Origin: Pedobacter schmidteae
Lineage (GTDB): Bacteria; Bacteroidota; Bacteroidia; Sphingobacteriales; Sphingobacteriaceae
Length of the DNA stretch: 47,504 bases
Reading direction: 5' to 3'
NCBI GenBank assembly: GCA_945901155.1
Contig: CAMDKO010000010.1
Location: 1-47,504, forward strand
Shown in pieces: positions 1-47,504 of this stretch; position 1 is the first letter of the stretch, and every line of letters begins with the position of its first letter. Position numbers and translations under genes: made by a program. Below the pieces are notes generated by a model. That model ran no database searches, was not told the origin of the DNA, and saw nothing but the letters and a program-made list of their open reading frames with translations.

Positions 1-2063
1 CTAATGAGAAAGCCGCATTAGACACCGGAGTTCTTGAAACTATACTTGAGGTAGATCCAAACAGATTAATCACTTCTGTTTTCCCTCTGAAGGATGCATT
101 TGCAGATACAGATCTTCAATTCTTTCCAGAAGGTGGAGAGCTCATTCAAAATATAAGTAATAAGGTTGCATTTAAGGCCATACAAGAAAAAGGATTGGGA
201 CTTGGTGTTAAAGGTGAAATATTGGATAATACTGGAAAAGTGATCAGCAAACTTGAATCTCAGCATCTGGGTATGGGTGTTTTAGCCTTATTACCTGAAG
301 CAGGCAAAACCTATTCAGCAAATCTAACCTTTGCTAATGGGATCAAGAAAACTGTTGCTCTGCCTGTGTCTAAGCCCTCCGGACTTACCCTATCTGTAGT
401 CAATTCTACTCCAAGTAGTGTCATGATACAGATCAGTGCAAATCAGGCATTTTACAACACAAATAAAGACAAGAATTTTTACCTAATTGCCCGCAGTAAA
501 GGAGTAATAGCTTTCGCTGCTCAAGCAGCCTTAAATACCATGACCATTGGAGCTTCTATCCCCAAGAATAAATTCCCGGATGGCATTCTACAAATTACTG
601 TATTTACTACAAAAGGAGAGCCATTGGCAGAGAGACTGGTATTCATAAAACGTAACACTATTTCTTCTTTGAGCCTCAGTTCAGACAAGAAAGTTTACGC
701 CACAAGGCAGGCAGTTAAAATGAACGTACTGGCCAAGACCAATAATGTTCCAGTTGAGGGTAATTTCTCGATTTCTGTAATCAATGAATCAAAAGTGCCG
801 TTTAATGAGGACGATGAAACCACCATTTTAAGTTCTTTTCTTATTTCTTCTGAGCTGCAAGGGTTTATCGAAAAACCAAATTACTATTTCCAACAGATCA
901 ATGAGAAAAAAACAGCAGATCTCGACCTTTTAATGATGACTCAAGGATACCGTAAATTCTCCTATAAAGATATCATGGCCGGAAATGAACCTGTGATTAG
1001 TGTTTTGCCTGAGCAGGGTATAGAATTTTCAGGAATACTCAGAACATCGAATGGTATGCCCGTTTCTAATGGGAGTTTGAAACTGGTAGTCCCTGAAAGT
1101 CGATTCTACGCCGAAACCAAGTCAAACCTGAAAGGCGAATTCAAATTCGAAAAAGTAGTCATCACAGATTCTACAGAAGCTACAATCAGTGCCAGAAGTC
1201 AAACAGCAGCAAAAAACATGATGATCATGCTAAATGGAAGTGGCTTTCCTACAATTGCAAGCAACAAGAATACTGCTGAAGAAAAGCTAAATATCGATAG
1301 TGCACTTTCATCCTATCTAGACAATAGTAAGAGACAGTATCGAATGATCACTCAAATGCTGCAAGAGGTTGTAGTAAAAGCTACAGCAATCAAGAAGTCA
1401 AGCCACATGGACCACCCTTCGTTATCCGGATTGGCAACAGTACCAGATCATCTGATTGAATCTGAGCGCTTTCAAGGCTGTGTAATATTCTTGAATTGTT
1501 TGCAATCTTCGGCCTCTGGCCTTATTTTTTCTGACAATAATTTTTATGTAACCCGGGTTTTTAATAGCGGATTAAAAGTTCCGGTGCAGATATTTTATGA
1601 TGGAATGCCAGTGGATGTCAACTACCTGAATAACGTACAGACAGCCGATGTTGACAATGTTGAGATTTTCCTTAAAGATGATCTTGGATTGGTGAACCGT
1701 ACTTACAATACGAATGGTGTTTTGGTTATCAATTCAAAGAAGACTGAGAAAGGTAAGGCAGTTACCGCAGAAGATCTGAAAAAATTATTCCCTCCTAGCA
1801 ATGTATTGACCTTTAAACCACAGGGTTACATTAAAAAAAGAGAATTCTATACTCCTAAATATCTGACAGCAGCAAGTCGTACCGTTGGGGCTGATTATCG
1901 CAGCACAGTATACTGGAACCCAAGGGTATTTACTGATAAAGATGGAACTATGGCACTTGAATTTTATAATGGCGATAATAAAGGAACCTATAAGGCAGTA
2001 GTAGAAGGAACAGATATAGATGGCAACTTATCCAGGTTTATATATCGGTATAAAGTGGAGTAA
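1..2063 (+). CDS. MG-domain / TonB-plug-like envelope protein, 5'-truncated by window edge
   Basis: The frame is open from the first base of the window, so the N-terminus is missing and the TTG at 195 is not the true start. Just inside the edge the translation contains LQFFPEGGEL followed by VAFKA, a motif I associate with Bacteroidota macroglobulin (MG2-like) domain proteins. Next come beta-rich MG-like domains with short residues typical of surface proteins, a carboxypeptidase-regulatory-like stretch (around IEFSGILRTSNGMPVSNGSL), and a C-terminal plug-like domain (VPVQIFYDGMPVDVNYLNNV, then TNGVLVINSKK) without a following beta-barrel. It is probably a periplasmic or outer-membrane-associated protein of unknown substrate. 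The family assignment is from motif recognition; the function is unknown. It is transcribed toward lepB and ends before a shared bidirectional terminator. Confidence 0.75.
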   Translation, partial: NEKAALDTGVLETILEVDPNRLITSVFPLKDAFADTDLQFFPEGGELIQNISNKVAFKAIQEKGLGLGVKGEILDNTGKVISKLESQHLGMGVLALLPEAGKTYSANLTFANGIKKTVALPVSKPSGLTLSVVNSTPSSVMIQISANQAFYNTNKDKNFYLIARSKGVIAFAAQAALNTMTIGASIPKNKFPDGILQITVFTTKGEPLAERLVFIKRNTISSLSLSSDKKVYATRQAVKMNVLAKTNNVPVEGNFSISVINESKVPFNEDDETTILSSFLISSELQGFIEKPNYYFQQINEKKTADLDLLMMTQGYRKFSYKDIMAGNEPVISVLPEQGIEFSGILRTSNGMPVSNGSLKLVVPESRFYAETKSNLKGEFKFEKVVITDSTEATISARSQTAAKNMMIMLNGSGFPTIASNKNTAEEKLNIDSALSSYLDNSKRQYRMITQMLQEVVVKATAIKKSSHMDHPSLSGLATVPDHLIESERFQGCVIFLNCLQSSASGLIFSDNNFYVTRVFNSGLKVPVQIFYDGMPVDVNYLNNVQTADVDNVEIFLKDDLGLVNRTYNTNGVLVINSKKTEKGKAVTAEDLKKLFPPSNVLTFKPQGYIKKREFYTPKYLTAASRTVGADYRSTVYWNPRVFTDKDGTMALEFYNGDNKGTYKAVVEGTDIDGNLSRFIYRYKVE

Positions 2064-2202
2064 TTGCTACTACGAAATTCCCCAGACTTTAGCTCTAGAA
2101 CGCTAAGTCAAAAGACAGATCTGCATTTTCAAAATGTATTAACGATGCAAATTGGAATTAGAAATTATAATTAAAGCAATCTCATCTTATTTCTGAAAGA
2201 AT

Positions 2203-2234
2203 AAAAAAAAGGGGCTCTGATCAGAGCCCCTTTT
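2203..2234. terminator. Bidirectional intrinsic terminator between the MG-domain gene and lepB
   Basis: A perfect inverted repeat (GGGGCTCTGA at 2211-2220, TCAGAGCCCC at 2221-2230) is flanked by an A-run (2203-2210) and a T-run (2231-2234). It lies between two convergent genes and can act on both strands, with a GATC tetraloop capping an 8-bp GC-rich stem. Confidence 0.85.
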
Positions 2235-2257
2235 CTTATAAGTTTTGTTCTATCTGA

Positions 2258-3370
2258 TTAATGAATCCCGCCCAATAACCTAGACCAGCGAACTTTATCA
2301 AAAAATGTTCCGTTAGTATTCCAGCTCATCCAAACAAATAATGCCTTACCTACAATATGGTCATCAGGCACAAAGCCCCAGTAGCGTGAATCTAGCGAGT
2401 TATCTCTGTTATCACCCATCATCCAGTAATAGTTCATCTTAAAGGTGTAAGAATCAGCCTTTTTACCATTAATAATGATATCATTTCCTCTTCGCTCTAT
2501 GGTATTCTCTTCATAAATGGAGATTGCCCGTTCATAAAGTGCATAGTTTGTGCTATCCAGCTTGACTGTCCAGCCTTGCTTTGGAACAATAAGCGGTCCA
2601 AAATTATCAGCATTCCACTTAAACTTCGGATCATGAGGAAAAATCTGTGAGTCATACTCGTTAACAGGTCTGATATAAGGATTAACAGATTTAACATTAG
2701 ACCATTTTTTGATGATCTCAGCATCTGATGCAGACATATTAAATAAATATTCATCTGCTGTTGAGCGTTGAGCCTCAATATTTAGATCTTGTATTGCCTG
2801 AGGGTTAAAATCAGTTCCATCAGATTTAACGTAATAATACTTTTCGCCAAATTGGGGAACTTCAGTAGGCTTGCCATTCAAATGAACTCTGGCATTAATA
2901 ATATTGATCGTATCACCTCCAACAGCTATACAACGTTTAATATAGTTTTCACGTTTATCAACCGGACGCAAAAAAGGCTCATCCGCATCCATAGGATAAT
3001 TAAACACAACTACATCATTTCTTTTCACTTCACTTAATCCAGGTAAACGGTGATAATCCCATTTAATGCCTTCCCAATAAGCCTTGGTTCCTATCACTGG
3101 CATCGTATGGTGTGCAAATGGAAAAGCCACAGGTGTCATAGGTGTTCTTGCCCCATAATTTACCTTGCTTACAAAAAGATAATCCCCTACAAGCAGGGTT
3201 TTTTCCATTGAACCGGTGGGTATAACATAGGCTTCAATAAACAATCCACGTATCAGTGTTGCTGCAACTACAGCAAAAAGAATGGCATCAAACCATTCTC
3301 TTCCAGCCGATTTCTTCTTACTTACCTTTTTATTTTTTGACATAGTCTTATTAGAATCCTTTAAATCCAT
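2258..3370 (-). CDS. lepB: Signal peptidase I
   Basis: Membrane-anchored serine/lysine protease that removes signal peptides from exported preproteins at the inner membrane. An N-terminal basic segment is followed by one membrane helix (about residues 27-47). The catalytic Ser is in PTGSMEKTL (Ser54) and the catalytic Lys is in the YIKRCIAVGGD box (Lys145); the conserved GDNRDNSLDSRYWG box lies at 319-332. At 370 residues it is longer than many signal peptidases because of an insertion of about 150 residues between the Lys box and the GDNRD box, which I associate with Bacteroidota enzymes. Met10 is an alternative start. It follows dapB by 14 nt on the same strand and is probably co-transcribed with it. 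Confidence 0.96.
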   Translation of the reverse strand: MDLKDSNKTMSKNKKVSKKKSAGREWFDAILFAVVAATLIRGLFIEAYVIPTGSMEKTLLVGDYLFVSKVNYGARTPMTPVAFPFAHHTMPVIGTKAYWEGIKWDYHRLPGLSEVKRNDVVVFNYPMDADEPFLRPVDKRENYIKRCIAVGGDTINIINARVHLNGKPTEVPQFGEKYYYVKSDGTDFNPQAIQDLNIEAQRSTADEYLFNMSASDAEIIKKWSNVKSVNPYIRPVNEYDSQIFPHDPKFKWNADNFGPLIVPKQGWTVKLDSTNYALYERAISIYEENTIERRGNDIIINGKKADSYTFKMNYYWMMGDNRDNSLDSRYWGFVPDDHIVGKALFVWMSWNTNGTFFDKVRWSRLLGGIH

Positions 3371-3384
3371 ATATTTCTTTCTAT

Positions 3385-4128
3385 TTAAACGCTAAAATCA
3401 AACATATCAGTAATATTATAAAAACCGGTTTTATCTTCCAGCCATTCTGCTGCTAAGACAGCTCCTAATGCAAATCCGGCCCGATTATGAGCCTTATGTT
3501 TAAACTCAATATCATCAACTTCCGAACTGTAAATTACTGTATGCGTACCGGGAACATCTTCAATTCTGTGCGACTCGATCAGTAATTGATCAGGTTTTAC
3601 AATAAATTCTTCTCCCGAACCAATCAACTCATTTATCCACTCATTCTTACGATCAAGCTCGCTCAATATTCCCTCAGAAATAGTCATTGCAGTGCCGCTG
3701 GGTGAATCAAGTTTTTGAGTATGATGGATTTCTTCAACCTGAACCTCATACTGAGGGTACCTGTTCATAATCTTTGCAAGCACTTTATTCACAAAAAAGA
3801 ACACATTTACGCCTACACTGAAATTAGATGCATATAATAGCGTATTGTTACCTTGTTGACATTTATTCTTTACCGTCTGAAGGTGTCCATACCATCCAGT
3901 GGTTCCTACAACTACTGGAACTCCAGCATCAAAGCAAAGCTCAATATTACTCAAAGCAGAATCAGGAGTGCTAAAATCAATAGCTACATCTGCCATTCCC
4001 AGATTAGTAAGGGTTAGATCTTCTGTATTATCGATGTTAATTTTCAAAACAATTTCATGTCCTCTTTCAGTTGCAAATTGTTCAATAATACGGCCCATTT
4101 TGCCATATCCGAGGATAGCTATTTTCAT
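3385..4128 (-). CDS. dapB: 4-hydroxy-tetrahydrodipicolinate reductase
   Basis: Cytosolic NAD(P)H-dependent reductase of the diaminopimelate/lysine pathway. The N-terminal Rossmann motif GYGKMGR lies at residues 7-13. The central signature EEIHHTQKLDSPSGTA holds the catalytic His pair, the substrate-binding Lys and the SGTA loop. The 247 residues fit the usual 240-270. It lies between the DUF5683 gene (upstream, 47 nt) and lepB (downstream, 14 nt). A match to the Bacteroidota -7 box, 30 nt upstream, suggests its own promoter. The product feeds peptidoglycan as well as lysine synthesis, which fits the neighbouring envelope and chromosome-segregation genes. Confidence 0.95.
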   Translation of the reverse strand: MKIAILGYGKMGRIIEQFATERGHEIVLKINIDNTEDLTLTNLGMADVAIDFSTPDSALSNIELCFDAGVPVVVGTTGWYGHLQTVKNKCQQGNNTLLYASNFSVGVNVFFFVNKVLAKIMNRYPQYEVQVEEIHHTQKLDSPSGTAMTISEGILSELDRKNEWINELIGSGEEFIVKPDQLLIESHRIEDVPGTHTVIYSSEVDDIEFKHKAHNRAGFALGAVLAAEWLEDKTGFYNITDMFDFSV

Positions 4129-4157
4129 TTGTAAAAGATATTATTAAATACTAATCA

Positions 4158-4186
4158 CAAAAGTACGATTTCTGATCATAAAGCAA
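4158..4186 (-). promoter_or_regulatory. Candidate Bacteroidota-type promoter for dapB
   Basis: On the minus strand TACTTTTG (4165 to 4158) matches TAnnTTTG, and a TTG (4186 to 4184) lies 18 nt upstream. Initiation would be expected 20-25 nt before the dapB start codon. This is from motif matching only; the TTG falls inside the end of the upstream DUF5683 gene. Confidence 0.4.
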
Positions 4187-4799
4187 TTTTAAACCTTAGT
4201 CCTATAACTGGAGCAAAGGCAGATGCATGAACAGGAACCGGCTGATTTATTGTTGGATTGACCTGCAAGGTTAAATCATTTGATATATCAAACCTAAAAA
4301 ACTTTGCATCAACATAGGCATCAATAATAGTTATTGCATAAAAACCTAATCCGGCGAGCACCGAAAGATCTCTATCCCGCCTATAGGAATCTTTAATACT
4401 GATTATTCCTTCGGTTGTATATGGAGTGAAAAGAGGATTTTCTTTCTTTCCAGGATTTTCTTGCCTGAATTGAGCCTCCTTAAGAAATATCTGATAATAA
4501 CGTTGATTAAACTCAAAAACAAGACCAATACCTACAAAGCCACCATATACCAATGGAACTTTCCACCAGCGTTTATTATAAATTTGACCAAGGCCGGGTA
4601 ACATCGCTGACTTCAGTGCCGCGCGACGAGGCATTGCTTCAATTTCAATACGTGCTGAATCCTTGATTGCGGGAGTTTTTTTGAAAACAACTTTAGCAGT
4701 GTCTTTACGAGCAGTATCATTCTCCTTTTTTTGAGCAAAAGCATATGAATGCGCTAAAAAGCACATCAATATGAACCCAGCAAGGATTTTAACGTTCAT
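4176..4799 (-). CDS. DUF5683 domain membrane protein next to parAB
   Basis: It has an N-terminal signal-like hydrophobic segment (LAGFILMCFLAHSYAFAQ) and then a basic low-complexity linker. A conserved membrane core follows, including PGLGQIYNKRWWKVPLVYGG, the pattern I recognise as DUF5683. Two further hydrophobic stretches follow, then a polar segment and a short C-terminal beta-like tail. The start codon overlaps the parB stop codon by one base (TAATG), so the two are probably translationally coupled. I do not know its function. The fixed position behind parB in related genomes, as I recall it, suggests a link to envelope or chromosome-segregation biology, but that is only inference. Confidence 0.82.
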   Translation of the reverse strand: MNVKILAGFILMCFLAHSYAFAQKKENDTARKDTAKVVFKKTPAIKDSARIEIEAMPRRAALKSAMLPGLGQIYNKRWWKVPLVYGGFVGIGLVFEFNQRYYQIFLKEAQFRQENPGKKENPLFTPYTTEGIISIKDSYRRDRDLSVLAGLGFYAITIIDAYVDAKFFRFDISNDLTLQVNPTINQPVPVHASAFAPVIGLRFKIAL

Positions 4800-5695
4800 T
4801 ACCAGTCTAACATTTCCAGAATACGGGCAAGATCATCGTCAGACATGAAGTTAATTTCAATCGATCCTTTGCCCTTCTCACCCAGTTTTAACTTAACATT
4901 AGTACTGAATTTAGAGGCTAAATCATCCTGTATTTTCATATACTGAAATGATATAGCTCTTCCTTTGGATTTTTTCTTATCCTTGCCTATGGTGTGAATC
5001 TGACGTACAAGTTCTTCAACCTTACGAACTGACAAGCCATTTTTGATGACCTCCTGATATATATATAGCTGTTTATCAGAGTCTTCAACAGAAATCAGAG
5101 CACGGGCATGACCCATAGAAATCTTTTTATCACGAATAGAAGCTTGAATCACAGGAGGAAGCTTCAAAAGTCGGAGGTAATTGGTAACCGTTGAACGGTT
5201 TTTGCTCACCCGATCACCAAGTTCTTCCTGCTTTAAATTACACTCATCAATCATCCTCTGAAAACTAAGTGCTACCTCAATAGCATTCAGATCTTCACGC
5301 TGAATATTTTCGATAAGAGCCATTTCCAGCATTTGCTGATCATTGGCTGTACGAATATAGGCAGGGATCTCTGTAAGTCCGGCTAATTTAGAAGCCCTTA
5401 AGCGACGTTCGCCAGAAATTAACTGATAAGAATTCTGACCAGCCTGTCGCACTGTTATGGGCTGAATCAATCCCTGAACTTTGATCGAATCTGAAAGTTC
5501 TTTTAATGTAACGGCATCAAATTCTGTTCTTGGCTGGAATGGATTAACCTCAACCTGATTGATCCGCACAAAGCTTATGGAGCCAAGTGACGTGTTATCA
5601 TTACTTGCCTGATGTTTGATGTTTTCTGGCAGATCCGAATCATCCAATAGCGCCTTTAATCCCCTTCCTAAGCCGGTTTTTTTCTGGTTGATCAT
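4799..5695 (-). CDS. parB: Chromosome-partitioning protein ParB (CTP-dependent clamp)
   Basis: Binds centromere-like parS sites and spreads on DNA as a CTP-driven sliding clamp, working with ParA in chromosome segregation. The N-terminal TGLGRGLKALLDD is the usual ParA-stimulating segment. The ParB/Srx nuclease-fold CTP-binding region contains SGERRLRASKLAG (box II, GERR at residues 95-98). A helix-turn-helix follows (QEELGDRVSKNRSTVTNYLR), then a basic linker and a short C-terminal dimerisation domain ending EILEMLDW. Length 298 is normal. One base separates it from parA and one base overlaps the downstream DUF5683 gene. Confidence 0.97.
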   Translation of the reverse strand: MINQKKTGLGRGLKALLDDSDLPENIKHQASNDNTSLGSISFVRINQVEVNPFQPRTEFDAVTLKELSDSIKVQGLIQPITVRQAGQNSYQLISGERRLRASKLAGLTEIPAYIRTANDQQMLEMALIENIQREDLNAIEVALSFQRMIDECNLKQEELGDRVSKNRSTVTNYLRLLKLPPVIQASIRDKKISMGHARALISVEDSDKQLYIYQEVIKNGLSVRKVEELVRQIHTIGKDKKKSKGRAISFQYMKIQDDLASKFSTNVKLKLGEKGKGSIEINFMSDDDLARILEMLDW

Positions 5696-5696
5696 A

Positions 5697-6500
5697 TTAT
5701 ACTAAAGCTTGATTTGCAGCTTCTTCCTTTGAAACTAATCCGTTTTTCTTAATTATTTCACGTGCTAAATTAAGATAGTTTATAGCTCCTTTACAATTAG
5801 CATCATGCATAATCACAGAAATGCCATAACTAGGAGCCTCACTTAATCGTGTATTTCTTTGAATGATTGTATCGAAAACAAGATCCTGAAAATGAGTTTT
5901 TACTTCCTCAACAACCTGATTGGATAAACGAAGTCGAACATCATACATGGTCAATAAAATGCCTTCTATTTGCAAATTTGGATTTAAACGACTCTGAACT
6001 ATTTTAATGGTATTTAACAACTTACCCAAACCTTCTAATGCAAAATACTCACACTGCACAGGAATGATCACAGAATCTGCAGCAGTAAGTGAATTGATCG
6101 TAATTAAACCTAGCGAAGGTGAGCAGTCAATGATTATAAAATCATAATTGTCTTTTATCTTTTCTAGAACAGCCTTCATTTTATACTCCCTATCGGCCAT
6201 ATTGATCATTTCAATTTCGGCACCAACAAGATCAATATGTGCAGGTAAAAGATCAAGAAAAGGAGTATCTGTATGTTGAATTGCTTCTGCAGGATTAATT
6301 TCATTAACTATACATTCGTAAATACTAACCTTGATGGTACGTGGATCGAATCCTATTCCGGATGTTGAATTTGCCTGCGGGTCTGCATCAACCAATAAAG
6401 TACGATATTCAAGTACAGCCAGACTAGCTGCAAGATTTATGGAAGAAGTAGTTTTTCCAACGCCTCCTTTTTGGTTAGCTAATGCAATAATTTTGCCCAT
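5697..6500 (-). CDS. parA: Chromosome-partitioning ATPase ParA/Soj
   Basis: Cytosolic, nucleoid-associated Walker ATPase that moves ParB-bound origins. The deviant Walker A motif KGGVGKTT is at residues 11-18 (signature Lys11). It is followed by LLVDADPQAN (Walker A') and by FIIIDCSPSLGLIT (Walker B). The 267 residues and the absence of an N-terminal helix-turn-helix match chromosomal type Ia-like Soj/ParA rather than a plasmid form. It heads the run parA-parB-DUF5683. A weak parS-like word lies inside the gene at 5755-5768 and is treated as a finding. Confidence 0.97.
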   Translation of the reverse strand: MGKIIALANQKGGVGKTTSSINLAASLAVLEYRTLLVDADPQANSTSGIGFDPRTIKVSIYECIVNEINPAEAIQHTDTPFLDLLPAHIDLVGAEIEMINMADREYKMKAVLEKIKDNYDFIIIDCSPSLGLITINSLTAADSVIIPVQCEYFALEGLGKLLNTIKIVQSRLNPNLQIEGILLTMYDVRLRLSNQVVEEVKTHFQDLVFDTIIQRNTRLSEAPSYGISVIMHDANCKGAINYLNLAREIIKKNGLVSKEEAANQALV

Positions 6501-6675
6501 TTTATAAAAAATAATTACAAATACATGATATTAAAAAAGCTTAATCATAAGATCATAGCAATCCAAAAGACTACTTTTGCCTTGTTTTAATACGCTTTTT
6601 ATTAAAATCTAAGATACAAACTTAAAACTATTTACACCGCTGGGCGATTTTCGTTTTGCACATCTTATCAACAAA

Positions 6676-7197
6676 ATGACTACAATAATATCCTGTACCA
6701 ACCGTGAAGGAAGCAATACGCTGAAACTAGCTAACTATTACCACAAAGAATTAGCAGCAAAAGGATATGAATCAAATTTATTTTCACTTCAAGATCTACC
6801 TGAAAATTTTATAGTTTCAGATTTGTATGGAAAACGCAGCGAAGCCTTTCAAAGAATTCAGGATAAAATTTCTGCTACAAGCAAATTCATTTTTTTGATT
6901 CCAGAATATAATGGAAGTTTTCCGGGTATTTTAAAGCTATTTATCGATGCCTGTACTTTCCCAGAAAGTTTTTATGGTAAAAAAGCTGCTTTGGTAGGTC
7001 TATCTACTGGTAAATATGGCAATGTTCGTGGTATTGAACATTTTACAGGGATCTGTCATTATGTTAATCTTCATGTTCTGCCATTAAGAATTCATATTCC
7101 TGCGGTAGGGAAAGAGTTTGATGAAAAGGGCGACCTGTACAAAGAAGATACAGTGCAATTTGTAAGCCAACAGATCGAGCAGTTCATCGCATTTTAA
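6676..7197 (+). CDS. NADPH-dependent FMN reductase family protein
   Basis: A flavodoxin-fold oxidoreductase of 173 residues. The N-terminal TNREGSNTLKLA forms the phosphate-binding loop for FMN. FLIPEYNGSFPGILKLFIDA is the conserved dimer/flavin segment (PEYNGSFPG), and GLSTGKYGNVRG completes the flavin site. The family reduces flavins or quinones, or serves as an azoreductase; the substrate cannot be told from sequence. It is transcribed divergently from parA across a 175-bp gap. A TACTTTTG at 6572-6579 could be the -7 box. It stands alone with no clear operon partner. Confidence 0.85.
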   Translation: MTTIISCTNREGSNTLKLANYYHKELAAKGYESNLFSLQDLPENFIVSDLYGKRSEAFQRIQDKISATSKFIFLIPEYNGSFPGILKLFIDACTFPESFYGKKAALVGLSTGKYGNVRGIEHFTGICHYVNLHVLPLRIHIPAVGKEFDEKGDLYKEDTVQFVSQQIEQFIAF

Positions 7198-7242
7198 TTG
7201 GCAGCTTAAAAAGATCCCGTAAATCAAATAATTGGTTCAGCT

Positions 7243-8178
7243 CTACACGTTAAAGTGTACCCATCCATTGCCCTCATAGCCAAAAATAAATTGCTTAGGG
7301 TTAATGATTTCTGCCATAATCTCAATGCTGTCTGTGATTCTGGGGCCAGACCTGTTAAAGTACTGGTTACCATCAGCTATGTAAACTCTTTGTGATTTCA
7401 CAGCCTTGAGATCTGCCCAGCCTGGCGTATCAAGCATCAAACTTATTTCCTGCAAGGTTCTCTGAATTGAAAACCCGCAAGGCATAATTAAGATAATATC
7501 AGGTTCAGCCTGCAAAATGTCTTGAAAATTGATGTAGGATGAATGCTTCCCTGCTTCCGTCAGGATAGGTAAACCTCCTGCTATTTCAATAATCTCGGGA
7601 GTCCAGTTGCCAGCCATCATTAATGGAGAAAGCCATTCTATGCAGGCTAATGTTGGCTTTTCAGTAATAAATTTCAGTTTATGGCGAATAATATTGATCC
7701 TTTCAGCAGATAATTCGAGTAATTCTTCAGCCGCATTTTCCACTCCTAGTTGACCTGCAATCATCCTGATATCCCCGTAAACATCATCCAGCTCATTTGG
7801 CTGCAGAGAAATTATTTGGCATTCTTTATCTAATAAATCTGATAGTGCCAGCTCAACATCCTTTAAACTAACTGCACAAACTTCACATTGAGCTTGAGTA
7901 ATGATCACCTCAGGTGCAAGACTTTTAATCAAATCTCTATCTATGGTATAAATTGAAAGCGATTCAGAAATTATTTCCTTTACTTGTCTATCTATCTGAG
8001 CGCTGTCTGAGCCAGGAAGGAATTTAGCAGAAGAACAAATCGGTAAATTTGAGATACCGGGCGGATAATCACACTCGTGCGATCTTCCAACCAGCTGATG
8101 TTCTAAACCTAAAGCACAGATTATCTCTGTGGCAGCAGGTAATAAGGAAACTATTCTTCGCTCAGGCATTATCATCAT
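7243..8178 (-). CDS. BtuF-like cobalamin/metal-chelate-binding protein
   Basis: Belongs to the periplasmic-binding-protein class III fold. RIVSLLPAATEIICALGLEHQLVGRSHECDYP is split here as RIVSLLPAATEIICALGL and GRSHECDYP, which together are the hallmark of BtuF-type cobalamin-binding proteins. ACIEWLSPLMMAGNWTPEII is a second conserved block. There is no signal peptide: the protein begins directly at the first beta strand. This is common in a cytosolic-looking subfamily whose role is unclear, and no btuC/btuD genes are next to it. The start could be any of three clustered ATG codons (8178, 8175, 8169). The receptor gene upstream is separated by a terminator, so the two are probably separate units. 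Confidence 0.8.
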   Translation of the reverse strand: MMIMPERRIVSLLPAATEIICALGLEHQLVGRSHECDYPPGISNLPICSSAKFLPGSDSAQIDRQVKEIISESLSIYTIDRDLIKSLAPEVIITQAQCEVCAVSLKDVELALSDLLDKECQIISLQPNELDDVYGDIRMIAGQLGVENAAEELLELSAERINIIRHKLKFITEKPTLACIEWLSPLMMAGNWTPEIIEIAGGLPILTEAGKHSSYINFQDILQAEPDIILIMPCGFSIQRTLQEISLMLDTPGWADLKAVKSQRVYIADGNQYFNRSGPRITDSIEIMAEIINPKQFIFGYEGNGWVHFNV

Positions 8179-8200
8179 TTCTGTAAATGTACAAAATTAC

Positions 8201-8231
8201 AAAAGGCCAGACGCTTTGCATCCGGCCTTTT
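8201..8231 (-). terminator. Intrinsic terminator of the TonB-dependent receptor gene
   Basis: AAAAGGCC (8201-8208) pairs with GGCCTTTT (8224-8231) around a loop that contains one further G-C pair. On the minus strand it follows the receptor stop codon by about 18 nt. It has only a short T-run, so efficiency is uncertain. Confidence 0.6.
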
Positions 8232-8248
8232 CATTAGTACAAATACGA

Positions 8249-10735
8249 TTATTGATTACCTGTATTTTGTTCACCTTGTTTCAGGTCATCATTTGTAACT
8301 CCTCGCTTTTTCTTTGGTGCCTGCATGGTCAGTTTACCAAATCGGTAACTGAAACTAGTTCCGAATGAACGGAATGGCACAGAGAAATTACTGCTTTGAG
8401 TAAAATCTGCTCCTACAATATTAGATCTGAAATTCTTGTTCTCATTAAAAGGATCAATAATTGTTAGTCCGATGCTGCCTTTCTTCTTCATGATCTCTTT
8501 CTTAAAACCAAGATTCCACATATTAAACGATGGATTTCTACCTTGGGATGTCCGGCGTGGTGAGTTAGTGATCAGAAAGGTTTCAAATGTTAATCCCTTA
8601 GGGAACACATAAGAAGCCATCAAGAATGCATTGTATATGAGCTGAGTACTTGAATTGGTATTGGCTACTACCACTGTATTATTCGTGTTGATGTCATAAG
8701 TAAACACATTAAAATTACCACGCAAGGTTAATGGTTTAACCGGATTGATCTGCCCGAAGAAATTAAAACCAACTGAATTATTATTTCCTACGTTGCGGAA
8801 AGTTGTTTTAGAACCTGTTGCAATAACACCTGAGTTTGGATCAGTAACCGAGATAGGTAAAACGAAACTTTCAATAATATCGTTTGTACGACGGTAATAA
8901 ACTGAAGCATTCAAAACTGAGGTTTTTACGAACATAGAGTAATTAAATTCCACATTATGCGAAAGCTCAGGCTTCAGAGAAGGATTTCCTTGCGACTGGT
9001 TATAAATATCTGCACTGTTCAGAAAAGGATTCAGAAAAAACAAACTAGGCCTTTGTAAGCGCTGGTTATAACTGAATTTAACCGTTGAGAAATTCTTGAA
9101 TGTTCTTGAAACAACAAAACTTGGAACCAGGTTATAATAGCTACTTGCAAATGGAGCTGCTGCTGCTCCTACAGATCTTGCATCTCCTTTGATCTCGGTA
9201 CCTTCGTAACGTGCACCCGCTCTGATACCGTATTTTTTAGCCAATGTAAAGCCAAAAGTTGCATAGGCAGAATATACATCCTGATTGTAGTCATATACAT
9301 AAGTACGTGAGGATATGGGTGAAAATACATTCGTTACAGAATTGAAATTACGAGTCTGATTATCACTCACAATATCTCTAAGAATTCCTTTAATACCTGT
9401 TTCAAAGGTAGCTTTCTTGAAGGGATGGGTGTAATCTGCTTGAATCGTATTTTCAGTATTATCTGCATCGTTGTTTCCATACTCATCAATCACCGTATTT
9501 GAAAAATCAGTAGTATAATCGTTTTTCTGAATACCATTGGTATATTGATACGCAAAAGAAATCTGCTGATCTTTCTTTTTAAACTTATGCAAGAAATCAC
9601 TGCTCCAATCAACCCCATTCATATTCATGGAATTATCAGTCAGCCTCGTAAAATTAACAGCAGAACCATTAAATATATTCTGATTCAGGTTACTTCCATC
9701 TGCACTATTACTAAATCCAGTTAAACGTAAATTAGAGCTAATTGAGTTAAAGCTATTGAAATCATAATCAGCACCAATCGAACCATTTGCAGAAAGCCGG
9801 TCTGTTTTGCTTTCACCATTCTGACTAATGATCTGAGTTGCATTGGCATTGGTCCGTTTAAATGAGATGTTAGAAGTTTGAGGCCATGAATAAAATCCGC
9901 CTCCGTTTGCAGTAACAGCCAAACGTCCTGTCTTAGCATTCAGGTTCAAATTTCCGCTATTCTGTCTTGTTCCAACACCTCCATTCACTGAACCACTTAT
10001 ACCAGCAAGATTATTCTTTTTTGTAATGATGTTAATGATGCCAGAGGTTCCTTCAGCATCGTATTTTGCAGAAGGAGAAGTGATAACCTCCACGTTTTTG
10101 ATCTGATCAGCAGGAATTGCTTTTAAAGCATCTGCCATATTATTGGCCATTGACCCTGAGGGCTTACCATTGATCAATACTCTTACATTCTGGCTTCCTC
10201 TAAGCGATACATTACCCTCAAAATCAACCGATAGCAAAGGAACCTTTCGAAGTACATCTGTAGCATTTCCACCTGCAATGGCAATATCCTGTTCGGCATT
10301 ATAAACCAGCTTATCTATCTTGTTTTCAATGATCGGGGCCGTTCCTGTAATTACCACTTCATTTAACATTTTTAAATTGGGTGCCAGAAGAATACGACCT
10401 AGATTCAAATCAGGCTTTCCAGGTGTGGTTTTCACTGAATCCAAGATTTTGGTTTGGTATCCTAGGAAAGCAATAGTGATACGATACGATCCTGCAACAA
10501 TATTCTCTATTTTGAATGCACCCTTTTCATCTGTAAGGGCACCATTGGTAGTTTTTACTGAACCTGCACGGCCCATTGAAACAGTAGCATAGTCAATTGG
10601 CTTAGCGCTTAATGAATCAAGGACAATACCAGAAATTCTTCCTGTTACAGAAGGAGCTACTGCCCCACCCATTCCTTGTGCTGAAGCAAAAGATATCCCT
10701 GTGAATAATGCAATAAGTACTAAAAAATATTTCAT
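8249..10735 (-). CDS. TonB-dependent-receptor-like outer membrane beta-barrel protein
   Basis: It has an N-terminal signal peptide (KYFLVLIALFTGISFASA). A carboxypeptidase-regulatory-like domain follows (ISGIVLDSLSAKPIDYATV), then a plug domain (MLNEVVITG, then NATDVLRKVPLLSVDFEGNV and VRVLINGKPSG), then a long 22-strand-type barrel. The plug contains the EVITSPSAKYDAEGTSGIINI motif typical of the outer-membrane beta-barrel family (OMP_b-brl_3) of Bacteroidota. The substrate is not predictable, and no SusD or lipoprotein partner is adjacent. The C-terminus (about the last 25 residues) is a polar tail rather than a terminal aromatic strand, which occurs in this family. Confidence 0.9.
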   Translation of the reverse strand: MKYFLVLIALFTGISFASAQGMGGAVAPSVTGRISGIVLDSLSAKPIDYATVSMGRAGSVKTTNGALTDEKGAFKIENIVAGSYRITIAFLGYQTKILDSVKTTPGKPDLNLGRILLAPNLKMLNEVVITGTAPIIENKIDKLVYNAEQDIAIAGGNATDVLRKVPLLSVDFEGNVSLRGSQNVRVLINGKPSGSMANNMADALKAIPADQIKNVEVITSPSAKYDAEGTSGIINIITKKNNLAGISGSVNGGVGTRQNSGNLNLNAKTGRLAVTANGGGFYSWPQTSNISFKRTNANATQIISQNGESKTDRLSANGSIGADYDFNSFNSISSNLRLTGFSNSADGSNLNQNIFNGSAVNFTRLTDNSMNMNGVDWSSDFLHKFKKKDQQISFAYQYTNGIQKNDYTTDFSNTVIDEYGNNDADNTENTIQADYTHPFKKATFETGIKGILRDIVSDNQTRNFNSVTNVFSPISSRTYVYDYNQDVYSAYATFGFTLAKKYGIRAGARYEGTEIKGDARSVGAAAAPFASSYYNLVPSFVVSRTFKNFSTVKFSYNQRLQRPSLFFLNPFLNSADIYNQSQGNPSLKPELSHNVEFNYSMFVKTSVLNASVYYRRTNDIIESFVLPISVTDPNSGVIATGSKTTFRNVGNNNSVGFNFFGQINPVKPLTLRGNFNVFTYDINTNNTVVVANTNSSTQLIYNAFLMASYVFPKGLTFETFLITNSPRRTSQGRNPSFNMWNLGFKKEIMKKKGSIGLTIIDPFNENKNFRSNIVGADFTQSSNFSVPFRSFGTSFSYRFGKLTMQAPKKKRGVTNDDLKQGEQNTGNQ

Positions 10736-10942
10736 GTAATTGGTTTTATGGAATTAGTCGCGAAAGTACGGAGTATGTTACAGGAATTCAGACTCAAATT
10801 GTTAATTGAAAGTAAAATCAATTTACAATCGAAAAGCTAGTAGCTAAAATCTGGCAAATGCAAGCTTATACTTAAAAGCTTTTGAAAGATGACTGAAAAA
10901 CAAAAATGATAAACTATAGCCTATCCATTCTGTCTTTAAAAT

Positions 10943-13735
10943 CTAAATGACGATATTAATGATTTTCCCCTTTACGAAAATAATTTTCTTTGGAGTTTTG
11001 CCTTCTAAATATTTCTGCAGATCAGCATTTGCCATTACGATTGCTTCAACCTCTGCCTGACTTAAACTAAGCGAAATATTCAGGTTCATTCTGGTTTTAC
11101 CATTCACAGAAACCGGATATGAGAATTCATTTTCAACCAGAAATTCTGGATTAAACACAGGGTAAAGAGCTACAGAAAGTGTTCCAGGTGCATTGCCAAG
11201 TAAAGCCCATAGCTCTTCAGAAATATGAGGGGCATAGGCAGAAAGAACAATAACCAGATCCTGAATAATCTTTCTCTTATTACATTTAAGATCTGTTAAT
11301 TCATTTATACAGATCATAAAACTAGATACAGATGTATTGAATGAAAAGCGTTCAATATCTTCTTCAACCTTACGGATGATCTTATGCAGTGCTTTATATT
11401 CTGCCTTTGAGGGTTCATCATCAGACACCTTAAAATTAAACTCATCGTCATGGGATAGCTTCCAGAATTTGCGAAGGAATTTAAAAACCCCTTCAATTCC
11501 ATTCGTGTTCCATGGTTTACTTTGCTCTAGCGGGCCAAGGAACATTTCATACATCCTGAGGGTATCGGCTCCATAACGTTCTATAATATCATCTGGACTT
11601 ACCACATTGAATTTAGATTTTGACATCTTTTCAACTTCGACACCGCAGATATATTTATCATTTTCGAGTATGAATTCGGCATCAGCAAATTCAGATCTGA
11701 ATACTTTAAATTTTTCGAGGTCAAGAATTTCATTGGACACGATATTAACATCAACATGAAGTGCTGAGGTGGTATATTGCGATTTCAGTCCATGAGATAC
11801 AAATTTATTTGTTCCGCGCCCATCTTGATCAATGATCCGATACACAAAATTAGACCTCCCCTGAATCATTCCTTGATTGATCAATTTTTTGAATGGTTCT
11901 TCTTCTACAACATACCCCAGATCTTTCAAAAATTTATTCCAGAAACGGCTGTAAAGTAAATGACCGGTAGCATGCTCTGATCCGCCGATATACAAATCTA
12001 CATCCTTCCAATAAGCGATTGCATTTGCCGGAGCAAATGAATCCTGATTACGATCATCTTGTGAAGCCATGTAACGATACCAATACCAGCTTGAACCAGC
12101 CCAACCGGGCATAGTGCTCAGCTCATATTCCAGATCTCCTTTATATTTCCAGTTTTCGGCTCTTCCCAATGGGGGTTCTCCGCTTTCGGTAGGTAAATAT
12201 TTATCCACTTCAGGTAAAACAAGCGGAAGATCTTCTGTAGCAATAAGTTGCGGAAGTCCGTCTTTGAAATAAACAGGTACCGGTTCTCCCCAATAACGCT
12301 GCCGGCCAAAAATAGCATCGCGCAAGCGAAAATTGACTTTTGCTTTACCCGCCCCAAGTTCTTCAAGCTTAGCGATCATAGCTGCTGTTGCTTGCTTATA
12401 ATTCAAGCCATTGATAATTCCTGAATTGATATAAAGACCGTCTTTTGTTGGGTCGGCCTGAATATTCAGATCAAGCTGTGCATCCGAGATGGCTACAATT
12501 GGCAAACCAAATTTAGTAGCAAATAGCCAGTCACGCTGATCTCCAGAAGGAACAGCCATGACCGCACCGGTTCCATAACCTGCTAGAACATAATCCGCTA
12601 TCCAGATAGGCACCGGAGCTCCACTGATTGGGTGTTTGGCATAGCTCCCCGTAAATGCCCCTGACACAGTTTTTGTGTCGGCCATACGGTCAAGTTCGGT
12701 CTTCTTTTTAGTTTGATCGATATAGTTCTGAATTTCTTCAATATGATCTGGAGTAGTTAAACCTTCAACTAGCTCATGCTCTGGAGCCAGAACAAGGAAA
12801 GTAGTTCCATAAAGTGTATCCACACGGGTAGTAAACACCTCAATAAATGCTCCTGAATTTAATCCGAATCTAACCAGTGCACCCACACTCTTACCGATCC
12901 AGTTACGCTGCATTTCTTTTAGCGGATCAGGCCAGTCGATATTATCCAACCCCTGTAGTAAACGATCAGCATAAGCCGTGATGCGCATACTCCACTGCAT
13001 CATTTTCTTTTGTTCAACAGGATAACCTCCACGCTCAGAGTAGCCATCCTTAACCTCATCGTTTGCAAGAACAGTTCCCAACAATGGGCACCAGTTCACG
13101 GTACTTTCACGTAAATAGGTAAGTCGGTATTTGAGTAGTTCAGTTTGTTTATCTATATCAGATTTCAGCTTCCATTGTTCAGCAGAAAAAATTTCGGCAT
13201 CCTCATCAGATACAGCCTTAATACCGTGATTTCCTGAATCTTCAAATTTTTTGATCAGTTCTTCAATACTTTCTGCTTTATTACTCAACAGGTTATACCA
13301 AGAATTGAATAAAAGCATGAAAATCCACTGGGTCCATTTATAATATCCTGGATCACTGGTTCTTACCTCTCTGCTCCAGTCATATGAAAACCCAAGGTTA
13401 TCCAGCTGCTCGCGGTAACGGTTTATATTGGTTTCAGTAGTTATTGCAGGATGTTGACCCGTTTGTATAGCATATTGTTCTGCAGGCAATCCAAAAGAAT
13501 CATATCCCATAGGATGCAACACATTAAATCCCTTTAAACGCTTGTAACGAGAAAAAATATCAGAAGCTATATATCCCAAGGGATGACCGACATGAAGACC
13601 GGCACCTGATGGATAAGGAAACATATCCAAAACGTAATATTTTGACTTTTCTGAATTATTATCTACCCTAAAGGTATGATTCATGGCCCAGAATTTTTGC
13701 CATCTCTTCTCTATATCTCTGAATTGATAATCCAT
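10943..13735 (-). CDS. leuS: Leucyl-tRNA synthetase
   Basis: Class I aminoacyl-tRNA synthetase charging tRNA-Leu. The HIGH motif appears as HVGH (residues 48-51) in PYPSGAGLHVGHPLGY, and the KMSKS motif is intact in VEKMSKSKFNVVSPDDI. The editing (CP1) domain contains FTTRVDTLYGTTFLVLAPEH with the threonine-rich editing pocket. The tryptophan-rich WAGSSWYWYRYM block and the C-terminal anticodon-binding helices are present. At 930 residues it is longer than E. coli LeuS (860). There are insertions around residues 150-205 and after the WNKFLKDLGY block. It is monocistronic on the minus strand. Confidence 0.97.
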   Translation of the reverse strand: MDYQFRDIEKRWQKFWAMNHTFRVDNNSEKSKYYVLDMFPYPSGAGLHVGHPLGYIASDIFSRYKRLKGFNVLHPMGYDSFGLPAEQYAIQTGQHPAITTETNINRYREQLDNLGFSYDWSREVRTSDPGYYKWTQWIFMLLFNSWYNLLSNKAESIEELIKKFEDSGNHGIKAVSDEDAEIFSAEQWKLKSDIDKQTELLKYRLTYLRESTVNWCPLLGTVLANDEVKDGYSERGGYPVEQKKMMQWSMRITAYADRLLQGLDNIDWPDPLKEMQRNWIGKSVGALVRFGLNSGAFIEVFTTRVDTLYGTTFLVLAPEHELVEGLTTPDHIEEIQNYIDQTKKKTELDRMADTKTVSGAFTGSYAKHPISGAPVPIWIADYVLAGYGTGAVMAVPSGDQRDWLFATKFGLPIVAISDAQLDLNIQADPTKDGLYINSGIINGLNYKQATAAMIAKLEELGAGKAKVNFRLRDAIFGRQRYWGEPVPVYFKDGLPQLIATEDLPLVLPEVDKYLPTESGEPPLGRAENWKYKGDLEYELSTMPGWAGSSWYWYRYMASQDDRNQDSFAPANAIAYWKDVDLYIGGSEHATGHLLYSRFWNKFLKDLGYVVEEEPFKKLINQGMIQGRSNFVYRIIDQDGRGTNKFVSHGLKSQYTTSALHVDVNIVSNEILDLEKFKVFRSEFADAEFILENDKYICGVEVEKMSKSKFNVVSPDDIIERYGADTLRMYEMFLGPLEQSKPWNTNGIEGVFKFLRKFWKLSHDDEFNFKVSDDEPSKAEYKALHKIIRKVEEDIERFSFNTSVSSFMICINELTDLKCNKRKIIQDLVIVLSAYAPHISEELWALLGNAPGTLSVALYPVFNPEFLVENEFSYPVSVNGKTRMNLNISLSLSQAEVEAIVMANADLQKYLEGKTPKKIIFVKGKIINIVI

Positions 13736-13848
13736 CTTGAAACTGAATAAGATGCGAAAATACTAAATTCCGTGGTTTTATAGAACCAATGGAAGCAGCA
13801 AATTCCTTTAAAATCTTGTTCAAAGGGCAGAAATAAAAATTTAACAAA

Positions 13849-13877
13849 GTTTAACTGCTAAATAAGGCCAGTTAAAC
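13849..13877. repeat. Perfect 9-bp inverted repeat upstream of ftsX
   Basis: GTTTAACTG (13849-13857) and CAGTTAAAC (13869-13877) are exact reverse complements separated by 11 bp. The repeat lies between the divergent genes leuS and ftsX, about 55 bp before the ftsX start codon. There is no T-run, so it is not a typical terminator; an operator or an mRNA hairpin is possible. Confidence 0.55.
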
Positions 13878-13931
13878 GCATATTATTTACCTTTACTTAA
13901 AATATCTATTTTAGTACCACAAAATTTGCTC

Positions 13932-14810
13932 ATGGAAGAATTTGAAAGAAGTACCTCATCAGGAAAAACAAAAACTATTTATGTTTCAACGGTAATCAGC
14001 ATTGCGCTGGTTTTACTTATGACAGGTCTTCTAGGACTGATTTTGGTTCATGCTAAAAATCTTTCAAAATATGTAAAAGAAAACATTGTGCTTAATATTA
14101 TTGTTAATGAAGGCGCAAAAGAGGTAGATGTTAATGCGCTGCAAAAACAGCTAGATGCTAATCCTTATGTACTTAAAACACAATATGTAAGTAAAGAGTT
14201 GGCTGCCAGAAATCTAACAAAAGATCTTGGCGAAGATTTCGTTGATTTTCTTGGATATAATCCCTTATTATCATCCATTGATGTTTACTTAAAGGCCGAT
14301 TATGCCAATAACGCAAGCATTCAGACATTCACAGCTACTTTAAATAAAAATCCACTAGTTAAAGAAGTTGTATATCAAAAATCATTGATCGATATGGTTA
14401 ACCAGAATATAAAGGGAATTGGCTTGGTAATTTTAGCCTTTGCTTCCATTTTACTGATTATTGCCGTGGCCCTAATCAATAACACAATCAGACTGGCTAT
14501 CTACTCACAACGATTCCTGATAAAAAGCATGCAGCTTGTGGGTGCTACCAAAAATTTTATTCGTATGCCATTTTTAACCTATGGCGTTCTTCATGGATTG
14601 ATTGGAGGTTTAATTGCAGTCATTTTATTACTTCTTACCCTCTATTTTGCCCAACAACAAGTTCCTGAAATGATCATTCTACGTGATTGGTTTGAATTTA
14701 GCCTTGTGTTTATTGGGGTTGTTGGAATTGGAGTACTTATTTCAGGCTTAAGTACCTATTTTGCAGTGAGCAAATTTCTTCGTTTAAAAATTTACGACCT
14801 TTATAAATAA
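13932..14810 (+). CDS. ftsX: Cell-division ABC transporter permease FtsX
   Basis: With FtsE it forms an inner-membrane complex that activates peptidoglycan hydrolases at the division site. An N-terminal cytoplasmic segment is followed by a first membrane helix (TVISIALVLLMTGLLGLILV). An extracytoplasmic domain of about 120 residues follows, then three C-terminal helices (GIGLVILAFASILLIIAVAL and two later), the usual FtsX topology. I place the start at the ATG at 13932; an in-frame TTG two codons earlier (13926) is less likely. ftsE is not in the window. It heads a tightly packed run whose next start codon overlaps its stop (TAATG). Confidence 0.93.
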   Translation: MEEFERSTSSGKTKTIYVSTVISIALVLLMTGLLGLILVHAKNLSKYVKENIVLNIIVNEGAKEVDVNALQKQLDANPYVLKTQYVSKELAARNLTKDLGEDFVDFLGYNPLLSSIDVYLKADYANNASIQTFTATLNKNPLVKEVVYQKSLIDMVNQNIKGIGLVILAFASILLIIAVALINNTIRLAIYSQRFLIKSMQLVGATKNFIRMPFLTYGVLHGLIGGLIAVILLLLTLYFAQQQVPEMIILRDWFEFSLVFIGVVGIGVLISGLSTYFAVSKFLRLKIYDLYK

Positions 14811-15046
14811 TGGCACAGAAAAATACACCACTCAAAGAATCCCAGCAAGAACCATTTGTATTCGGGAAAAACAATTACAGATTACTACTTTTAAGTATTG
14901 CTATGGTAGTTTTAGGATTTATCCTAATGATCGGCGAGACCGATATCTATGAGTTCAAAAAGATCATTTTGGCCCCAATTATTGTATTGGCTGGCTTTGG
15001 TGTTGGCTTTGTTGCAATCCTCAAAAAGCCTGCTCAAAATAACTAA
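14810..15046 (+). CDS. DUF3098 two-helix membrane protein
   Basis: A 78-residue protein with the conserved [20 protein letters not shown] start of DUF3098, a charged loop ([14 protein letters not shown]) and a second helix. Its start codon overlaps the ftsX stop and its stop overlaps the uppP start, so it is embedded in a coupled operon. The function is unknown. Its position between ftsX and uppP suggests a cell-envelope or division accessory role, which is inference only. Confidence 0.9.
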
Positions 15047-15840
15047 TGACTATATTTCAGGGAATCATTCTGGCCATAATTGAGGGCCTGACTGAATTTT
15101 TACCGGTATCATCTACCGGACACATGATTATTGGGTCATCTCTCATGGGTATACAATCTGATGAGTTCGTGAAGTTGTTCACCGTTGCCATTCAACTTGG
15201 AGCGATATTATCGGTTATTGTTCTTTACTTCAAGCACTTTTTTCAAACTTTCGGATTCTACTTTAAGCTCTTAGTTGCTTTTTTGCCTGCAGTATTTTTT
15301 GGTCTGCTTCTTAGCGATAAGATCGATCAGCTTATGGAAAGTGCTCTGGGAGTTGCAATTGCTCTATTACTGGGAGGTATCATTTTGCTATTTGTAGACA
15401 AATGGTTCAAAGATGGGGAAATAGACAATCCTAATGATATTTCGTATGGTACAGCCTTTAAGATTGGATTGTTCCAATGCCTTTCAATGATACCTGGAAC
15501 TTCAAGATCTGCTGCAACAATTGTTGGTGGAATGTCGCAGCGTTTATCCAGAAAAGCGGCCGCCGAATTCTCATTCTTTTTAGCAGTTCCAACAATGTTC
15601 GGAGCAACTACTAAGAAACTATATGACTTTTATAAAGATGGATTTGTAATTAGCGGTGATCAAATCAATCTGTTGATCATTGGAAATATTGTGGCATTTA
15701 TTGTAGCCATGCTTGCCATTCGCTATTTTTTAACATTCCTTCAAACCAAAGGCTTCAGAATTTTTGGCTGGTACCGGATAATCGTAGGCGGCATCATCCT
15801 ATTACTGCTAGGTTCGGGTTATGATCTCCAAGTAATCTGA
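15046..15840 (+). CDS. uppP: Undecaprenyl-diphosphatase (BacA/UppP)
   Basis: Integral membrane phosphatase that recycles undecaprenyl pyrophosphate to the monophosphate lipid carrier for peptidoglycan and polysaccharide export. The catalytic motif [14 protein letters not shown] (Glu13 to His26) and the PGTSRSA loop (residues 150-156) are both intact. Seven or eight hydrophobic helices are visible across 264 residues, the normal length. Its start and stop codons overlap those of DUF3098 and truB. It sits in an envelope/division context with ftsX. Confidence 0.96.
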
Positions 15841-16565
15841 TGATCGAAAAAATTGAAAAAGTATTCCCTGAGTTTAGTTTTACCGAAGGCGAAATGCTAC
15901 TCATCAATAAGCCATATACCTGGACTAGCTTTGATGTTGTTGGAAAAATCAGAAATTCTTTCAAACCATTGAAATTAAAAGTTGGCCATGCAGGCACACT
16001 TGATCCCTTAGCTACTGGATTACTAATCATCTGTACGGGAAAATTCACGAAAAAGATCGATGAGTTTCAGGCACAGGAGAAAGAATATACCGGAACCATG
16101 ATACTTGGCGCTGGAACACCATCATATGATTTGGAAACTGAGGTAGATGAAACATGTGATATCAGTCATATTAATGAAGACATAATCCGAGCAACTATTT
16201 CAAAATTCATTGGCGACTTAGATCAATTTCCACCAGCACATTCAGCGGTTAAAGTTGATGGCGAAAGATTGTATATGAAGGCGCGCAGGGGAGAAAATGT
16301 GGAGTTAAAAACAAGAAAGGTAAGCATCAGTCAATTTGAAATAACTCGCATTGAGCTTCCTGAGATCGACTTCAGAGTAGTGTGCAGCAAAGGCACTTAC
16401 ATCCGTTCATTGGTATACGATTTTGGGAGATCATTGCAAAACGTAGCCTATCTAAGCGCTTTACGCCGTACCAAAAGTGGTGATTATGAGGTTAAAAATG
16501 CTTTTGAAGTAATGGAACTGGTTAATCATATCCGGCAATTAAAAGAGCAGGGAACTTTAAAATAA
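15840..16565 (+). CDS. truB: tRNA pseudouridine(55) synthase TruB
   Basis: Converts U55 of the tRNA T-loop to pseudouridine. The N-terminal LLINKPYTWTSFDVVGKIR block and the catalytic HAGTLDPLATGLL motif (Asp55) are present, as is the FPPAHSAVKVDGERLY block and the later CSKGTYIRSLVYDFG. At 241 residues it lacks the C-terminal PUA extension seen in E. coli TruB, as is normal for Bacteroidota. It overlaps the uppP stop and is followed by ribF after 28 nt. Confidence 0.96.
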   Translation: MIEKIEKVFPEFSFTEGEMLLINKPYTWTSFDVVGKIRNSFKPLKLKVGHAGTLDPLATGLLIICTGKFTKKIDEFQAQEKEYTGTMILGAGTPSYDLETEVDETCDISHINEDIIRATISKFIGDLDQFPPAHSAVKVDGERLYMKARRGENVELKTRKVSISQFEITRIELPEIDFRVVCSKGTYIRSLVYDFGRSLQNVAYLSALRRTKSGDYEVKNAFEVMELVNHIRQLKEQGTLK

Positions 16566-16593
16566 TAATTAATTTTGCTCTCTATCTCAGAAC

Positions 16594-17538
16594 ATGAAGG
16601 TCTATAATCATATTGACGAATTCAAGCAGATCAAAAATGCAGTGGTTACCATTGGCACATTTGATGGTGTTCATATCGGGCATCAGAAAATAATCAGCCG
16701 GCTGCAGGAAGTGGCTCGTCAAAAAGGCGGAGAAACAGTTATTCTAACTTTTTTTCCGCATCCGAGAATGATCCTTCATCCAGATGACCTGAATATAAAG
16801 CTGATCAGCACCATGGATGAGAAAGCTGAACGTCTTGCTAATTTAGGTATAGATCATCTAATAATTACCCCATTCACGCGCGATTTCTCCAATTTGAGTC
16901 CGCAGGAATATATCAGAGAAGTTCTAGTTAAAAAAATAGGCACTAATCAGATCATCATTGGCTATGACCACAGATTTGGGAAAGACCGTAGTGGAGGATT
17001 AAAAGAACTACAACATTACTCATCAGAACTAGGTTATGAGGTTGAAGAAATTCCGAAACAGGATATTGATGATGTTGCGATCAGCTCCACTAAAATCAGA
17101 AATGCTATTTTGAGCGGCGATACCAAGACAGCAGAAAATTTCCTGGGATACCCTTTCACTTTAACGGGAAAAGTAATCAAAGGAGATCAGATCGGCAGGC
17201 AACTAGGATTTCCAACGGCCAATCTGTTCATCGTAGAAAGTTATAAACTCATTCCTGCTGACGGTATATATGCAGTACGTGTAGATTTTAAAAGTGAAGA
17301 AGCAAATCTTAAGCGTGCTAATGGGATGGCTTATATCGGTCACCGACCTACAATAAATGGCATGAGCCGGAATATAGAAGTTAATATTTTTGACTTTCAA
17401 GAAGATATTTACGGACAAAGCATCCGCCTGAATTTTCTTGAATATATGCGAGACGATCAAAAATTCAATTCGCTCGAAGAACTTAAAGAGCAGTTAAGCC
17501 TGGATGAGATCAAAGCTCGGAACTTATTGCTTAAATAA
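16594..17538 (+). CDS. ribF: Bifunctional riboflavin kinase / FAD synthetase
   Basis: Makes FMN from riboflavin and then FAD. The N-terminal nucleotidyltransferase domain shows GTFDGVHIGH (residues 21-30) and YDHRFGKDRSG. The C-terminal flavokinase domain shows GDQIGRQLGFPTANL and later NGMAYIGHRPTINGMSRNIE. Length 314 is standard for prokaryotic RibF. It is last in the ftsX-DUF3098-uppP-truB-ribF run and ends before a strong terminator. No riboswitch is seen in front of it. Confidence 0.96.
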   Translation: MKVYNHIDEFKQIKNAVVTIGTFDGVHIGHQKIISRLQEVARQKGGETVILTFFPHPRMILHPDDLNIKLISTMDEKAERLANLGIDHLIITPFTRDFSNLSPQEYIREVLVKKIGTNQIIIGYDHRFGKDRSGGLKELQHYSSELGYEVEEIPKQDIDDVAISSTKIRNAILSGDTKTAENFLGYPFTLTGKVIKGDQIGRQLGFPTANLFIVESYKLIPADGIYAVRVDFKSEEANLKRANGMAYIGHRPTINGMSRNIEVNIFDFQEDIYGQSIRLNFLEYMRDDQKFNSLEELKEQLSLDEIKARNLLLK

Positions 17539-17578
17539 GTTCTTTCTAGCTATAATGAGATAAAAATTAGAAATAAAA

Positions 17579-17608
17579 AGAAAGCCATCCTTCACAGAAT
17601 GGCTTTCT
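17579..17608. terminator. Intrinsic terminator between ribF and the YceI gene
   Basis: AGAAAGCCAT (17579-17588) pairs with ATGGCTTTCT (17599-17608) around a 10-nt loop. It is flanked by A-rich and T-rich tracts and lies between two convergent genes, so it can serve both strands. Confidence 0.78.
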
Positions 17609-17627
17609 AATTTATTATAATTGGTTA

Positions 17628-18167
17628 TTATACTTGTTTTGCAAGTTGCAGATTGATATTCAATTTAATATCATCACCAACAACTATAGCGCCGGCTTCT
17701 GTAATTCCATCCCAGGTAAGTCCGAATTCTTTACGGCTTATTTTTCCAGAAACTTCAAAACCTGCTTTTTCATTACCATAAAAATCAGTAGCAACACCTC
17801 CAAATTCGACTTCCAATTTTACATGTTTAGTTACTTCTTTAACTGTAAGATCACCCACAAGAACATAATCATCGCCATCCTTAGTGAATGAAGTAGATTT
17901 AAATGAAATTTTAGGGAATTGTTCTGCATCAAAGAATTCTGCTGATTTCAAATGAGCATCACGTTGCTCCTGGTTTGTATCAATGCTATTTACATCCATT
18001 GAAAACTCAATAGATGCATCTTTGAAATCTAAATCTGTAGTTTTAAGCTCTCCTTCAAAAGATTTGAAGGTACCTGTTAGAGTTGAAATTACCAGATGCT
18101 TCACCTTGAAATGAACCTCTGAATGCATTGGGTCAATAACCCATTTTAATTTTACCGCTGATTCCAT
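17628..18167 (-). CDS. YceI family lipid-binding-like protein
   Basis: The lipocalin-like YceI fold is recognised by KWVIDPMHSEVHFKVKHLVI at the N-terminus, then GTFKSFEGELKT, the conserved MDVNSIDTNQEQRDAHLKSA block and the HLKSAEFFDAEQFPKI segment. It lacks a signal peptide, so in contrast to E. coli YceI it is probably cytosolic, as in a common Bacteroidota subgroup. The family binds polyisoprenoid or amphipathic molecules; the ligand here is unknown. It appears to be a single-gene unit with its own promoter-like motif upstream. Confidence 0.9.
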   Translation of the reverse strand: MESAVKLKWVIDPMHSEVHFKVKHLVISTLTGTFKSFEGELKTTDLDFKDASIEFSMDVNSIDTNQEQRDAHLKSAEFFDAEQFPKISFKSTSFTKDGDDYVLVGDLTVKEVTKHVKLEVEFGGVATDFYGNEKAGFEVSGKISRKEFGLTWDGITEAGAIVVGDDIKLNINLQLAKQV

Positions 18168-18203
18168 CTTTATATATTTTTATTGTTAAGTTCTATTTAT
18201 ATC

Positions 18204-18211
18204 CAAAGATA
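18204..18211 (-). promoter_or_regulatory. Candidate -7 box of the YceI gene
   Basis: On the minus strand TATCTTTG matches TAnnTTTG and lies 36-43 nt before the YceI start codon. No convincing -33 TTTG at the standard distance was found. Confidence 0.35.
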
Positions 18212-18393
18212 CAAAAATAGATGTTTAAACATATAATTTCAAAGTCATAACAGATTTGCTATAAAACAAGCCAATAAAAATGAAAAAGGCTTTTATTATA
18301 GTCTATTAATTATAGAAAGGAGAATTGAATCTATCTGAATATCACAAATTTCAGAATATAGTAATTGGCTTAGAGATACCGATTAATTGGCTA

Positions 18394-18813
18394 TTATTTT
18401 ACGATCTCGATAGCGTACGTGATCTCAACACCTCCGGCTACAAGCATATCATGAACTGAACAGTATTTTTTAATTGCCAACTCTGCAGCTCGATCTGCCT
18501 TAGCAGGATCAATGTCGCCTATTAGCGTAAAATCCATGTGAATTTTAGTAAAAATAGGGGGTAACTGTTCCCTTCTTTCTCCCACTACACTGACAGAAAA
18601 ATCTTTGAGACCCTGTTTTTGCTTATTGAGTATCGATACCAGATCCAATGAACTGCAAGCGGCTAATGCCATCAAAACCATTTCCATTGGCCTGACACCT
18701 AGCCCCTGCCCACCAATTTCAGGCGAACCATCAATATGAACTTTTACTGTGGAGGAGGGTGCCGAGGCTTCAAAATGCACCGCATCATTCACCCTTTTTA
18801 GTTCAACTTTCAT
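18394..18813 (-). CDS. OsmC/Ohr family peroxiredoxin-like protein
   Basis: OsmC-fold thiol protein. A Cys in AACSSLDLVS (Cys53) and a second in IKKYCSVHDML (Cys118) occupy the positions of the peroxidatic and resolving cysteines of organic hydroperoxide reductases. The GGQGLGVRPMEMVLMALAAC block is the typical OsmC signature. Length 139 is normal. It is 62 nt downstream of cysN on the same strand with no clear terminator between, so it may be the last gene of the sulfur operon. Its link to sulfur metabolism is inference from position. Confidence 0.88.
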   Translation of the reverse strand: MKVELKRVNDAVHFEASAPSSTVKVHIDGSPEIGGQGLGVRPMEMVLMALAACSSLDLVSILNKQKQGLKDFSVSVVGERREQLPPIFTKIHMDFTLIGDIDPAKADRAAELAIKKYCSVHDMLVAGGVEITYAIEIVK

Positions 18814-18875
18814 GCTATCTAATTTTATGCAATTTAGAGATTACAGAACTTAAAACCCCCGATCTAGAGATATTA

Positions 18876-20126
18876 TTATTCAGCACTTGCACGAAACATC
18901 AAGGCTCCAACCGTTAGGTTTGTGCGCGGATCAATCAAAATAGCCCCACCATTCAGTTTATTTACCTGATAAAGATCAAAAGCAAGTGGCTCTGCTGTTC
19001 TGATCACAATTCTACCAATATCATTTAACTGGAAAGTATCCGTTTCTATTTTTTCAAGGGTATTGATATTAACCTTATGGAGAATATCTCTGATCTTACA
19101 TTTGGTAACCTTGCTATTATGCTGCAAAAGATACATGATGGAAGTATCCAGTGGTTTGGTATCCATCCAGCATAGATCTGCTTCAATAGATTGTGAAACA
19201 ATGGGTTCATGTGTTGAGTTAACCAAGATATCTCCACGACCTATGTCAATATTATCTTTTAAATGAAGTGTAACAGATGTTCCACTATGCACTTCATCTT
19301 GTTCCTGCATATTGGTCTCAATCTTGCTAATCTCAGAACGAATGCCTGAGGGTAAAACAGTGATCTTATCATTCACGCGAAAACTACCGCTTAAAACCCT
19401 TCCGGCATAGCCGCGATAATCATGTAGTTCATCAGTCTGAGGCCTAATTACCCATTGTACAGGCATACGTGCCTGAACTGATTTTACATCTTCGTTAACT
19501 TCAGTGGTTTCCAAATGATCCAATAGGCTTTTTCCAGCATACCATGACATATTTTGGGATCTGTTGACGATGTTATCCCCCTTCAATGCACTTACAGGGA
19601 TATAGGTAACCTCTTTTAGCTTAAGTTTTAGAGCAATTTCTGAATAAGATTTATGAATCTTATTGAAGGCATCTTCGCTAAAGTCAACCATATCCATTTT
19701 GTTGATACATACTACCACATGTTTCAATTCCAAGAGAGAAACAATAAATGAGTGCCTGACCGTTTGTTCAACCACCCCATTTCTGGCATCTACAAGAATA
19801 ATAGCTAGATCAGAATTTGAGGCACCAGTAACCATATTTCGGGTATATTGAATATGGCCAGGGGTATCAGCAATGATAAACTTCCTTTTATCTGTTTGGA
19901 AATATTTATAGGCCACATCGATTGTGATTCCTTGTTCACGTTCTGCCTTTAATCCGTCTGTTAAAATAGCAAGGTCAATTGTCCCGTCATCATTTTTACG
20001 GTTGGATTGTTGCAAGGCCTCCAGCTGATCTGCAAGAATGGATTCGCTATCATAAAGTAGACGGCCAATCAAGGTGCTTTTGCCATCATCAACACTTCCG
20101 GCGGTAAAAAATTTAAGTAAATCCAT
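18876..20126 (-). CDS. cysN: Sulfate adenylyltransferase, GTPase subunit CysN
   Basis: Works with CysD: GTP hydrolysis drives adenylation of sulfate to APS. From the ATG at 20126 the protein is 416 residues, with G1 GSVDDGKST (10-18), DTPGH (87-91) and NKMD (142-145), followed by two beta-barrel domains. A longer upstream reading frame to 20204 overlaps cysD by 77 nt and adds 26 residues with no homology pattern, so I reject it. There is no fused APS kinase (CysC) domain. One base separates the cysD stop from this start, which suggests translational coupling. Confidence 0.95.
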   Translation of the reverse strand: MDLLKFFTAGSVDDGKSTLIGRLLYDSESILADQLEALQQSNRKNDDGTIDLAILTDGLKAEREQGITIDVAYKYFQTDKRKFIIADTPGHIQYTRNMVTGASNSDLAIILVDARNGVVEQTVRHSFIVSLLELKHVVVCINKMDMVDFSEDAFNKIHKSYSEIALKLKLKEVTYIPVSALKGDNIVNRSQNMSWYAGKSLLDHLETTEVNEDVKSVQARMPVQWVIRPQTDELHDYRGYAGRVLSGSFRVNDKITVLPSGIRSEISKIETNMQEQDEVHSGTSVTLHLKDNIDIGRGDILVNSTHEPIVSQSIEADLCWMDTKPLDTSIMYLLQHNSKVTKCKIRDILHKVNINTLEKIETDTFQLNDIGRIVIRTAEPLAFDLYQVNKLNGGAILIDPRTNLTVGALMFRASAE

Positions 20127-20127
20127 A

Positions 20128-21033
20128 TTAAAAATACCCCCCTTTTTTGCGGTCTTCCATTGCAGCCTCAGATACTTTATCATCCATGCGGGCTCCCCTT
20201 TCACTAATTTTTGACATTTTTATTTCTTCGATGATATCATCGATCTGATCGGCATCCGATTCAACAGCTGCAGTACAGGTCATATCGCCAACCGTTCTGA
20301 AACGAACATTACGACGTTCAATTTGATCATCCGAATCCATATTCAGACAATCTGCAGCTGCCATTAACTGCCCGTTGCGGGTAATCACATCACGCTCATG
20401 TGCAAAGTAAATAGATGGAAGTTCTATATTCTCTCTGCGGATATAATTCCAGACATCTAATTCTGTCCAGTTACTGATCGGGAAAACCCGTACATTTTCA
20501 CCTTTATGAATCTTTCCGTTATAAATATTCCATAATTCAGGACGCTGACGTTTTGGATCCCATTGACCAAATTCATCACGAACTGAAAATATTCTTTCTT
20601 TAGCTCTGGCCTTTTCCTCATCTCTGCGGGCACCCCCAATACAAGCATCGAACTTTCCCTCAGCAATAGTATCAAGTAATGTTACAGTCTGCAATGCATT
20701 TCTGCTGGCATTCTTTCCTGTTTGCTCAATCACTTTTCCCTGATCGATCGAATCCTGAACATGACCAATAATCAATTTTTCACCGATCCTTGCAATCATA
20801 TCATCTCTGAAGCTAATCGTTTCAGGAAAATTATGACCGGTATCAATATGAACCAGCGGAAAAGGAAATTTGCCCGGTCTGAAAGCCTTTTCTGCCAGCC
20901 TAACAAGTGTGATAGAATCCTTTCCTCCTGAAAAAAGAAGGGCAGGTTTTTCAAACTGTCCGGCAACCTCGCGCAAAATAAAAATTGCTTCGGCTTCCAG
21001 CTGGTCTAAATAGGTAGTATCTTGTTTATTCAT
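20128..21033 (-). CDS. cysD: Sulfate adenylyltransferase, catalytic subunit CysD
   Basis: ATP-pyrophosphatase-fold subunit that forms APS from ATP and sulfate. The PP-loop SGGKDS is at residues 35-40. Other conserved blocks are CIGGARRDEEKARAKERIFS, FPISNWTELDVWNYIRRENI and the C-terminal RFRTVGDMTCTAAVES. Length 301 is normal. It follows cysH after 51 nt and precedes cysN after one base, within the minus-strand sulfur run. Confidence 0.97.
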   Translation of the reverse strand: MNKQDTTYLDQLEAEAIFILREVAGQFEKPALLFSGGKDSITLVRLAEKAFRPGKFPFPLVHIDTGHNFPETISFRDDMIARIGEKLIIGHVQDSIDQGKVIEQTGKNASRNALQTVTLLDTIAEGKFDACIGGARRDEEKARAKERIFSVRDEFGQWDPKRQRPELWNIYNGKIHKGENVRVFPISNWTELDVWNYIRRENIELPSIYFAHERDVITRNGQLMAAADCLNMDSDDQIERRNVRFRTVGDMTCTAAVESDADQIDDIIEEIKMSKISERGARMDDKVSEAAMEDRKKGGYF

Positions 21034-21084
21034 AAATTAATTATCAAAAACGCATAAATGCGTCAAACTTGTCCTTGTCGTTTA

Positions 21085-21783
21085 TCAGGATGAGTGAAGG
21101 CCGCATTCTTTTTTGTTTTGGTCTTCCCACCACCATCGACCGGCTCTGAAATCTTCACCTTCTTTTACTGCTCTGGTACAGGGAGCACATCCAATACTCG
21201 GGAAACCCTTGTCATGCAATGGATTATACGGGATATTGTTTCCTTTGATAAAAGCTTTTACCTGGTCTAGCGACCAATCAAAAATAGGATGAAATTTATG
21301 AAGCTGATTAGATTCATCCCATTCCACAGCATTCATATCTTCCCTATTCATTGATTGTTCAGCACGTATTCCGGTAATCCACAATGAATTTCCGGCAAGA
21401 GCACGTTTTAAGGGTTCAACCTTTCTGATTCCGCAGCACTCTTTACGGTTCTCTACCGATTCGTAGAAACTACTCGGACCATTAACACTGACCATTCGCT
21501 CAACCGCCTCTGTATTGGGGTAGTATGCATGAACCGGCACTCCATATTTTTCAATAGTTCGGTTCCATACATAATAAGTTTCTGGAAAAAGCCGGCCTGT
21601 TTCGAGAGTGAATACTTTAACAGGTAGTTTATTTGAAAAAATTAGGTGAGAGATCACCTGATCTTCCCAACCAAAACTGCTGGAAAAAACTACTTTCCCA
21701 GGAAATCGATTGATTAACAATTCAAGAGACTGTTCTATACTCAATCCTGCAATTTCCTGTAATATCTCTGCTGATTTGTTCAT
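21085..21783 (-). CDS. cysH: Assimilatory APS/PAPS reductase, [4Fe-4S] type
   Basis: Reduces adenylyl sulfate (APS, possibly also PAPS) to sulfite using thioredoxin-like donors. The cysteine pairs for an Fe-S cluster are visible: Cys116-Cys117 in KECCGIRKVEPL and Cys199/Cys202 in IGCAPCTRAV. The catalytic Cys227 is in the C-terminal KKECGLH. The cluster ligands are the hallmark of the APS-using branch, whereas E. coli-type PAPS reductases lack them. With no APS kinase in the window, direct use of APS is likely. At 232 residues it is at the normal size. It follows metZ by 9 nt. Confidence 0.94.
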   Translation of the reverse strand: MNKSAEILQEIAGLSIEQSLELLINRFPGKVVFSSSFGWEDQVISHLIFSNKLPVKVFTLETGRLFPETYYVWNRTIEKYGVPVHAYYPNTEAVERMVSVNGPSSFYESVENRKECCGIRKVEPLKRALAGNSLWITGIRAEQSMNREDMNAVEWDESNQLHKFHPIFDWSLDQVKAFIKGNNIPYNPLHDKGFPSIGCAPCTRAVKEGEDFRAGRWWWEDQNKKECGLHSS

Positions 21784-21792
21784 TATATTAAA

Positions 21793-22962
21793 TCAGTTTA
21801 TAGAATTTTTAAGTGCTTCAGTCAGGTCTGAAAGGATATCATCAATATCCTCCAAGCCAACAGAGATTCTGATGCTTCCTGGAGATATTCCGATCTGTTT
21901 ACGCTCAGCATCACTTAATTTGGAATGAGTTGTTGAAGCTGGATGTGTAGCTATTGAACGGGTATCTCCAAGATTGGGCGACAACCTGATCATTTGAAGC
22001 GCATCCATAAAACGTTTTGCCCGTTCAAAACCTCCCTTTACAATAAAGGTTACGATGCCACCGCCCTGTTTCATCTGGCGTTTTGCCAATTCATATTGTG
22101 GATGAGATGGGAGAAATGGATATCTGACTAGTTCTACTTCAGGATGCTGTTCAAGAGTTTCTGCCACTTTCAAAGCATTACTACAATGCCTGTCCATACG
22201 TACTGCAAGTGTTTCAAGACTTTTAGAAAGGGTCCATGCATTGAATGGCGACATCGCCGGACCCGTATGCCTGATAAAAAACATCAGTTCTTTCATCAAA
22301 TCTTTACGGCCTACAAGTACCCCGCCCATTACTCTACCCTGTCCATCCATATATTTAGTTGCCGAGTGGCTTACTAGATCGGCGCCAAATTGAATTGGCT
22401 TTTGTAGATAGGGTGTTGCAAAACAGTTGTCAACATTCAGGATGAAATTATGTTTCTTCTTTAAATTACCTAGCCATTCCAGATCTACTAATTCCAAACC
22501 AGGATTTGAAGGCGTTTCAAGAAATACCATTTTGGTTTCCGGACGTAAGGCTGCTTCAAAATCTTCAGGATTTGAGGCATCTACATAGGTTGTGGTAATT
22601 CCCCAGCGAGGTAGCAATTGCGTAAAAAGCTGGTGAGTGGATCCAAAAATTGAGCGAAAAGCAACAATATGATCACCGCTACGTAGTAAACCCGCAATAG
22701 ATGCAAAAACAGCTGCCATTCCTGATGAAAAGGCTAAGCCTGCTTCAGCACCCTCAAAATCGCGAACTTTCTCAATAAACTCGTTGGTATTTGGATTAGA
22801 ATAACGCGAATAAATATTCCCTTCAACCTCATCGGCAAACATTGCTCGGCCATGTTCTGAATCATCAAAAACAAAACTAGATGTCAGATATAAAGGCACA
22901 GAATGCTCTCTGTTTGATGAACGAGGTACCTGGGTACGAATAAGCTTAGATTGTTCTTTCAT
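21793..22962 (-). CDS. metZ: O-succinylhomoserine sulfhydrylase-like PLP enzyme
   Basis: Cys/Met-metabolism PLP family enzyme. YSRYSNPNTNEFIEKV and SSGMAAVFASI are family blocks. The PLP lysine is in SHSATKYMDGQGRVMGGV (Lys203 counted from the ATG), and the DGQGR segment after it is characteristic of MetZ-type sulfhydrylases that make homocysteine from an activated homoserine and sulfide. The acyl group (succinyl or acetyl) cannot be decided from sequence alone. I choose the ATG at 22962 over an in-frame TTG seven codons earlier (22983). Upstream, TATTTTTG at 22988-22981 could give it an internal promoter. Confidence 0.88.
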   Translation of the reverse strand: MKEQSKLIRTQVPRSSNREHSVPLYLTSSFVFDDSEHGRAMFADEVEGNIYSRYSNPNTNEFIEKVRDFEGAEAGLAFSSGMAAVFASIAGLLRSGDHIVAFRSIFGSTHQLFTQLLPRWGITTTYVDASNPEDFEAALRPETKMVFLETPSNPGLELVDLEWLGNLKKKHNFILNVDNCFATPYLQKPIQFGADLVSHSATKYMDGQGRVMGGVLVGRKDLMKELMFFIRHTGPAMSPFNAWTLSKSLETLAVRMDRHCSNALKVAETLEQHPEVELVRYPFLPSHPQYELAKRQMKQGGGIVTFIVKGGFERAKRFMDALQMIRLSPNLGDTRSIATHPASTTHSKLSDAERKQIGISPGSIRISVGLEDIDDILSDLTEALKNSIN

Positions 22963-23036
22963 TTTTTGCGAAGGTTTCGGCAAAAATACTTAATTAAATA
23001 AAATTAATCAGTTGCATTTATGTCGCTAATCTCGAT

Positions 23037-23750
23037 TTAATAGTATTTAACCATAATTACAATCAGACTTATTCCAGCAAATACTGCTGCTAATAATTTC
23101 CAACTGATTTTTCTAAATAAGGGTTTCTCATTTGAATGATTGACCAATGATGCCGTTGCCTTATTCAACTCCTTAACTTTATGTGCAAAATCACCTCCCA
23201 ACGTATTCCTCAGCTTATTCATTTGCTGCAAGGTTAGATCTAGTTCATCAGGTAAATTAGTTTGAAATATCTCTTTGAGCCGTTTAGCAACTGTTGGCGA
23301 TTTCCCATTGGTTGAGATCCCGATCTTTAGATCTCCCTTCTTAACGATTGATCCCAAATAAAAATCACATAGATCAGGCTTATCAGCTACATTGATCAAT
23401 AAATGTCGTTGACGTGCCAAAGACCTGATTTCTGCATTCAGTATATTATCTCCTGTTGCTATAATCACCAGGTCATGACCTTCTAGATCAGCAGCTTCAA
23501 ATCTTTTTGAATGTAATTTAACCCTTGGATAATTGACTGTCAATTGAAGAAGTTTGGGCAAAAAGCTTTCAGCAACAATATTGATCTGGGTATCAGGGCT
23601 ATTTGTTAGAACAGCCTCCAGTTTTTCAAGACCAATGTTCCCTGCTCCAACTAGTAAAACTTTCAATTGGTTTAACTTTAGGAATACCGGAAAAAGCTGA
23701 TTGCCTGTATTGTTTTCCAAAACTTTATTATTCTTGTTCTGAGAATTCAT
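23037..23750 (-). CDS. Siroheme synthase, precorrin-2 dehydrogenase/ferrochelatase, with C-terminal membrane helix
   Basis: Oxidises precorrin-2 to sirohydrochlorin and may insert iron to give siroheme, the cofactor of the sulfite reductase in this operon. An N-terminal Rossmann motif VLLVGAGNIGLEKLEAVL, the IATGDNILNAEIRSLARQ block and the DKPDLCDFYLGSIV and ISTNGKSPTVAKRLKE segments match the N-terminal half of E. coli CysG. The last 25 residues (KLLAAVFAGISLIVIMVKYY) form a hydrophobic helix, suggesting a C-terminal membrane anchor. It overlaps the end of cobA by 23 nt. Confidence 0.9.
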   Translation of the reverse strand: MNSQNKNNKVLENNTGNQLFPVFLKLNQLKVLLVGAGNIGLEKLEAVLTNSPDTQINIVAESFLPKLLQLTVNYPRVKLHSKRFEAADLEGHDLVIIATGDNILNAEIRSLARQRHLLINVADKPDLCDFYLGSIVKKGDLKIGISTNGKSPTVAKRLKEIFQTNLPDELDLTLQQMNKLRNTLGGDFAHKVKELNKATASLVNHSNEKPLFRKISWKLLAAVFAGISLIVIMVKYY

Positions 23751-24519
23751 AAAATGCCTTTATTGGCTGAAACAAGGAATGTAGCCCCACAACCTCGCCA
23801 AATACGATTAGTGCTGGAGAATCTATTTTCTGATCCTGAGCAGATTCAAAGATCGTTCCAGCTGTAGCAACCACAAGCTTCTCATTTTCCATCGTCCCAT
23901 TTTGAATAACAGCAGCTGGCAAACGGTGCTTTCCCTCCGCAATAAATATGTCTGCGATATCCTTAAGCTTTTTGATGCCCATTAAAACCACAACCGTTGC
24001 ATTCGATTTTGCAGCAGCATACAAATCTTTAGAAATCTCCCCAGAACTAGTCGTCCCGGTAATTACCCAGAAACTTTCACTCGCACCACGATGGGTTAAT
24101 GGAATACCCTGCAGGGCAGGCACAGAAATACTACTAGATATGCCAGGAACCACTTCGGCAGGGATACTGTATGATGCAGCCATTTCCAATTCCTCAAATC
24201 CGCGTCCAAAAACAAATGGATCACCTCCTTTTAATCGAACCACATGCCCATAGTTCAAAGCATAGTCGATCATTAACTTATTAACAGCTTCCTGAGAATA
24301 GGAATGATTACCAGAACGCTTACCTACGAATACTTTTATTGCATTTTCAGGAGCAAACTGCAGTAATTCACAATTAACAAGTGCATCATATAAAACTACA
24401 TCTGCAGATTTGAGTACCCTTACACCCTTCATGCTAATTAGTTCTGCGTCACCCGGACCTGCACCTACGAGCGTAATTCTTGGTTCTTTAACTGAGTTAT
24501 TTGTTTGCGTAATTATCAT
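23728..24519 (-). CDS. cobA: Uroporphyrinogen-III C-methyltransferase
   Basis: SAM-dependent enzyme that methylates uroporphyrinogen III at C2 and C7 to give precorrin-2, the first dedicated step to siroheme (and cobalamin). LVGAGPGDAELISMKGVRVL and DVVLYDALVN are the N-terminal signature; GNHSYSQEAVNKLM and RLKGGDPFVFGRGFEE are the diagnostic SUMT blocks; PGISSSISVPALQGIPLTHR follows. Length 263 is usual for stand-alone SUMT. It follows the sulfite reductase by one base and overlaps the siroheme synthase, so the cofactor genes are coupled to the reductase. Confidence 0.96.
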   Translation of the reverse strand: MIITQTNNSVKEPRITLVGAGPGDAELISMKGVRVLKSADVVLYDALVNCELLQFAPENAIKVFVGKRSGNHSYSQEAVNKLMIDYALNYGHVVRLKGGDPFVFGRGFEELEMAASYSIPAEVVPGISSSISVPALQGIPLTHRGASESFWVITGTTSSGEISKDLYAAAKSNATVVVLMGIKKLKDIADIFIAEGKHRLPAAVIQNGTMENEKLVVATAGTIFESAQDQKIDSPALIVFGEVVGLHSLFQPIKAFYEFSEQE

Positions 24520-24520
24520 C

Positions 24521-26614
24521 TTAATTGAACTCCTTTGCTAGTTTAACTCTTTTAATAAAATCAACAGTTGATCCAAGGTAAGCTCGGGCAAATTCTGCTG
24601 ATGGCTCATTTTTATTTATTTGCAATACCAAATCGGCAAAGCTTTCCAATCCCTTAAGAATCTGACTGTCTTTATATTGCTCATCAAAATCACGAATGAT
24701 TCCAACCTGTGTACTGCTATTGATTCCTTTATCCAATAATAATGCTTTTGCACTGCTGATAAATACACTGTAGGCATGATAGATTGAATCAGAATATGCT
24801 TTCGCATCCATTGATTCAATTGACCAATTCAGCTTTTCTTCTGCTTCAAGCAAGAGTGTTGAAACCAAGTCGATCATCACACCGGCACATTCTCCAACGC
24901 CAATTGCCGTTTCAAAGATCTCTTCGTGTCCCCAATCAACAAACTCATCGGGAGTTAATGTACTTAGATCGGCTAGTGGCTTTAATAACTGGTAAAAATG
25001 ATCTTTACCAAATCTGTCATAAAAGTCGTTGAACAATTCATCCCTATTTTTATTCTTGCTATAATTATCCAAAATAACCCGAACCACATCCTTGGTTCTT
25101 TTAGACGGCACCTTTATAACCTTATCTGCAGCACGACCCACACCATCGCCCACGGTACCGCCTCCCAATAAAACCTGAGCAGCAGGCACAACCTTACCCG
25201 CAGCTTTGAGCGAACTTCCATGGAAACCGATGTGCGCCAAACCATGTTGTCCACAACTGTTCATACAGCCGCTAATCTTTATTTTTATATCCTGATTCTC
25301 TATCAGTTCATCAAATTCTTCTGAGATCAGATCTTCAAGAACTCGTGCAAGTTCGGTACTGTTTGAAATACCGAGGTTACAGGTATCCGTTCCGGGGCAG
25401 GTTGTAATATCACTCACACTGTCGAACCCCGGCTTTACAAAGTCAAGTTCCTTCAATCGCTCAAACAAAACCGGTAAAGCCTCTTTACGAACATATTTGA
25501 GAAGCAAACCCTGATTGATTGTGATACGAATTTCATCGGCAACCAATCCGTTGATTGCTGCAATAAATTTTCTTGCCTTGCTTGTTGGAATATCTCCAGT
25601 TGTAACCTTGATGTAAACTCCATAAAAACCATGTTGCTTTTGCTCAAAGACATTAGTATCCAGCCATCTTTGATAAAGTAACTGATCTGAAATAGTTGCA
25701 TCCGTCAGCTCTATTTTATCAGGAATCTGAGGAAGATCAACCGTGTCACGATCAATGTTGAAATGTTTAGTCCGGTTTGCAACTCTCTCTTGCGCGATTA
25801 GGCTTAATACTTCATCAAGACCTAATTTTGCAACAAGAAATTTCATCCTTGCTTTATTTCTGTTACTGCGTTCGCCATACCTGTCAAAAACACGCAATGT
25901 TGATTCTATGTAGGGAATCAGCTCATCTTCGGGCAAAAATTCATTCACCATATGGGCAATGGATGGCTGCGCCCCTAAGCCACCACCAAATAAAACTTTA
26001 AAACCACGAACTTCTTTCCCTTCTTTCAGAATAAGTTTAGGAATAAAGCCTAGATCATGAATATAGGTAAAGGCTGTATCCGCATCACTCGAAGAAAAGG
26101 CGATCTTAAACTTTCTACCCATCTCCTGACAAATTGGATTGCGAAGGAAATATTTGAAAGTTGCATAAGCATAAGGTGATACATCAAAGGGCTCATTCGG
26201 GTCAATACCAGATGTTGGAGATGCCGTTACATTTCGTACAGTATTACCACAGGCCTCCCTTAGTGTAATATCATCTTGCTCGAGTTTAGCCCATAGCTCT
26301 GGAGTTCGGTCAAGGCTTACATAATGGATCTGAATATCCTGACGTGTTGTTAAATGAAGGTTGCTACTGGCATATTCATCTGATATGTCGGCAATACGCA
26401 AAAACTGCTTAAAACTAACTTTCCCAAATGGTAACTTGATCCTAATCATTTGAACACCGGGCTGCCTCTGACCGTAAATTCCACGGGCTAAACGGAGACT
26501 ACGGAACTTCTCATCATGTATCTTACCATCGCGAAATTCTCTGATCTTTTTTTCAAGATCGACAATATCTTTTTGAACAATTGGATCTTCTAATTCTGTT
26601 CTGAAACTATTCAT
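24521..26614 (-). CDS. Siroheme/[4Fe-4S] sulfite (or nitrite) reductase with HEPN-like C-terminal extension
   Basis: Reduces sulfite to sulfide (or nitrite to ammonia). The duplicated nitrite/sulfite reductase fold is clear: NLHLTTRQDIQIHYVSL, ASPTSGIDP, and the cluster cysteines Cys406 and Cys412 (TCPGTDTCNLG) with Cys450 and Cys454 (SGCMNSCGQHG). Context (cysH, cysDN, cobA, metZ) argues for sulfite. No flavoprotein CysJ is nearby, so the electron donor is probably ferredoxin. Residues from about 580 to 697 are an all-helical extension with AKAYSDSIYHAYSVFISSAK, resembling a HEPN domain; this is outside the standard fold. It is the first structural gene of the operon and starts 18 nt after an intrinsic terminator-like hairpin. 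Confidence 0.9.
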   Translation of the reverse strand: MNSFRTELEDPIVQKDIVDLEKKIREFRDGKIHDEKFRSLRLARGIYGQRQPGVQMIRIKLPFGKVSFKQFLRIADISDEYASSNLHLTTRQDIQIHYVSLDRTPELWAKLEQDDITLREACGNTVRNVTASPTSGIDPNEPFDVSPYAYATFKYFLRNPICQEMGRKFKIAFSSSDADTAFTYIHDLGFIPKLILKEGKEVRGFKVLFGGGLGAQPSIAHMVNEFLPEDELIPYIESTLRVFDRYGERSNRNKARMKFLVAKLGLDEVLSLIAQERVANRTKHFNIDRDTVDLPQIPDKIELTDATISDQLLYQRWLDTNVFEQKQHGFYGVYIKVTTGDIPTSKARKFIAAINGLVADEIRITINQGLLLKYVRKEALPVLFERLKELDFVKPGFDSVSDITTCPGTDTCNLGISNSTELARVLEDLISEEFDELIENQDIKIKISGCMNSCGQHGLAHIGFHGSSLKAAGKVVPAAQVLLGGGTVGDGVGRAADKVIKVPSKRTKDVVRVILDNYSKNKNRDELFNDFYDRFGKDHFYQLLKPLADLSTLTPDEFVDWGHEEIFETAIGVGECAGVMIDLVSTLLLEAEEKLNWSIESMDAKAYSDSIYHAYSVFISSAKALLLDKGINSSTQVGIIRDFDEQYKDSQILKGLESFADLVLQINKNEPSAEFARAYLGSTVDFIKRVKLAKEFN

Positions 26615-26632
26615 TAATTTTTTACAAAAAAT

Positions 26633-26661
26633 AACCTCTTCTACCAGTGGGTGAAGAGGTT
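26633..26661 (-). terminator. Attenuator hairpin in front of the sulfite reductase gene
   Basis: On the minus strand AACCTCTTC (26661-26653) and GAAGAGGTT (26641-26633) form a perfect 9-bp stem with an 11-nt loop, followed directly by ATTTTTTG. It is thus a textbook intrinsic terminator shape placed before, not after, a gene: the sulfite reductase ATG is at 26614. Together with the Cys-rich leader frame upstream I read it as a conditional (attenuating) terminator. Confidence 0.8.
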
Positions 26662-26678
26662 CATATAAATAAATCTTT

Positions 26679-26692
26679 ACCTGGTCTTCTTC
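26679..26692 (-). promoter_or_regulatory. Candidate antiterminator segment
   Basis: On the minus strand GAAGAAGACCAGGT starts 6 nt after the leader stop codon. GAAG and AGGT in it can pair with CTTC and ACCT in the 5' arm of the downstream terminator (8 bp with a 3-nt bulge); alternatively ACCAG can pair with CTGGT in the terminator loop. Either pairing would compete with terminator formation. Derived by hand, no folding energy was computed. Confidence 0.45.
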
Positions 26693-26698
26693 AATGTT

Positions 26699-26764
26699 TT
26701 ACATGCACATATAACAACAATCTAGTGTTGTTTCATTGTTCATATGGCAGCTAAAATTTTTCAT
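26699..26764 (-). CDS. Cys/Met-rich 21-residue leader peptide of the sulfur operon
   Basis: An ATG at 26764 opens 21 codons closed by TAA at 26699. The peptide begins MKNFSCHM and ends DCCYMCM, with Cys at positions 6, 16, 17 and 20 and Met at 1, 8, 19 and 21. Four cysteines in 21 residues is far above normal for proteins, and the gene controlled is a cysteine/methionine biosynthetic operon. The tandem Cys codons (26719-26714) lie within a 7-bp hairpin (26713-26732) and 22 nt upstream of the candidate antiterminator. I infer a regulatory leader that reports on charged tRNA-Cys by ribosome stalling. The frame is too short to be called by most gene finders. Translation is not shown by the sequence itself; no Shine-Dalgarno sequence is present. 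Confidence 0.75.
   Translation of the reverse strand: MKNFSCHMNNETTLDCCYMCM
26713..26732 (-). repeat. Hairpin overlapping the Cys-Cys codons of the leader
   Basis: On the minus strand AACAACA (26732-26726) and TGTTGTT (26719-26713) form a 7-bp stem with a 6-nt loop. The 3' arm is the tandem Cys codon pair. It could be a pause structure or part of the attenuation switch; it is AT-rich and weak. Confidence 0.4.
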
Positions 26765-26768
26765 TGAC

Positions 26769-26776
26769 CAAATATA
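26769..26776 (-). promoter_or_regulatory. Candidate -7 box of the sulfur operon
   Basis: On the minus strand TATATTTG matches TAnnTTTG exactly. It ends only 4 nt before the leader peptide ATG (26764), so transcription would begin at or next to that codon and give a leaderless leader frame. No -33 TTTG was found at the usual spacing. Confidence 0.45.
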
Positions 26777-26821
26777 ATACAAAGTATATAGATTTAGTAG
26801 ACTTTTATTTAAATTTTTTTT

Positions 26822-27265
26822 TTACACCTCCGTATTTTGAATTAAAAGGCCTTCACGACGAATAACATCAGCAATACTAGTTTCGCTTAAAATCTTCAAA
26901 GTTGCATTTCTAACTTCCAGAAACACATCTCTTACACCACAAGTTGCTTCATTGCTGCATTCATCACACTTCTGATAGAAATTCAAGCTAACACATGGCA
27001 ATAGTGCTACAGGGCCCCCGGTAAGACGCAATACCTGAACCACGAAGATCTCAGCAGGATCTTTAACCAGCCCATATCCACCACCGGCTCCCTTCTTACT
27101 GTAAAGTAATCCGGCATTCCTTAAATCGAGTAGAATTTGTTCAAGGAATTTTTTGGGGATATGTTCCTCAGAGGCAATTTTCGAGATTTGCATAGGTGCC
27201 TCCCCAAAAATTTTACCCAAAACCACCAGGGCTTTTATTGCATAACGCGTTTTTTTAGAAAGCAT
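26822..27265 (-). CDS. Rrf2-family transcriptional regulator
   Basis: Winged-helix DNA-binding protein of 147 residues. The N-terminal MLSKKTRYAIKALVVL and PKKFLEQILLDLRNAGLLYS recognition region, followed by GAGGGYGL, are the Rrf2 signature. Cysteines 91, 100, 103 and 109 (in LLPCVSL, YQKCDEC and ATCGVRD) sit where IscR/NsrR/CymR-like members bind an Fe-S cluster or sense thiols, but the spacing differs from the IscR C-x5-C-x5-C type. It is directly upstream of the sulfur operon on the same strand, with the leader region between, so it is probably its regulator; CymR, an Rrf2 protein, controls cysteine metabolism in Bacillus and Staphylococcus. The link here is inferred from position. Confidence 0.92.
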   Translation of the reverse strand: MLSKKTRYAIKALVVLGKIFGEAPMQISKIASEEHIPKKFLEQILLDLRNAGLLYSKKGAGGGYGLVKDPAEIFVVQVLRLTGGPVALLPCVSLNFYQKCDECSNEATCGVRDVFLEVRNATLKILSETSIADVIRREGLLIQNTEV

Positions 27266-27330
27266 ATAATTTTAGGAGTTTTACAATAAAGCAAATTAAC
27301 ACAATTTCTTTTTGAATCCAATTGTTATCT

Positions 27331-27376
27331 GAGGTCGGTTGTCTGTTGTCTGTTGGTTAGGTGGTTAGTTGGTTAG
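27331..27376. repeat. Short degenerate repeats (TTGTCTG and nTGGTTAG units)
   Basis: Two tandem TTGTCTG units (27339-27352) run into three 8-bp units TTGGTTAG, GTGGTTAG, TTGGTTAG (27353-27376). They lie in the spacer between the Rrf2 gene and the MFS gene, which shows no coding sequence I can support. Confidence 0.7.
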
Positions 27377-27416
27377 TTAAAATTGCCTCGGGCTAATCAT
27401 TTCAAATGATTACTCT

Positions 27417-27538
27417 TCTCTGCTTTTACCTTTTAGCTTTCTGCTTTTGCCTTTTATCTGTTGTCTGTTATCAGTTGTCTGAGGTTGGAGGTATGAGGTA
27501 TGAGATATTAGATATGAGATATGAGATATGAGATATGA
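27417..27538. repeat. Phased heptanucleotide repeat array
   Basis: From 27417 the sequence divides into consecutive 7-bp words without phase loss: pyrimidine-rich words such as TTTTACC, TTTTAGC, TTTCTGC, TTTTGCC, TTTTATC (27424-27458), then TGTTGTC, TGTTATC, AGTTGTC (27459-27479), then purine-rich words ending in GGTATGA twice, GATATTA once and GATATGA four times (27490-27538). It is non-coding. A small plus-strand reading frame starting at 27535 uses its end, but looks fortuitous. Confidence 0.8.
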
Positions 27539-27586
27539 AAAAAGCAGAAAATTTCAGATTAGCACTAAAAAGTCTTTGTTCTTTAA

Positions 27587-27621
27587 TCTTGGCTCTTGGT
27601 TCCTGGTTCTTTATTCCTGAT
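27587..27621. repeat. Heptanucleotide repeats overlapping the end of the spacer
   Basis: TCTTGGC, TCTTGGT, TCCTGGT, TCTTTAT and TCCTGAT follow each other in 7-bp phase immediately before the 3' end of the MFS transporter gene (27627). This is a third heptamer family in the same spacer. Confidence 0.65.
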
Positions 27622-27626
27622 TCTAT

Positions 27627-28862
27627 TCAATCATTTTTCTTAATTATTCTGCTTACCCTCAAAAGCAAGAATACAGAAATTAATGAAAGCAAGACAACTA
27701 CATATACAAGCGTATCATAATGTTCAAGAGGTTTTAATTTATCATTCTGAACAACAATCATCCCACCAATAGCCGCGGCAATTCCACCGGCAATCTGTTG
27801 AAAAGATGAATTGATTCCCATAAATGCCCCACGATCTTTTTTTTGAGGCAAAGCTGAGGTAAGTGCCATTGATGGAACCATCCGGCTCATGAAGCCCACC
27901 TGAAGACCAAGGTTCATAATCAGCACAATCCAGAACGAAACAGGCCCAAGATTCGCGTAAATGGTAATCACTACTATCAGAATAATTGATGCAATGGTAA
28001 ACAGATAGAATTTATCGAAACGATCACTTAATTTTCCGACTATTGGCATGATGGTAAGCGTGCAAACTCCGGAAGCCATATAAATAAATGGAAGTTGTTG
28101 AGTTGTGATCTTCAAATTATTAATCACATATGCACTTCCCCAGGGCAGCATCATAAAACTTCCCAAAGAAAGAAATGCAGTTGCCAGAAAACCTATCCGA
28201 TATTTCTTTAAAGTTAGAGTTTGCCATAAATGTGCAATTGCATTCTGTTCACTTTTTTGCTCAAGATGCTCAGAAACGGGCTTCAATTTGAAAACAATAA
28301 AGAACCAAACAAGGATTGATAATACCACAATCATCAGAAATGGCGATTGCCAGCCCCAGGTATTCGCGATGTACAAGCTTAATGGAATGCCAAGAACTTG
28401 GCTAGCTCCAAAACCCATTTGCAGGAAGCCAAAAACCCTTCCTCTTTTCTCAAGTGGAAATAAGTCAGCTACAATAGCCATTGAAATTGCACCAATCACT
28501 CCGCCAAATAAACCAGTGAAAATACGTGCAACCAAAAGCATAGAATAAGTTTGGCTTATTCCACAGAAAAACGTGCCTACAATGAAGCCGACATAAAAAA
28601 ATAAAAGCAATTTCTTTCTGTCGAAACGATCAGCGAATCCGGCAGTAATCAGACCTGAGAACCCGGCACTGAAGGCGTATGCTGATACCGACAATCCAAA
28701 CTGGGTGGTACTCAGGTTCATGGATTTCATCAAGAGATCACCAAGTGGTGAAATCACTATAAAATCTAACACTACTGTAAACTGAGTAAGGGTAAGGATC
28801 AGGATTACAAAAATTTCATAAGATGAGAATTTCAGCTTCATGTCTGTAGATTCTGAACTCAT
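27627..28862 (-). CDS. MFS transporter (DHA1/drug-efflux-like)
   Basis: Twelve hydrophobic helices across 411 residues. The cytoplasmic loop between helices 2 and 3 has GFADRFDRKKLLLFF, the MFS motif A, and the second half has the related GKLSDRFDKFYLF. The N-terminal half carries LDFIVISPLGDLLM in helix 1, typical of arabinose-efflux/drug-exporter-like (DHA1) members. The substrate is unknown. It stands alone on the minus strand between the repeat-rich spacer and the divergent SGNH hydrolase. Confidence 0.9.
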   Translation of the reverse strand: MSSESTDMKLKFSSYEIFVILILTLTQFTVVLDFIVISPLGDLLMKSMNLSTTQFGLSVSAYAFSAGFSGLITAGFADRFDRKKLLLFFYVGFIVGTFFCGISQTYSMLLVARIFTGLFGGVIGAISMAIVADLFPLEKRGRVFGFLQMGFGASQVLGIPLSLYIANTWGWQSPFLMIVVLSILVWFFIVFKLKPVSEHLEQKSEQNAIAHLWQTLTLKKYRIGFLATAFLSLGSFMMLPWGSAYVINNLKITTQQLPFIYMASGVCTLTIMPIVGKLSDRFDKFYLFTIASIILIVVITIYANLGPVSFWIVLIMNLGLQVGFMSRMVPSMALTSALPQKKDRGAFMGINSSFQQIAGGIAAAIGGMIVVQNDKLKPLEHYDTLVYVVVLLSLISVFLLLRVSRIIKKND

Positions 28863-29064
28863 CCTGAAATTTTATACCTGATCATGTCTCTTTTATCAAA
28901 ATGGATTTGCCACTGCAAGATAATGGATTATACATTAAAACTGGATGAAATATCAAAGCTAATTGTCTGGACCGAGTAAAGCATAGCACATAAAAATTCC
29001 AGAACTTATTTTTGTTCCTTATCCATTGTAATCCTATATTTAATCACACATTAAAAAAAATCAT

Positions 29065-30162
29065 ATGCCTAAATTCATTTGCCTTCTGCTTCTATGCTTT
29101 ATAGGCAGTCCAGCCATTTCTCAGGAAAGTCCTGCCAAAAAAGATAATACGATCTATTACGGTAAAGAATCCTTCTTAATTGAAGGCACCGGAGTTGCTG
29201 AATCTGAGAAAGAAAGCCCCTACGACCGTTTACCTAAGTCTTACAAGGATAAAGTAAGAAAACCCGTTTGGGATCTGTCAAAAAACTCTGCTGGTATCTC
29301 TTTAAGATTCAATTCCAACTCCACTTCTGTAAAGGTTAAATGGGCTTTAATGAATGATACAAAAATGAACCATATGGCCGAAACGGGCATAAAAGGTGTT
29401 GATCTTTATTGCAAAGTTAAAGGAGTATGGACCTATGTAAATACAGGCCGACCAACCGCAAAGGAAAATGAGGCTTCTCTGATAAATGGTCTTGGTCAAA
29501 TAGAGAGAGAATACAAACTCTATTTACCCCTTTATGATGGCACAACCAAAGTGGAAATTGGTATAGAAAGCGGCAGTACGATAACGAAGCCAGCTGAAGA
29601 TAAAAAGCTGCCCATAGTTTTTTATGGCACCAGTATTTTGCAGGGAGGTTGTGCTTCAAGGCCTGGTATGGTGTTTACAAGTATCATATCCAGAAAGTTG
29701 AATGTGGATTGCATCAATTTTGGGTTTAGTGGTAATGGAAGAATGGATCCGCCAATGGCTGAGCTTATTTCTGGCATAAAGGCCTCCTATTATGTTATTG
29801 ACTGTCTTCCGAATATGACTGCAAAACAAGTGACCGATAGTGTTATACCATTAGCCAAAGCTATACGTGCTAAAAATCCAAAAACTCCGATTGTATTTGT
29901 TGAAAATGTGGAGTATACACGAGCCATTTTTCAAGCAAGTTTGCTAAATAGTATGAATGAGAAGAATCAGGCCTTGAAAACAGAGTTCGATAAATTGGTG
30001 CAGGGTGGAATGAAAGATTTAATCTATATCGGTGCTGCCGGATCAATCGGGACAGATAATGAGGGTACTGTAGATGGAACCCACTTAACCGATCTGGGCT
30101 ATTTACGATATGCAGATTATTTGATTGAAAAGTTTAAAGAGAATAAACTTGCGATCAGATGA
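29065..30162 (+). CDS. Secreted SGNH/GDSL-type hydrolase
   Basis: A signal peptide (PKFICLLLLCFIGSPAISQ) is followed by an N-terminal beta-sandwich domain (about residues 45-165, including WDLSKNSAGISLRFNSNST). The SGNH hydrolase domain begins near VFYGTSILQGGCASRPGM, where Ser follows GT (the GDS-like block I), and includes NFGFSGNGRMDPPMAEL (block II/III Gly and Asn) and a C-terminal DGTHLTDLGYLRYADYL with the catalytic Asp-x-x-His. Such two-domain proteins act as esterases on carbohydrate or peptidoglycan substrates; the actual substrate is unknown. It is probably periplasmic or exported. No operon partner is present. Confidence 0.88.
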   Translation: MPKFICLLLLCFIGSPAISQESPAKKDNTIYYGKESFLIEGTGVAESEKESPYDRLPKSYKDKVRKPVWDLSKNSAGISLRFNSNSTSVKVKWALMNDTKMNHMAETGIKGVDLYCKVKGVWTYVNTGRPTAKENEASLINGLGQIEREYKLYLPLYDGTTKVEIGIESGSTITKPAEDKKLPIVFYGTSILQGGCASRPGMVFTSIISRKLNVDCINFGFSGNGRMDPPMAELISGIKASYYVIDCLPNMTAKQVTDSVIPLAKAIRAKNPKTPIVFVENVEYTRAIFQASLLNSMNEKNQALKTEFDKLVQGGMKDLIYIGAAGSIGTDNEGTVDGTHLTDLGYLRYADYLIEKFKENKLAIR

Positions 30163-30229
30163 TTGTGAGCTTTCGATAATTATTTTTTTCAATAAGCAAT
30201 AACAGATTAGACAAAAGTTCAGGTTGCAG

Positions 30230-30600
30230 GATTTTTTTTGAAAAGCAATACCAGTGCTTTTGGCTTGCTTCAGCCGGGCTCTGCGCTGTAGCTTTTGCCG
30301 TGAAATTTTGATGTGATTAATAAAATTGATTCGGCAAAAGGCCGCCGCTTCAATCCCGTTTAGATTGCAGGGACAGTGGTTATTTATTTGTAGCTAAGAT
30401 CTTATTAATAAAATTAAATCCTAAAGCATGCAAGCCTTACAAAAGAACTACAACAGAGGCTAAATTAAACCGGGGCGGCAGCGGTAGCTTTTTTGCGATC
30501 AGGATTTTTGTCATTTACGATTTTTTGAATGCAAAAAACTAAAGCAGAGCCCGTCCGAACGGGTTCATCCGGGCGGGCACCGGACTGAAATAACGAAAGA
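30230..30600. repeat. GC-rich degenerate extragenic repeats in a 630-bp gene-free spacer
   Basis: Between the SGNH hydrolase (ends 30162) and uvrA (ends 30793) there is no supportable gene. Within it CTTTTGCCG (30292-30300) is the reverse complement of CGGCAAAAG (30332-30340). GCGCTGTAGCTTTTGCC is partly repeated as GCAGCGGTAGCTTTTTTGC further on. GCCCGTCCG (30549-30557) can pair with part of CCGGGCGGGC (30569-30578). These are GC-rich islands in AT-rich surroundings, resembling decayed repetitive extragenic elements. Confidence 0.55.
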
Positions 30601-30753
30601 ACCACAACAGCACCTTTCCATAAATTTAAGCCGGTAACACATATACCAGGCTAAACCTATATCCTATCCATCTTTCATTACCTTGACTGAAATTTTTTAT
30701 ACACCGCATCTATTGAAAACATGCGAAAATAATCCGTCTATCAGGCTAAATCA

Positions 30754-30770
30754 AATTGCATTTAGCAATA
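30754..30770 (-). terminator. Weak candidate terminator of uvrA
   Basis: On the minus strand ATTGC and GCAAT form a 5-bp stem around TAAAT, followed by TTGATTT, about 25 nt after the uvrA stop. The stem is short. Confidence 0.3.
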
Positions 30771-30792
30771 AATTGTATTGGAAACTTCAATC

Positions 30793-33597
30793 CTACCCCT
30801 TAAACCTCTCCTTCAAAAAACTACCGGTATAAGATCCCTTTTCCAGAATCAGATCTTCAGGAACCCCTTCAAACACAACATTACCACCCCTGTCACCGCC
30901 TTCGGGACCAATATCAATTATCCAATCGGCGCATTTGATTACATCCATATTGTGTTCTATAACAATAATAGTGTTCCCTTGCTCTATTAAAGCATCAAAG
31001 GATTTAAGTAGTTTTTTAATGTCATGAAAATGAAGTCCGGTGGTAGGTTCATCAAAAATGAACAAGGTTTTACTGCTATTGTTTCCCTTAACCAGGAAAG
31101 ATGCCAGTTTAATTCGTTGGGCCTCGCCACCAGAAAGTGTGTTTGATGATTGTCCCAAATGAACATACCCTAATCCAACATCAGCAAGTGGTTTGATCTT
31201 TGCAGCAATTTTTGGTTCACTCTGGAAAAACTCAAGAGCTTCATCAATAGTCATATCCAGCACCTCAAATACATTTTTTTCTTTATAGGTCACATCAAGA
31301 ACATGCTGTTTAAAGCGCTTTCCATTGCAAGATTCGCAAGGCAGATAAATATCTGCCATGAACTGCATTTCGATCTTCACTTCACCTTCGCCCTGACAAA
31401 CATCACAACGGCCACCTTCAACATTGAATGAAAATGCAGATGGCTTCAAACCGGAGGCCTTAGCAACACCCTGAGAGGCAAACAAATTTCGTATCTCATC
31501 CCATGCCTTCACATAGGTAACAGGGTTAGATCTTGAAGAACGGCCAATTGGATTCTGATCTACTATTTCAACCTGTTCAATTTTATTAAAATCTCCACCT
31601 ATAGAATCATAAGATCCCGTTTGTTCACCAGAATAATTTCCAATAGCTTTCTGCAAGGCCGGTTGTAAAATTCGCTTCACCAGTGATGTCTTTCCAGAAC
31701 CGGAAACACCTGAAACCACGCTTAAAACATTTAATGGGAATTTAACATCTACATTATTTAGATTATTCTCTCTAGCGCCCTTGATTTCAATATAATCACT
31801 CCATTTTCTACGATTCTGTGGTATAGCGATTGCTTGTTTTCCACTTAGGTATTGCCCGGTAAGACTCGCATCTTCCTTCAAAATTTCAGAATAAGTACCT
31901 GTAAACACTAGCTGACCACCATGTGTACCCGCCTCCGGACCAATATCAATAATATGATCAGCTGCCTTCATGATTTCTTCTTCATGCTCAACAACTAATA
32001 CAGTGTTTCCAACATCTCTCAATGATATTAATACTTCAATCAGTTGCTGAGTATCCCTTGGATGAAGTCCGATACTTGGCTCATCCAAAACATATACTGA
32101 ACCAACCAGTGAGCTGCCCAATGAGGTAGCCAGATTTATACGCTGCGATTCACCACCTGAAAGGGTATTTGACAGTCTATTCAGGGTAAGGTAACTCAAG
32201 CCCACATCATTCAAAAATTTGATCCGGTTCGTAATTTCCATTAACAGACGCTTAGCGATCTTCATTCGAACTGGATCAAGTGCTAAACCCTGAAAAAAAA
32301 CAAGTGCTTTATCCAAAGGCATCAAAACAATATCTGTAATAGAATGGTCGGCGATTTTTACGTTTGAAGTATCCTCACGGAGACGACTGCCTTGGCATTC
32401 TGGGCAGTTTGTCTTGCCACGATACCTTGAAAGCATAACACGGTATTGAATTTTATACGTTTGCGCCTCAAGTTCCTTGAAAAAATCATCTAATCCGCTA
32501 AAGTATTCGTTACCAGACCATACTAATTGTTTTTGCTCTGCTGTTAGCTGATTATAAGAACGATGAATTGGGAAATCGAATTTTAAGGCATTTTTAACTA
32601 GTTTATGCAGCCATTCACCCATTTTTTCGCCTCTCCATGGAGCGATGGCCCCATCGTAAACCGACTTGCTTTTATCCGGAATAACAAGGTCTTCATCAAT
32701 GCCAATAATCTTACCATAACCTTCACAACGCTTACAAGCACCAAAAGGATTATTAAAACTGAAGAAATTAGGAGATGGCTCCTCGAAACGTATACCATCT
32801 AGCTCAAAACGATCGCAAAACACATGAATCTGACCATTTGCTTCTAAAAAGCAATCACCCCTTCCCTCAAAAAATGCAGTTTGAACCGAATCTGCAATAC
32901 GGCTTAAGGTCTCATCATCAGCTGTTACTGAAACACGATCAATAACGATCTTGATATCCACGTCATTACCCGATTTAAAATTACCAGTTGACTGATCATC
33001 TAGAAGATCTTCTATTTTAGACAGCTGCTCATTGATCAATACGCGCGTAAAACCTTTTTGAAGAAGAACTGCAAGCTCCTCCTTCAAAGAACGGTTATTA
33101 TGTGCATGCAAAGGACAAGAAACAGTAACTGAAGTGCCTTCTAAAAGACCAGAAATAAAATTAATTACATCCGTAACCGTGTCTTTTTTAACTTCCCTTC
33201 CCGAAATTGGTGATATGGTTTTCCCGATCCTTGAAAAAAGCAATTTTAAATAATCATAAATCTCAGTTGAAGTGCCTACAGTTGAACGTGGATTACTAGT
33301 AATTACCTTTTGCTCAATAGCAATTGCAGGCGCGATACCCTTAATATAATCAACATCAGGCTTATTCATTCGCCCCATAAACTGCCTGGCGTATGATGAT
33401 AAACTTTCTACATATCGCCTTTGTCCTTCGGCATAAAGAGTATCAAATGCGAGTGACGACTTTCCTGAACCAGACATTCCGGTAATGACAACTAATTTAT
33501 TTTTAGGGATGGCGACATCAATATTCTTTAAATTATGGACTCTTGCCCCTTTAATAACAATATACTTTTTAGGATCTTTTTCTGCCTCTTTGTTCAT
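30793..33597 (-). CDS. uvrA: Excinuclease ABC subunit A (UvrA)
   Basis: DNA damage sensor of nucleotide excision repair, with two ABC ATPase modules. [20 protein letters not shown] is the first Walker A block; [15 protein letters not shown] is the second. Signature motifs [16 protein letters not shown] and [16 protein letters not shown] and the [12 protein letters not shown] and [11 protein letters not shown] Walker B segments are intact. The zinc-module cysteines are seen in [25 protein letters not shown] and [10 protein letters not shown] place the start at the ATG at 33597; the frame continues two codons to a TTG at 33603. Length of about 934 is normal for UvrA1. It is monocistronic. Confidence 0.97.
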
Positions 33598-33836
33598 TCG
33601 CAAACTCCAAACTATTTTATTTCGTATATACTGATATAACCCTATTATTCGGAACGCAAAAATACGGCTATAAGTATTTATTAAAGAACAATGATGAAAT
33701 ATTATTTGATTTTGGCAAGATTATTGTTTAATTCCAAATCAATTCATTTCATTACAAATAACCAAAGGAGAAACGCTATCGAATAAACTCTACTCTATCA
33801 TTTTTTTAAGAATTTTAATACTAAAGAATTTAAAGT

Positions 33837-34433
33837 ATGAGTACTATAACTATCCATTCGATTAGTGACCAGGATCTGGTACAAAAATACATAATTGGCC
33901 ATGAATCAAGCCTAGAGGAGCTCATCCAAAGGCATAAAGTCAAAATCTACACCTCAATTTATCTATTAGTAAAAGACTCCTATTTAGCAGAAGATATTTT
34001 TCAGGAAACTTTTATTAAGGTTATAAATACCCTAAAAGCAGGTAAATATAATGAGGAAGGCAAGTTTCTTCCATGGGTAATTCGTATTGCACATAATCTT
34101 GTAATTGATCATTTTCGAAAAGAAAAGCGTAAACCAGTGGTAACAACGGTTGATGGTTTTGATATTTTCGAGGTAATTAAATTTTATGATGATAGCACAG
34201 AAGAAAAAATCATTCGCGAGCAAACACACAAGGATTTAAGAGAACTCATCCATCACTTGCCATCAGATCAAAAAGAAGTATTGATCATGCGCCATTTTGG
34301 TGAACTAAGTTTTAAAGAAATATCAGATATAACCGGGGTAAGTATAAACACTGCACTTGGCCGCATGCGATATGCACTGAATAATTTACGCAAAATGATG
34401 TTAACCAGAGAATTAAGTTTGAAGAATATCTAA
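33837..34433 (+). CDS. ECF-type RNA polymerase sigma factor
   Basis: Sigma-70 family, region 2 (LIQRHKVKIYTSIYLLVKD and AEDIFQETFIKVINTL, the core-binding and -10 recognition segments) and region 4 (LPSDQKEVLIMRHFGELSFK then EISDITGVSINTALGRMRYA, the helix-turn-helix). There is no region 1.1 or 3, so it is an extracytoplasmic-function type of 198 residues. No membrane anti-sigma gene follows; a 63-residue protein lies 67 nt downstream. Its target regulon cannot be told. Confidence 0.93.
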   Translation: MSTITIHSISDQDLVQKYIIGHESSLEELIQRHKVKIYTSIYLLVKDSYLAEDIFQETFIKVINTLKAGKYNEEGKFLPWVIRIAHNLVIDHFRKEKRKPVVTTVDGFDIFEVIKFYDDSTEEKIIREQTHKDLRELIHHLPSDQKEVLIMRHFGELSFKEISDITGVSINTALGRMRYALNNLRKMMLTRELSLKNI

Positions 34434-34500
34434 AATATATTTTATTCTAAATAAAACATTTCTAAATTAAGTACGTTTAAACTGAAAACTTAAATTGCTT

Positions 34501-34692
34501 ATGATAGAAATCTCTACTCCAAAAACACATTCTTTACAGCAAACAGCAGTTAATAAAGATATTCATGCAGAAGATCTTAACGAAGAAGATCAATCATTTT
34601 ATACTGCTATTAAACCCTGTTTAAATGCAATGGCAACAAATCCAAGCCAGGATACCATTAGCAATCTTGTAAATTATTCAAAATCTATTTGA
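34501..34692 (+). CDS. Small conserved-looking protein following the sigma factor
   Basis: Read from the ATG at 34501 it is 63 residues; an in-frame TTG two codons earlier (34495) is less likely. It is acidic in the middle (HAEDLNEEDQSF) and ends NLVNYSKSI. It has no signal peptide or membrane segment. I recall small proteins ending in a similar 'NIL-YSKAL'-type tail behind sigma factors in other Bacteroidota, but cannot confirm it. It is followed by a terminator, so it and the sigma factor may form a two-gene unit. The function is unknown. Confidence 0.6.
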   Translation: MIEISTPKTHSLQQTAVNKDIHAEDLNEEDQSFYTAIKPCLNAMATNPSQDTISNLVNYSKSI

Positions 34693-34698
34693 AAAAAT

Positions 34699-34725
34699 AA
34701 AACCAATGGTCGAACTGGTTTTTTT
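34699..34725 (+). terminator. Intrinsic terminator after the sigma-factor unit
   Basis: AAAACCA (34699-34705) pairs with TGGTTTT (34716-34722) around a 10-nt loop and runs into TTT at 34723-34725. It lies just after the 63-residue gene and 48 nt before nth. Confidence 0.65.
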
Positions 34726-34772
34726 GACCTTTTAATAAAGAAAATTGTTTTATTCAAACATATATTTGTGGG

Positions 34773-35519
34773 GTGCTAAGAAAAGACAGATATAAAGATT
34801 TTGTAGACTATTTCTCTTCCCATCAGCCTGAAGCGGAAACAGAATTGAAATACGAAAACCCATACCAGCTATTGGTTGCAGTGATTTTATCTGCACAATG
34901 TACCGATAAACGAATCAATCAGGTTACTCCTAAGTTATTTGAACATTTTCCTACTCCAGAAAGTCTGGCAAAGTCAAGTTCAGAGCATGTTTTTGAGTAT
35001 ATACGAAGCGTAAGTTATCCCAATAATAAAGCAAAGCATCTAGTTGGGATGGCTAAAAAATTAGTTGATAATTTTAATGGTATAGTGCCGTCTTCTATAG
35101 AAGATCTTCAAACAATGCCTGGAGTTGGCAGAAAAACTGCAAATGTGATAGCCTCTGTAATTTTCAATGCACCAGCAATGGCAGTAGATACGCATGTATT
35201 CAGAGTATCTAATCGGATTGGTCTTACAAGAAATGCAAAAACACCACTGGCCGTGGAGAAACAACTGGTAGAATTCCTTCCAAAGGAAAAAATCCACATT
35301 GCACATCATTGGCTCATTTTACATGGAAGATATGTTTGTCTGGCTAGAAGTCCGAAATGCACTAGTTGTCAACTAGCACATATTTGTAAATATTATGCAC
35401 AAAGCCAGACAGAAGGAGCCCTACGAAAAGTAGAAAATATTCAGCTTAAAAAATCGCGCGAGCTAAAAAAGAAACAACAGGCTAAAAAAATTGCAGTCAA
35501 ATTAAAAAAATTTGAATAA
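34773..35519 (+). CDS. nth: Endonuclease III (DNA glycosylase/AP lyase)
   Basis: Base-excision-repair enzyme for oxidised pyrimidines. The helix-hairpin-helix PGVGRKTANVIASVIF carries the catalytic Lys121, and AVDTHVFRVSNRIG carries Asp139. The [4Fe-4S] ligands C-x6-C-x2-C-x5-C are Cys189, 196, 199 and 205. A basic tail of about 30 residues (rich in Lys) follows the cluster and makes it longer than the E. coli enzyme (211). The start used is GTG at 34773. A TATATTTG at 34761-34768 could be a -7 box. recA follows on the same strand after a 137-bp gap. Confidence 0.95.
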   Translation: MLRKDRYKDFVDYFSSHQPEAETELKYENPYQLLVAVILSAQCTDKRINQVTPKLFEHFPTPESLAKSSSEHVFEYIRSVSYPNNKAKHLVGMAKKLVDNFNGIVPSSIEDLQTMPGVGRKTANVIASVIFNAPAMAVDTHVFRVSNRIGLTRNAKTPLAVEKQLVEFLPKEKIHIAHHWLILHGRYVCLARSPKCTSCQLAHICKYYAQSQTEGALRKVENIQLKKSRELKKKQQAKKIAVKLKKFE

Positions 35520-35629
35520 TTAAGCCTGTACTGCCATCAAATGACCTAATTAATCTATATATTGAGAATCCGAGAATATTTAAAGAAATTATTTTTGATA
35601 ATATTTTTAGTATTTTCAAATATTAATTA

Positions 35630-35637
35630 TACTTTTG
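35630..35637 (+). promoter_or_regulatory. Candidate -7 box of recA
   Basis: TACTTTTG matches TAnnTTTG and lies 19-26 nt before the recA start codon, in a very AT-rich stretch. No clear -33 TTTG at the usual distance and no obvious LexA-type palindrome were seen. Confidence 0.35.
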
Positions 35638-35656
35638 GAGAAATAAAACTAAAATA

Positions 35657-36667
35657 ATGAGCAACGCAGATAAATTAAAAGCTTTACAGTTAACGCTAGA
35701 TAAACTTGAAAAATCATACGGTAAAGGCACCGTTATGAAGTTAGGAGATAATGCAGTTGAAGCCATTGAATCTATATCCACTGGTTCAATAAGCCTTGAT
35801 ATTGCATTAGGCATTGGTGGGTTACCAAAGGGTAGGGTCATTGAGATCTATGGCCCTGAATCTTCCGGTAAAACTACTCTTGCTATTCATGCGATTGCTG
35901 AAGCACAGAAAAAAGGAGGCATTGCTGCTTTTATTGATGCTGAACATGCTTTTGATAAATTTTATGCCAGTAAACTTGGTGTTGATATTGAAAACTTATT
36001 GATCTCACAACCTGACAATGGGGAACAAGCTTTAGAAATTGCTGATAACTTAATCCGTTCAGGAGCAATTGATATAATTGTAATTGACTCTGTTGCTGCC
36101 TTAGTACCAAAAGCTGAGATTGAAGGCGAAATGGGAGATTCAAAAATGGGTCTTCATGCACGTTTAATGTCACAAGCCTTACGTAAATTAACCGGAACCA
36201 TCTCAAAAACAGGATGTTGCTGTATTTTTATCAACCAACTTCGTGATAAGATTGGAGTTATGTTTGGTAGTCCAGAAACAACAACAGGAGGTAATGCACT
36301 TAAATTTTACGCCTCTGTGCGTTTAGACATTCGCCGTATCTCTCAAATTAAGGATACTGATGAAGTTTCTGGAAACAGAGTGAAAGTGAAAGTGGTCAAA
36401 AACAAATTGGCTCCTCCATTCCGAATTGCTGAGTTTGACGTAATGTTCGGAGAAGGAATTTCTAAAGCCGGAGAGATCGTTGATCTTGGTGTTGATTTTG
36501 ACATCATTAAAAAAGCAGGATCATGGTTTAGCTACGGTGATACTAAACTAGGTCAGGGTCGCGATGGTGTGAAGCAGCTGCTGCTTGATAATCCTGATCT
36601 GATGGATGAACTGGAAGCTAAGATAAAAGCAACAGTTACTGCCGATAAACTCGAAGAAAAAGTATAA
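35657..36667 (+). CDS. recA: Recombinase RecA
   Basis: Homologous recombination and SOS co-protease. Walker [10 protein letters not shown] begins at residue 66, and the Walker B region is [20 protein letters not shown]. The MAW segments [14 protein letters not shown] and [21 protein letters not shown] are intact, as is the C-terminal acidic tail. Length 336 is standard. It is followed by a strong terminator. The recA-regulating SOS site is not visible. Confidence 0.98.
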
Positions 36668-36671
36668 ACAT

Positions 36672-36703
36672 AAAAAACCCGCTTTAAACAAGCGGGTTTT
36701 TTT
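36672..36703. terminator. Strong intrinsic terminator after recA
   Basis: AAAAAACCCGCTT (36672-36684) pairs with AAGCGGGTTTTTT (36690-36702) around a 5-nt loop. It lies between recA and the convergent esterase gene (36730) and is symmetric enough to act on both strands. Confidence 0.92.
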
Positions 36704-36729
36704 ATGCGATGATCATTTTAGTGAATGCT

Positions 36730-38034
36730 TTAATTCACCTTAAGTTGCTTTTGCAACCAGTTATCCATATTTTCTTTTTGTTCGGGATACATCCAATGCC
36801 CAGTTTCTAATGCCAAAAACAAAGACTTAGGTGCGTTAATCACATTGTATGCTGCATGCATAGAAGTTGGCGGACAAGTTTCATCATTGAAACCCCAACT
36901 ATACATACCCGGCACTTTAATAAGTTTGGCAAAATTCACAACATCATAATAACCTGTGGTTTTTACCTTGTCAGGAGTGCTTCCGGTATTTACATTTTCC
37001 TTATTAAATAAATGTGGCCATCCACCTGCACGACCAATCATGAATCCGGTAAGGTCACTTAGTGCTGGATAATAAGCGCCTAAAAACTTAACTCTTGAAT
37101 CCAAAGCGGCTGTAACTATAGACAATGCTCCCCCCTGACTGCCACCTGTTACACCAAGGTTGGAACCATCAAACTGAGGCAGAGATGTTAAAAAATCATT
37201 CGCTCTGACACAGCCCATATAAACTCTCTTATAATAGTAGCGCTCACGATCTTCTAGATTAGAAGCCTGATAACCAGATAATGCTCCAGCTGCCAGATTG
37301 GTATAGACCACCGGATCCATTATTACAGGTACTCCGTGAATTCCAATCTCCAAGGTGATCACTCCTTTCTCTGCAGTGGCAACATCGCCATTATATGGCC
37401 TTACACCAGCGCCAGGAACCCTAAGTAATGCAGGATACTTCCCTTCCTTTTTAGGAACGCACAATATTCCATATAACCTACTTCCTAAACGAAAATTCTG
37501 AAGATTAATATGATACACATTTACCTTTTCAGTTGAACGTTCAGGCAATAAGGTCATGCGGGCATCCAATGGTATTTTAGCCAGATCGGCCTTTGCGTTA
37601 TCCCAAAATTGAACAAAATCGGCCGGGCTGCTAGCTGCTGCAGGCTTAATTTGGTTTGCATCAAAACCAACAGTAGCAAGGCCTCTATATTTTTTACCAT
37701 TTACTTCAGCTGTAACTATACAACGATAAAACCCAGGATTTTTCATTGTGCCTGCATTTATAGTATGAAGACCGCCGGCCAATTGCATAGAATCTTTCAT
37801 CTCAGGAGCCATTCTTTCAGGACCAAGTTCATAGTTAACCTTTACGTTCTTTAAAGGATTGCCATATTGCAAAACAGAAACATTGAACTTAACTTTTTCT
37901 CCTGTTTTATACTGCCAATCAGTATGATCGGGTGCCACAATGACCTTTACATTTTGTTCCACTGGCTGGGCATAACTCTGCACAATAGCCATAAGGAGTA
38001 GAAGAATTATTAAAAACGATTTTATTTTTTTCAT
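36730..38034 (-). CDS. Secreted acetylxylan-esterase-like (AXE1/CE7-like) alpha/beta hydrolase
   Basis: An N-terminal signal peptide (KIKSFLIILLLLMAIVQSYA) precedes a beta-rich domain of about 110 residues (WQYKTGEKVKFNVSVLQYGN). The alpha/beta hydrolase follows: the nucleophile elbow is GVTGGSQGGALSIVTAALDS, and the Asp and His are in SWGFNDETCPPTSMHAAYNV and ALETGHWMYPEQ. The pattern matches acetylxylan esterase/cephalosporin-C deacetylase (AXE1) proteins. I take the ATG at 38034 (434 residues); an in-frame start 11 codons earlier (38067) adds a non-signal-like segment. It is probably a periplasmic polysaccharide deacetylase; the substrate is uncertain. Confidence 0.85.
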   Translation of the reverse strand: MKKIKSFLIILLLLMAIVQSYAQPVEQNVKVIVAPDHTDWQYKTGEKVKFNVSVLQYGNPLKNVKVNYELGPERMAPEMKDSMQLAGGLHTINAGTMKNPGFYRCIVTAEVNGKKYRGLATVGFDANQIKPAAASSPADFVQFWDNAKADLAKIPLDARMTLLPERSTEKVNVYHINLQNFRLGSRLYGILCVPKKEGKYPALLRVPGAGVRPYNGDVATAEKGVITLEIGIHGVPVIMDPVVYTNLAAGALSGYQASNLEDRERYYYKRVYMGCVRANDFLTSLPQFDGSNLGVTGGSQGGALSIVTAALDSRVKFLGAYYPALSDLTGFMIGRAGGWPHLFNKENVNTGSTPDKVKTTGYYDVVNFAKLIKVPGMYSWGFNDETCPPTSMHAAYNVINAPKSLFLALETGHWMYPEQKENMDNWLQKQLKVN

Positions 38035-38261
38035 TGTTTTATGTTTTTTTAACAAAAGGAATATCAATATATAGACTTTGCCTTGTTCTCCAATTTGCTG
38101 ATGAATAAATAATTAACACTTTCAAATTCGTTAATAATAGCGTTTAAAGCAAATTTATTTTCAAGCAAAACAATAAAGAAATATGGAACCAAAAGCCTCA
38201 AGATTAAAGGAAGCTAGAAATATTACGGGAAAAATAACGGATTATAAATATAAAAGCAATA

Positions 38262-38435
38262 CTATTTACCCTTAGTCATGAGGTACATGAACCAGACTCC
38301 AAAAACCACAATAAAACCAAGAACATACAAACCAATTTTTCCTTTGCGTTTGTCTTGACGCATAACCCAGATTAACAATCCAATTAATGGTATTAAAAAG
38401 ATTAAAAAGAAAATAATACTTGCTACGCTCATCAT
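38262..38435 (-). CDS. Small two-helix membrane protein downstream of tsaD
   Basis: Two adjacent ATG codons (38435 and 38432) open a 57-residue frame ending TAG at 38262. It has a first hydrophobic segment (ASIIFFLIFLIPLIGLLIWV), a basic hairpin (MRQDKRKGK) and a second hydrophobic segment (IGLYVLGFIVVFGVWFMYLM). The strict hydrophobic-basic-hydrophobic layout and its place 53 nt behind tsaD on the same strand support a real gene. The basic loop between the helices suggests both termini face outward. I do not recognise a family. Confidence 0.6.
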   Translation of the reverse strand: MMSVASIIFFLIFLIPLIGLLIWVMRQDKRKGKIGLYVLGFIVVFGVWFMYLMTKGK

Positions 38436-38488
38436 TTATTTACGAAGTAAATCTCGTGTTTTATATTTTATATTACGAATAAAATCAA

Positions 38489-39490
38489 TTAAAACTGCAT
38501 GCGAGCCATTGGAGCAATATCCTGACCAACAAAATCCTGTTTAAGAAATTTATAATGTCCCGCAATTGCAATCATGGCCGCGTTATCAGTACAATATTCA
38601 AATTTAGGAATATAAACCTTCCAATTTAGGTCTGGCGCCGAGTCATTTAGAGCAGCTCTTAAACCAGAATTAGCGGAAACTCCACCTGCAATCGCAATGC
38701 ATTGTATATTATACTGGTAAGATGCCTTCTTAAGCTTATTCAATAATATAGAAATGATTCTTTCCTGAACTGAAGCGCAAATATCAAAAAGGTTGTTCTT
38801 TAAAAAATCCTGATCCTCCTTTAACCTATCACGCACAAAATACATGATCGATGTCTTTAATCCGCTAAAGCTAAAATCCAATCCCTGTATCTGAGGCTCA
38901 GGAAATTTAAAGGCAAATTTATTTCCCTGTTGTGCATACTTATCAATTAGCGGGCCGCCAGGATAGGGTAAACCAAGTAGTTTTGCTGTTTTATCAAAGG
39001 CCTCTCCGGCAGCATCATCAGTTGTCTGACCTACAATTTTCATGTCAAAATGACCCCTTACAAGCACTATCTGTGTATGTCCACCAGAAACGGTAAGACA
39101 TAAAAATGGGAAAGAAGGCTTATCATCGGCGATAAAATGAGCGAGAATGTGTGCTTGCATATGATTTACCTCAATTAAAGGAAGTCCATTTGCGAGTGCA
39201 AAAGCCTTTGCGAAAGAGGTGCCAACTAAAAGTGAGCCTAATAATCCCGGACCGCGAGTAAATGCTACCGCATCAATCTCATTTTTATGTATTTTTGCAT
39301 CAGAAATAGCTTGATGAACGGCGGGAATAATATTTTGCTGATGAACCCTAGAGGCCAACTCAGGAATTACGCCGCCATAATTTTGATGGACAACCTGGCT
39401 GGTAATAATGTTGGAGAGAATTTTGCCGTCTACGCAAATTGCTGCAGAAGTATCGTCACAGGAAGATTCAATGCCCAGGATGATTGCCAA
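38489..39490 (-). CDS. tsaD: tRNA N6-threonylcarbamoyladenosine transferase TsaD
   Basis: Transfers threonylcarbamoyl to A37 of ANN-decoding tRNAs, with TsaB and TsaE (not in this window). ILGIESSCDDTSAAI is the N-terminal signature, and the metal-binding His110 and His114 are in VNHMQAHILAHF. TVSGGHTQIVLV, ADDAAGEAFDKTAKLLGLPYP-like block (TTDDAAGEAFDKTAKLLGLP) and IAGGVSANSGLR are conserved. Length 333 is normal. The only possible start that fits the family N-terminus is a TTG at 39490: the next in-frame Met is far inside, and upstream there is no ATG or GTG before a stop. Confidence 0.96.
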   Translation of the reverse strand: MAIILGIESSCDDTSAAICVDGKILSNIITSQVVHQNYGGVIPELASRVHQQNIIPAVHQAISDAKIHKNEIDAVAFTRGPGLLGSLLVGTSFAKAFALANGLPLIEVNHMQAHILAHFIADDKPSFPFLCLTVSGGHTQIVLVRGHFDMKIVGQTTDDAAGEAFDKTAKLLGLPYPGGPLIDKYAQQGNKFAFKFPEPQIQGLDFSFSGLKTSIMYFVRDRLKEDQDFLKNNLFDICASVQERIISILLNKLKKASYQYNIQCIAIAGGVSANSGLRAALNDSAPDLNWKVYIPKFEYCTDNAAMIAIAGHYKFLKQDFVGQDIAPMARMQF

Positions 39491-39582
39491 AATTATAGCG
39501 TTAAATTGTTATAGATCATATAAAAAACAAATTTATCAAAAAAGCACTAAAAATAACTCTTCGGATACTGGCAACATTTTTA

Positions 39583-42500
39583 TTGCTGCTCATTGTACTT
39601 TTTTTCTTGCTGCAATATAAGCCGGTACAAACTTATATTGCAAAAAAAACAGCGAAATATCTATCCAATGAGCTGAATACGAAGGTCTATGTTGGAGGCT
39701 TACACATTAAACCATTCAAATCACTGGTACTCGACACCTTGTATGTTGAAGATCAGGAAAAAGATACCCTACTATTCTCACCCAAATTTACAGTTGAATT
39801 AAATTTCATTTCATTAAATCGGAGAACGCTATCAATACATAGCGTCCAAATGGACAATGGGAAAATTTATTTGAAAAAATATAAGGATAATACTACAAAT
39901 CTGGCCTTTATCATCAACTATTTCGATACTGGCAAAAAATCGCCTAAAAAGAAATCGGGGAAAGCCTTTGACTTAATTCTTAATAAAATTGTTTTAAGCA
40001 ATATCGCATTCAAATACAAAAACTTAAATAATATCAAACCTGTCAATGGAATAAACTTTAACGATATCTATTTAAACAACTTCAGCAGTACGATCCTTGA
40101 TCTGGATACTAAAAATCACCTTTTTAGTTTTGAGGTGAAAAACATGACATTTAAAGAGAAAAGTGGATTTTATTTAAAAAACCTAAGTACCAATGCCACA
40201 ATCGATACCAATCAGATGGAGTTCAGGAATCTTTTTCTTGAAACACCAGACAGCAAAGTAAGAAACTACTTACTTTTTAAGTATTCAAAATTCAAAGATT
40301 TTAGACAGTTCATCAGCAAGGTGTATCTGAAATCAGATTTAAGGAATACTAAAATAAACAGTTCTGATATTGCCTATTTTTCACCGAATCTGGCTAAATC
40401 CTCTGTCATATTTCAGCTCAACGGAAAAGTATCAGGATATGTAAATAACTTGAAGGCAAAGGGGCTGACCATCCAAAGCGGGCAGGCTAGTTACGTAAAA
40501 GGAGATTTTTCAATAAAAGGCCTTCCATTAATCAAAGAAGCTATAATGGACCTGAATTTTGAACAGGTTTCTACAAATAAGCAGGATATTGATTTTATCC
40601 TAGCTCGTGCCACAGGCTCAAAAAAATCTATTGTCCCCGAGATTGTAAACAAATTGGGCACCATTAACTTCAAAGGCCGATTTACTGGATATATCAATGA
40701 TTTCAAATCCGTTGGCGAGTTTAAAACTAAGGCTGGCCGTTTGGTAACCGATATCAACATGAAGATTGGTAAAAATTCTGTTCCCAATTATAGTGGAATA
40801 TTAAAAGCTTTTGACTTTAACATAGGCGAAGTATTAGGTAGGAGTGATCTTGGAAGAACTACGCTCTCTGCCACCATTTCCGGCAAAGGATTCAAGATCA
40901 AAAGTCTGCAGGAAAAGATTAAATCAGACCTAAAATATCTTGACTATAATGGGTACAGATACAGGAATATAAACGTTGATGGTAAGTTTATCAATAATAT
41001 CTTCAATGGGCAGATCAAAGTAGACGACAGTAATCTAGAACTTGATTTCGATGGCAATATTAATCTGAATCCACAAAGACCCATCTATAATTTTCATGCA
41101 ATGATCAGAGGTGCAAATTTGCACAAACTGAATTTCGTGAAAGATACCATTCAGTTTGATGCAGAATTAAATACAAATTTTTCAGGCTCCAATCTTGAAA
41201 ATATTGAAGGCTCTGTTGCATTAAGCAAAATTCAATTAACTAACCCGCAAAATTCTTTCATCGTTGATTCTGTCAATTTGAAAGCTATCGGAGCTGGGTC
41301 ACAACGATCAATAACTATAGGTTCGGATATACTCGATGCCAGCATCAAAGGGCAATATGACTTAAAAGCATTGCCTTCATATTTCAAATCGGTAGCAAGC
41401 AAGTATATTCCTTCATTGGGTTTGAAATTTGCAACACCAGGTAAACAGAATTTCGAATTCAGTTTAAACATTAAATATTTTGATCCGATAAGTATGCTAT
41501 TGATTCCAGACCTGAAAGTTCCGGAACAAGCAAACTTCAATGGCAAATTTGTTTCATCTGAAAACATAGCCACTTTAAATGGATTTATTAAGTTGATACA
41601 ATACAAAAAAATTAAGATCAATGACCTGATCATAGATGAGAGTACTTCAGATAAGGCAATGAACCTGTTTATTACCTCCGACCGAGTTGACCTTTCTGAC
41701 AGCCTCTATATCAAAAATGTCAACATTGCGAATATTCTTAAGAATGATAGCTTAAGCCTGAATATTAAACTTTCAGACAAAAATGCAATCAACCAGCTGG
41801 ATTTGAACTCACTGGTAGAATTTAAGACGGAAGGAGAGGAAAGAATTCGCTTAAGTGTTTTACCATCTGATGTAATTATAAACAAAGAGGTTTGGAAAAT
41901 TCAGGAAAAAGTCAGTTTCAGCTTTGATGAAGGAAGAGAGAAAGATCAGGCATTTAGCTTATTCAGGCGAACAAGAATTTCAGGTTTCGAGCTTTTCAAG
42001 GACAATCAAATGGTGACCATTGAAGGAATCATTTCAAAAAATCCTGAAGATAAATTACTCATAGGTTTCAATACCTTTAAACTAACCACATTCAATTCAC
42101 TTACTAAACCAAAAGGTATAACATTAAATGGAACACTAAATGGGGAGGCAACTCTTTCTGGACTGGGTGGAACTCCCAATTTAGAAGCCGAAATTAAGAT
42201 TGATAGTCTCAATTTTAATAATATGGGTCTTGGAGACCTTAAAATGACTGCAGGGCTTGATAATTCATCAAAACTCATCAATGTTAAAATGGATATTTTA
42301 GACAAGGGTAAAACCACTCTTGATATAGAAGGAACTTACAATGCCAATAGCGATCAGAATAGGCTAGACATGAACGTCTTGATGAAAGACAATGAGGTGG
42401 CACTCTTTCAGCCATTACTTAAAAACCTAGTTTCAAAAATGTATGGAAAAGTATCTGCAGAACTTACCATAAGCGGAAAACTTAATAACCCGCAAATCAA

Positions 42501-44031
42501 TGGCAATCTTTCCTTAAATGAAGCAGGAATGACCATAAATTATCTGAAAACTCCTTATAAAATAACAGATAAAGTTGGCGTTGAAAATAGCGTTATCAAA
42601 CTAACCAACCTCAAATTAAAAGACGTTAAAAACAATGAAGCCATCGCAAATGGAACCGTTGATATGTCTAACCCCAATAATCCAGAGATCCATTTAGAGA
42701 TTCAGGCTACTAATTTTATGGCTTTGAATACAACATCCAAGGATAATGCCCTTTATTATGGGGTAGCATTTGGTACCGGAGCCTTTAGCTTTAATGGTCC
42801 ATCAAATGACATGAAAATTATTATTAACGCAAAAACAGAGCCTGGAACAATTTTTAACATCCCACTAAACTCATCCGCTACGGTGAGTAAAAATGATTTC
42901 ATCACTTTTGTAGCCAAAGATTCATCATTAAACAAGCCCAAATTAACTTCGTTTAAAGGCCTAACGATGGACTTCGATCTTCAGGTTAATGAAGATACAG
43001 AAGTTAATATATTCACAGATCTGGGCAGATTATCCGGACGGGGCAAGTCACAATTCAGTTTAAATATTACTACTCTTGGAGACTTCGAGATGTATGGTGA
43101 TTATCAGATCAGTAGTGGTAAATTCCAGTTTACCGCACAGGACTTCATTAACAAACTCTTTAAAATTAGTGAGGGTGGTTCAATCCGCTGGACTGGCAAT
43201 CCTATGGAGGCTGCTATAAACCTGAAAGCTTTATATGAAGTTCGTACTGGTATCGATCAGCTTTATTTAGCAGCTGGACGCCCGCCGCAAAATAATCAAA
43301 AAGTGGCTGCTGAGGCAATCATGAATTTAAGCGGGCCACTGCTAAGCCCCAATATTGCCTTCGATATCAATTTCCCTGCTAATGCATCTATAAAAGATGA
43401 ATTGCAATCCTATCTGAGTGATATAAATAATACCAATCAGCAGGCATTGAGTTTAATTGTAAGAAGGTCATTTGCCGGCAGTGCTAACCAGAGTAACGGA
43501 ATTGGAGGCATCGCAACTTCAACATTCATCAGTGCAGGATCAGAATTATTCTTCAATCAGTTGAATACTATTCTAACTCAATCATTGAACCTGAATTTTG
43601 TAGATCTGAATATTCGGTCATTCAATGAAGCTAGCGCATCCCTCCGATTTTTTAATGACCGATTGATACTTACTGGTGGTGTGACAGACCGGACAAATAA
43701 CAGACGTTCTTTTTCCGATTTTTCTGTTATCGGAGGTGGGTCGCTTGTTGCCCATGATGTGGAAGCTTTATATCTGATCAAAAAGAATGGAGATCTTGTT
43801 CTCAGAGCATCAAACAAGTTGAATAACAATAGCTTCCTAAGCAACCTATCTAATGATGATTATGTAAGTGCAATAGGTTTGGTGTACCGAAGAGATTTCG
43901 ACAGCTTTAAGGAGCTCCTTGGAATCCTTATTGGAAACAAAAGAAAAGAAGAACGCGAAAAAAATAATCAAAAACCTGTTCAGAATATTAATGCAATAAA
44001 GCCAAAAGAATCAGAACCTAAAAAAGATTAA
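39583..44031 (+). CDS. TamB-like translocation/assembly module (DUF490)
   Basis: Giant periplasm-spanning protein (about 1480 residues) anchored in the inner membrane; the family forms a hydrophobic groove for lipid or outer-membrane-protein transport. The body is a run of beta-rich repeats. The C-terminal TamB (DUF490) domain includes FNIPLNSSATVSKNDFITFV, LGDFEMYGDYQISSGKFQFT and later NFVDLNIRSFNEASASLRFF. Reading back from the TTG at 39583, the frame stays open to 39505 and encodes a basic, helix-forming N-terminus (KNKFIKKALKITLRILATFL) typical of the family, but without any ATG, GTG or TTG there. The start is therefore uncertain. It is divergent from tsaD. Confidence 0.9.
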   Translation: MLLIVLFFLLQYKPVQTYIAKKTAKYLSNELNTKVYVGGLHIKPFKSLVLDTLYVEDQEKDTLLFSPKFTVELNFISLNRRTLSIHSVQMDNGKIYLKKYKDNTTNLAFIINYFDTGKKSPKKKSGKAFDLILNKIVLSNIAFKYKNLNNIKPVNGINFNDIYLNNFSSTILDLDTKNHLFSFEVKNMTFKEKSGFYLKNLSTNATIDTNQMEFRNLFLETPDSKVRNYLLFKYSKFKDFRQFISKVYLKSDLRNTKINSSDIAYFSPNLAKSSVIFQLNGKVSGYVNNLKAKGLTIQSGQASYVKGDFSIKGLPLIKEAIMDLNFEQVSTNKQDIDFILARATGSKKSIVPEIVNKLGTINFKGRFTGYINDFKSVGEFKTKAGRLVTDINMKIGKNSVPNYSGILKAFDFNIGEVLGRSDLGRTTLSATISGKGFKIKSLQEKIKSDLKYLDYNGYRYRNINVDGKFINNIFNGQIKVDDSNLELDFDGNINLNPQRPIYNFHAMIRGANLHKLNFVKDTIQFDAELNTNFSGSNLENIEGSVALSKIQLTNPQNSFIVDSVNLKAIGAGSQRSITIGSDILDASIKGQYDLKALPSYFKSVASKYIPSLGLKFATPGKQNFEFSLNIKYFDPISMLLIPDLKVPEQANFNGKFVSSENIATLNGFIKLIQYKKIKINDLIIDESTSDKAMNLFITSDRVDLSDSLYIKNVNIANILKNDSLSLNIKLSDKNAINQLDLNSLVEFKTEGEERIRLSVLPSDVIINKEVWKIQEKVSFSFDEGREKDQAFSLFRRTRISGFELFKDNQMVTIEGIISKNPEDKLLIGFNTFKLTTFNSLTKPKGITLNGTLNGEATLSGLGGTPNLEAEIKIDSLNFNNMGLGDLKMTAGLDNSSKLINVKMDILDKGKTTLDIEGTYNANSDQNRLDMNVLMKDNEVALFQPLLKNLVSKMYGKVSAELTISGKLNNPQINGNLSLNEAGMTINYLKTPYKITDKVGVENSVIKLTNLKLKDVKNNEAIANGTVDMSNPNNPEIHLEIQATNFMALNTTSKDNALYYGVAFGTGAFSFNGPSNDMKIIINAKTEPGTIFNIPLNSSATVSKNDFITFVAKDSSLNKPKLTSFKGLTMDFDLQVNEDTEVNIFTDLGRLSGRGKSQFSLNITTLGDFEMYGDYQISSGKFQFTAQDFINKLFKISEGGSIRWTGNPMEAAINLKALYEVRTGIDQLYLAAGRPPQNNQKVAAEAIMNLSGPLLSPNIAFDINFPANASIKDELQSYLSDINNTNQQALSLIVRRSFAGSANQSNGIGGIATSTFISAGSELFFNQLNTILTQSLNLNFVDLNIRSFNEASASLRFFNDRLILTGGVTDRTNNRRSFSDFSVIGGGSLVAHDVEALYLIKKNGDLVLRASNKLNNNSFLSNLSNDDYVSAIGLVYRRDFDSFKELLGILIGNKRKEEREKNNQKPVQNINAIKPKESEPKKD

Positions 44032-44036
44032 AAAAC

Positions 44037-45242
44037 TCAACTATTCTTCATTATGGAATGACCCATCTTATCACGTTTTGTTTTCAGATATAGTTCGTTA
44101 TGAATATTGGATTTAATTTCAATTGGAATATTTGATACTACCTCTAGGCCATATCCAATTAAGCCAGAACGTTTGGTTGGGTTATTTGACATCAACCTCA
44201 TTTTATTAATACCAAGGCTTCTTAATATCTGGGCGCCAATTCCATAATCACGCTGATCCATAGGGAATCCCAACTGCAAATTTGCATCTACCGTATCCAA
44301 CCCATTTTCCTGAAGATTGTAAGCATGTAACTTATTGATCAGTCCAATACCGCGACCCTCCTGATTCATGTAAATGATTACTCCTTTACCTTCTTTCTCG
44401 ATCATTTCCATCGCTTTATGCAACTGAGAGCCACAATCGCAACGACAAGAACCGAAAATATCACCGGTAATACATGAACTATGAACTCGTACAAGAACTG
44501 GCTCACCTTCATCCCAGCTCCCTTTTATCAATGCAAGATGCTGATCTCCAGTAGTTATTTGGGTATAAGCAACCATTTCAAAATCACCCCAATTGGTAGG
44601 TAATTTAACAGAAACCTCTTTTTTTATCAAAGATTCTGTTTTTAACCTGTAAGAGATCAGATCCTTTATGCTGATTATTTTAAGATCAAATTGTTTGGCA
44701 ATGATCAGAAGATCTGGCAATCTAGCCATTTCTCCGTCCTCCTTCAATATTTCAACCAATACACCAGCAGGTTCAAGCCCCGCCATGCTGGCAAGATCAA
44801 CAGCTGCTTCAGTATGGCCAGCTCTTCGTAAAACACCACCATGCTTGGCTATTAATGGAAATATATGACCCGGACGGCCCAATTCTTCAGGAGTAGTTTT
44901 AGAGTCGATAAGAGCAAGAATGGTTTTTGAACGATCAGAAGCAGAGATTCCCGTTGTACACCCATGCCCAATAAGATCCACAGAAACTGTGAAATTAGTC
45001 TCAAAAGCTGCGGTATTATTTCCAACCATTAAATCCAGTCTCAATTCCTTACAGCGTTCTTCAGTTAATGGTGCACAGATCAATCCACGACCATGAGTAG
45101 CCATAAAGTTTATTATTTCAGGTGTTGCATTGGAGGCTGCTGTTAAAAAATCTCCCTCATTCTCTCTATCCTCATCATCAACAACAATAATAACCTTACC
45201 TTCTTTAATATCTTTTATTGCTTCTTCAATTGTATTGAACAT
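44037..45242 (-). CDS. ribBA: Bifunctional DHBP synthase / GTP cyclohydrolase II
   Basis: Both entry steps of riboflavin synthesis in one protein. The N-terminal half (about residues 1-200) is 3,4-dihydroxy-2-butanone-4-phosphate synthase, with [12 protein letters not shown] and the [20 protein letters not shown] block. The C-terminal half is GTP cyclohydrolase II, with the zinc-binding [18 protein letters not shown] and the [11 protein letters not shown] motif. Length 401 is normal for RibBA. It converges with tamB (5-bp gap between stops). No FMN riboswitch pattern was seen in the 160-bp gap upstream. Confidence 0.97.
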
Positions 45243-45390
45243 ATTATTTGGATTGTTTGGCGAGCGGTTTCAAAATGAATAATAAAAAAAAATACCTGTG
45301 CAATGCAACCGACGTAATTTGGATGTAAATTTAAGTATTTTTTTGCACCTACGATTTCATATCCATTTAAATCAGTCAATGCTTTGCAAT

Positions 45391-45417
45391 AAAAAATCAG
45401 AACCTATTCCAGGTTCT
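45391..45417 (-). terminator. Intrinsic terminator overlapping the lptF/G stop codon
   Basis: On the minus strand AGAACCT (45417-45411) pairs with AGGTTCT (45405-45399) around a 5-nt loop and is followed by GATTTTTT (45398-45391). The stop codon is at 45406-45404, so the stem includes the last sense codons. Confidence 0.78.
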
Positions 45418-46828
45418 TAGCAAAGAGTCGTTTAAACCATCGCCTATAAAAATCAAGATCGAAAAGTGCCGAATCAACTGTTGCTTTATACGTCAGAAAT
45501 ATCCCCAAAGGAGTCAAGGTAAAGATTGCAATCCACATCCCAATAAATGGGGTAAGTGTGCCTTCCTTAACTGATTTCTCGCCAATGGTTGAAATAATAT
45601 GATAGAGCAGAAAAAATAATACTGACATTACTACAGGCAAACCCAGCCCCCCCTTTCGAATAATCGCTCCTAATGGTGCACCGATAAAGAAAAGAACAAG
45701 ACAAGAAATAGCTAGCGTGAATTTCCTGTTTAATTCGATTAAAAAGCCCCGCATGCGCAAATCATTATCATCAATAAACAATTCTTTACGACTTAAAATA
45801 TCTTTTATAGATCTGATCTGATCTTTGGCTGTTTGCACAGACCGGATTCTACTATCTATAGGAATGATCTCCAAAACATCTTTATACTTTTTAATGACCT
45901 TTACTGATGCTTTGGGATTCAATGAGTCGGTACGATATGTCCGTGCAAGGAGTGTAAGATCTCTATACGTTGAGCGAAGATTACTATCTCCTTTGAGCTC
46001 AAAGGAATCTCTATAAAAGTTAAGTTGTTTTAAATTGAGCATTGCATAATTAGACTTGAATAGCTCTTCGTCAGTACGTTTTAGCTGAAAACCCGACAAA
46101 TCAAATTTTTGCTCAGTTTCCTTAAATTCTGTCCGCATAAGCCTTTGCCTTGGATTATATGTACCCTTAGATCCGGGACTCTCCTCATAACGCTTTCCAT
46201 CCTTAAGCTTAAGGACCAAAAGCTGATCATCATCAGTGATGAACATCTGCCCTTCTTTAGCCATCAAAACATTAACATTGCCACTGGTAGTATTTCGCTC
46301 ATAGATAAGAACGTCGTGAAGCGTTTGATCGGAATCCTTTTTCTTTACACGAATTGAATAGCCAGGAATACTGTTGTTAAAAATTCCTTCTTTAATTAAG
46401 AATGCTGCCTTTTGGTTTCGAACATCATATAATAAAGAACCCATTTTGAGATTGGCAACAGGTAGCATATAATCACAAAAAAGAAAGGCCGCAATACTGA
46501 GCATACTCACACCAATGATTAAGGGCATCATTGCTTTTTGAAGGGAGATACCGGCAGATTTAATAGCTACGAGTTCATAATTTTCACCGAGGCTGCCAAA
46601 GGTCATAATGGAGGATAGAAGTATGGCTAGAGGAAGTGCCATAGCAACATTTGTCGCAGATGCATACATCAGCAACTCAAGAATTACATACCACTCAAAG
46701 CCCTTTCCAATCAGATCATCGATGTATTTAAATAAAAATAACATCAACAAAATGAACATGACAATGAAAAAGGTAACAATAAAAGGCTTTATAAAGGCCT
46801 TAAATACCAATAAGTGTACTTTCTTCAC
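45404..46828 (-). CDS. LptF/LptG-family permease
   Basis: Inner-membrane permease of the LPS-export ABC transporter (YjgP/YjgQ family). The N-terminal half has three helices with the typical KPFIVTFFIVMFILLMLFLF start and the ALPLAILLSSIMTFGSLGEN-then-LVAIKSAGISL motif. A periplasmic beta-jellyroll domain follows, then three C-terminal helices (GAPLGAIIRKGGLGLPVVMS). At 474 residues it is longer than E. coli LptF/LptG (about 360), with extra residues in the periplasmic part. Which of the two subunits it is cannot be decided. The start codon is GTG. It is 27 nt downstream of the START-like gene. Confidence 0.92.
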   Translation of the reverse strand: MKKVHLLVFKAFIKPFIVTFFIVMFILLMLFLFKYIDDLIGKGFEWYVILELLMYASATNVAMALPLAILLSSIMTFGSLGENYELVAIKSAGISLQKAMMPLIIGVSMLSIAAFLFCDYMLPVANLKMGSLLYDVRNQKAAFLIKEGIFNNSIPGYSIRVKKKDSDQTLHDVLIYERNTTSGNVNVLMAKEGQMFITDDDQLLVLKLKDGKRYEESPGSKGTYNPRQRLMRTEFKETEQKFDLSGFQLKRTDEELFKSNYAMLNLKQLNFYRDSFELKGDSNLRSTYRDLTLLARTYRTDSLNPKASVKVIKKYKDVLEIIPIDSRIRSVQTAKDQIRSIKDILSRKELFIDDNDLRMRGFLIELNRKFTLAISCLVLFFIGAPLGAIIRKGGLGLPVVMSVLFFLLYHIISTIGEKSVKEGTLTPFIGMWIAIFTLTPLGIFLTYKATVDSALFDLDFYRRWFKRLFAKNLE

Positions 46829-46855
46829 AGGTATAAAAATAGAGAAAATTTATCT

Positions 46856-47236
46856 CTATGCCCCTAATACGCTAATCAAATATTGAATCTGATTATCCCA
46901 TATAAGCTTACGGTCAGTTATTGCGTCTTCAGGTGCAAAATCAGTTATTGAAAGAGCAACATCATTGGTTAATTCGTCCTGAACAATCTCCATTTCAAAA
47001 TAGCAATGAGGCTCATCGTCCAACCATTTAAATTTAACCAGTTTATTCTCTTTGATTGATAGCAATTTTGCTTTTTGCTGATCACCATCCCAGGTAAATG
47101 TATAAACCTGATCTCTATAGGTTACATCATCAGCAAACCATTGAGCCAAACCATTGGGCTCATTTAAAAAGCCAAACAATATTTTAGGAGATGATTTTAC
47201 CTCGTACTCTACATTGAACTTTATCTTTTCTGCCAT
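46856..47236 (-). CDS. START-like/SRPBCC-fold protein
   Basis: A 126-residue protein with a helix-grip pattern: FNVEYEVKSSPKILFGFLNE, then LAQWFADDVTYRDQVYTFTW and KFKWLDDEPHCYFEMEI, ending in a C-terminal amphipathic helix. It matches the START-like (AHSA1-related) domain family found in Bacteroidota. It has no signal peptide. The ligand is unknown. It sits upstream of the lptF/G gene on the same strand with a 27-nt gap, so it is probably co-transcribed. Confidence 0.85.
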   Translation of the reverse strand: MAEKIKFNVEYEVKSSPKILFGFLNEPNGLAQWFADDVTYRDQVYTFTWDGDQQKAKLLSIKENKLVKFKWLDDEPHCYFEMEIVQDELTNDVALSITDFAPEDAITDRKLIWDNQIQYLISVLGA

Positions 47237-47305
47237 TCCTTTATTTATTTACATCGCTTGGCGACTTTTTTTTCTGATTAGTTTCTAAAGAAAAGTAATT
47301 TCCTC

Positions 47306-47313
47306 TATATTTG
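47306..47313 (+). promoter_or_regulatory. Candidate -7 box upstream of the tRNA gene
   Basis: TATATTTG matches TAnnTTTG and lies about 115 nt before the tRNA. It would give a long precursor leader; a closer promoter could have been missed. Confidence 0.3.
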
Positions 47314-47428
47314 CAACTCTGTTTTGAAAGGCATTGTTGTATAAATTATTTAAGGGTAAAAATATCCTGATTTATTTCCGGATTTTTCCTAAGATAAATT
47401 ATTAACCAACAATAAACAAGACAAATTC

Positions 47429-47502
47429 GGCGGGGTAGCTCAGATGGTTAGAGCGCAGGATTCATAACCCTGAGGTCGGCAGTTCGATCCTGCTCCCCGC
47501 TA
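47429..47502 (+). tRNA. tRNA-Met (CAU anticodon), elongator-like
   Basis: A complete 74-nt cloverleaf. The acceptor GGCGGGG (47429-47435) pairs with CCCCGCT (47495-47501, one G-U pair) and the discriminator is A. D-arm AGCTCAGATGGTTAGAGC, anticodon loop TTCATAA with CAT at 47463-47465, and T-arm GGTTCGA-type sequence (AGTTCGATC) are present. The 1-72 pair excludes initiator tRNA. The CAU anticodon also allows tRNA-Ile2 if lysidine-modified, so the amino acid is not fully certain. CCA is not encoded as such; the window ends two bases later. Confidence 0.9.
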
Positions 47503-47504
47503 CA

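Follow-up and report, generated by a model that had tools for sequence, protein, structure and literature searches.

The window, by which we mean the whole 47,504-nucleotide stretch of Pedobacter schmidteae contig CAMDKO010000010.1, carries on its minus strand an operon for sulfate assimilation that is preceded by a short cysteine-rich reading frame, a putative promoter and a terminator-like hairpin, with a regulator gene immediately upstream. In the order in which they would be transcribed, the features are:

26822–27265, minus strand: Rrf2-family regulator gene (IscR/CymR superfamily), immediately upstream of the leader region; PF02082 at 1.6e-34, TIGR00738 above cut-off.
26784–26802, minus strand: conserved operator-like element GTCTACTAAATCTATATAC, located after the Rrf2 gene and ahead of the promoter and present in same-genus relatives.
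26769–26776, minus strand: predicted sigma-A −7 box TATATTTG, from the sequence and the TAnnTTTG consensus.
26764, minus strand: predicted transcription start at the A of the leader ATG, from the position of the box.
26699–26764, minus strand: leader peptide ORF MKNFSCHMNNETTLDCCYMCM, from the sequence and ORF translation, conserved in relatives.
26714–26719, minus strand: adjacent Cys codons 16 and 17 (TGT TGT) in the sequence, taken here as the putative regulatory codons from their position and from Met clustering in relatives.
26688–26693, minus strand: predicted antiterminator arm TGAAGA just past the stop codon, which pairs with TCTTCA of the terminator 5′ arm when the RNA is folded behind a stalled ribosome.
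26653–26661, minus strand: predicted terminator 5′ arm AACCTCTTC, common to the antiterminator, from a hairpin rule and folding.
26633–26641, minus strand: predicted terminator 3′ arm GAAGAGGTT, from the same hairpin rule and folding.
26625–26632, minus strand: U-rich tract ATTTTTTG following the terminator hairpin, from the sequence.
24521–26614, minus strand: NirA/SiR-like sulfite reductase, first gene of the operon (PF01077 and PF03460; NIR_SIR and NIR_SIR_ferr domains).
23728–24519, minus strand: uroporphyrinogen-III C-methyltransferase for siroheme (NF004790 and TIGR01469 above cut-off).
23037–23750, minus strand: siroheme synthase N-terminal-type dehydrogenase (TIGR01470 above cut-off).
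21793–22983, minus strand: O-succinylhomoserine sulfhydrylase-like enzyme of the homocysteine/Met branch (PF01053; NF006003 at 505 bits, slightly below the cut-off of 522).
21085–21783, minus strand: CysH, APS/PAPS reductase (NF002537 and TIGR02055 above cut-off).
20128–21033, minus strand: CysD, sulfate adenylyltransferase small subunit (TIGR02039 above cut-off).
18876–20204, minus strand: CysN, sulfate adenylyltransferase large subunit (TIGR02034 above cut-off).

The domain content of the downstream genes confirms that the short frame stands before a sulfate-assimilation operon, as a preliminary description of this DNA had claimed. The operon products supply sulfide for both cysteine and homocysteine/methionine. 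The sulfite reductase scores below the cut-offs of the NCBIfam NirA and SiR models, and its residues 586–662 carry a C-terminal HEPN match (PF05168, 24.3 bits, cut-off 22). The Rrf2-family gene likewise scores below the cut-offs of the CymR and IscR models; its product is a possible second control layer on the operon, and the GTCTACTAAATCTATATAC-like element is a candidate site for it. Elsewhere in the window, the Rfam motif Flavo-1 RNA, which has no clear function, is matched at 30268–30365 (minus strand; 45.5 bits, gathering 42), and a low-complexity stretch at 27340–27540, with repeats of TGTCTGTTG, GGTTAGTT and TATGAGATATGAGA, lies between the Rrf2 gene and the transporter gene that comes next.

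The leader ORF reads from ATG to TAA between 26764 and 26699 and has 21 codons, with Cys at codons 6, 16, 17 and 20 and with in-frame Met at codons 8, 19 and 21; its stop codon is 84 nt from the start of the sulfite reductase gene. The minus-strand sequence thus bears out the 21-codon frame with four Cys codons, two of them adjacent, that the preliminary description had noted, and the further claim that such a frame is unlikely to arise here by chance also holds. A scan of both strands of the 47.5-kb window for leader-like frames (12–45 codons, containing CC and with a terminator no more than 110 nt away) gives this frame alone, and frames of this kind recur in relatives far above background. 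The ORF is separated from the first gene by a terminator-like hairpin and U tract at 26661–26625, as recognized by our own hairpin rule; the preliminary description is silent on this hairpin and on the promoter box.

The TAnnTTTG box stands exactly 4 nt before the ATG of the window leader. The sigma-A box of Flavobacterium psychrophilum, which has this consensus, occupies −12 to −5 (PMC9723704), so a box 4 nt upstream predicts that +1 falls on the start codon and that the mRNA is leaderless, which is a minority type (5.5%) in that species (PMC9723704). Among the 110 distinct leaders described below, the spacing from box to start codon is exactly 4 nt in 73 and 5–14 nt in the other 37; none of the 110 has a second candidate box, so the 4-nt spacing is independent of box choice. 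The leader mRNA would therefore be leaderless in many of these loci, as predicted from consensus box spacing. A simple promoter/terminator scan of the window flagged neither the leader promoter nor the terminator, because the promoter has the form typical of Bacteroidota and the scan allows loops of no more than 8, whereas this terminator has one of 11 when its inner pairs are disregarded.

Conservation was assessed in the DNA upstream of related sulfite reductase genes. The search for this enzyme matched 17 of 20 genomes in the genus, 131 of 151 in the family, 116 of 121 in the order and, in the class, 40 of 149 and then 106 of 395. Part of these matches was analysed, comprising 130 loci from genus and family (L001–L130), another 31 from the family and 59 from other families; 80 named loci, mostly Pedobacter and Mucilaginibacter, were added, some of which are genomes already in the other sets, so that the counts are not additive. 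L112 (66 bases) was left out of the counts, which leaves 129 of L001–L130. A uniform rule (ORF of 12–45 codons with C.?C, terminator within 115 nt) finds a Cys ORF and terminator upstream of the sulfite reductase in 46 of these 129 loci, with positives in genera g1 (12/17), g14 (10/18), g15 (15/18), g19 (4/16), g4 (2/9), g8 (2/2) and g18 (1/2), and in none of the 47 loci from the other genera of this set, including g17 (0/18) and g16 (0/5). The same rule is positive in 22 of the 31 later family loci and in 52 of the 80 named loci. In the rest of the class, where 59 loci represent 23 other families, Cys-selected units of Cys ORF and terminator occur at 23 loci in 13 families. The background of the uniform rule is 16 matches in 1,241,094 strand-bases of flanking, mostly coding DNA, or 0.4% per stretch of equal size; when the promoter box is also required, 24 of 97 loci match near the gene, and the scan of 667,856 bases on either strand gives 0 matches elsewhere.

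The frame and its Cys codons are conserved in close relatives: C.?C and a terminator are present in 12 of the 17 loci from the genus. Other peptide residues change there, but promoter, ORF, TGTTGT and terminator are kept, with exceptions: Cys-Tyr replaces the Cys-Cys pair in L002, the leader frame is shifted or broken in L008 (a draft genome), and leader ORF and terminator are absent in L013 and L016. Leader sequences differ strongly between genera, and leaders are found in deposited Pedobacter and Mucilaginibacter strains (e.g., L222 and L210). The attenuator switch seems to have been lost or replaced frequently in relatives. At four g19 loci, L024 (= L206, Pedobacter puniceum), L030, L031 and L033, the terminator is kept behind a different, well conserved leader without a Cys ORF, which may sense some other signal.

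A selection blind to Cys was applied to 269 loci, with a leader defined as an ORF that starts with ATG or GTG 3–14 nt downstream of a TAnnTTTG box and ends ahead of the terminator. There was no terminator at 87 loci and no boxed ORF at 47; the remainder gave 110 distinct leaders, which form 68 clusters under 75% identity with the same Cys/Met pattern. At least one Cys is present in 106 of these box-selected leaders, C.?C in 93 and CC in 85, and four are Cys-free, so that the conservation seen in close relatives is also found when Cys plays no part in the choice of leaders. Cys codons number 292 of 2332 in frame, compared to 179 and 39 in the other frames and to a mean of 136 (sd 10, max 169) in dinucleotide shuffles; the TGY excess in the +1 frame may derive partly from ATG followed by a pyrimidine. 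Non-initiator Met codons number 193 of 2332 in frame, compared to 24 and 14 in the other frames and to a shuffled mean of 87 (sd 8, max 106). Both Cys codons are in use (TGT 103, TGC 80), the first Cys of the pair falls at codons 13–17 in 47 of 54 clusters, and the distance to the terminator peaks near 54–60 nt.

Met is also concentrated beside Cys. Across 97 distinct peptides, a set in which 33 units had been picked by C.?C, 144 of 217 non-start Met residues lie no more than two codons from a Cys, compared to a mean of 62 (sd 6, max 83) when the other residues are shuffled. Tyr is near Cys as well in this set (53 of 104), which may reflect TGY–TAY changes. Cys is thus probably not the sole signal in these leaders, and the Met codons concentrated at the same place would be read as part of it.

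Folding of the window RNA gives two alternative structures. When the ribosome is stalled at codon 16 or 17 before the terminator 3′ arm has been made, the TGAAGA:TCTTCA helix forms (−8.2 kcal/mol), and with the ribosome at the stop codon the terminator folds (−17.9 kcal/mol); the best two-strand duplex of the antiterminator lies in a nearby register, AGAAGACCAGGTA. Once the RNA is fully transcribed, the terminator wins at equilibrium even with the antiterminator arm free, and therefore the attenuation model needs kinetic folding. Compared to dinucleotide shuffles of the segment, antiterminator pairing has p ≤ 0.05 in 15 of 54 leaders, with a mean z of −1.28 and a Fisher combination of 7e-14; taken singly, 39 of the 54 leaders are not significant, including that of the window (p 0.19). 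Much the same result is obtained if the pair is replaced by an early Cys as the reference point for some leaders, including that of the window (15 of 57; window p 0.215). In 66 of 83 units the pairing is better with the leader's own arm than with arms taken from other leaders (Wilcoxon 2e-9). Kinship among the leaders makes them non-independent, so these p-values are optimistic. In 26 of 54 leaders the best pairing starts 21–25 nt beyond the pair's first Cys, a start that, given the size of the ribosome footprint, is clear of a Cys-stalled ribosome and covered by one at the stop codon; it starts under 18 nt in 13 of 54, where a Cys-stalled ribosome might cover part of the arm, which is a weaker fit.

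Covariation links the two structures in another group of leaders. The 5′-arm motif CCTCTT[CT]AGC occurs in 25 leaders, 16 of which have a [GA]GCT[AG] arm near the stop codon. Where this arm has G, the terminator 5′ arm has C and the 3′ arm G (nine leaders); where it has A, they have T and A (seven), and no leader is discordant. The remaining nine lack a [GA]GCT[AG] arm, and five of them have GGTTG. The covariation alignment consists of 24 chosen Mucilaginibacter-type leaders from g15 and named Mucilaginibacter, namely 21 of the 25 motif leaders (L029 as its named twin L210) together with L173, L214 and L236; L014, L020, L038 and L040, which are without a GGCT/GGTT arm, were left out. In these selected leaders, antiterminator pairs are present in 98.3% of cells and the variable column pair is GC in 15, AU in 8 and GU in 1, and the same 5′-arm base pairs with the terminator 3′ arm as CG in 15 and UA in 9; a single base thus covaries with two partners that exclude each other. 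The A and T arm forms are found with several unrelated leader peptides, and the sequence counts do not equal counts of events. In the window's genus, where 14 of 17 leaders were aligned (without L008, L013 and L016), the arm reads TTGAAGA in 10, TTGAGGA in 3 and TTGAAAG in 1, and there is no covariation because the arm hardly varies.

Rfam gives no gathering-level match at 26560–26900, with two weak matches (E 0.41 and 3.1) at E ≤ 5, and none relevant to the leader at gathering level in the whole window. A T-box or SAM riboswitch was dropped as a candidate; there is no Rfam match and the signal is an in-frame peptide code.

These features make it highly probable that the leader would act as a ribosome-mediated transcription attenuator, which reads charged tRNA-Cys, and probably tRNA-Met, and controls the sulfate-assimilation, siroheme and homocysteine operon. 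Transcription would start at or beside the leader ATG, and a 70S ribosome would load at the 5′ end at once. With sufficient Cys-tRNA, the ribosome would reach the stop codon and cover the arm at or just past it (TGAAGA in the window, GGCTG or GGCTA overlapping the stop codon in Mucilaginibacter-type leaders), so that the terminator hairpin would form and RNA polymerase would stop, as judged from position and folding. With scarce Cys-tRNA, the ribosome would stall on the upstream Cys codons and leave the arm free to pair with the terminator 5′ arm, and transcription would continue. The charging of tRNA would thus be the signal. Attenuation by a Cys leader had been suggested in the preliminary description, and the terminator, the alternative helix and the covariation support it.

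The peptide rather than its codons could be the sensor if a Cys/Met-rich nascent chain arrested translation on binding a thiophilic ligand, such as Cu(I), within the ribosome tunnel, in which case the operon would answer metal or redox stress and not Cys supply. Runs such as MMCCMMC and MMCCCCCMM do resemble Cu(I)-binding peptides, but the spacing and length of the runs are unconserved, the same position holds a single Cys in some leaders (e.g., MKTVKHSIISMTMRCMNG) and a CCCC run in others, conservation tracks codon position relative to the terminator, and the downstream genes are biosynthetic rather than metal-handling; we regard such a sensor as very improbable. A terminator/antiterminator switch would be dispensable altogether if the ORF acted through translational coupling or Rho-dependent polarity, the mode proposed for cys leaders of mycobacteria. 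A conserved terminator hairpin was not found for those leaders in 2005 (PMC1262725), so a Cys leader can work without one. Positive loci in Bacteroidia, however, have a terminator hairpin between ORF and gene, its 5′ arm is common to the covarying alternative helix in Mucilaginibacter-type leaders, and the window leader ends 84 nt upstream of the gene start, all of which makes coupling or polarity very unlikely here. It could also be argued that the frame is a chance by-product, that only the promoter and the conserved upstream box under Rrf2 control matter, and that the terminator is accidental or a leftover. An Rrf2 gene does adjoin, and the GTCTACTAAATCTATATAC-like box is kept in L013 and, less exactly, in L016, both of which have lost leader ORF and terminator. 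The in-frame enrichment of Cys and Met far beyond shuffles, conservation across divergent DNA (68 clusters under 75% identity) and the low background nevertheless leave this explanation strongly disfavoured and scarcely credible.

A ribosome-mediated attenuator of this kind would resemble the trp, his, thr and leu attenuators of Proteobacteria, which have a leader peptide rich in the end product, mutually exclusive hairpins and an intrinsic terminator. The Bacteroidia leaders likewise have end-product codons in a short ORF (Cys in 106 of 110), a terminator before the first gene and a mutually exclusive putative antiterminator (24 selected leaders and set-wide tests). They differ in the combination of Cys and Met, predicted leaderless initiation, a short two-state switch and an antiterminator arm placed at the stop codon. 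A 2020 study by Canestrari is said, from its title, to describe mycobacterial polycysteine sORFs as leaderless; the likeness to the present leaders lies in the Cys run and in a leaderless start that is predicted here from box spacing, whereas the intrinsic terminator and covarying antiterminator are features of the Bacteroidota leaders. In mycobacteria, too, cys genes are preceded by short ORFs in which runs of Cys codons lie close to the stop (PMC1262725), and a 2026 paper terms mycobacterial polycysteine control translation attenuation (PMC13236596). Ribosome-mediated attenuation has been inferred for the uORFC-8-2 motif in the cysS leader of Rhodobacterales, which is similar in its short ORF, two tandem Cys codons at about codons 14–15 and U-run terminator, and differs in that it belongs to another phylum and precedes a cysteinyl-tRNA synthetase gene rather than sulfite reductase and sulfate assimilation (PMC8632094). 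Met codons, a predicted leaderless start and serial copies are features of the Bacteroidia leaders that the available part of that paper does not mention for uORFC-8-2 (PMC8632094).

The preliminary description had also proposed a new class of cysteine sensor in Bacteroidota. As a mechanism the class is not new, since Cys attenuators have been described in mycobacteria and Rhodobacterales; novelty within the phylum stands to the extent that no cysteine leader for Bacteroidota appeared among the titles and abstract openings listed by literature searches, not all of which were aimed at the phylum, and this speaks only weakly for its absence from print. For Flavobacterium psychrophilum, attenuation of amino-acid operons by leader peptides is mentioned, with short ORFs in 5′ leaders (PMC9723704), and leader-like sORFs are reported in 5′ leaders of Bacteroides thetaiotaomicron (PMC7366714); a cysteine or sulfur operon is not named in the available part of either source. 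The leaders would supply Cys sensing, and probably also Met sensing, for sulfate assimilation in a phylum for which none was found in the literature searched, and would show Cys-codon attenuation to recur, with differing read-outs, in phyla far apart. The original observation is confirmed, and the evidence supports a mechanism that is sharpened by the predicted leaderless start, terminator and stop-codon antiterminator and widened by putatively read Met codons, serial units and further sulfur operons. Met clustering beside Cys, serial units and further sulfur operons are additions beyond the original attenuator idea.

Two Cys ORF and terminator units stand in series at 10 of the 59 other-family loci, from six families (L135, L136, L139, L141, L143, L144, L156, L291, L301 and L302, all upstream of sulfite reductase). 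In all ten pairs, a TAnnTTTG box stands 10–19 nt ahead of the ATG of the first unit, and the 60 nt ahead of the second contain none; therefore, one transcript probably passes both units. A metX-like gene lies just upstream of the serial pair in G253 and G406, and further Cys ORFs in L154 and L304 were not taken as units by the counting rule. Of the 848 codons in the other-family units, 133 are Cys and 107 Met; their two alternative frames have 9 and 4 Met codons. The tandem attenuators of Salmonella mgtCBR are comparable, with two short ORFs in one leader that control transcription, and differ in having one long leader before a Mg2+/virulence operon, whereas here two like Cys/Met units each have their own terminator (PMC3641672). 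Two like attenuators in series would be an unusual circuit, for which sharper or lower-leak control is conceivable.

Loci of cysK, metX and cysD were also searched in 10 genomes, and 52 loci, which are part of the matches, were scanned. No further unit is present at the five loci scanned in the window's own genome. Besides the serial pairs, further units precede cysC-cysD-like genes in G281 and in G504, the latter also with cysN, and G504 has another before a cysE-cysK-like pair. The assignments of CysD and CysK come from profile matches, and those of cysC, cysE and cysN from reading translations. There is perhaps an even chance that Bacteroidia have a family of leaderless or near-leaderless leader peptides that reads Cys and Met and forms a sulfur regulon (the sulfite reductase operon, cysC-cysD and cysE-cysK), with two attenuators in series behind one promoter in several families. 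If this is true, RNA polymerase has two separate checks of charging to pass on its way to the sulfate-reduction genes. The units before the cysC-cysD-like genes and the cysE-cysK-like pair lie at about 752–850 of L364, about 670–815 of L365 and about 454–600 of L318.
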